Made by a program: the position numbers and the translations under genes. A stretch of DNA of 35,034 bases from positions 1 through 35,034 of the forward strand of contig JAIRYF010000057.1 of NCBI GenBank assembly GCA_031267895.1, given 5' to 3'. Below the pieces are notes generated by a model, which was given only the letters and a program-made list of their open reading frames with translations, ran no database searches and was not told the DNA's origin. The DNA is from Candidatus Methanoplasma glyptotermitis (lineage in GTDB: Archaea > Thermoplasmatota > Thermoplasmata > Methanomassiliicoccales > Methanomethylophilaceae). Positions 1 through 35,034 of the stretch are shown here, piece by piece (the stretch's first letter is position 1; every line of letters starts with the position of its first letter).

Positions 1-1
1 T

Positions 2-2020
2 GCATTCCAAAGTTCAGGCCTGTCAACCGTAACCGTTACCGGCAGCTATGCAGCCGCGAGCGGAACCGTAGGCGCGTATTTCAGTACAGGTAAGACATGG
101 GTACTGCCAGGTGCATCCAGTGCCGCAATGTATCTGGTCCTCCCAGATATCAATTCCTATGATACCGGATACACTCCGTCAGACATGGCCGGAGCCAACG
201 GAAGAGAACTGCATTATAAAGATAAAATATACACTTGCACCGAAATGACATGGACTCAGAACAGCACAGTTCATTCTGTATCCGGAACCGTTAGCTATGG
301 GGATGGTGGTACGGTCGCAGGCGCGAGAGTATCTCTCGGAGCACCCGGATTATACACTGCATTTACAGGCGAAAGCGGAGGATATACTATAAGTGATATT
401 CCCTCAGGTAATACCTATGCCGTAACGGTATCTAAAACAGGATACCACCAGACGGATGAGGTATCCGTTACTATGAGCGGAGATATTTCCGCTAGTGGCA
501 TCAGCCTGGAAATCAACAGGCATACAATAAGGGGATCTACCTATATAGTAGAAGGGGAGGAGTGGGTAACAACGTCGGACGTGAGCGTATCCTTTGTATC
601 GGGTGATACATACGGTCCCGTAACCACCGATTCCGATGGTTACTATGAAATAACCGGAGTTCCCTACCTCACATACGGAAATATTATCGCAACAATTCCA
701 GGATATCATCAGATCGAGATATTTTCGTTAACTGTGGATGAAGATTGCTGGGTATCTGTTGATCTGGAAATCAATACGTATACGGTATCCGGCAAACTCA
801 CGGTAACCGGAGGGGCATCCGAAGAGAACGTAACCGTAACCCTGACATCGTCTTCCGGCCCGGAATACACCGCAGTCACCGATTCCAACGGTGACTACGA
901 AATAACCGAAGTTCCCCATTTCACATCCGGAGACATAACGGCAGAGATCGAAGGATACACCCAGACCGGAAGTCCCGACAGCATAGTTTCGTTAACCGGA
1001 GATCTTGACGAACAGGACATTGTGCTTACGGCTCTGTACACTGTATCCGGTACGCTCACCGTAAACGGATCTGCATCCCCGGAAGACGCATCGGTATCTC
1101 TGATATCGGCTTCCGATCAGACCGAATACCCCGGAACAGTCTCCGGCAGCACCTACACCATACTGAATGTTCTTCACGGAACATCCGGAGACATAACGGC
1201 AGAGATCGAAGGATGCACCCAGACCGGAAGTCCCGACAGCATAGTTTCGTTAACCGGAGATCTTGACGAACAGGACATTGTGCTTACGGCTCTGTACACT
1301 GTAACCCTTACAAAAGAAGGAAGAGGAGTATCCGGTTACAAATACAGCATCAACAGCAGCGATGATACAGATTACGATGGATCCTTCGAAATCGAACACG
1401 GCAGCACTCTTGAAGTAACCGCTCTGTTCGCGGAAGGATACGAATTTAAGGAATGGTCCGGTTCAGACTCGGAAACGAATCCGTTAACCGTATCGGTAAC
1501 CGAAGACACATCCTTAACAGCATCCGGCGAACTGACGAAACACACCGTAACGTTTGATTCCGGTCAGGATTATACTGTATACACAAACGGAGGTCCTCTT
1601 TCTTCTTCTATGGTAACTGTTACTTACGGAAGCAGTCTGTTATTCGGAATACAGGCACCGGAAGGATATTCTGCATCTCCTTCTGTTATCTCCGGAACCG
1701 CAGATATAACTCTCCAGGCAGACGGACGGTATAAGATGTCAAACATACGTTCCGATGTACGTATTAGCATAACCGTAAACACAGTATCCGGAGACGGTTC
1801 TTACGGTAACAGCAACGGTACAGACAACGGCGGTATCGGCACCGGTACAGGTAACGGAACAGACAGCAGCGGTTCCGAAGGAAACGGTTCCGGTACAGAC
1901 TCCGGCAGCAGTACATCCTATTGGGCTCCTGCAGTCATAATAGCAGTGTTCTTATCAGGTATCGCGGCAATCGCGGCTGTTAAGTTCGGACTGTTCGGAA
2001 TAAAACTGTTCGGTAAGTAA
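2..2020 (+). CDS. Surface protein, C-terminal part (LRR remnant, carboxypeptidase-regulatory-like repeats, InlB-type repeats, TM anchor); 5' partial
   Basis: The reading frame is open to the left edge, so the gene starts outside the window; the ATG at 128 is internal. The first residues (AFQSSGLSTVTV) look like the end of a BspA/LRR_5-type leucine-rich repeat. Four beta-sandwich repeats of carboxypeptidase-regulatory-like type follow (about 276-510, 510-770, 775-1030, 1030-1300), each with a TVSG...GxYxIxxxP pattern. Two segments resembling divergent InlB B-repeats come next (about 1300-1540 and 1540-1770; AEGYEFKEWSG is typical). A Gly/Ser/Thr/Asn-rich linker (about 1790-1915) leads to one hydrophobic segment near the C terminus (about 1920-2010), ending in a short basic tail. 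The design is that of an extracellular adhesin-like protein held by a C-terminal membrane anchor. Its ligand is unknown. Confidence 0.85.
   Translation, partial: AFQSSGLSTVTVTGSYAAASGTVGAYFSTGKTWVLPGASSAAMYLVLPDINSYDTGYTPSDMAGANGRELHYKDKIYTCTEMTWTQNSTVHSVSGTVSYGDGGTVAGARVSLGAPGLYTAFTGESGGYTISDIPSGNTYAVTVSKTGYHQTDEVSVTMSGDISASGISLEINRHTIRGSTYIVEGEEWVTTSDVSVSFVSGDTYGPVTTDSDGYYEITGVPYLTYGNIIATIPGYHQIEIFSLTVDEDCWVSVDLEINTYTVSGKLTVTGGASEENVTVTLTSSSGPEYTAVTDSNGDYEITEVPHFTSGDITAEIEGYTQTGSPDSIVSLTGDLDEQDIVLTALYTVSGTLTVNGSASPEDASVSLISASDQTEYPGTVSGSTYTILNVLHGTSGDITAEIEGCTQTGSPDSIVSLTGDLDEQDIVLTALYTVTLTKEGRGVSGYKYSINSSDDTDYDGSFEIEHGSTLEVTALFAEGYEFKEWSGSDSETNPLTVSVTEDTSLTASGELTKHTVTFDSGQDYTVYTNGGPLSSSMVTVTYGSSLLFGIQAPEGYSASPSVISGTADITLQADGRYKMSNIRSDVRISITVNTVSGDGSYGNSNGTDNGGIGTGTGNGTDSSGSEGNGSGTDSGSSTSYWAPAVIIAVFLSGIAAIAAVKFGLFGIKLFGK
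923..1303 (+). repeat. Near-identical 123-bp direct repeat inside the surface protein gene (923-1045 and 1181-1303)
   Basis: The two copies are offset by 258 bp (86 codons, so in frame) and differ by one base that I can see, A at 957 versus G at 1215, which changes Tyr to Cys. The flanking parts of the same protein repeats are much more diverged. This points to recent duplication or gene conversion within the repeat array. Confidence 0.85.
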
Positions 2021-2444
2021 ACATATTCTCAGCAAAACACAGAAGAGATGCTGCCGTAGTATCTGCGGCGGTCTCTCTTCTCCTTTCCACTTTCCTTTTT
2101 ATTTCCTCTTTCTTCTCTTCCGTCCTTTCCTCTTTTTTCTGTTATCCTTCGGTATTTCCTTTGACATTTCCTCAGTGCATCATATTTCTGTATCCCAGAG
2201 AGATTCTCTTCCGAAATACACTCTGATCCGCAACAATGGAATACGGCACATAAGTTGCATGCAAGACATCACATCGGCAGACTTATTGTGCCGGAAACAC
2301 ACGTAAACTTCGGAAGATGGCAGATATCCGGCAATGCAATGGGATGACAGAAGAAGTCACACATCTCTCGATGGTTTCTGCAATCCCGATAAACTATAGC
2401 TAATTATCAAAAACATTTTTCAATAATCAAAACAGCATCCAGAT
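2021..2444. other. Intergenic region with long pyrimidine tract (likely terminator of the surface protein gene)
   Basis: From about 2072 to 2165 the plus strand is almost entirely C and T, with several T runs including TTTTTT. That is the usual look of an archaeal oligo-T termination region for the gene ending at 2020. The rest (2165-2444) shows no ORF of substance. An AT-rich stretch at about 2395-2430 may be the promoter of the 2445 gene. Confidence 0.5.
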
Positions 2445-2876
2445 ATGGCTAGACCGGCCGAGACAGATATTGCAAAACATGTGAACCATGAGAATATGAA
2501 CAGGATCGCTGAAAGATATGAAAGTAAATTACAAAGCCACGCCAAGTCTTTAGCGGATATACAGGAGGATATACCCTCTGCGAGAATGAGATACAAAGGA
2601 TACTCCGCGGAAGAAGCGGCATCCGCTGTCAATATGATAATTAGATCCTATAATATTCAGAAACTTTGGAACAGAGGAGAGACAGAGGCTCCGATCCCGA
2701 ACTTCGGCGCGGACACCGTCCGTCTGCGGTATCCGGACAAACCCAGGCAGGTGAAGAACACTGACCGTATGAAGGCAGACGCAGCAGAATTCTGTGCCGT
2801 GAACAGAACCCAGGTCATTGAATTTTCAGAAAGATCAAAAATCGGGACGTATTTGTATTCTATTGCATTCCGTTAG
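2445..2876 (+). CDS. Hypothetical protein, 143 aa
   Basis: I do not recognise the family. The product is hydrophilic and charged, with no membrane segment or signal peptide. The N-terminal half (MARPAETDIAKHVNHENMN, then a Lys/Glu/Ala-rich stretch to about residue 75) is probably helical. The C-terminal part is basic and ends YLYSIAFR. The ATG at 2445 has no clear Shine-Dalgarno sequence, but an AT-rich region precedes it. It ends in TAG; reading through that codon would add only nine residues before TGA, so a normal stop is likely. It stands alone between the surface protein and the tRNA and could be a spurious or fast-evolving ORF. Confidence 0.45.
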   Translation: MARPAETDIAKHVNHENMNRIAERYESKLQSHAKSLADIQEDIPSARMRYKGYSAEEAASAVNMIIRSYNIQKLWNRGETEAPIPNFGADTVRLRYPDKPRQVKNTDRMKADAAEFCAVNRTQVIEFSERSKIGTYLYSIAFR

Positions 2877-3274
2877 GTGCCGAACAGAGAACATCTGTGG
2901 CCGTGACAATCCCCGGTATTTTCTCGGCACACTGTTCTTCTGTCACAGCGCAATATGCAGAGGCTGCCGGAATAAGATGGTTTTTCTGTCTTTTATTCCA
3001 CTGACCTGAATCCCACAGAGTTCATTTGTAAGACCATGAAAAAATACGTGTCCGGGAATAAATCCGTTGGCTGTGGCAGTATGGCCTCTCTTCTGGAAGA
3101 AAGATTTCTGACATAGGCTGTCAAAGATTTCTGCTCCGTATATCGCAGGAACATAGTTTTATGCTGAATTGCTGCAAACATTTAGGTAATTAACTGTAAT
3201 GAATTCCGCACTCTTCGCCAGATAACCGACCGCGTAATAATCATTTAATAATGGCTCTTCCTTCACGGGTTCAC
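2877..3274. other. Intergenic region, nothing recognised except the likely tRNA promoter at its right end
   Basis: Only short ORFs without ribosome-binding sites or recognisable products occur here, on both strands. The AT-rich stretch at about 3236-3252 lies 25-40 bp before the tRNA gene and fits a box A/TATA element for it. Confidence 0.4.
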
Positions 3275-3347
3275 GGGCTGGTAGATCAGCTGGAAGATCG
3301 CTTGCTTTGCAAGCAAGAAGTCGCGAGTTCAAATCTCGCCCAGTCCA
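3275..3347 (+). tRNA. tRNA-Ala (anticodon TGC)
   Basis: A complete cloverleaf can be drawn. The acceptor stem GGGCTGG pairs with CCAGTCC and contains the G3.U70 wobble pair that identifies alanine tRNAs. The anticodon arm CTTGC-TTTGCAA-GCAAG places TGC at positions 34-36. The T arm is CGCGA-GTTCAAA-TCTCG-like. The discriminator base is A at 3347 and CCA is not encoded. It lies between two unrelated genes and has no visible intron. Confidence 0.95.
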
Positions 3348-3715
3348 CTCTTATTATGTTGAAAGTCTGTCCTCAGACCTGAAATCACGTCCGTTCTTAT
3401 CAATACTCTAGTGGTTTGCGCTGTGAATGTACCGTTTCGGCTGCCTGCCGTTCCCCCGGCTTTTGTATGGACGGTTCCATTATGGATCGTTATCTTACTT
3501 GCAGTGTTAATTCACAAGTGCAAAGAACCTTCCCGCGTTTGGCACCCGTTAATGCTGCGCAATCTTTTGTCTGTATGGTCCTGGCCGTGCCAAGGCGGAA
3601 CAATAAGCGAATGCGGAGGATGGGGCACGAGGTCTTGGACTCCGTCAAATGATATCGGGACTCGGTTCGCGGCCGGGACGGCGGCGTTTAGTCCGTCATA
3701 CGGAGTCTCCGGATA
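3348..3715. other. Region between tRNA-Ala and the nifX-like gene, nothing recognised
   Basis: A plus-strand frame from GTG 3411 stays open to 3986 but runs antisense through the nifX-like gene. Its only notable feature is one hydrophobic stretch (about 3465-3520). I see no ribosome-binding site and no family resemblance, so I do not call a gene. The segment is GC-rich and could hold a structured RNA or decayed gene, but I cannot name one. Confidence 0.3.
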
Positions 3716-4066
3716 TCATTCGAAGATTTTCTCTTCGGATATCTTTCTGAGCACGTCCTCTATCTCGCCCTTTGCCTCTATAGAATCGATGCCGTTGGCA
3801 TCCAGCATGTCTACTGCCCCGCCGCCGATGCGGCTGACGAGGACGGCACGGCAGTCCCGCAGAGCGGTCAGAAGGTCCAGCACCTCCCCGTCCGTCCTGC
3901 TTTCATGGCTCCCGCCTGCGCAGAACGGTACCGCGGACCGTGATTCTACATATCTGAACCCGCTGTCATCAATATCGAATATGTGAAACCGATCCGCATG
4001 TCCGAAATGCTGGTTTATTACTTTCCCGTCGGTACTTGCCACTGCCACTCTTGCAGTCATTGTCAT
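3716..4066 (-). CDS. NifX/NifB-C-terminal-like dinitrogenase cofactor-binding domain protein
   Basis: 116 aa starting MTMTARVAVASTDGKVINQHFGHADRFHIFDI, the signature opening of the NifX / NafY / NifB-C-terminal fold (Pfam Nitro_FeMo-Co). Family members bind or shuttle nitrogenase-type iron-sulfur cofactor precursors. The same fold forms the end of the NifB in this window (VAVATSDGKSIDSGFGNTSRFDVYSV). The start ATG overlaps the TGA of the nifK-like gene as ATGA, so the two are translationally coupled; an in-frame upstream ATG at 4222 would lie deep inside that gene and is not used. As last gene of the H-D-K-X operon its likely job is to store or deliver the NifB-derived cluster to the D subunit. 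Its exact partner cannot be read from sequence. Confidence 0.85.
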   Translation of the reverse strand: MTMTARVAVASTDGKVINQHFGHADRFHIFDIDDSGFRYVESRSAVPFCAGGSHESRTDGEVLDLLTALRDCRAVLVSRIGGGAVDMLDANGIDSIEAKGEIEDVLRKISEEKIFE

Positions 4067-5406
4067 GCGCTTGCACCGATTGTGACGGTAAATATTTTCT
4101 CTATCAGAGACAGTGCTCCTCGGTACCCGACGTACGATCGGGACAGTACGACTTCGTATGATGCGGGAAAACTTACTTCCACGACACCTGCTCCGACTTC
4201 CTTTGCGATGTCCCTGTCCCAAGTCGTCCCGAAGAGTATGGCGGGTTTTCTGTCAGAATTGCGTATTTCTTCTTCGATGACAAATCCGTCTTCTATGAAT
4301 TCCGCCTCTATTGATACCCCGTCAGCGATGCTGCGGAACTGTTCGCGTATGCTTTCTCGATGTTCTTCGGGCGGATTCTCGGTCAGGATGACCTTGACCG
4401 GGATCAGCCCCAGCTGATTGACGGCGAATTTGGTTATGGCAAGGGCATATGCGCTGTCGGTGACGACGGCGAACTTCGACGGTACTCCGAAGAAGTACTC
4501 CGAGAAGAACTCCGAGAATTCCTCCATGTACTTGTAATAATCTCTTTCCTCTGATTCTATGAAAGATTCCACCTTTTTCGAATCGATTTTGGCATATTTT
4601 CCGACATCTCTGAGGAAATTTCCAGTTGCTATTGAGCCGATAGGAATTGTTGGGAAATGAAGGAACGGCTGTCCGTATTTTTCCGAAAGATGTTCTGCGA
4701 CGGAGAGTCCGAGCCATGTGTGGATGACTATGTTGAACTGTGCTTTGGGTATGGTTTTCCACTCCTCCACACCACCGGACCCGTGTCCGAACAGAATATT
4801 CACTTTCAGGCCGATTCCCTCCAGGACCCTTTTGATCTCCGCCAGATCTCCTCTCCAAAATGTGTTCTGGTATGGGAGTTCCGTCCATATATTCACAAGT
4901 CCCTGTTCCTTCTCTCCGCTGAAATCTCCGACATACTGATCGATGACCGCCTTGACGACCACTTCATGCCCGATGAAATTGTTGCCCATGAACCCGCCCG
5001 TCTCCGCATACACCACGGAAACGTTCCTCCGCTGGAACTCCCCCACGACGGATGCCACATCATCACCTACGATATCGGATATGCATCCGGTGGTGACTAC
5101 GAAGAGATCCGCTTTCAGTACTTTTGTGGATGCCTGTATCAGTTCCCGGAGCCTGTCGTTCCCGCCGAACACAACTTCTTTCTCAGTCGTGTTTATACTC
5201 GGATGGCTCGCGCCTCCTCCGTATCCGGACCCCTGGAATCCGTTGTAGAAAGCAAGACTTGCATACTGTTTGTCTGCGCATCCGGGTCCGCAGTCTGCAA
5301 TCGGCATCGTTCCCGGTATGGCAACGGCGGATTGCATAGCACCGACGGCACATCCGTACCTGGCCCTGCTTATGGATTCCGATTTCATGGACGGATGCTG
5401 AGTCAT
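4063..5406 (-). CDS. Nitrogenase component 1 beta-like subunit (NifK-like; nitrogenase-like oxidoreductase)
   Basis: 447 aa of the oxidoreductase/nitrogenase component 1 family. The P-cluster ligand pattern of NifK is kept: Cys19 (YGCAVGAMQSA), Cys43 (DCGPGCADK; Cys39 is an alternative) and Cys108 (TTGCISDIVGDDV). It lacks the long N-terminal extension of MoFe-type NifK and is shorter than the usual roughly 520 aa. The chosen start ATG 5406 overlaps the nifD-like stop (ATGA) and has GGGAGG about ten bases upstream; the longer open frame to 5478 lies inside the D gene. It should form an alpha2-beta2 complex with the D subunit, receiving electrons from the NifH-like protein. Retention of all three cysteines suggests a full P-cluster-like 8Fe cluster rather than the 4Fe cluster of CfbCD or BchNB. 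Confidence 0.85.
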   Translation of the reverse strand: MTQHPSMKSESISRARYGCAVGAMQSAVAIPGTMPIADCGPGCADKQYASLAFYNGFQGSGYGGGASHPSINTTEKEVVFGGNDRLRELIQASTKVLKADLFVVTTGCISDIVGDDVASVVGEFQRRNVSVVYAETGGFMGNNFIGHEVVVKAVIDQYVGDFSGEKEQGLVNIWTELPYQNTFWRGDLAEIKRVLEGIGLKVNILFGHGSGGVEEWKTIPKAQFNIVIHTWLGLSVAEHLSEKYGQPFLHFPTIPIGSIATGNFLRDVGKYAKIDSKKVESFIESEERDYYKYMEEFSEFFSEYFFGVPSKFAVVTDSAYALAITKFAVNQLGLIPVKVILTENPPEEHRESIREQFRSIADGVSIEAEFIEDGFVIEEEIRNSDRKPAILFGTTWDRDIAKEVGAGVVEVSFPASYEVVLSRSYVGYRGALSLIEKIFTVTIGASA

Positions 5407-6926
5407 ATGTCGATTCCCTCCCATATGAGTTCTGGGTGTTTGGCAAGTATCCCGGGGTCGGTCTGAGCCGACCACCAATCCGAGTATTGGTGGGTCACGT
5501 GTTTGGAAAGATCCTCGCAGAATCTTCTGCGTTCGATTATCTCCAGTATCAGATTGCCAAGATTAATCAGTCCGTTGTATCCGATGGCCAGATGTTCATC
5601 GCCGAGCGGTGCGGCGGGTACTCCCAGACGCGCGGCGAGCGGTGCTAAACCGTTGTGTCTTATGAGTATGAAATCCGGATTGTGCTTTCTCAGTGTGGTG
5701 AAGAATTGGAAAGGCTGTCTTATGCTTACCACGAAATCATCAACATTGCCGTAGTTGTCCACAAGGTGCGCGAGAGTGTCCTGGCTCGGATCTCCGCTGT
5801 CGTATATGGGATCATGGTGGAACACGACGGAACCGTTTACTCGGATTCCGAGTTCTCTCAGTACCTCTATGAGGCCGTGTGCATATGCCGAACCGGTGGC
5901 TATAAATCCTTGTTTGCCCCCCAGTTTTTTCTTCAGCTTCTCGACCTCAGGAGCTATTCTCGCGTGCTCCCTGGCAATAAAATCCTCGACCAGATGCTCA
6001 CGGTGCGTAACCCGTGCAAGGTCTCTGAGCCAGGCATCGGTCCCCGCAATCCCGTAAGGCTGCGGAGCCCTTATCTGCGGAACTCCGAAGGCCTGCTCCA
6101 GACCTTCGGAGAGATATGTTCCCAGCGTATTGCAGAATGCAACTGTCGCCGCGGCCTCAGACATACTGGCAAGATCGTCTACGGTGGCCAGGTCAACCAC
6201 ATAGTTTACGCGAAGGTCAAGGTTGGCCAGGAGGGGGCCGAACACATCCGATCCCCAAAGATTGATAACGTTTACGAGATCCTCCTGTTTCTTCGTCGGT
6301 TTCTTCACGATCTGTCTGAGTATTCCGTGCTGCGTCTGATCGAATCCCGTGCTCCAATGCTTTGATCTGAATCCCTCGCAGTGCAGAGGCACCACCGGTA
6401 TCCCGAGTTTTTCGGTGTATTCTTCGGTGACGCTGTCTATGTCGTCCCCTATTATCCCGGTGGCACACGAGGATCCGATGAATATAGCTTTAGGATGATA
6501 GTGATTCCAGACATCTTCTATCGTAAGCCGAAGTTTCTCCGCACCTCCGAAGACCATGTCTCTTTCTGTAAGATTGGTGGATGATATCCTGAGATTCTCC
6601 ACTTTGTGACCTCTTGAGGCGAGGCCTATGCGGTATATTGTGTTGTAGAACGTCTGAGATGCGCTGCACCCTATGGGAGCATGCTGTATCAGGACCGCTT
6701 CCCTGATATTTCCCGCCTGACATTCCACCATCTGTTCGCTGCAGACGGAAGGTTGGGTAAACGGCCCTTTCATCTCGCAGAGATTACATCCCGATCCGCA
6801 TTTCCCCTTTTTGGAATAGCCGGACTTTTCAGAGAGTTCCAGGGCGTTTCCGTCCCAGTACACTACCGTCCCCAGACGTTGCTCGCGGCTCTCTACGGCT
6901 GCAGTGTCCAGATTTATTCTTGCCAT
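5403..6926 (-). CDS. Nitrogenase component 1 alpha-like subunit (NifD-like; possible methylthio-alkane reductase-type)
   Basis: 507 aa. Cys62, Cys87 and Cys154 match in spacing the P-cluster ligands of NifD (62/88/154). Cys265 (AFCNTLGTYLSEGLEQAFGVP) and His445 (GDEHLAIGYNGL) sit where NifD has the cofactor ligands Cys275 and His442, so a NifB-derived cofactor is expected. The substrate-pocket segment EGFRGVSQSLGHH of MoFe nitrogenase is replaced by EGFRSKHWSTGFDQTQH, so this is not an ordinary nitrogenase. An extra CX3CX2C motif lies at Cys43/47/50. The N-terminal style (SVCSEQMVECQAGNIREAVLIQH) resembles group IV nitrogenase-like proteins such as MarD as I remember them; I could not align them. 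The start ATG 6926 has GGTG five bases upstream and follows the nifH-like stop by two bases. There are no nifE/N genes in the window. Confidence 0.85.
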   Translation of the reverse strand: MARINLDTAAVESREQRLGTVVYWDGNALELSEKSGYSKKGKCGSGCNLCEMKGPFTQPSVCSEQMVECQAGNIREAVLIQHAPIGCSASQTFYNTIYRIGLASRGHKVENLRISSTNLTERDMVFGGAEKLRLTIEDVWNHYHPKAIFIGSSCATGIIGDDIDSVTEEYTEKLGIPVVPLHCEGFRSKHWSTGFDQTQHGILRQIVKKPTKKQEDLVNVINLWGSDVFGPLLANLDLRVNYVVDLATVDDLASMSEAAATVAFCNTLGTYLSEGLEQAFGVPQIRAPQPYGIAGTDAWLRDLARVTHREHLVEDFIAREHARIAPEVEKLKKKLGGKQGFIATGSAYAHGLIEVLRELGIRVNGSVVFHHDPIYDSGDPSQDTLAHLVDNYGNVDDFVVSIRQPFQFFTTLRKHNPDFILIRHNGLAPLAARLGVPAAPLGDEHLAIGYNGLINLGNLILEIIERRRFCEDLSKHVTHQYSDWWSAQTDPGILAKHPELIWEGIDI

Positions 6927-6928
6927 CC

Positions 6929-7807
6929 TCACACCTTCACGAGTGTTTCCGCGACACTGCCCGACCTCTCCAATTCCAGGAGATGCTTTCCCCACTGTCC
7001 AGCCCATTCCCTGAGATCTGATATCTCCAGCGGCGTGGGTACTTTTGATTCTGTGTGGGCGGCTATCTTCTTTGCAAGACTCCTGTATATATCGGCCTGT
7101 GCCGAACCCGGCGCAGATTCTATAACAGTCTTTCCCTGAAGTTCGCTCTGCGTGACGGTAACCGATCGGGGGATATACTCAACGACCTGAGTATCCGTCC
7201 TTTTGACGAAATCATCCACTATCTCCTTGGAATACGGCTGGTTTATGGAATTGGCTATCACACCTCCCAGCAGTGCTCCGCCGGAACGGGAATAGCCGCT
7301 TATTCCTTTGAATAGGTTGTTGGATGCATATATCGACATGAAATCGGCGGAGGAAACAGTGAATACGTGTTGCGCTATGCCCTCTCTGATCGGTACCGCG
7401 AATCCTCCGCAGACCACATCTCCGAGAACATCGTACAGGATTACATCCAGGTCCAATTCCTCGAATATATTCTGTTGCTTGAACAGCTGTACGGCCGTTA
7501 TTATCCCGCGTCCGGCGCATCCCACGCCGGGTGACGGCCCTCCTGCCTCAACACAATATATTCCGTTGAACCCTTCATAAACGACCTCGTGAGCATTGAC
7601 TTTGGTCTTTTCCCTCAGCGTGTCCAGCACCGTAGGTATGTATGTTCCTCCGCGGAGTGTGTTCGTCGAGTCGCTCTTCGGATCGCATCCGAACTGCATG
7701 ACGTTGTACCCCGCTTCGCTGAGTGCGGCCGTGAGGTTTGAGGTCGTCGTGGATTTTCCGATGCCCCCCTTTCCGTAGATGGCGATCTGCTTGATTTTCT
7801 TCGCTAT
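6929..7807 (-). CDS. Nitrogenase iron protein-like ATPase (NifH-like), apparent ATA start
   Basis: About 292 aa, a NifH-family homodimeric ATPase that would donate electrons to the D/K complex. Numbered from the proposed start, the P-loop GKGGIGKS is at 12-19. The [4Fe-4S] ligands are Cys97 (GPSPGVGCAGRG) and Cys133 (LGDVVCGGF), matching Cys97/Cys132 of Azotobacter NifH. Arg100, the ADP-ribosylation site in some NifH proteins, is present. The first in-frame ATG (7699) lies after the P-loop and cannot be the start. Upstream to the stop at about 7907 there is no in-frame ATG, GTG or TTG. The best start is ATA at 7807, five bases after the GTG of gggatGTGA, giving residues (M)AKKIKQIAIYGKGGIGKST. 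A one-base error in the A6 run at 7807-7812 would instead put the GTG at 7815 in frame. First gene of the H-D-K-X operon. Confidence 0.85.
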   Translation of the reverse strand: MAKKIKQIAIYGKGGIGKSTTTSNLTAALSEAGYNVMQFGCDPKSDSTNTLRGGTYIPTVLDTLREKTKVNAHEVVYEGFNGIYCVEAGGPSPGVGCAGRGIITAVQLFKQQNIFEELDLDVILYDVLGDVVCGGFAVPIREGIAQHVFTVSSADFMSIYASNNLFKGISGYSRSGGALLGGVIANSINQPYSKEIVDDFVKRTDTQVVEYIPRSVTVTQSELQGKTVIESAPGSAQADIYRSLAKKIAAHTESKVPTPLEISDLREWAGQWGKHLLELERSGSVAETLVKV

Positions 7808-7880
7808 TTTTTCACATCCCTTAAATTCGGCAGCTCTCCCTAAGGATGCTGAATGCCTACATTGGAAGTGGAATATTATG

Positions 7881-7892
7881 ATTAAATATAAT
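7881..7892 (-). promoter_or_regulatory. Probable TATA box of the nifH-like operon
   Basis: On the minus strand the AT-rich element ttatatttaat lies about 75 bases before the proposed ATA start. Transcription would begin near 7855-7860 with a leader of about 50 bases. I found no GGAA-N6-TTCC NrpR-type operator next to it. Confidence 0.45.
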
Positions 7893-8314
7893 ACAATCTG
7901 ATAAAATTATTCATATAGTAATTATTACATATACAAGCTTTAAAATTTAGGCATTTAAGAATACAGATGCAGGTTATAATAAACTGACGGAAAACACAGC
8001 TTATTCGACACTGTAAAACATGTCCGATCGTGGTAATCTGCGATTCTTCAGTATCGAACATGGTTAACAGCCATCCCGATCAGCTGTTCATCCGGCCGAT
8101 GCTGTTCGGACGTGCACCGGCAATGCAGACTTCCGTCAGACTTTCGCTGCAATGGATGTTAAAGAATTTCAACCGCTGAGGTCAGGATGAACCCCGATAT
8201 TCTGCGCGTACGCCAAACTGGAAGATGACACACAGAGAAAAGCAGTCTCCCCTCAGCTATACATAAATCCAATGATGTGCCCATATCGGACGAAAGTTCG
8301 GTTCCGGAGGCCGT
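7893..8314. other. Intergenic region between nifH-like and cbiO genes; AT-rich left part, half-repeat at 8169-8188
   Basis: No gene is recognisable. The left part (7893-7980) is very AT-rich and belongs to the nifH-like promoter region. At 8169-8188 a 20-base sequence matches one arm of the perfect inverted repeat at 21865-21887 in 17 of 20 positions, including GAGGTCAGGAT. The rest shows short ORFs only. Confidence 0.4.
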
Positions 8315-9484
8315 TCAGTCTTCTGTGTATCCGCTGATATCTCGTACATCTGCCATTTCTGACTCTACGGCACACCCCATAGCCTTCAAACGATCCAGTC
8401 TTTCGGTGACGGCAGGCAGCATGCGGCGGTCGCAGAGCAAAGCGGAGTTCTTTCCTCCGACAGTCTCCGCCAGACAGCCGTCCGTCCCGCTGAAGATGCG
8501 GCCGGCGGGACATCCCTTCGACACGGCCTTTCTGGCAGCCGTACCGCAGACCCCCGTGCAGATATCCATGGTTGCCTTTTTGATATATTCTGTGTCAGGT
8601 GATGCTGATTCGTCCACCGGGAATATTGTCATTTTACCAGGTGTGATTGCCGACGACGACATCTTTGCGACGATCTCCGGGACAGTATGCGGATATGGTG
8701 AGATGCTGCGTCCGGATATTATCGAACGGCACCGGTTGATGCTGCATATCAGGGGAGGTACGAGACAGGATGCACGCACGGCCGATCGATCCGAGTAAAA
8801 TCCGTCCGGATCTCCGGAATACGTCAGCTTTCCGGCGCACAGGACATTGACCGCGTCAGCCCATCCGTATGCAAGATCGGCATCATGTGTGGATATGATC
8901 ACAGCGGTCCCATCTCGGTGCATAAGGTCTGCTAATTCCATAACCTCGCACGCCATCTGCGGGTCCAGTCCGGCCGTCGGTTCGTCGAGAACAAGCACCT
9001 TGGGCTTCATGGCTAAGGCTCCGGCCAGTGTCAGTCTTTTTCTCTGCCCGTATGACAGCTTGAGTGTTCCCCTTTTCCTGAGGTCCGACATTCCGGTCCG
9101 AAAAAGAGCGGCATCGACGCGCTCTGCAACCTCTTCGTCGGGAAATCCCATGTTCCTCGGTCCGAATGCTACATCCTCTTCAACCGTGGCAGAAAATATT
9201 TGGTCATCCGGATTCTGCAGCACCACAGACACCTCTGAACGCAGTCTCATAAGTGCCTTCCTCCTGTATCTCAGAGGTTGTCCGTTGTACAGTACCGTGC
9301 CGCACGACGGCTCATACACTCCGTTGAAGTGATAGAACAGAGTAGACTTGCCGGCACCGTTGGCACCTAAAAGTACAGTCCTGGAACCTTGATCTATTTT
9401 GAGATTCACATCCGACAGCACCGCCTGCTCGGAGTTCTTATAGGAGAAATACAAACCTCTTGTTTCCAGGACAGGTGCCGTCAG
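8315..9484 (-). CDS. cbiO: Cobalt ECF transporter ATPase CbiO (second copy) with C-terminal extension, apparent CTG start
   Basis: 389 aa. The ABC ATPase domain (about 1-240) has an aromatic A-loop (LYFSYKN), Walker A GANGAGKST, Q-loop (VVLQNPDDQIF), signature LSYGQRKR and Walker B VLVLDEPTAGLD followed by an H-loop (STHDADLAYGWAD). After about residue 250 comes a domain of roughly 135 aa, shared with the neighbouring ATPase and not part of the minimal CbiO. The frame has no ATG, GTG or TTG before TTG 9454, which would cut off the usual N terminus. CTG 9484 overlaps the upstream TGA as CTGA and has GGTG five bases before it, giving (M)TAPVLETRGLYFSYKN. It is the last gene of the cbiMNQOO operon and powers cobalt uptake for corrinoid synthesis. 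Confidence 0.88.
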   Translation of the reverse strand: MTAPVLETRGLYFSYKNSEQAVLSDVNLKIDQGSRTVLLGANGAGKSTLFYHFNGVYEPSCGTVLYNGQPLRYRRKALMRLRSEVSVVLQNPDDQIFSATVEEDVAFGPRNMGFPDEEVAERVDAALFRTGMSDLRKRGTLKLSYGQRKRLTLAGALAMKPKVLVLDEPTAGLDPQMACEVMELADLMHRDGTAVIISTHDADLAYGWADAVNVLCAGKLTYSGDPDGFYSDRSAVRASCLVPPLICSINRCRSIISGRSISPYPHTVPEIVAKMSSSAITPGKMTIFPVDESASPDTEYIKKATMDICTGVCGTAARKAVSKGCPAGRIFSGTDGCLAETVGGKNSALLCDRRMLPAVTERLDRLKAMGCAVESEMADVRDISGYTED

Positions 9485-10614
9485 AGAATCACCGTTTTTA
9501 TTTTTGCGCCGAACACCCCGATCCGAGATATCCGTTTTTCGATGATGCCGTACGCGGAATCGTCATAAACAAGTACTGCATCGTTTCCGGAGATGACCTC
9601 TTCCATACAGCTGTCTATACAGCCGAGCATGCAATCCTGCCTCATACCGGAAATGATCCTTCTTGTATTCACGCCGAACACCCCGATGTATGGCTTCACG
9701 CCCGATTTGGGCAGCTTTTCCCAGAAGTCCGTGCTTATGTTGCTGCGAACCGGAATGAGGTAAAGCGTGCCTGTATCATTTTTTCCGCTGATCTTGCTCA
9801 GGAGTTCCGCGGCCGTGCGCGGATGCGGGTCCGCAGACCATTCCTCCGATGCGGAAAGACTCTTGTCTATGGCGAATACAGTGGGCGGGACTAATCCCGA
9901 CACGGCTGTTTTGGCAGAATCGGAATAAAAACCCCAGGGATCGCCGGAATATATCAGGGAGCCGCCGCAAAGAACATGCATACAGTCCGCCCATGCATAT
10001 GCCAGGTCCACATCGTGCGTGAACATTATGATGTTGGTTCCGGAATGATGCATCTGATCCACCGTCTCCATGGCCTCCTGTGCCATCTGCGAATCCAGTC
10101 CTGCTGTTGGTTCATCCAGTACGAGAACGCTCGGACGTGTGGCTATGGCACTCGCAAACGCAACTCTCTTCCTCTGCCCGTACGAGAGCTGCCGCATCGG
10201 CCTCATTCTGAAATCGGACAGACCGACCGCCGACAGCACTTCATCTATGCGCACATCGGCCTCCCCGACGGACATGCCTGCGTTAAGAAGACCGAATGCC
10301 ACATCCTCTTCAACCGTGACAGAGAATATCTGATCGTCAGGATTCTGCAGTACCGCCGATACTTCCGAGCGCAGCCTTCTCAGATATTCCTTCTCGTAGA
10401 CCATCGGTTCGTTTTTGTAAAGAACCATGCCCTTCTTAGGTTTGAATATTCCGTTCAAATGGTAGAAAAGAGTGGATTTGCCGGCACCGTTGGCACCGAG
10501 GATGGCAGTCTTGATGCCATCATCGATTCTTATGTTCACATCATCCAGCGATTTGCCAGTGCTGTTCGCATACGAGTATTCGAGACCGCGGGTCTCGAAC
10601 AGAGGGTCGGTCAG
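9481..10614 (-). CDS. cbiO: Cobalt ECF transporter ATPase CbiO (first copy) with C-terminal extension, apparent CTG start
   Basis: 377 aa. It carries the full ABC set: A-loop LEYSYAN, Walker A LGANGAGKST, Q-loop VLQNPDDQIFS, signature LSYGQRKR, Walker B VLVLDEPTAGLD and H-loop FTHDVDLAYAWAD. A C-terminal extension of about 135 aa resembles that of the next gene (shared pattern VFGxxxRRxIS...DxCMEEVISGNDAVLVxDD), so the two are tandem paralogues and probably form a heterodimeric ATPase. GTG 10539 would remove the A-loop. CTG 10614 overlaps the cbiQ TGA as CTGA and is preceded by GGAGG at six bases, giving (M)TDPLFETRGLEYSYAN. That is the preferred start. Confidence 0.88.
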   Translation of the reverse strand: MTDPLFETRGLEYSYANSTGKSLDDVNIRIDDGIKTAILGANGAGKSTLFYHLNGIFKPKKGMVLYKNEPMVYEKEYLRRLRSEVSAVLQNPDDQIFSVTVEEDVAFGLLNAGMSVGEADVRIDEVLSAVGLSDFRMRPMRQLSYGQRKRVAFASAIATRPSVLVLDEPTAGLDSQMAQEAMETVDQMHHSGTNIIMFTHDVDLAYAWADCMHVLCGGSLIYSGDPWGFYSDSAKTAVSGLVPPTVFAIDKSLSASEEWSADPHPRTAAELLSKISGKNDTGTLYLIPVRSNISTDFWEKLPKSGVKPYIGVFGVNTRRIISGMRQDCMLGCIDSCMEEVISGNDAVLVYDDSAYGIIEKRISRIGVFGAKIKTVIL

Positions 10615-11585
10615 CGGATCCCTCCGAAAAATACTTCAGATATGTTTATCCAGCCTGATGAATACTGTCCGAATGCGAACAGAATCGCTGCTGATACAAT
10701 GACAGCCGCGATCCATCCGACCGATATCTTTTTGGGAGATCTGAAAACCGGAAATGTTCCAGAGTAGTTTCTGCACATCAGTGCGTTCTGCGCTCTGTCG
10801 CTGATATCAATTGATGATGAGAATACACCGGCTGCTATGCCCGCCACGGTCCTGAACGACTTGGTAAATCCGGAGAAACCCATGCGGCAGTCGGCGGCAC
10901 GGTACATTATCTGCATCTCCTCAAGGAGCAGAAAAGAATATCTGTACACCAGAACGATAATCTCTGTTATTTCCTTCGGTACCTTTATCTGTCCGAGTGC
11001 CTGCGAAAGATGCGGAATAGGTGTTGACGATGCGAATGCCAGCATCAGAGTCACACCGGCAGCCGATCTCATGAAGACAAGCCATGCCAGATTGAAACTC
11101 GCGTCGGTTATGTAAACATGAAATAACAGGATGTCCGTATCCCATATCGCAGGTTCGGATGCGCTGCCCATTATGGATATCATTCCGCACCCTATGATCA
11201 TTATCAGCATAGATTCGCCGATGGCAAGTGCCAATATCGACGGTATTTTGAGATTTGTTGAGTAGATCATCATCGTCAGACCTATTGCGAATGTGCATAT
11301 CGGCACAAGAATACTGTCTGTAAGCAATCCTGTTATGATAATACACAAAATGAACAGCAATTTTCCGAGGGGAGACCACCCGACCATTCTCGAACCGTAA
11401 GCCAAAGTATCCATCTGGACTTGTTCGGACAGCCCTCTGCGCTTTCTGTATGGGCCTCTGCCGTCCCTGTTCCCCGATCTTGCTTTGTATACGATTATAC
11501 AAAGTACCGTACAGATGCATACGGCCGCCGCGATAAGCATCGCGGATCCCGGGACACCTCCGCCGGACAAACCGCTGAACAGCAT
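10611..11585 (-). CDS. cbiQ: Cobalt ECF transporter membrane protein CbiQ (EcfT family) with N-terminal extension
   Basis: Polytopic membrane protein of the CbiQ/EcfT family. The typical family start corresponds to MDTLAYGSRMVGWSPLGKLLF, which is internal here. The coupling-helix region with an Ala-Arg-Gly-like motif is represented by MYRAADCRMGF and AQNALMCRNYSGTF. An extra N-terminal segment of about 57 aa carries one more hydrophobic helix (SAMLIAAAVCICTVLCIIVYKA) and a basic stretch. The start is uncertain: ATG 11585 is used here (324 aa), while an in-frame ATG at 11702 would give 363 aa. Neither has a well-placed Shine-Dalgarno sequence. It sits between cbiN and the two cbiO genes and overlaps the first cbiO by four bases. 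Confidence 0.8.
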   Translation of the reverse strand: MLFSGLSGGGVPGSAMLIAAAVCICTVLCIIVYKARSGNRDGRGPYRKRRGLSEQVQMDTLAYGSRMVGWSPLGKLLFILCIIITGLLTDSILVPICTFAIGLTMMIYSTNLKIPSILALAIGESMLIMIIGCGMISIMGSASEPAIWDTDILLFHVYITDASFNLAWLVFMRSAAGVTLMLAFASSTPIPHLSQALGQIKVPKEITEIIVLVYRYSFLLLEEMQIMYRAADCRMGFSGFTKSFRTVAGIAAGVFSSSIDISDRAQNALMCRNYSGTFPVFRSPKKISVGWIAAVIVSAAILFAFGQYSSGWINISEVFFGGIR

Positions 11586-11723
11586 TACTCCGTGTATGTT
11601 CTCAGTCCTCCGTGTGCTGTAAAACCGAGGATACCGGAAGCGACCGCCTGCGCCTGCATATCTTCGGTTCAGATGCCGGACAGACACCGGAACCGTAAAC
11701 ATTTGCGCGGAAGAGCAACCGGT

Positions 11724-12071
11724 TTACTCTTCTTTTTCCTCCGGTTCGGAATGTTTCCCGAACTTTCTGTCCCGTTTTCCGTGGTATACGTAACCTATGA
11801 AAAATCCTATGATCATGGCACCTGCGGCTGCCTGAAGCGCGAACAGCATGCTCTCCGTCTCCTCCGGCAGTTCGTAATCTCCGAATATACCGTTCCACCA
11901 CGGGCCGCCGAAGTCATCGCTTACTTTGTCGATGACCTCTCCCCCAGCATCATCGGATCCGCCGAATTCGGAATTGTTTCCTGCTCCGAGAGCCAATGTG
12001 CACACGATAAGCAGAGCAATCACCGCAAACCCGGCTGAGTACAGATACTTATGATTCTTTTTCATCAGCAT
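11724..12071 (-). CDS. cbiN: Cobalt transporter auxiliary protein CbiN
   Basis: 115 aa with two hydrophobic helices (about residues 12-30 and 74-95) enclosing a periplasmic-side loop rich in Asp/Glu/Gly, and a charged C-terminal tail. This is the CbiN layout; CbiN works with CbiM in loading cobalt ions. The start ATG 12071 has GGAGG five bases upstream and overlaps the end of cbiM. A second ATG two codons further in is less well placed. Confidence 0.85.
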   Translation of the reverse strand: MLMKKNHKYLYSAGFAVIALLIVCTLALGAGNNSEFGGSDDAGGEVIDKVSDDFGGPWWNGIFGDYELPEETESMLFALQAAAGAMIIGFFIGYVYHGKRDRKFGKHSEPEEKEE

Positions 12072-12742
12072 TTCTCCCTCCCTCCGGCTGCATTGATTCC
12101 CGCCGCTCCGCCGAAAATCTCGGGTTTATTGTTCACCAAGTACATTGCGAACATCGCAAAAATCATTCCCTCAATGATGGCAAGAGGTATCTGAGTGAGT
12201 GCGAATACCGCAAGAAATTCTGAAAATGCCGTGAGGAATCCTATGTCATGATACGCCAATGCTAACTGCAGAGAAGTCATAACATATGTCAGAATATTAG
12301 CTGACATAGCAGCCGAAAACATGGATATCGGGATGCTGAGCCGCATACTCCGGAGCAGGTGCCAAACGGCAAAACCGCATGCAGGGCCGAATATGCCCAT
12401 GGATACGATATTGGCACCCAGCGTGGTAAGGCCGCCGTGAGCCAGAAGCAATGTCTGAAATATCAGAACAATCGCGGCCAGAAAGGAAGTGCATGCGATG
12501 CCGTACAGTACTGTGGACAGACCGGTACCCGTCGGATGGGAACTCGACCCCGTGACCGAGGGCAGTTTCAGAGATGAGAGCAGGAACATAAATGCTCCCG
12601 AGAGAGCGACCGTCATCTTCTGCTCGGGGTTATCCCTTACTATCTTGATTATTTTCCTTGCCCCGAAGAAAAGGAAAGGTACGGCTGCCAAAAACCATAC
12701 CAGACACCACTCCCAAGGCAGATATCCTTCCATTATGTGCAT
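12065..12742 (-). CDS. cbiM: Cobalt transport substrate-binding membrane protein CbiM
   Basis: 225 aa. It starts MHIMEGYLP; the N-terminal Met-His motif is the conserved metal-binding element of CbiM/NikM proteins. SSHPTGTGLSTVLYG and LLLAHGGLTTLGANIVSMG are also classic family motifs. About six to seven membrane helices are visible. It is the substrate-binding (S) component of the ECF transporter whose other parts (CbiN, CbiQ, two CbiO) follow directly. Cobalt rather than nickel is inferred from cbiN, the cbiMNQO order and the corrinoid genes nearby. Confidence 0.93.
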   Translation of the reverse strand: MHIMEGYLPWEWCLVWFLAAVPFLFFGARKIIKIVRDNPEQKMTVALSGAFMFLLSSLKLPSVTGSSSHPTGTGLSTVLYGIACTSFLAAIVLIFQTLLLAHGGLTTLGANIVSMGIFGPACGFAVWHLLRSMRLSIPISMFSAAMSANILTYVMTSLQLALAYHDIGFLTAFSEFLAVFALTQIPLAIIEGMIFAMFAMYLVNNKPEIFGGAAGINAAGGREKC

Positions 12743-12842
12743 TTTTTCGCCCCGGCCGCATTTCCGTCGCAGCGGTCTTTGTTCAAAATCCTATGCAGTG
12801 TAACATCTCCGGGAAACATGCGTGTGGGAATTGGTTCTCCGA

Positions 12843-13172
12843 CTACGGTAATTCCTTGATCATCTTCAGCAATTCGGAAACGCTGCGGGAATCTGCGCAG
12901 AACACCGTCTCCGAATCCCACCCAGGAGGAACGGTAATTTCATAATCTCTTTCTCCGGTGAATTTGACTATCAGCGTTTTGTAACTTCCTGCAGCTTCTT
13001 TCTTGTTGGCGGACAGGACAGATGCCCCGTAGCCGTTCGGAAAACGATAGATTTTGTGGAATCTTCCCACCTCCATACATCCGCACTGACAATCCGCGTT
13101 CAAATCCACCGCATACTCTCCGAATCCCAAATCGTCTTCTCCGCAACGGCCGCAACAGTCCAATATGCTCAC
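12843..13172 (-). CDS. Small cysteine-rich protein upstream of cbiM
   Basis: Up to 109 aa; the family is not recognised. The N terminus holds CCGRCGEDD and, after about 20 residues, CQCGCMEVG, six cysteines that could bind zinc, cobalt or an iron-sulfur cluster. The C-terminal half (from about 45) looks like a small alpha/beta domain without further motifs. Two starts are possible: GTG 13172, which would suit a leaderless transcript from a TATA-like element at about 13196-13205, or TTG 13163, six bases after GGTG. It ends in TAG. It lies upstream of cbiM on the same strand and is divergent from the CobW-type gene, so a role in metal sensing or trafficking is a reasonable guess. Confidence 0.65.
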   Translation of the reverse strand: MSILDCCGRCGEDDLGFGEYAVDLNADCQCGCMEVGRFHKIYRFPNGYGASVLSANKKEAAGSYKTLIVKFTGERDYEITVPPGWDSETVFCADSRSVSELLKMIKELP

Positions 13173-13267
13173 CGCTGACGTATCTGCATAACCTGATATT
13201 TATGTTCTCTTTCGATATGTACTATTTCATATTTCCTATAGAAATAACGATGTTATATCCATCAATA

Positions 13268-13282
13268 TAAATATTTTTATAT
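13268..13282 (+). promoter_or_regulatory. Probable TATA box of the CobW operon (leaderless transcript)
   Basis: The AT-rich element aaatatttttatatc is centred about 33 bases before ATG 13309. No Shine-Dalgarno sequence precedes that ATG, so transcription probably starts at or just before the start codon. Confidence 0.5.
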
Positions 13283-13308
13283 CATTGGACGGCCTACCGG
13301 CAGACATC

Positions 13309-13986
13309 ATGAAAGTAGCACAGGTAGCGGGTTTCCTCGGAAGCGGCAAAACCACAGCAATGATGAAGATAGTGGACGGACTGATGCGCAAGGGGCTCAG
13401 AATTGCAATAGTGGTCAATGATGTGGGAGAAATAAGCGTTGATGCGAAGTTCATAGAATCTCACGGACTCAAAGCCAAGGAGATTTCGGGCGGATGCATA
13501 TGCTGTCAGATAGCAGGTACGTTCGCCGATACTCTTGTATCTTTGCATAAGAGCTTTGATCCCGATATTGTGATAGTGGAACCGTCCGGGGTTGCCATAC
13601 CGTGGGGACTGAAGAGAGCCGCGGAATATTCGGAAGAGAAGGGAAACATTGTCATTGAACATGCCCCCGTTATAACGCTTGTAGATCCGACACGGATCGG
13701 GATGCTCATGAAAGCAGTCCGGCGTCTGGTCGAAACGCAGATAAGAGAAGCGGATGTCTGTTTCATAAACAAAGCGGATGCAGCCGCCGAAGCAGACATC
13801 GAAACAACCCGTGAATTTATAAAGAGCATCAATCCCAAGGCAGAGATCGGTCTGATGTCCTCAAAAACGGGACTCGGAATAGACCGCGCGATTCAGCTCA
13901 TTGCAGGATGCCGCTCGGACCGGTACGATGAATCCATGGAAAGGGAGATGCTCAAGAAGCAGTACGGAGGCGGCAGCCATGCATGA
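13309..13986 (+). CDS. CobW/COG0523-type P-loop GTPase (putative metal chaperone)
   Basis: 225 aa from ATG 13309; the TTG at 13285 is rejected because it lies near the TATA box. Walker A is GFLGSGKTT (8-16). The metal-binding CxCC motif (GCICC) is at 63-66, Walker B-like VEPSG follows, and the guanine-specificity segment is NKAD. It lacks the C-terminal CobW_C domain of longer COG0523 proteins; the following His-rich gene may replace it. The family uses GTP hydrolysis to insert or deliver zinc, cobalt or nickel. First gene of a run with the His-rich, 49-aa and DUF1638 genes, close to the cobalt importer and the corrinoid genes. Delivery of cobalt or of zinc for the methyltransferase is an inference. 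Confidence 0.85.
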   Translation: MKVAQVAGFLGSGKTTAMMKIVDGLMRKGLRIAIVVNDVGEISVDAKFIESHGLKAKEISGGCICCQIAGTFADTLVSLHKSFDPDIVIVEPSGVAIPWGLKRAAEYSEEKGNIVIEHAPVITLVDPTRIGMLMKAVRRLVETQIREADVCFINKADAAAEADIETTREFIKSINPKAEIGLMSSKTGLGIDRAIQLIAGCRSDRYDESMEREMLKKQYGGGSHA

Positions 13987-14320
13987 CCACGATCACGGCA
14001 GTGAAGAAGAGCACAGTCACCATGGCATCGATGAGAGCGAACTCTTTCATCTTGACATACACCGGGCCATAGATGAACTCGGCAAATATGCGATAGAGAT
14101 CGATCTCTCTTCGGATAAAGGAATACCCAAAGATAAGATCAAATGTCTGATAGAGCAGTCCATGCGCGAATCGACCGAGAACTGCATGTTGAACGGTGCG
14201 GATATGGTGGGTCACACAAAATCCATCCTCATGTGCAAAAACGGGAATATTATGAGCAGCCTTGTGGACACGAATCTTCCGATCGAAATCAAGGACAATG
14301 TTGAAGGAGATATGATATAG
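13979..14320 (+). CDS. His-rich small protein, likely partner of the CobW-type GTPase
   Basis: 113 aa. It starts MHDHDHGSEEEHSHH, a His/Asp/Glu metal-binding tail, followed by a compact domain (about 20-113) that I do not recognise, with Cys residues in KIKCLIEQ, ENCMLNG and LMCKNG. ATG 13979 overlaps the end of the CobW-type gene by eight bases and has GGAGG eight bases upstream. It ends in TAG. The frame after that TAG runs into the next small gene, but that gene has its own strong ribosome-binding site, so readthrough is not required. A metal-storage or metal-handover role beside the GTPase is likely. Confidence 0.7.
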   Translation: MHDHDHGSEEEHSHHGIDESELFHLDIHRAIDELGKYAIEIDLSSDKGIPKDKIKCLIEQSMRESTENCMLNGADMVGHTKSILMCKNGNIMSSLVDTNLPIEIKDNVEGDMI

Positions 14321-14335
14321 GAAGGGGTGCTCTTC

Positions 14336-14485
14336 ATGCACATCATAGTTCACGGAATCTGGGACGATGAGGTCAGGGAACATACGCTGGAGGTACTTCC
14401 GGAAATCTTTTCGAGACACGGAATGCCGTTCAGACTGGTAGCCGATTATTTCGATGTCGAAAAAAGTATCGCGCATCACACGTGA
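14336..14485 (+). CDS. Small protein, 49 aa, His-containing
   Basis: A short gene supported by a strong Shine-Dalgarno sequence (GGGGTG, six bases before ATG 14336) and its place between coupled genes. The product MHIIVHGIWDDEVREHTLEV... has seven His residues and ends IAHHT. It resembles nothing I can name. Its TGA overlaps the GAGGTG ribosome-binding site of the DUF1638 gene, so translation is probably coupled. It is in the same frame as the preceding His-rich gene across a TAG. Confidence 0.6.
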   Translation: MHIIVHGIWDDEVREHTLEVLPEIFSRHGMPFRLVADYFDVEKSIAHHT

Positions 14486-14497
14486 GGTGTTGTTATT
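14484..14497 (+). promoter_or_regulatory. Ribosome-binding site that decides an ATT start (DUF1638 gene)
   Basis: GAGGTG at 14484-14489 lies five bases before ATT 14495, the spacing seen before several certain starts in this window. No in-frame ATG, GTG or TTG exists between the upstream TGA and the conserved N terminus. Confidence 0.65.
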
Positions 14498-15106
14498 AGG
14501 ATAGGAATAGTTGCATGTGATATTCTGAAAAATGAGATCGAGTTCCTTACCCGCAGCGATCCGGATGTCGTCCACAGGGAATATCTGGAATTCGCACTGC
14601 ACTCGGAACCGGAAAACATGAGGAAAAAGATAATCGAAACAGTCAATAGCCTCGAAACCAAAGTTGATTCGGTTTTCTTGGGATATGCTACATGCCAATC
14701 TCTCGCAGGCATTGCCGATGAGCTGAAAGTACCTGTCTCCATGCTCAGCGGGTCCGACTGCATCGAGGCACTTCTCGGGACCGATGATTACGACAGAGAG
14801 AAGAAGATATGCACGGGAACATGGTTTTCATCCCCCGGATGGGCGACGGAAGGAAGAGGCGGGTTGGTCAAAGAACTCCACCTTGATTCTGTTGAGGGCG
14901 TAGATCCGTCCTTCTTCATGGATATTCTGTTTGCCTCGTATGAAAGATGCCTATTCATAGATCCAGGAATCGGGAATACCGAAGAATTCCGTTCGAAATC
15001 AGAGATATTCGCGTCGGAGCTGGGCCTCCGGCACGATTGCCGCACATGCGGAACGGACGGCATCCTCAAGGCATTTCTAAAAGCCAAAGAGCTTGCGAAT
15101 GTATGA
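14495..15106 (+). CDS. DUF1638 family protein, apparent ATT start
   Basis: 203 aa. The product (M)RIGIVACDILKNEIEFL... with HREYLEFALHSEP, FLGYATCQSLAG, SGSDCIEALLG and HDCRTCGTDG fits DUF1638, a family of unknown biochemical role common beside corrinoid methyltransferase genes in methanogens and in anaerobic methyl metabolism. Conserved Cys residues suggest metal or corrinoid-related binding. The first canonical start, ATG 14618, would remove the conserved first 41 residues. The stretch upstream contains no ATG, GTG or TTG in frame back to the TGA at 14483. ATT 14495 is therefore proposed. It ends the CobW cluster and precedes the corrinoid operon. Confidence 0.82.
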   Translation: MRIGIVACDILKNEIEFLTRSDPDVVHREYLEFALHSEPENMRKKIIETVNSLETKVDSVFLGYATCQSLAGIADELKVPVSMLSGSDCIEALLGTDDYDREKKICTGTWFSSPGWATEGRGGLVKELHLDSVEGVDPSFFMDILFASYERCLFIDPGIGNTEEFRSKSEIFASELGLRHDCRTCGTDGILKAFLKAKELANV

Positions 15107-15470
15107 AAAATGTCTGCACAGCGAGGTGCCCGCAATTTATGGATATCCTGAACGGATAGTCCTGTTATATCGATCAGCTGTGCCGTCAAGCTGGCGCACA
15201 TATATCCAACTATATTTAAAAATATCTATTAGACATATCTTGCTTTACACGGTTTCGGTATCTATTTCTAATATTATTGGAGATAAATTATAACCAATAT
15301 AATAAAAATATATCTGATTATATTATAAATGATGGAGGTAGGTTACATCCATGTATGTTATTTATATAGTCTGTGTTCACTTGTATTATCCAAGCTGTCA
15401 TATATCCATAGAATCTGTTTTGACGTCGATAGTATCCTGATGGAATAATCGCAGCTTTGAATGTGGTAGC
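15107..15470. other. Long AT-rich leader/promoter region of the corrinoid methyltransferase operon
   Basis: 364 bases with no sizeable gene. The stretch 15195-15370 is extremely AT-rich and holds several TATA-like elements (for example around 15200-15215, 15315-15330 and 15357-15368), so the exact promoter cannot be fixed. A 29-codon ORF at 15351-15440, starting 11 bases after GGAGGT, could be a leader peptide. Long leaders before methyltransferase genes are known in Methanosarcina; whether this one regulates is unknown. Confidence 0.45.
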
Positions 15471-16106
15471 ATGAAAAAGGAAAAAATATTCGAAGACATG
15501 GGAGCCGCAGTGGTAAGCGGGAAGGCTGATCGATCCAAGGCACTTGCGGAAACAGCACTCAAAGAGGGAATAGAAGCCGTTGAAGCGATCAACGAAGGAC
15601 TTGTGAAGGGAATGGCAGTCATAGGAGACAGGTATGCAGCCCACGAAGTGTACCTCCCCCAGGTGCTCATGGCCGCAAATGCCATGTATGCAGGTCTGAA
15701 CATCCTGCTGCCGGCAATCCCGGCCACTCAGTCCGTCGACAGGAAAAAAGCCGCCGTGGCAGTGGTCGAGGGAGATGTCCATGATATCGGGAAAAACATT
15801 GTGAAGACAATGCTTACAGCCGGCGGGTTCCAGGTCTTCGATCTCGGAAAGGATGTGCCGGTGGATACGATGGTCAAGACAGCCGAAAATGAAAAAATCA
15901 GGGTTTTGGCAATGAGTACCCTGATGACGCCGACCATGGACTGCATGAAGGCAACCATTGATGAACTGACAGAGGGAGGATACAGATCCAAACTCATAGT
16001 AACCATCGGCGGACCTCCGACATCTCCGTCTTTTGCGGAGGAGATCGGAGCGGACCACAGGGATGCCAACGCGCAGGATTGCGTTAACTGGCTTAAGGGG
16101 GTATGA
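15471..16106 (+). CDS. Corrinoid (methyl-cobamide) carrier protein, MtaC/MtbC/MttC type
   Basis: 211 aa. The N-terminal helical cap domain (about 1-88) is followed by a Rossmann-like B12-binding domain with the cobalt-ligand motif DVHDIG at 102-107 and the downstream GGPPTSPSFAEEIGADHRDANA segment typical of the family. It receives a methyl group from a substrate-specific methyltransferase and passes it to coenzyme M via a MtaA/MtbA-type enzyme, in this case probably the next gene, which begins directly after its TGA. The substrate cannot be told from this protein, and no MtaB-, MttB-, MtbB- or MtmB-like partner is present in the window. Confidence 0.92.
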   Translation: MKKEKIFEDMGAAVVSGKADRSKALAETALKEGIEAVEAINEGLVKGMAVIGDRYAAHEVYLPQVLMAANAMYAGLNILLPAIPATQSVDRKKAAVAVVEGDVHDIGKNIVKTMLTAGGFQVFDLGKDVPVDTMVKTAENEKIRVLAMSTLMTPTMDCMKATIDELTEGGYRSKLIVTIGGPPTSPSFAEEIGADHRDANAQDCVNWLKGV

Positions 16107-17192
16107 ATGATGACCAAGGCGATGACGCACATCGAAAGATGTACGGCCGCGCTCAGCAATGAACCCGTTGACAGACTCCCTGTCGCCCCGCTTGTTATGG
16201 GTGTTCAGAGAAGACTGATCGGCAGCGGCATCACCTACCGCGAGTGGTGTCACGATCCCAAACTGTTTGCCCAGGGGTTCATAGAAGGGTACAAAAAATG
16301 GGGCCATGACATGGCAGTAGGTCTCATGGACCTCTCTGTTATGGCGGGAGACCTCGGAGCGAACGTCAGGATGGATCTGGAGAATACTCCGTTTGTGGAT
16401 AAACACATAATCAACAACCCGGAAGATTATGAGAAACTCGCCGTCCCCGATGTGAAGAAGGGAAGATCTGCTGTCCTCATCGAAGGTACGAAAATCTTCT
16501 CTCAGGCACTCAAAAAAGATATCATGTGCGCAGGATTCGTTGAGGGTCCGCTGCTTGCTCTGTCTCAGACGGCCGGTGCGGAGAAATTGTTCATGGATAT
16601 GTACACCTGCCCTTCGGCAGTGCACGCGGCACTCAAGACAATGACCGCCTACGATGTCGACATGTGCAACGGATTCGGCACGACCGGATGCGGAGCACTC
16701 TGCTGGGATTATCTTTGGGGCAACTACTCGTGTCTGGGTGACAAAGAATATCACGAGTTTGAAGCGAAATACGCAAAGAAGCTGAACAACCTGACGAGGA
16801 AACTCGGAATGGGGCTGGCCGTGCACAATTGCGCAGATATGCCCCATCTCAAGACTCAGATCAACGAGTATGGGACGATACTGTACTCTATGGCATGGTA
16901 TCCGCTGAATCCCGATTCTACGTCGGCATCGCAGGCCATAGAACGGGGACATGCGGACAAATGCGTCATCACGGGAAACATTGATCCGCAGCTGTTCATC
17001 AGAGGGACCGAGGAAAAGATGGTCAAAGTGACATCCGACCTGGCCCACGAGGTGAAGACTGCGCTCTGCAAGAGAGGATTGAAGTCGAAGTTCTGCATCT
17101 CCAGCGGATGCGAGGTCCCGCCGGATCTCTGCACGAAACTCGAGAACATAACGGCGATGGTAAAAACCGCAGAGAAAGAAGGAGCAATGTAA
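16107..17192 (+). CDS. Methylcobamide:thiol methyltransferase, MtaA/MtbA/UroD family
   Basis: 361 aa of the uroporphyrinogen decarboxylase-like fold. The zinc site HxC...C of the methylcobalamin:CoM methyltransferases is present as His240-Asn-Cys242 and Cys335 (SSGCEVPP), which activates the thiol. Two adjacent ATGs (16107 and 16110) follow the corrinoid stop at once, with GGGGGT just upstream, so the genes are coupled. It most likely moves methyl from the corrinoid protein to coenzyme M. Because no substrate:corrinoid methyltransferase is nearby, it could alternatively take methyl from a thiol or thioether substrate, as the bifunctional MtsA does; sequence alone does not decide. Confidence 0.88.
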   Translation: MMTKAMTHIERCTAALSNEPVDRLPVAPLVMGVQRRLIGSGITYREWCHDPKLFAQGFIEGYKKWGHDMAVGLMDLSVMAGDLGANVRMDLENTPFVDKHIINNPEDYEKLAVPDVKKGRSAVLIEGTKIFSQALKKDIMCAGFVEGPLLALSQTAGAEKLFMDMYTCPSAVHAALKTMTAYDVDMCNGFGTTGCGALCWDYLWGNYSCLGDKEYHEFEAKYAKKLNNLTRKLGMGLAVHNCADMPHLKTQINEYGTILYSMAWYPLNPDSTSASQAIERGHADKCVITGNIDPQLFIRGTEEKMVKVTSDLAHEVKTALCKRGLKSKFCISSGCEVPPDLCTKLENITAMVKTAEKEGAM

Positions 17193-17210
17193 TCCTGTCT
17201 TAACCAAACA

Positions 17211-17234
17211 GGCTGCCCGCGGGCGGCCTTTTTT
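17211..17234 (+). terminator. Hairpin plus T6 terminator-like element after the methyltransferase gene
   Basis: The near-perfect GC palindrome GGCTGCCCGCGGGCGGCC (17211-17228) is followed directly by TTTTTT and a further T-rich stretch. It ends the corrinoid/methyltransferase pair, possibly with partial readthrough into the next genes. Confidence 0.7.
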
Positions 17235-17257
17235 CATATTTTATTGTGGTGGCAGCA

Positions 17258-17578
17258 ATGACAGACGCATACTTAGAAGCGATGAGAAACAGCGGATTCT
17301 CCTACGAGACCACGGTTTCATTGAAAAAACACACATGCCCGCACTGCGGATTCGAGTTCTCGTTGGTATATGCCCGCACATTCGCATGTCAGGGATGTTC
17401 AGAAGCTCTTCGCGGATGTCCGAAGGTCAGGTGCGACAAATGCGATACCGAATTTTACATCAAGGACCTGAGTATAAGCATAGTAAAGACCAAAGAGGAT
17501 CAGAGGACAATTTCCGACCATATATGCAGTGTAGTCTCGAAATACAGAGACGACATGGGATACAGCCCCAACAGGTGA
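17258..17578 (+). CDS. Small zinc-ribbon protein of the methyltransferase cluster
   Basis: 106 aa. It has three CxxC-type pairs: CPHC (about 27-30), CQGC (about 45-48, with CPKVRC after it) and CDKC (about 59-62), forming one or two zinc ribbons, then a short helical tail. ATG 17258 has GTGGTG six bases upstream and is preferred over GTG 17246. The gene ends four bases before the HyuA-type gene, whose ribosome-binding site overlaps its stop. It may bind zinc or an iron-sulfur cluster and assist the ATPase that follows. I do not know a named family. Confidence 0.75.
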   Translation: MTDAYLEAMRNSGFSYETTVSLKKHTCPHCGFEFSLVYARTFACQGCSEALRGCPKVRCDKCDTEFYIKDLSISIVKTKEDQRTISDHICSVVSKYRDDMGYSPNR

Positions 17579-17582
17579 TCCG

Positions 17583-19625
17583 GTGGTATTCGGCCTCGGA
17601 ATCGATACCGGCGGAACGTACACCGACGCGGTTTTGATGGATGTTTCGGGTGGACGCGTGGTTGCGAAGGCGAAAGCGCTCACAACCAGAGACGATCTTT
17701 CCGCAGGTATAGCGAATGCCGTCGGAGGTATGCGTATCGAACTTCCGTGCGACATAGGTATGGTATCGCTATCATCCACGCTTGCGACCAACTCCATTGT
17801 GGAGGGAAAAGGGTGCAGCGTCGGCCTGATATCTATCGGAAGGGAATTCGATCGGTCGATTCCCGTGGATATGTATGCCTGCGTATCAGGCGGACACACT
17901 CTCTCGGGGGCCGAAGCGGAGCCTTTGGATGAGCAGCATCTCAGAGACAGTATTTTGAGCATGAGAGACAGGGTTGACGGAATCGCAATCACGTCTTACC
18001 TCAGTGTGAGGAATCCGGACCACGAGAATAGGGCAAGGGCGGCTGCCGGAAAGTTAACGGATATTCCGACAGTCTGCGGCCACGAACTTTCGTCCAGTCT
18101 CGGTTTCAACGAAAGGGCGGTGACATCAGTGATGAACGCACGCCTGATTCCCGTGATCAGGGAACTCATGGATTCTGTCAAAAAGGTCATGGAAGACAGA
18201 GGAATCTCCGCACCGCTTATGGTCATGAGAGGAGACGGATCCATAATGAGCGAGGAGGTTGCGGCTGAACGCCCGATCGAAACAATACTTTCCGGGCCGG
18301 CGGCGAGTCTGGTGGGTGCCAAAGCACTGACGGGACGTGAGAATGCAATCGTCATGGATATGGGCGGCACCACGACGGATATAGGAATACTGAGAAACGG
18401 GCGTCCGCGGCTGGAGAAAGAAGGAGCGATTATCGGCGGGAGGAGGACCAGAGTAATGGCCGTGGAGGTGTCTACGTCAGGCATTGGCGGAGACAGCCGT
18501 ATCGTTGTCAACGGCGGGAAATTTGTTCTCACCCCTATGCGCGCAATGCCGCTGTGCATTGCGGCCGGCAGATGGCCGCAGATAATCAAAAGAATCAAAG
18601 CGGCGGCGGATGCACCGGGAAGAAACACCCCCGAAAGCCTGGATATATCCCGTGCTGTCCAGGACATTGAGTTCTTTGTGAAAATAAAGGAACCTAAAGA
18701 CGGATCGATCACTGAGACGGACCGGAAGTTTTTGGATATAATATCCGGCGAGCCGTTCTCCGTATCGGAGGCCGCAGACATACTCGGAATACATCCGTAT
18801 ATGATCAATATCCCGAAACTGGAAAAGCAGGGAATGATCCAGAGAATCGGACTCACGCCTACCGATATTCTGCACGCAGACGGTTCCTACAGGGAATTCA
18901 ATCCCGAACCGTCGGTATGCGGTGCCGACTATGCATGCGGCAGAATGGAAATGGCCAGAGATGAATTTCTTACAATGGCTAAAGCCGAAGTGGTCGACAG
19001 AATATCGGAGGAACTGCTGAAAAAACTTTTTCTGGAGGAGACAGGTTCGTCCTCACTGGATGAAGTGAGCATGGATCTGATCCGTAAATCCATGTCTGGA
19101 AGGGACGGTTTGGATTATGGATGCAGGATCACTCTGAACAAGCCGATCGTCGGAATCGGGGCACCGGTCTCCGCATATTTCCCGGCAATGGCGAAAAAAT
19201 TCGGGGCCGAACTGCTGCTCCCTGTGCATTCCGAAGTCGGTAACGCGGTCGGTGCCGTCACGGGAAGCATAATCGAAACGATGGAAGCTCTGATAAAACC
19301 CGCCGCGGGAGATACGAACGAAGATCCTAAGTGCACGGTGTTCTCTGTTCTCGGAAAAACAGATTTCGAAACACTGACTGAAGCTTTGGCATACGTGAAA
19401 GAAGAAGGAGGGCTGTTTGTGTACGAGAAGGCGGTGAGAGCAGGTGCGGATCACGTCAGGGTCAGTGCCGACGTGAAGCACAAAAAATACGAACTGGGCA
19501 CAGGATACGGGGCCGGATCCGTACTCCTTGAAACGAACGTAAAAATAACCGCTGCCGGAAAACCCAAACAGTTCGCAGTAGCAATCGAGAATGGAGAGGA
19601 TGAATACGGCCGCCGTAAGAGTTGA
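17583..19625 (+). CDS. HyuA-type ASKHA ATPase (hydantoinase/oxoprolinase family) with HTH-like insertion
   Basis: 680 aa. N-terminal phosphate-binding motif GIDTGGTYTDAVLMD, then the Hydant_A_N region, then the second ASKHA motif MDMGGTTTDIGIL (about 258-270), followed by the GG(R/K)xTRVMAVEVSTSGIGGDS segment. This is the layout of N-methylhydantoinase A and acetone carboxylase beta subunits. Between about 375 and 430 lies a winged-helix-like stretch (PFSVSEAADILGIHPYMINIPKLEKQGMI) unlike the enzyme family core. GTG 17583 has GGTG five bases upstream. No HyuB partner is present. In a corrinoid cluster an ATP-dependent ASKHA protein could reactivate oxidised corrinoid, the job of RamA or RACo; that is an inference, and substrate activation is an alternative. 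Confidence 0.8.
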   Translation: MVFGLGIDTGGTYTDAVLMDVSGGRVVAKAKALTTRDDLSAGIANAVGGMRIELPCDIGMVSLSSTLATNSIVEGKGCSVGLISIGREFDRSIPVDMYACVSGGHTLSGAEAEPLDEQHLRDSILSMRDRVDGIAITSYLSVRNPDHENRARAAAGKLTDIPTVCGHELSSSLGFNERAVTSVMNARLIPVIRELMDSVKKVMEDRGISAPLMVMRGDGSIMSEEVAAERPIETILSGPAASLVGAKALTGRENAIVMDMGGTTTDIGILRNGRPRLEKEGAIIGGRRTRVMAVEVSTSGIGGDSRIVVNGGKFVLTPMRAMPLCIAAGRWPQIIKRIKAAADAPGRNTPESLDISRAVQDIEFFVKIKEPKDGSITETDRKFLDIISGEPFSVSEAADILGIHPYMINIPKLEKQGMIQRIGLTPTDILHADGSYREFNPEPSVCGADYACGRMEMARDEFLTMAKAEVVDRISEELLKKLFLEETGSSSLDEVSMDLIRKSMSGRDGLDYGCRITLNKPIVGIGAPVSAYFPAMAKKFGAELLLPVHSEVGNAVGAVTGSIIETMEALIKPAAGDTNEDPKCTVFSVLGKTDFETLTEALAYVKEEGGLFVYEKAVRAGADHVRVSADVKHKKYELGTGYGAGSVLLETNVKITAAGKPKQFAVAIENGEDEYGRRKS

Positions 19626-19944
19626 AATGAGACTTTGCTGCAAGCACCACAAGGTAACAGTGACCCCCGATCGGGAGGGGACTTTTTCCGTGCATATCGC
19701 AACAGACTGCGATCACATAAGAGAATACGCAAAAGGAATTTCCAGCATCACGATGGAGGACGTAACGGAAATGAAAGACAGCAAGGTGACATCTTATGAT
19801 TCCACTGCGATGATAACGCCCACCTGTCTCGTGCCCAAAGCCGTGCTGTATGCGGCATGGATCGAGATCGGAATGATTTCTCCCACCTTGGCAAAGCAGG
19901 CAAAGGAGAATTCGATCATATTCAGCGCAGACCCGGGAGACTGA
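19600..19944 (+). CDS. Small conserved-looking protein of the methyltransferase cluster
   Basis: 114 aa from ATG 19600; ATG 19591 and ATG 19627 are alternatives. The product starts MNTAAVRVEMRLCCKHHKVTV and contains further Cys residues in ATDCDHIREYA and ITPTCLVPKAVLYAAW. The spacing of CC, DC and TC suggests a metal or cluster site. It overlaps the end of the HyuA-type gene by 26 bases, so it belongs to the same transcript. Similar small Cys proteins occur beside methanogen methyltransferases, but I cannot name a function. It converges with alaS, with only 39 bases between the stops. Confidence 0.7.
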   Translation: MNTAAVRVEMRLCCKHHKVTVTPDREGTFSVHIATDCDHIREYAKGISSITMEDVTEMKDSKVTSYDSTAMITPTCLVPKAVLYAAWIEIGMISPTLAKQAKENSIIFSADPGD

Positions 19945-19983
19945 CCGGACACGTGCAGGGACACACGAGCCGGTATGCCGCCG

Positions 19984-21744
19984 TCACCCGACCGTGGCTT
20001 TGATCCTTCTGGTGCCTGCGGCGGAACTTTCTTCCTTTATTATCTTGAAACAGCCTATCTCTCCTGTGCTTTTGACATGCGGTCCCCCGCACAGTTCCAC
20101 CGACACATCGCCTATCGAGTACATCTTCACAATCTCTCCGTACTTGTCCTGGAAAACTCCAACGGCGTTCCTCTTCTTTGCCTCTTCGTAAGGTGTCTCT
20201 TCGCAGACCACCGGGATATCCTGAGATATTATCTCATTGATGTAATCCTCAATGCTCTTCAGTTCCTCGGATGTGAGTTTCCTGTCGAGGTTGAAATCGA
20301 ATCTCAGTCTTTCGGCTGTTATGTTGGAACCTTTCTGCTGTATTCCAGGATCAACGAACTTTTTAAGAGCGGCATTCAGAAGATGTGTTGCGGTGTGCAG
20401 CTTTGTTGTCTGTTCGCCCGCATCTGCCAGACCTCCTTTGAACGTCTGATCGGAACCTGATCTGGATTTCTCCTGATGTTCTCTGAACCTGCTGTCAAAG
20501 TCATCCGTATTCACGGAGTATCCCCTCTCGGCAGCCAGCTCCTGCGTCAGTTCTATTGGAAATCCGAATGTGTCGTACAGTCTGAACACGGCCTCGCCGC
20601 CGAGTTCCCCGGATCCTCCGCTCTCGGAAACCATTTCGTCAAACCTCTTCAGTCCTTTCGCGAGAGTCCTTCGGAATCTTTCTTCTTCGGCTGTTATCTG
20701 TGCGAATATCAAGTCTCTGTTTCTGCCGAGTTCTGGGTATGCATCGGAGTACTCAGAGACGATAACCTCCGAAATCTTATGCATATTCACCCCTTCCATT
20801 CCGAGACTCGACATATACCGACTTGCTCTTCTGATCAGTCTCCTCAGTATGTATCCCTGTCCTGTCTTTGCGGGAACCACGCCGTCCCCCAGCAGGAAGG
20901 TCGAGGCCCTGAGATGGTCGGCAATTATTCTGAACGGCCTTGTGAAGTCTCCGTACTTCTTCCCGGACAGTTCTTCGAGTTTTCCTATAATTCCTGTGAA
21001 AAGAGATGTGTCGTAAACAGTCTTCAGTCCGTTTACGACGCAAAGGACTCTTTCCAGCCCCATTCCCGTATCCACGTTCTTCTGTCTGAGCGGAGTGAAT
21101 CTGCCGTCCGTGTCTTTGCTGTACTGCATGAACACGTTGTTCCATATCTCCGTGTACTTTCCGCATTTGCATGCAGGTCCGCAGTCCGGTCCGCATTTCG
21201 GCCGGCCGTCGTCGAAAAATATTTCTGTGTCCGGTCCGCATGGTCCTGTTTGTCCGGCGGGACCCCACCAATTATGTTCCCTTCCGTAGAAGAATATCTG
21301 ATCGTCCCGTATTCCGCGGCTCTTCCAGAATTCCGCAGTCTCAGTGTCCTTCGGGATGCCTTCCTCCCCTTCGAATGCGGTCACGGCAAGATTGTTTATG
21401 TCTATCTTCAGGACATCCGTCAGGAGGCCGAAACTGTACTCTATCGATTCTTTTTTGAAATAGTCGCCCAAGGACCAGTTGCCGAGCATCTCAAAGAACG
21501 TGAGGTGCGAAGCATCTCCTACCTCTTCGATGTCTCCGGTCCTTATGCATTTCTGAAAATCCACAAGTCTTCTGCCTCCGGGGTGTTTTTCCCCCAGAAT
21601 ATACGGGACGAGGGGGTGCATACCTGCAGTTGTGAACAGCACCGTCGGATCGTTCTCCGGTATCAGCGAGGCTGATCCGATGTGCGTGTGTCCCCTTTCA
21701 ACGAAAAAATTCACGTATGCATCCCTGAGTGCCTGTGCGTCCAT
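19984..21744 (-). CDS. alaS: Alanyl-tRNA synthetase, short form lacking the C-Ala domain
   Basis: 586 aa from ATG 21744; the open frame to 21822 includes the promoter. Class II catalytic core: FTTAGMHPLVPYILGE (motif 1 region), FEMLGNWSLGDYFKKE (motif 2), and a motif 3 region with GxGLERV (TGMGLERVL) and GQGYILRRLIRRA. The editing domain has the zinc motif HTATHLLN (HxxxH) and CGGPHVKSTGEIG (Cx3H). The protein ends right after the SAD domain (AAGTRRIKATVG), without the C-terminal C-Ala domain of the usual roughly 870-aa enzymes. The core looks bacterial-type rather than archaeal-type, which suggests horizontal acquisition or a second AlaRS; this is my reading without alignment. Its substrate tRNA-Ala is at 3275. 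Confidence 0.93.
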   Translation of the reverse strand: MDAQALRDAYVNFFVERGHTHIGSASLIPENDPTVLFTTAGMHPLVPYILGEKHPGGRRLVDFQKCIRTGDIEEVGDASHLTFFEMLGNWSLGDYFKKESIEYSFGLLTDVLKIDINNLAVTAFEGEEGIPKDTETAEFWKSRGIRDDQIFFYGREHNWWGPAGQTGPCGPDTEIFFDDGRPKCGPDCGPACKCGKYTEIWNNVFMQYSKDTDGRFTPLRQKNVDTGMGLERVLCVVNGLKTVYDTSLFTGIIGKLEELSGKKYGDFTRPFRIIADHLRASTFLLGDGVVPAKTGQGYILRRLIRRASRYMSSLGMEGVNMHKISEVIVSEYSDAYPELGRNRDLIFAQITAEEERFRRTLAKGLKRFDEMVSESGGSGELGGEAVFRLYDTFGFPIELTQELAAERGYSVNTDDFDSRFREHQEKSRSGSDQTFKGGLADAGEQTTKLHTATHLLNAALKKFVDPGIQQKGSNITAERLRFDFNLDRKLTSEELKSIEDYINEIISQDIPVVCEETPYEEAKKRNAVGVFQDKYGEIVKMYSIGDVSVELCGGPHVKSTGEIGCFKIIKEESSAAGTRRIKATVG

Positions 21745-21782
21745 TTGAGTTCCGCCCTCTGCCTCTGCGATACTTTCTTTGT

Positions 21783-21790
21783 TTATATAC
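21783..21790 (-). promoter_or_regulatory. Probable TATA box of alaS
   Basis: On the minus strand gTATATAAAc lies about 40 bases before ATG 21744, which predicts a short leader of roughly 15 bases. Confidence 0.6.
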
Positions 21791-21830
21791 GCTGTGAGCC
21801 GGCCGCTTCGGCAAATCCTCACATCTTTAC

Positions 21831-21887
21831 ATCCTGACCTCGACAGTTGATTTTCTCAATAACGAAATCAACTGTCGAGGTCAGGAT
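21831..21887. repeat. Perfect 23-bp inverted repeat with 11-base loop at the island boundary
   Basis: Arms 21831-21853 and 21865-21887 are exact reverse complements (atcctgacctcgacagttga plus ttt), separated by tctcaataacg. It lies between the alaS promoter and the dpdA-like gene, where base composition changes. There is no T run on the minus strand after it, so it is not a typical intrinsic terminator for dpdA. It may be a mobile-element end, a recombination site or a structured leader. Confidence 0.9.
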
Positions 21888-21906
21888 AATACACCATTTG
21901 TTGTTC

Positions 21907-22878
21907 TTAGAAATTTTCCTCTCCATCTTTTATCTGAAGAATTTCATAGTCTAGGGGTTTAGTTGCCTTTCTGCTTGGAACTATACCCGGTACAAATTTT
22001 TCAGGTAGGGGCAATGTTCTATGGGATTCCCAAAAATTATTAATTGCTTTAACATTGAACAGTGCCAATTCTGCAGGATGGTATCCATTCTTTTTATGAA
22101 TTTTACTATATACTGCATTCAGTCCAGGAGACATGGGGTTGAATACTTTCCCAAATGTAGCATTCATCTCGGGTGAACTCGTATCATAACTGCATTCTAA
22201 TCCGTTCATCCTGGCATATACATCAGCCTGAATCAATGCCCTAAATATTCCGACACCAAATATGTGAACACGGGTTATTCCTTTTTTATGAATAAGAGGA
22301 AATGCTTTATTGATAATCTCATAAAACTGTTTTTCGTAGTCCAGAGATTTTGACATTATGCAGAATCCTCCAAACCCAATCATGTCGTCTGATGTAGCAA
22401 CTTTTAGAACACTTTTGATACATTTTAGATATTGATCTACATTAGTTCCTTGACAGCTTAAGACCAATTGCCTAGGGTTCAAATCTTCTCTTTTTTCAGA
22501 TAGGAATCTAGCTGCATCGATTGTTTCCTTGACATATTCTTCTGCCAAAACTCCAGAAACACGCTCTTTAATCTGTCCGGATTCTCCCAGTTGTTCATCG
22601 ACAAGTCTGTCATAAGATACAATGCATTCTGCTTTCTTTTTGCCGCCAGTGACTTTATTTTCAAAATTCAGTTGACGAACTAATGCATCATCAAACGATA
22701 GTCTGTCTGATTTACCTACATCTTGAAATGCACCCGAATCGATCATAAATCTGACTGGCAGAGTGGGATCTATTTCAACACTATAATATGGGTTAATGCA
22801 CAGATAGTCAGAATAGTTCTCAGGATCGTATATCGATCCATTAAGCTTGTTATGACATTTAGAAACATAGAATCTCAC
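21907..22878 (-). CDS. TGT-superfamily protein, candidate DNA-guanine transglycosylase (DpdA-like)
   Basis: 323 aa. Residues MIDSGAFQ (45-52) match the DSG(G/A)FQ base-exchange motif of tRNA-guanine transglycosylases. SYDRLVDE (about 88-95), GFGGF and the VHIFGVG strand fit the TIM barrel, and YDTSSPEMN with Asp232 falls where TGT has its nucleophile Asp followed by xxPTR. The zinc-binding CxCxxC...H motif of tRNA enzymes is absent. This combination resembles DpdA, which puts preQ0-type 7-deazaguanine into DNA. The ATG overlaps the AbrB-like TGA (ATGA), so the two are coupled. No deazapurine synthesis genes or other dpd genes are visible, so substrate and DNA target are inferred. Confidence 0.65.
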   Translation of the reverse strand: MRFYVSKCHNKLNGSIYDPENYSDYLCINPYYSVEIDPTLPVRFMIDSGAFQDVGKSDRLSFDDALVRQLNFENKVTGGKKKAECIVSYDRLVDEQLGESGQIKERVSGVLAEEYVKETIDAARFLSEKREDLNPRQLVLSCQGTNVDQYLKCIKSVLKVATSDDMIGFGGFCIMSKSLDYEKQFYEIINKAFPLIHKKGITRVHIFGVGIFRALIQADVYARMNGLECSYDTSSPEMNATFGKVFNPMSPGLNAVYSKIHKKNGYHPAELALFNVKAINNFWESHRTLPLPEKFVPGIVPSRKATKPLDYEILQIKDGEENF

Positions 22879-23066
22879 GATTTCACCCTTTTTATTATGA
22901 AAAGTGCACTACTATCGATACAATATTCGCCATTAATAGCTTCAAATTTCAATTCTGTACCCTTATCGATACAAAAAAATTCCACTAAATCACTCGGAAT
23001 CGTAATTGTCCATTGACCTTTTGGCGTTTTTTGCACTCTTCTAACACTTCCACTTTTCTTTATCAT
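22875..23066 (-). CDS. AbrB/SpoVT-type DNA-binding regulator
   Basis: 63 aa. The pattern VRRVQKTPKGQWTITIPSDLVEFFCIDKGTELKFEAI is that of the AbrB/MazE swapped-hairpin fold (KG-Q-(V/T)TIPxxL...GxxL). Such proteins bind palindromic operators as dimers. A 20-bp palindrome covers the intergenic region just upstream of its start. It probably controls itself, the dpdA-like gene behind it, and the divergent helicase gene. An antitoxin role is possible, but no toxin neighbour is visible. Confidence 0.75.
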   Translation of the reverse strand: MIKKSGSVRRVQKTPKGQWTITIPSDLVEFFCIDKGTELKFEAINGEYCIDSSALFIIKRVKS

Positions 23067-23086
23067 TCATATGAATATTCATATGA
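23067..23086. promoter_or_regulatory. 20-bp perfect palindrome between abrB-like and helicase genes (putative operator)
   Basis: TCATATGAATATTCATATGA is its own reverse complement. It starts directly upstream of the AbrB-like ATG (23066) and adjoins the TATA-like attatatttaaataa (23086-23100) of the helicase gene. An AbrB-type dimer bound here could block both promoters. Confidence 0.65.
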
Positions 23087-23115
23087 TTATATTTAAATAA
23101 TGTCTTCGTTTTAGA

Positions 23116-25458
23116 ATGACTGACATACATTTTTATGAACGAATACAATACTCAAGCGTTAGAATGTTCGATTTTGATCAGTTCATAAAAGGGACAAGAG
23201 TCTTGGATAGAGACATATCCTCAAATAGGAATCAATTCGAAGCGGTCAGTGCACCGTATTCTGCATCTTTGAAAATAGTGGCAGGGCCGGGTAGTGGAAA
23301 AACAACTGTTATCGTTCTTCGAATTATGAAAATCATTCTTGTTGATGGCATTGATCCATCGCACATTATGGCTACGACATTTACGAAAAAAGCAATGGAT
23401 GAATTAAAATCTAGAATATTGAGTTGGGGCGAAAAACTACGGCAATTTTTCTTAGAATCAGCTGTTGGTGAAGTAAGGTCGTGGCTTATCAAAATAAATT
23501 TTAATGCCGTAATTACAGGAACATTGGATAGTATTTCTCAGACAACCCTAATGGACAACAGACTACCGGGCGAAGCACCTCCAATAATGATTGAAGAATA
23601 TGTATCGAGCATTCTAATGCTTAAACAAGGGCTGTTTGAGAACCATTTACACAATAATCCGGATTTTGACTCAGAACTAGGTAAAATATTTGGCATCGAA
23701 CCTCGTGGCAGAAATGTTTCTAACAAATGTGAACGTGCATTAGGACTCAATTATCGTCTTAAGGAAAATACTATCCCCTTTGATTATTTGACTGATTATC
23801 CTTTGATTCAAAAATGTTTAAAATCTTATGAAAAATACCTCAATGATCATTTACTATTGGACTTTCCTACATTGGAAAAAAAATATTTAACATACTTGAT
23901 TAAGCCGGAATCATCAAAATATCGCAATAATATCCAATTTTTGCTAGTAGATGAATACCAAGATACAAATCTGTTGCAAGAGAAAATTTATTTTGAATTG
24001 GCAAAAAATATCATCATCAATGGCGGAAGTGTTGTCATTGTAGGCGATGATGATCAATCAATCTATCGATTCAGAGGGTCAAGAGTGCATCTTTTCTCAA
24101 AAATTGAGGAACGCTCTGCGCGTATTGGAGTTACTTTCAAAAAAATATACCTTAACACAAATTATAGGTCCACACAATCGATTGTCAATTTTTGTAACAA
24201 TTACATCGAATTGGATCAAGAATATCAGGAAGTACGCATCGATAAACCAAAGATGATGTGCGGAAGGAGCTGCGACGATTATCCCATATATGGACTGTTC
24301 AGAGACAATGTTCAGGATTTGGCACATGACCTTGCCGACATCATTATCGATGTAGTCTATCGCGGAGGACATATTTTCACAGATGTGGACGGAAAAAAGC
24401 ACACAATACAAATAGATTCTGTAGGCTCAATCGCTGATGTTGTATATCTATCGTCTTCCGTCAGTGAAAAGAGTAGCGACAGAAAAAGGGATCGCCTCCC
24501 ATTAAAATTACGTGGGGAATTGTCAATAAGATTGCCGTCAGTAGAAGTTTTCAATCCACGAGGACAAGATCTGCAAGATATGCCTGAGATCGAAAAACTG
24601 TGTGGCATATTGATGCTTTGTATTGATCCTGATTCTTCTGTTCTAGACGGAATTTTCATGAGAGATTTGGCCAGACAAAGGATTACTGAGTGGATAAATC
24701 GAGCGCGAAGATACATTGACACATGCGAATCTGTCAATGGTGTTAAATTATCTGATTATGTGTCAGCATGGCAAAATGGAAAACCATTTGGAACCGACAA
24801 ATGGGATAAAAATGACGTAACGATCACAGATATTATCTACAATATCATAACTTGGATTCCAAGATTGCAATCTGATGCCGAGAATTTAGTTTATTTGGAG
24901 GCGATTTGCAGAGTTGCAAACAGTTCTTCTCTTGTGAATCCGTTTGGTTCCAAGATTTGGTTCGAGAATCATAAACCAACAGCCAATTCAGTAAAGGCTG
25001 CGTTGAATGATGTTTTTATTCCTTTGGCAAGTGGTGTAATCGATATCAACGAAGATCTTTTATCAACGATACCGCAGGATCGCCTAAATATAATGTCCAT
25101 ACATCAAGCAAAGGGTTTAGAATTTCCATTCACTATTGTGGATGTAGGATCAGATTTTAAAAATAATAACCACGCTCAGAAGTTTTTAAGATTTCCTGAG
25201 AATCCAGATAGAACATCAAATGAAGAGAGGTTCATAAAACAATATTCCGAAGAAATCATTGAGTCACATGATGATCTTGGAAGATCCTTTGATGATCTGG
25301 TCCGAAAATACTACGTGGGGTTCAGTAGAGCCCAGGATGTTTTAATGCTAGTCGGACTGACAAAATCCCGAGATGCATGTATCAGAAATATTGCCACCGG
25401 ATGGTCTAGAGACGGAATTTGGCAATGGGCAGGACTGAGAAATATTTCGCAGCAGTGA
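23116..25458 (+). CDS. UvrD/PcrA-like superfamily 1 DNA helicase
   Basis: 780 aa. Q-motif and Walker A AGPGSGKTT (56-64), motif Ia TTFTKKAMDELKSRI, Walker B VDEYQDTN (about 278-285), motif III VGDDDQSIYRFRGS, motif IV-like LNTNYRSTQSIV, motif V MSIHQAKGLEF and motif VI YVGFSRAQDVLML are all present, so it should be an active 3'-5' helicase. The TATA-like element at 23086-23100 suggests a leaderless transcript starting at ATG 23116. The next gene, a RecB/Cas4-like nuclease, follows after seven bases, so the pair probably works as a helicase-nuclease (AddAB- or RecBCD-like) on DNA ends or foreign DNA. Confidence 0.92.
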   Translation: MTDIHFYERIQYSSVRMFDFDQFIKGTRVLDRDISSNRNQFEAVSAPYSASLKIVAGPGSGKTTVIVLRIMKIILVDGIDPSHIMATTFTKKAMDELKSRILSWGEKLRQFFLESAVGEVRSWLIKINFNAVITGTLDSISQTTLMDNRLPGEAPPIMIEEYVSSILMLKQGLFENHLHNNPDFDSELGKIFGIEPRGRNVSNKCERALGLNYRLKENTIPFDYLTDYPLIQKCLKSYEKYLNDHLLLDFPTLEKKYLTYLIKPESSKYRNNIQFLLVDEYQDTNLLQEKIYFELAKNIIINGGSVVIVGDDDQSIYRFRGSRVHLFSKIEERSARIGVTFKKIYLNTNYRSTQSIVNFCNNYIELDQEYQEVRIDKPKMMCGRSCDDYPIYGLFRDNVQDLAHDLADIIIDVVYRGGHIFTDVDGKKHTIQIDSVGSIADVVYLSSSVSEKSSDRKRDRLPLKLRGELSIRLPSVEVFNPRGQDLQDMPEIEKLCGILMLCIDPDSSVLDGIFMRDLARQRITEWINRARRYIDTCESVNGVKLSDYVSAWQNGKPFGTDKWDKNDVTITDIIYNIITWIPRLQSDAENLVYLEAICRVANSSSLVNPFGSKIWFENHKPTANSVKAALNDVFIPLASGVIDINEDLLSTIPQDRLNIMSIHQAKGLEFPFTIVDVGSDFKNNNHAQKFLRFPENPDRTSNEERFIKQYSEEIIESHDDLGRSFDDLVRKYYVGFSRAQDVLMLVGLTKSRDACIRNIATGWSRDGIWQWAGLRNISQQ

Positions 25459-25465
25459 GGTCATC

Positions 25466-26650
25466 ATGGCACTATCGGTACGTTCAAAACAATACAAGAT
25501 CCCAAGCTACAGTCTTACCGGCGATTTGTTGGCATTTATGCAATGCAAACTCCAATACAGATACAACAACAAGGGTGCGTTACCCCCCTCCACACCTGTC
25601 CAACAATGGTTCGGAGAGTTCATCCATGGTGTGATGGAAGAATCATTCCTCATATGGAAAAAAGAAAAACGAGAATTTCCATGGTCCTTTGGTGAGGTTC
25701 AAGAAATCTCTTTAGAAATTGCGAATAGATTATCATTCAAGGGACTAAAACCTTATTCAAATTTGTTTTGTGATTGCAATCCCGACAGAAAGGGCAGTTG
25801 TCCAGATAACAATCACCCTCATCATCTGTTAGCAAATGATCGTGCGTTCTACGCCATCAACATGTGGGGAAAATATCTCTTCCCCTTAATTGATGAAAAC
25901 GAAGTTAAATTAGAAGGCATGCGCGATATGCCCAATTACCAAAATGGAGTAAGCAGAGCAGAATACTACTCAGTTACAGGAATCGCAGACGTAGTCAGTT
26001 TAGTGAATGTAAATGAAATAACATTGGGAAATCATCTTGTAAAATATTTGTATTCTTACTCAGAAATCAGGGAATTAATTTCTCGTAATGAGGAGTTCGA
26101 AATCATTATCGATTATAAAGGAATGAGACGCCCAGCAAATAATTCTGAGATTTGGAAGCATCACGAGTGGCAATTGCACACATACATGTGGTTACGAGAA
26201 GAACAATTACGTTCCGAAAATGTAAAGTGCCCCATTGTAGCCGGAATTCTTCTGTATCTCAATGAATTATGCCCCTCTGCAGATGATTGTAAAGTTCTTC
26301 TTTCTGAAATAAAAGATAACAACACCGATATTATCCCAAACTCTGACGACATCTCCATTTTGGAAAATGGAGATAAAGAACATAGATATCAGATATCTGA
26401 TCCATTCAAGGAAGCCAGATCTATTCGAATAATACCATATAATAAAGATGGCATGATTGATTCTTTAGAACAGTTCGACAGCGTGGTTCGCAATATTGAA
26501 TCATGTGTTCTTGATGAGATGAAAAACACACGTAACGTTATGAGTCATTGGTGTGGTAACGTTTATGAAAAACGCAGATGCACAGCATGCGATCTGAAAA
26601 CTATTTGTATTGATTTAGGAGATTCCAGGGTGAAACCAAAAGTTCCGTAA
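25466..26650 (+). CDS. PD-(D/E)XK nuclease with Fe-S cluster (Cas4/RecB-like), partner of the helicase
   Basis: 394 aa. An N-terminal Cys27 (LLAFMQCKLQYRY) and a C-terminal cluster Cys363, Cys372, Cys375, Cys381 form the iron-staple pattern of Cas4/AddB-type nucleases. The catalytic region is EIIIDYKGM (about 212-220), with the QLHTYMW motif (QxxxY) after it; a His/Glu-rich segment earlier (FGEFIHGVMEESF) gives the upstream acidic residue. An additional CDCNPDRKGSC segment near 107 is unusual. It lies seven bases after the helicase stop. There are no CRISPR repeats or other cas genes, so Cas4 in the adaptation sense is unlikely; DNA-end processing with the helicase fits better. Confidence 0.85.
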   Translation: MALSVRSKQYKIPSYSLTGDLLAFMQCKLQYRYNNKGALPPSTPVQQWFGEFIHGVMEESFLIWKKEKREFPWSFGEVQEISLEIANRLSFKGLKPYSNLFCDCNPDRKGSCPDNNHPHHLLANDRAFYAINMWGKYLFPLIDENEVKLEGMRDMPNYQNGVSRAEYYSVTGIADVVSLVNVNEITLGNHLVKYLYSYSEIRELISRNEEFEIIIDYKGMRRPANNSEIWKHHEWQLHTYMWLREEQLRSENVKCPIVAGILLYLNELCPSADDCKVLLSEIKDNNTDIIPNSDDISILENGDKEHRYQISDPFKEARSIRIIPYNKDGMIDSLEQFDSVVRNIESCVLDEMKNTRNVMSHWCGNVYEKRRCTACDLKTICIDLGDSRVKPKVP

Positions 26651-28510
26651 TCATTCGAGCCTTATGATCGATTCATCGCCACAAATGTTGCGGATTTTCA
26701 TGCGTAATGGTCTAATCTCTGAGGTAATCTTTCCATCCCAGAATTTTTTTGTTGCCTTCCCATTAAATGTAGTATAACCTATATTGTCAATCTTTATTTC
26801 AGAATCGCTGTGCCATATTCCATCCAAAGACGTACAATCTAAACTTATCATCTCAATCATTTCCAATCCAGATTCACTTAAAACAATAGGTTTAAAATCA
26901 TTTTTCTTGTTGTTTTGTGATGATCTTAAATTGAAAGAATCAATCTTTTTTTGAACCCTGTCACTGTTAAAGATATTAATTGATATCAAATAGTCTGGAA
27001 TTAATTTCTTTTTGTCAACCTCAATTAAATATTCAACATAATCGTCAATCGTTACATCATCCAAGATATCTTTCAAATCCCTGAGTTCAATCTCTATTAT
27101 GTTTGATTCGTCGTTTTTGATAAACTTCTCAATTTCTTCTTTATTTGTAATATCTATGTAATACACAACTACTTTTTTCACATCAAATTCCAACTCAGGA
27201 ATGGCATAATGGAGAATGCGGCTCATAAGAACCTCGTCCAATATACGAGAGCTACTATCCATCAAATTTGGCACATATATCGGTACTTTACCTAGTTTGG
27301 TATCAATGAAATATCCCTCCCAAAATTCATTGACAGAATCTTCATTGATTAGCCCAGGGATCAGAGATTTAATTTTATCCATCGTTTGAATAGGATTGCG
27401 ATATAAGTTAACGCCATCTTTTATTTCATAAATATTGAAATTTGCTTCGATTTCAATTAGACGATCGCGTGTTATTTGAATGGAATTCATTCCAACATCA
27501 CAATGAATAAAGTGACGATTGTTTTTGCTTGCGACAGATGCAGTTGCACCACTTCCTCCGAAAAAGTCTGCTATAATGTCACCCCGGTTAGAAGAACCGC
27601 ATATTATTCGTTCAAGTAACTTTTCAGGTTTTTGAGTGACATAGCCTACCCGTTCAGGATCTTGTTGTTGAAGGTGGCTGATGTCCCAAACATCATCTGG
27701 GGTAATTTTTTCATCGTCATGGTAACGATATTCCTTCCCATTCGACATTATCGAATAATATGATTTTCCATTTTCATCAATGGAGCGTTTCATATTGTTA
27801 CGTTTTCTATCTCCTCTCAACTCGCCAACATCTTTGGAGTTAAATGTATATTTACTACTCTTCGAATACCAGTAAATTGTATCGTGTTTTTTTGCATAAT
27901 TGTCCTCGGGACGACCTCCCGACTGATAATGCCAAATAATTTCATTGATAAAATTACTTTCACCAAATATTTCATCCATCAAAATTTTAACATAATGTCC
28001 AATATGCCAATCTATGTGAACATATATAGATGCAGTTTCACCCATTATCGAACGAATTGCGATTAAATTTTCATACATCCAATTGAGATATTTTTCTTTA
28101 TCCCAAACATCACCATACATTTTTTCTTCAAAGCTTTTAATTTCATCATCATCGAGCTCTTGCTTTACTTTTGAAATGACTTCTGCAACTCTGGGATTTC
28201 TACGAACATAGATTGTTTTTGCATAATCTGCCCCCGATGCAAATGGTGGATCTATATATACTAAATCAACCTCAATACCTTTGTTTTTCAAATATGCGCA
28301 TGTTGAAACACATTCACCGCGAATAACCATGTTTCCACTGTCTGATCTACCTACTGACTCTATATTCTCCACCTCATAGAGTGGCATTCCTCTAACCAGA
28401 TTCTTACGGATGTCTCCAGATTCCTTATATTTGAGTGTTCTATTAAAATTCTGAAGTATTGCTTGTCCTTCTATTGGATCTGGAAAATAAGGAACATATT
28501 TTATTACCAT
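26651..28510 (-). CDS. mod: Type III restriction-modification DNA methyltransferase (Mod)
   Basis: 619 aa. Catalytic motif DPPF at 87-90 (VDLVYIDPPFASGADY) precedes the AdoMet-binding motif ADFFGGSGATAS (about 310), the beta-class order of N6-adenine or N4-cytosine methyltransferases. VTQKPEKLLERII and a long region between these motifs (target recognition) match type III Mod proteins, as does the HIDWHIGHYVK segment. The C-terminal 250 residues are more variable. ATG 28510 follows directly on the nuclease-domain TGA. Its frame is intact, while the res genes upstream are broken, so the locus in this sequence may act as a methylase only. The recognition site cannot be read from sequence. Confidence 0.92.
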   Translation of the reverse strand: MVIKYVPYFPDPIEGQAILQNFNRTLKYKESGDIRKNLVRGMPLYEVENIESVGRSDSGNMVIRGECVSTCAYLKNKGIEVDLVYIDPPFASGADYAKTIYVRRNPRVAEVISKVKQELDDDEIKSFEEKMYGDVWDKEKYLNWMYENLIAIRSIMGETASIYVHIDWHIGHYVKILMDEIFGESNFINEIIWHYQSGGRPEDNYAKKHDTIYWYSKSSKYTFNSKDVGELRGDRKRNNMKRSIDENGKSYYSIMSNGKEYRYHDDEKITPDDVWDISHLQQQDPERVGYVTQKPEKLLERIICGSSNRGDIIADFFGGSGATASVASKNNRHFIHCDVGMNSIQITRDRLIEIEANFNIYEIKDGVNLYRNPIQTMDKIKSLIPGLINEDSVNEFWEGYFIDTKLGKVPIYVPNLMDSSSRILDEVLMSRILHYAIPELEFDVKKVVVYYIDITNKEEIEKFIKNDESNIIEIELRDLKDILDDVTIDDYVEYLIEVDKKKLIPDYLISINIFNSDRVQKKIDSFNLRSSQNNKKNDFKPIVLSESGLEMIEMISLDCTSLDGIWHSDSEIKIDNIGYTTFNGKATKKFWDGKITSEIRPLRMKIRNICGDESIIRLE

Positions 28511-29035
28511 TCAATCACACTCTGTAAAGAAGTCATCAATTAATTTGACAACCATGTTATTTCTATTTGTATCATCCATTGTATCTTCGACATATAGATA
28601 ATCGAATCTGCGATATCCGTATTTTTCATTATTGCGTTTTATGAATTCTCTCTCGATAAATTCCTTCTTAGCACGGAATATTGGCTCTGATGAATAGATT
28701 CCCCCCTTTGTCTCTATCAGAAGCATCTTGTCAATAATATTGTTCGTCCTGTGTATAATCAGGAAATCGGGTGTATATTTTCCAAGATAAATCCATGATT
28801 TGTCTCTAATCTTGTAGCATCTTATATGAAAATCGGTCAAACCACGATCACCATTGTAGTATACCTCTAGTCCTAAATCCTGTATTTTGGACAAGGTCAG
28901 TAATTTTTTATAGAATTCAATCTCAAATTTGCTGTCCATCTTATATGGGATATAATGGTAGCTACGATCATCCATTGAATGAATGTCTAAGTATGATTTT
29001 CTTTTGAGTTCCTGTACTATTACTTCGTTGTCCAT
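28511..29035 (-). CDS. PD-(D/E)XK nuclease domain of type III Res, split from the helicase by one TAG codon
   Basis: 174 aa if started at ATG 29035. The motif YTPDFLII...KMLLIETKGG gives catalytic Asp90, Glu108 and Lys110, the classical PD...ExK pattern of the C-terminal endonuclease domain of type III Res subunits. The helicase part upstream is in the same frame, separated only by TAG (29041-29039) and one Glu codon. The AGGAG before ATG 29035 touches the start codon with no spacer, so independent initiation should be poor. Either TAG is decoded (pyrrolysine or suppression) to give the usual fused Res, or this is a nonsense mutation with weak restart. Confidence 0.8.
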   Translation of the reverse strand: MDNEVIVQELKRKSYLDIHSMDDRSYHYIPYKMDSKFEIEFYKKLLTLSKIQDLGLEVYYNGDRGLTDFHIRCYKIRDKSWIYLGKYTPDFLIIHRTNNIIDKMLLIETKGGIYSSEPIFRAKKEFIEREFIKRNNEKYGYRRFDYLYVEDTMDDTNRNNMVVKLIDDFFTECD

Positions 29036-29038
29036 CTC

Positions 29039-30010
29039 CTATGCAGCTTTAAGAAGTAATTTTGTATTTTCATCAATCATTATGTTTCCTAAATCGGCAT
29101 TTATTATGCTTTGTACTCGAGTTTCATCCGGACAATATTTGTTTATATCTGAAACATATTTTTCAGATTCAAAATTGCCAACATTCAGTAATTCTGCTTT
29201 TTCGCCAATAAGCTCATGTTTCACTTCGAACCTACGGTAGGGGCAGAATGATTTACGTATCTGTGAGCCGATCTCGAATATATTCAAATTTCTGTTGAAG
29301 TATGTTATTCCGTCTTCGTAAATGGTTATTTTTTCAAATATCTGTAGAAGTGGAATTCTATATACATTTAATTGCTCTTTTTTGATAAATCCAAAGCTTT
29401 CTTTTTCGATGGAATAGAGCCACTGATTAAATATAGCAATATTGCCTCGTTGACAGAGAATTTCTTCATCATCCCTTACGATGCCATCAACTATGTCAAT
29501 GTAAGTTACATGGTATTGCGGTTCGAAGATTTGCAAACATATGTTATTGAGTACCCCCACAATATTTAACAGACTCTCATCAACAATCGTGTTCATTTCC
29601 ACCTCAAGTTGATAATAGTTGAGTGATTCTAATTTCAAATGTTTTCTTCTGTCATATACTGAAATCTTTCCTGGATGTTTTTCCTTTCCAGTTTGGAATT
29701 CAGATAATGTAACACGATGCTCATTCTTTAACTGTTCATCTAGTAATTTAGCATTGTCGGCATTCAAATAAACCCGTGCAGATTCGACTTCATTACGCGT
29801 AACTTGCCTTAAACACCTGCAACATGTCTGAAGAACCATATTTTTTGGACAGTCATTTTCTTGTGAAAGTATAACACCAGTCAAACTTTTGCAGTCCCAC
29901 CCTTCCCTTCCAATTCCTACAAGAAGGATTACACGTATTTTCGATATGGACCTATCCAATATGCCAAACTGATATTCGTTCTCCTTGGGGAGATCATATT
30001 TCCGTTGTTC
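29039..30010 (-). CDS. res: Type III Res, C-terminal helicase part (after the poly-G frameshift)
   Basis: 323 codons in the frame that continues Res after the G12 tract. The first TTG in this frame (29959) is inside the domain and not a credible start. Residues GIGREGWDCKSLTGVIL match motif V of type III Res, and QTCCRCLRQV matches motif VI. The remainder is the linker region before the nuclease domain. It ends at the TAG 29041-29039. It would be translated only when the G tract has 10 or 13 bases (or after ribosomal slippage), so in the present sequence it is silent or decayed. Confidence 0.8.
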   Translation of the reverse strand, partial: EQRKYDLPKENEYQFGILDRSISKIRVILLVGIGREGWDCKSLTGVILSQENDCPKNMVLQTCCRCLRQVTRNEVESARVYLNADNAKLLDEQLKNEHRVTLSEFQTGKEKHPGKISVYDRRKHLKLESLNYYQLEVEMNTIVDESLLNIVGVLNNICLQIFEPQYHVTYIDIVDGIVRDDEEILCQRGNIAIFNQWLYSIEKESFGFIKKEQLNVYRIPLLQIFEKITIYEDGITYFNRNLNIFEIGSQIRKSFCPYRRFEVKHELIGEKAELLNVGNFESEKYVSDINKYCPDETRVQSIINADLGNIMIDENTKLLLKAA

Positions 30011-31401
30011 CCCCCCCCCCCATGGAATTTAAGAACAGTTTCTGTCGGGTTAAATCCGTATTCTTCCGCAATTTGAACGACAAGAGGATGTACTATCTCC
30101 TCCAACTTTTCAACAGTTGTACAATATATTGCTATTTTTGACCAAGTGCCATCCGTGTACTTTTTCTCTTTATATGTCTCAAAGAATGATCTGAGTCCAT
30201 TATCAATTATTTCTGAATATTTCTCACGATTCTCATACTTCACAATAAGTGGCTTCTTAAGGAAATTTCCTATTCCATTAATGAGCGGATAATAATACAC
30301 GACATTTGTTATTTCAGAACTGGAGATTTTACTTTTGTCCGGTAAATTAATCTTCTCTGCTTTTTCCAAATAGGGCGTTCCTGTAAATCCCATTACACAA
30401 TTAATGGTATCGTTTTTAGCCCAATTCGTTACAACCATGCGCAATTTTATTGAGTCACGAGATGCATGGTGAACTTCATCAATCATGATTGCAAGGTTAG
30501 GAATTCTGCCAATTCTGTTCCTTAATTCGTTCGCTAGCCTGTCTTCTTGATCCTCATCCAACTCGATAATATGATTTTGCTTCTCATCCAATTTGGTATG
30601 GTCCAATATAACCTTTTCTGCATTTGTGACTAAGACCAATCCCCTTACATTTCTACCATTCATATTCAATGCAATTTTCTGAACATTGGGATTTTTTGTT
30701 CTCGTTGATTTGCTTTGAGTTTTTGGCATATCTAAAACTTCAAATTTTATTTCATGTCTCAACCTATCTGCTACAATTTTGTCAAATATCCATTCTGGAT
30801 CAAATGATTTTATACTTTTTAAACTAGGGATAACGGATGATTTTGTCCCGGATGGGGCCAAAACAATGAAATTATGTGCAAATCGTTTATTATCGGGCTC
30901 AAATGATGAGAAATAAAGATCAAGATACATCAATGCGGCCATAAGATATGTTTTACCAGCACCCATTGGAAGACTAAAAATATAATCACTATATTTGACA
31001 TTGTAAAATAATTCTTTAAAAATTTCTGAACAATTAAATTTTTCTGGATGATTTTTCAACAATTCAATAGTTTTTTGATTTTTTTCATCGAATTCTTTTG
31101 TTATTATTGTCATATATTCAAGAAAGGAAACCGCATCAACATGTTCTTTGAAATAATCTCTGATTGTCTGCTTTAATTCTAGTTCATCGATATTGATGGT
31201 ATTGAATTTCCCCTCTGAAAACAACTGGTGCAGAGGCTTGTTATCACATTCAATTTTCAAGAACATATAAATTTTTATTGCTTCAATCTGCACATCTCTC
31301 ATTTTTCCAATGTGCTTGATGTTCTCAATTATGTTTGCCACAGTGCAACTAGGTGATTCATACCACTCTTGGCACTTTTTTGCAATCATATTTCTGAACA
31401 T
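29929..31401 (-). CDS. res: Type III Res, N-terminal helicase part, out of frame at a G12 tract
   Basis: 490 aa as read. DEAD-like superfamily 2 helicase of type III restriction enzymes: Walker A LPMGAGKT (144-151), APSGTKSS motif Ia, IDEVHHASRD motif II (about 309) and GFTGTPY motif III. The frame then passes FHGGGG, encoded by the G12 tract, and ends after 30 unrelated residues at TAA 29929. With one more or two fewer G, the frame continues as EQRKYDLPKENEYQFGILDRSISKIRV and joins the part below. Adding the three pieces gives about 970 aa, the normal length of a type III Res. Confidence 0.88.
   Translation of the reverse strand: MFRNMIAKKCQEWYESPSCTVANIIENIKHIGKMRDVQIEAIKIYMFLKIECDNKPLHQLFSEGKFNTINIDELELKQTIRDYFKEHVDAVSFLEYMTIITKEFDEKNQKTIELLKNHPEKFNCSEIFKELFYNVKYSDYIFSLPMGAGKTYLMAALMYLDLYFSSFEPDNKRFAHNFIVLAPSGTKSSVIPSLKSIKSFDPEWIFDKIVADRLRHEIKFEVLDMPKTQSKSTRTKNPNVQKIALNMNGRNVRGLVLVTNAEKVILDHTKLDEKQNHIIELDEDQEDRLANELRNRIGRIPNLAIMIDEVHHASRDSIKLRMVVTNWAKNDTINCVMGFTGTPYLEKAEKINLPDKSKISSSEITNVVYYYPLINGIGNFLKKPLIVKYENREKYSEIIDNGLRSFFETYKEKKYTDGTWSKIAIYCTTVEKLEEIVHPLVVQIAEEYGFNPTETVLKFHGGGGNNGNMISPRRTNISLAYWIGPYRKYV
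30010..30021 (-). repeat. G12 homopolymer tract (C12 on the plus strand) inside res
   Basis: Twelve G on the coding strand, directly after a CAT codon. At 12 the upstream frame is thrown out; 10 or 13 would restore the full Res reading frame. Tracts of this kind change length by slipped-strand mispairing in phase-variable bacterial genes. Confidence 0.9.
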
Positions 31402-31532
31402 AAAATGACATGAAAAACGTTGTTATTATTTGTTTGGATACTGTTGCAACCTGAATTCTGCAGGCAATATTTTGATGTGCTGTGCAGGACGGGATACTGG
31501 CAGAAGGCAGAAGTGTCCCGAGTTGGATTCGG

Positions 31533-32777
31533 TCATCCGCTGTGGCACGAGCGGATCAGATCGGCATCGATCTCTCCGGACCTTATGTATACGCTCTTCC
31601 CCTTTCCCGCCAGTATCTCGGACGGAAGATGTCCGATTTCTCTCACTGCCACCGCATCGCAGTCGGAGATCAGATCTGCGATACTTTCGATGTGGCCTCT
31701 GTGCAGAGCACCCGCTACAGGTTTCGACCCGTCGACGGCGACTGTTCTTTCTAAGACAACATTCCTGTCCGTGACGGAATATACATCAAAGCGCGAGGTA
31801 TTGCCGAAACCGCTGTCTATGCTTTTTCCGTCGGAGGTCGCAACGGCGACTCTGATCGTGCCGCTGTCCACTTTTACCAAGGACGGAGCGGATATTTCCG
31901 AAGACGGCCCGCATCCGGCCCGGCAGGACCCGAGTCTTACGAACTCAGATGACCGGTCTTCTCCGAGAAGACCTACCGCGTCCGCTCTGCACTGTCTGCA
32001 GTGGCGCATCATCCTGGCATCAATCTCGCAGAGATCCATAAGTTTCTTTCTTTCCTTGGGTGTAGGGGCCCTTCTGCCGCTGAACTCCGTGCCTTCCACA
32101 GGTATAAGGGGAAGTATGTTCACTATGTACGCACCCAGTGACTTGACCGTCCTCACGACATCCGGGATATGTACGTCGTTGATCCCGGGAATCATTACGA
32201 TGTTGATCTTTACAGCTATCCCGAGTTCTGTGCATATTCTGATTCCTTCCAGCTGGTTCCGCATCAGTGTCTCCGCACCCTCTCTCCCGGTGTATCTTCG
32301 GCCGTCCCACTGAACGCGGCTGTATATCCTTTCTCCAACGGATGGATCGGATGCATTCATGGTAACTGTCAGGAACCGCACGCCCAGATCGTACAGTCTC
32401 TGTGCGTTTCCGGGAAGTGCCAAGCCATTGGTGGATACGCACAGCGTAAGTTCCGGAAATTCTTTTTTCATCAACTCCAGCGTCCGGAATGTCTCTTCGT
32501 TCGCAAGGGGGTCCCCCGGACCCGCTATTCCTACGACCCTGAGATACGGTATCTTCTCCATCACTGCCCTTGTTTTCGCGACAGCCTCCTCCGGGGACAG
32601 AACCTCGCTCGTGACTCCGGGCCTGGACTCGTTGCTGCAGTCATACTTTCGGTTGCAGTAATTACATTGGATGTTGCATCTCGGAGCGACCGGAAGATGC
32701 ATCCTTGCGTACTTCTTGTGAGCCTCTTCGCTGTAACAGGGGTGTTCTCTGAGAGCTTCTTCCAGTCCGTCATCCAT
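31533..32777 (-). CDS. nifB: Nitrogenase cofactor biosynthesis radical SAM protein NifB with C-terminal NifX-like domain
   Basis: 414 aa. N-terminal HPCYSEEAHKKYARMHLPVAP, radical SAM motif CNIQCNYC (Cys34, Cys38, Cys41) followed by NRKYDCSNESRPGV, and the second NifB hallmark RHCRQCRADAVGLLGED (about 260-276) are all diagnostic. From about 310 a NifX-type domain follows (VAVATSDGKSIDSGFGNTSRFDVYSV), the fused form found in many bacteria; many methanogen NifB proteins lack it. NifB fuses two [4Fe-4S] clusters with a SAM-derived carbide to give the 8Fe precursor used by nitrogenases and methylthio-alkane reductases. It lies alone, about 24 kb from the H-D-K-X operon, the only visible user of its product. 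Confidence 0.97.
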   Translation of the reverse strand: MDDGLEEALREHPCYSEEAHKKYARMHLPVAPRCNIQCNYCNRKYDCSNESRPGVTSEVLSPEEAVAKTRAVMEKIPYLRVVGIAGPGDPLANEETFRTLELMKKEFPELTLCVSTNGLALPGNAQRLYDLGVRFLTVTMNASDPSVGERIYSRVQWDGRRYTGREGAETLMRNQLEGIRICTELGIAVKINIVMIPGINDVHIPDVVRTVKSLGAYIVNILPLIPVEGTEFSGRRAPTPKERKKLMDLCEIDARMMRHCRQCRADAVGLLGEDRSSEFVRLGSCRAGCGPSSEISAPSLVKVDSGTIRVAVATSDGKSIDSGFGNTSRFDVYSVTDRNVVLERTVAVDGSKPVAGALHRGHIESIADLISDCDAVAVREIGHLPSEILAGKGKSVYIRSGEIDADLIRSCHSG

Positions 32778-32783
32778 GAAGGG

Positions 32784-32802
32784 TATATCGCATTACGATA
32801 TA
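32784..32802. promoter_or_regulatory. Inverted repeat just upstream of nifB (putative operator)
   Basis: Seven-base arms TATATCG and CGATATA with a 5-base spacer, ending seven bases before the nifB start codon. Its place in the leader or core promoter suggests a repressor or activator site. No copy stands before the nifH-like operon. Confidence 0.45.
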
Positions 32803-32839
32803 TCTATTATTCCTTATAATGCGAGTAAATATAACTTTA

Positions 32840-32857
32840 ATATTCATATATGAATAT
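32840..32857. promoter_or_regulatory. 18-bp perfect palindrome in the nifB/MFS divergent region
   Basis: ATATTCATATATGAATAT is fully palindromic and contains TATA-like sequence for the rightward transporter gene. It shares ATTCATAT with the palindrome at 23067-23086, so the same kind of regulator may bind both. Confidence 0.5.
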
Positions 32858-33034
32858 ACGTATCGCCGCGGCTGCCGACAGCGCAGACAGATTATCAGTT
32901 CATCTGCAAAATATCCATCATATATATGTACAGGGAACACAGATGGACTGCCGGAAGTTGATACGATAGAAGACGGCAGAGCCTCCGAGGCTTCGGATGT
33001 CAGACTTAGGATCAGGGAGCAGCACAGTTATGCA

Positions 33035-34495
33035 ATGACAGTGCTGTCGGTGACCACCGTCGGTGCGCTTCTTGCATCGATACAGGGGTCCGCACTGCTG
33101 ATTGTTCTCCCGGAGATGATGGGATCGCTCCACATGGATTTCATGACCATGCTTTGGGTGCTTCTTGTGTATCTCATGGTGACCACGATAATGGTGTCCG
33201 TCCTAGGGAGGCTGTCGGACATGTTCGGGCGCAAGAAAATGTACGTGCTCGGATTCGCGGTGTTCTCTGCGGGTTCGCTGCTGTGCGGTTTCTCCGGTCC
33301 GGGGTTCGGCGGATGGGATTTGGTGGGCTTCAGAGTTGTACAGGCGATCGGAGGGGCGATGCTCCTTGCCAACAGTTCCGCGATGATAACCGACGCTTTC
33401 AGGAAAGAGAAATTGGGCTTCGGTCTCGGTGTGAATCAAGTCGCGGCCGCCGCCGGATTCGTGATAGGTCCCGTGGTCGGAGGCATATTGGCCCCCCTCG
33501 GCTGGGAATGGGTGTTCTTCATCAATGTTCCGATAGGTGTTTTCGGCACTCTGTGGGCGGCACACCGCCTGAGGGAACCCAAATGGGAAGTCAAAGTGCA
33601 GAAGTTCGACTGGACCGGCACAGCCGCATTTTTCATCGGTCTGTTTGGAGTACTGACAGCATTCACGTACATGTCGTTCGGCGATCCGAACATGACGGCA
33701 ACCATCTACATCATGTCTGCGGTAGGAGCGGCCGGTCTTGCGGTTTTCGTGTTCGTCGAACTCCGCGCAGCTTATCCCATGATGGACCTGCGCCTCTTCC
33801 GGGAAAGGAATTACGCGGTAGGGAACTTCAACAACCTGCTGAACGGACTGTGCATAGGGGCGGCGACATTCCTGCTTATTTTTTATTTCCAGGGACCGTG
33901 CGGCAAAGACGCTCTCACTGCGGGCCTCCTGCTGATCCCGAGCGGCCTGCCCATGATGATCGTCGGACCCCTGTCCGGAAAATTGTCCGACACTTACGGA
34001 CCCAGACTGTTCACCGCAACGGGACTTGCTCTGACCACGGCCGCGCTGGCGGGATTGGTGTTCATCGACGGCAGCACCCCGCTGTGGCAGGTTGCCGTGC
34101 TCATGGTCGTAATGGGTGTAGGCGGCGGGATGTTCGCATCGCCGAATGCGAGTTCTGTCATGACAGCGGTCCCTCCCGAACACCGCGGCAGTGCATCGGG
34201 TTCGAGGATGATGCTCCGCAACACCGGGTCCATGTTCAGTCTGGCGATTGCATTTCCGCTTGTCCTCTCGGGACTCAGCCCTGACGATATGTATCATATA
34301 TTTTTGGGCGAGGGAGTGGAACTGGTCAGTGAAGCCGCCATGTCAATGCTCGAGGCCGGCCTCAGCGAAGCGTTTGCCATATTTGCGGTAATATCTGCGG
34401 TTTCCGTTGCCGTGGCCATGATGCGGTCCGGCAGAAGCATACAGCACCGGCCGGCAAATCCGGCCGCCGCGGATGAAGAACAGTGCAGAGAGTGA
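33035..34495 (+). CDS. MFS drug/solute exporter, DHA2 (EmrB/QacA-like, 14-TM) family
   Basis: About 486 aa from ATG 33035. Fourteen hydrophobic segments are likely. The family motif A GRLSDMFGRKKMYVLGF lies between TM2 and TM3, motif C-like GFVIGPVVGGILAPLGWEWVFFINVPIG follows, and FFxNVPIG is typical of DHA2 transporters, which export drugs, dyes or metabolites by proton exchange. The frame is open back to 32819, but that stretch contains the 18-bp palindrome. Residues just before ATG 33035 (RLRIREQHSYA) look like the normal cytosolic N terminus, so the true start may be a little upstream; ATA 32966, behind a degenerate aaGTTGAT site, is one candidate. Divergent from nifB, with no evident functional link. 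Confidence 0.88.
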   Translation: MTVLSVTTVGALLASIQGSALLIVLPEMMGSLHMDFMTMLWVLLVYLMVTTIMVSVLGRLSDMFGRKKMYVLGFAVFSAGSLLCGFSGPGFGGWDLVGFRVVQAIGGAMLLANSSAMITDAFRKEKLGFGLGVNQVAAAAGFVIGPVVGGILAPLGWEWVFFINVPIGVFGTLWAAHRLREPKWEVKVQKFDWTGTAAFFIGLFGVLTAFTYMSFGDPNMTATIYIMSAVGAAGLAVFVFVELRAAYPMMDLRLFRERNYAVGNFNNLLNGLCIGAATFLLIFYFQGPCGKDALTAGLLLIPSGLPMMIVGPLSGKLSDTYGPRLFTATGLALTTAALAGLVFIDGSTPLWQVAVLMVVMGVGGGMFASPNASSVMTAVPPEHRGSASGSRMMLRNTGSMFSLAIAFPLVLSGLSPDDMYHIFLGEGVELVSEAAMSMLEAGLSEAFAIFAVISAVSVAVAMMRSGRSIQHRPANPAAADEEQCRE

Positions 34496-34866
34496 CGGAG
34501 ACACGGAAAGCGTACGGCATTTGTGCCTTGTAAAAATTTTCAGGCGCATTGAACAGATCATGGGAACACACAGCACACCAATGTACAGCAGTTATGTTCC
34601 TGTGAACAAAAAAACGGATATTTTTGCCTAAGATGCGTAAACAGAAGAGATGGGATCCCAATTCAGCGGCACAGCATGTGACACGAGAGGATAGTGTATG
34701 AGATGCCGGGGACAACGGAAGCGGCCGGGTGTGCGGTGTAATTACGAACATTTCGCGGGTATCTGTCAGACATTGTTTGTAAAAGTGTACGTTAGCTATA
34801 TATTTGGGTGTGCAGATACATTCCGTACACCTGTTATGAAACCGAAACGACAAGGAGCAAAACATC
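34496..34866. other. Intergenic region with promoter of the gene at 34867
   Basis: No gene is recognisable. The TATA-like GCTATATATTTGG at about 34795-34807 is a plausible promoter for the gene at 34867, with a leader of about 35 bases. AAGGAG about nine bases before ATG 34867 serves as ribosome-binding site. The T/A-rich stretch at about 34605-34630 may terminate the transporter transcript. Confidence 0.45.
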
Positions 34867-35034
34867 ATGAATATCAAACCTCTGAGAGGAACCGTTTCCT
34901 CCGTCAAAACATCCGCCCGCCCATACAGGGGGGGGGGGGAAATTATAATTTCCCCAGCCGTCTGAATGTAACTGTATTATTTGCTGCCGCTCTGTTTCTG
35001 GCAGCAGCATTCTTTGTAACGTATTCCGAACAAA
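34867..35034 (+). CDS. Start of a membrane/secreted protein gene with a G12 tract; OFF frame as sequenced; 3' partial
   Basis: ATG 34867 follows AAGGAG. As sequenced, the frame (MNIKPLRGTVSSVKTSARPY, then RGGG) passes the G12 tract and stops at TGA 34966 after 33 codons. With 10 or 13 G the frame continues as GGNYNFPSRLNVTVLFAAALFLAAAFFVTYSEQ to the edge of the window, that is, a basic N-terminal region and a strong hydrophobic signal/anchor segment. The open continuation with a membrane segment argues that the gene is real and switched by tract length. It probably encodes a surface protein, like the one at the left end; the body lies outside the window. Confidence 0.65.
34928..34939 (+). repeat. 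G12 homopolymer tract near the 5' end of a putative surface protein gene
   Basis: Twelve consecutive G after TACA. Same length and same phase consequence as the tract in res: 12 is OFF, 10 or 13 would be ON. It lies 21 codons after the start, a typical place for phase-variable surface genes. Confidence 0.9.

Follow-up and report, generated by a model that had tools for sequence, protein, structure and literature searches.

A G12 tract in a type III-like restriction gene and candidate genome-wide poly-G phase variation in an archaeon

In bacteria, chiefly in host-associated species, phase variation by slippage is textbook knowledge. The phasomes of Campylobacter jejuni and Helicobacter pylori comprise many long coding G tracts in surface and restriction-modification genes, the frames of which are switched by slippage, and in phase-variable HsdS subunits of the NgoAV type a poly-G tract lies between the two recognition domains. 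Phase-variable type III systems combine a beta-class methyltransferase (Mod), a helicase-nuclease (Res) and a frame-shifting simple repeat. Usually it is mod that is switched, with loss of restriction (PMC3874151). In the accessible portion of a homopolymer survey of 99 prokaryotes, including 18 archaea, tracts at the 5' end were proposed to inactivate genes, with the stress on poly-A/T of up to 7 bases and with G/C tracts lacking a 5' bias; no archaeal poly-G phasome of the present kind was found in that portion (PMC2831843). A 2025 review of phase variation points to archaeal phylogenies as a direction in which surveys of such loci could be extended in future (PMC11868660). A survey of adhesins in the Methanomassiliicoccales, the order to which the present host belongs, counted LRR and Listeria-Bacteroides repeat proteins, with 0-9 LRR gene clusters per genome, and does not mention homopolymers, frameshifts or phase variation (PMC7883539).

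The window analysed here is the whole 35,034-nucleotide stretch, correctly attributed to an archaeon in the initial annotation (the family is Methanomethylophilaceae). Its res-mod locus shares with phase-variable type III systems the beta-class Mod, the helicase-nuclease Res and the frame-shifting simple repeat, and differs from them in that the repeat lies in res rather than in mod, in the res-mod gene order and in its UvrD, PD-(D/E)XK and TGT-like neighbours. The long G tracts of the genome are reminiscent of the Campylobacter and Helicobacter phasomes, but they occur in an archaeon, and half of those read belong to one paralogous family with a common leader. They are about four times as numerous as in C. 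jejuni NCTC11168 by the count in the 2025 review, and not all of them are in genes (PMC11868660). Bacteria provide precedents for the kind of mechanism; what appears to be new is its occurrence in an archaeon, its scale and the surface family. The impression that no archaeal example has been described agrees with the literature searched, in which no archaeal poly-G contingency locus was found. We consider it highly probable that this genome is subject to genome-wide poly-G phase variation and that the G12 tract in res is a contingency switch.

The res-mod locus and its G12 tract

The C12 run on the forward strand, that is, G12 on the coding strand of the type III-like res, was located exactly where it had been reported, and it does break the gene: with 12 G the frame is wrong past the tract and ends at 490 aa (Table 1). 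Among lengths of 9-15 G, only 10 or 13 yield an open frame, of 787 aa and reaching to 29042, and motifs V (GREGWD, 29894-29911) and VI (QTCCRCLRQ, 29804-29830) lie in this frame, as had been claimed. Upstream of the tract, the helicase motifs SLPMGAGKT (30949-30975), DEVH (30463-30483) and GFTGTP (30373-30390) are present. By its ResIII Pfam match and its motifs, Res is an SF2 helicase with a C-terminal PD-(D/E)XK nuclease, split by the tract and by an in-frame TAG. The protein is divergent, with no PDB relative found by sequence, and a search of genome contigs for named relatives of res returned none. The tract is longer than expected by chance and its length determines whether the product is full-length or truncated, as in contingency loci; that this OFF (out-of-frame) allele is otherwise intact and conserved is judged from one distant ortholog.

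This ortholog, in a single-contig genome of another genus (G028), is the only relative of res among 102 genomes of the family. It lacks the tract, is uninterrupted over 932-936 aa and has a contiguous nuclease part; its intact state counts in favour of a contingency switch. Its identity to the present Res is 55% before the tract and 41% over 310 aa after it, and the nuclease part matches the C-terminal end of G028 Res (932 aa) at 50% identity. The restriction of res to these two genomes and the second interruption by TAG would be expected if res, and the OFF surface genes described below, were simply pseudogenes whose decay had begun with a homopolymer indel. The argument from TAG is weakened by the fact that the genome encodes PylS and that TAG terminates only 10 of 344 long ORFs (about 3%) in the stretches read; for these reasons the TAG of this restriction enzyme probably encodes pyrrolysine instead of ending translation, and if so the tract is the only clear lesion of res. 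Decay is further contradicted by the absence of any other stop or frameshift over about 960 codons, with all the listed helicase and nuclease motifs retained. Together with the selection on OFF paralogs reported below, these observations make plain decay very improbable.

Mod is intact, as originally stated, and carries the DPPF and FFGGSG motifs. It belongs to the type III kind of beta-class N6-adenine methyltransferases, with PADLOC type II models scoring about as high, and its gene adjoins res as in type III restriction-modification systems, in inverted order with res first. The TGA of res directly abuts the ATG of mod, and in G028 the two genes overlap by ATGA. Because res is upstream of mod and the genes abut, an OFF res may also lower Mod. 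As to phase-variable restriction as initially proposed, the contingency tract itself is strongly supported by its context (94 tracts in the genome, their bimodal lengths, the shared tract site of 43 paralogs, purifying selection past that site, and no match to MutS or NucS), while the accompanying claim that methylation stays on when restriction is switched is not established. With its tract in res and with mod unbroken, this locus does not switch the methyltransferase itself, unlike a phasevarion; tracts do occur elsewhere in the Dam methylase at L037 and in HsdS at L039. The in-frame TAG, the res-then-mod order, a second G12 tract in the window and the genome-wide set of tracts are additions to the initial annotation.

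In G028, mod, the UvrD-family helicase, the PD-(D/E)XK nuclease and the TGT/DpdA-like protein are also kept beside res, which makes this a conserved defence-like module. For the TGT/DpdA-like protein (L257:5156-6094 and the window copy), the best fold matches of a low-confidence model are TGT and the DNA preQ0 insertase DpdA, and its presence could hint at a 7-deazaguanine link of the module. Elsewhere in the window, the alanyl-tRNA synthetase (19984-21822, -) is related at 73% to proteins of two Methanomethylophilaceae MAGs and then mostly to bacterial ones (Clostridia, about 57-60%), a distribution that suggests acquisition by horizontal transfer; its named neighbours are Candidatus Methanomethylophilaceae MAGs, one of them from roe deer omasum. 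At 4063-7699 (-), a nitrogenase-like gene cluster, followed by ABC transporter and corrinoid/methyltransferase genes, was recognized by eye.

Table 1. Features of the window discussed in the text
Feature	Coordinates	Strand	Evidence or remark
C-terminal part of another surface protein, upstream part off the contig	128..2020	+	C-terminus SYWAPAVIIAVF..GLFGIKLFGK resembles family member L085 (by eye)
TGT/DpdA-like protein, module neighbour also in G028	21907..22878	-	56% identical
UvrD-family helicase, neighbour of res-mod also in G028	23116..25458	+	conserved
PD-(D/E)XK (Cas4-like) nuclease, neighbour of res-mod also in G028	25466..26650	+	conserved
mod, beta-class adenine methyltransferase, intact, 619 aa	26651..28510	-	PADLOC MTase_III 8e-50; N6_N4_Mtase; EcoP15I Mod 1e-17
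Nuclease portion of Res with a PD...ETK motif, frame unchanged past TAG	28511..29038	-	homology to G028 Res C-terminus; motif
In-frame TAG between helicase and nuclease parts of Res	29039..29041	-	probably pyrrolysine; alternatively a stop, with the nuclease as an ORF of its own
C-terminal helicase part of Res, carrying motifs V and VI, 322 aa in the shifted frame	29042..30007	-	homology to G028 Res; motifs
G12 tract inside res, frame broken	30010..30021	-	10 or 13 G keeps the frame
N-terminal 460 aa of Res, with motifs I-III of an SF2 helicase	30022..31401	-	Pfam ResIII 3e-08; motifs
TATA-box-like element of the second tract gene	34796..34805	+	by eye in family rows
Shine-Dalgarno AAGGAG before leader ATG, second tract gene	34852..34857	+	conserved in family
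Leader MNIKPLRGTVSSVKTSARPY of BspA/LRR surface-family member	34867..34926	+	family comparison
Second G12 tract of the window, OFF, needs 10 or 13	34928..34939	+	frame test
Start of signal/TM segment NYNFPSRLNVTVLFAAALFLAAAFFVTYSEQ, other frame, cut by contig end	34941..35034	+	family comparison

Long G tracts across the genome

The genome (1.72 Mb, 97.9% complete) of this methane-producing gut-type archaeon contains 94 G tracts of at least 10 nucleotides. The stretches around them that were read amount to 563 kb, about a third of the genome, and contain 87 of the 94 tracts, compared with 0.7 G/C runs of at least 10 expected under a first-order Markov model. The spectrum of run lengths is bimodal, nearly empty at 7-9 and peaking at 10-13: the numbers of G/C runs of 4 to 9 nucleotides are 1703, 363, 51, 6, 2 and 3, respectively, and those of 10 to 13 nucleotides are 17, 33, 32 and 5. 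Only one A/T run of at least 10 occurs in the same 563 kb. Tract counts in the same genus are 63 in G002 and 37 in G011, and 6 and 9 in the near-complete G001 and G016; in the tract-rich G002 and G011, tracts also precede large ORFs, and a few of those in G002, at contig ends, are artefacts.

The genes that carry tracts belong to classes that are classically phase-variable, namely LRR surface proteins, a D12/Dam methylase, HsdS and periplasmic binding proteins. At L039, within a full type I operon, G10 lies between the two Methylase_S domains of HsdS, as in the NgoAV type, from which it differs in being archaeal and a candidate by sequence. A G13 tract at L047 divides a gene into halves of 355 and 230 aa in different frames; this gene is located directly upstream of BrxP-BrxC (BREX-like). 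Further tracts were found in two periplasmic binding proteins (L045 and L071) and in large surface ORFs (L035, L077 and L090). The tract at L037 is in a Dam-type methylase that adjoins a restriction enzyme (L037:4502-5263 and 5445-6614). The methylase is out of frame while the restriction-enzyme ORF is intact, a potentially self-harming combination that counts against phase variation unless the two genes are coupled; failing such coupling, the tract length must have been miscalled.

The remaining 35 of the 87 tracts are outside scored genes, mostly intergenic and without a clear role. Two such G11 tracts (L073:4500 and L078:1662) have common flanks, ACGGCAGAATACGACAGA before and CTCGGTCCGTGGATCAG after, and perhaps derive from a degraded repeated element. 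Tract flank sequences were not found in viral contigs.

A tract-bearing family of surface proteins

Almost half of the tracts read, 43 of 87, occupy one fixed site in a BspA/LRR surface-protein family of about 50 members, one of which closes the window. The G tract is preceded by a TATA-like element, AATAAGGAG and an ATG that opens a leader of 16-23 aa (MNxKSxKGIIPS...). It is followed by NYNFPSRLNITVLFAAALFLAAAFFVTYSEPNES and then by LRR and repeat domains of the BspA type, which extend over as much as 900 aa; wherever the end was read, a C-terminal membrane anchor is present. Because the promoter-like TATA and AATAAGGAG precede the leader ATG, the start codon is taken as fixed. This genome yields 50 matches to the family and G003 two distant ones, while the 100 further genomes of the Methanomethylophilaceae yield no match. 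A few surface copies without a long tract also exist. In two of them (L048:6411 and L087:4184) the stop of the leader ORF and the main start codon share an ATGA, and an SD-like GGGAGG occupies the position of the tract, which suggests a route by which an ordinary start may give way to the tract or the reverse.

In all 43 paralogs the tract is 10-13 nucleotides long, with intact ORFs on both sides. Among the 41 members with a clear leader, 37 are OFF and 4 are ON; those that need 10 or 13 G have 10 (1 copy), 11 (17), 12 (17) or 13 (1). Over the 33 codons after the tract, dN/dS is 0.13 among 35 paralogs, nearly all of them out of frame, and since synonymous changes thus far exceed amino-acid changes, the out-of-frame parts are being maintained. 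The OFF alleles of the family are therefore otherwise intact and under purifying selection, which is at odds with their being pseudogenes.

An error of homopolymer assembly or sequencing would mean that the real tract lengths differ from those called, being shorter, longer or in frame, and that res and the surface genes are always intact. The assembly is indeed a draft of 72 contigs, many of which end near family tracts, a G25 tract at a contig end in G002 looks like an artefact, and the share of ON genes (4/41 in the family and 1/9 among the other coding tracts scored) is below the one third expected by chance, as a systematic length error could produce. Yet in the 43 paralogs the codon position of the tract is the same and the flanks match, so the tracts themselves cannot be artefacts; no length outside 10-13 occurs, and not all copies need the same shift, 11 and 12 G being equally frequent, so that no single miscall repairs all copies. 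Such an error is very improbable, if slightly less so than decay. The length variation observed is between paralogs, one genome per species having been compared.

Poly-G is slippery, and most copies are out of frame but conserved, as they would be if the ribosome or RNA polymerase slipped on the tract and produced a fixed full-length share from each copy, with no genetic switching. Programmed frameshift sites keep a fixed offset, whereas in this family each of the two shifts is needed by 17 copies and some copies are in frame; programmed frameshifting was rejected because both directions are equally common. Inverted repeats are visible in many leaders, and a conserved RNA hairpin was considered and dropped when the RNAalifold consensus contained no pairs, which also leaves recoding without a conserved stimulatory structure. 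Recoding appears to be the least probable of the alternatives to phase variation.

Switching and its implications

Under phase variation, replication slippage would alter the number of G, with 10 or 13 giving full Res and other lengths a truncated one. The same device would act in the surface family, at a fixed point before the signal sequence, and in the other restriction-modification and defence genes with tracts. At any time most tract genes would be OFF and few ON, which would diversify surface and defences between cells. No match to MutS (over the cut-off) or NucS was obtained in 102 genomes of the family, with positive controls in named genomes; if these families have been lost, slippage on long G runs would go uncorrected. 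Slippage in living cells, its rate, its reversibility and its effect on restriction and on the surface are what we infer from the tracts and frames observed.

The ON lengths, 10 or 13, account for 2 of 43 tracts in the surface family versus 16 of 35 outside scored genes (P = 2e-5), a difference that fits a mostly-OFF state, the comparison being limited by the cut-off at 10. The balance tips slightly in favour of a mostly-off archaeal surface repertoire, in which about 50 LRR genes with their own promoters have usual tract lengths (11-12) that are out of frame and each cell would display a few random members, with several defence systems using the same device; this would resemble variant antigens, in a lineage that has no known mismatch repair. 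If phase variation is confirmed, it becomes testable whether such genomes are permitted by the apparent lack of MutS and NucS in this family. A non-pathogenic archaeon would then diversify its surface and defences at random, which would suggest that the driver is phages, protists or gut competition rather than immunity in pathogenesis, and many apparently broken genes in these archaeal assemblies would be switched, not dead.
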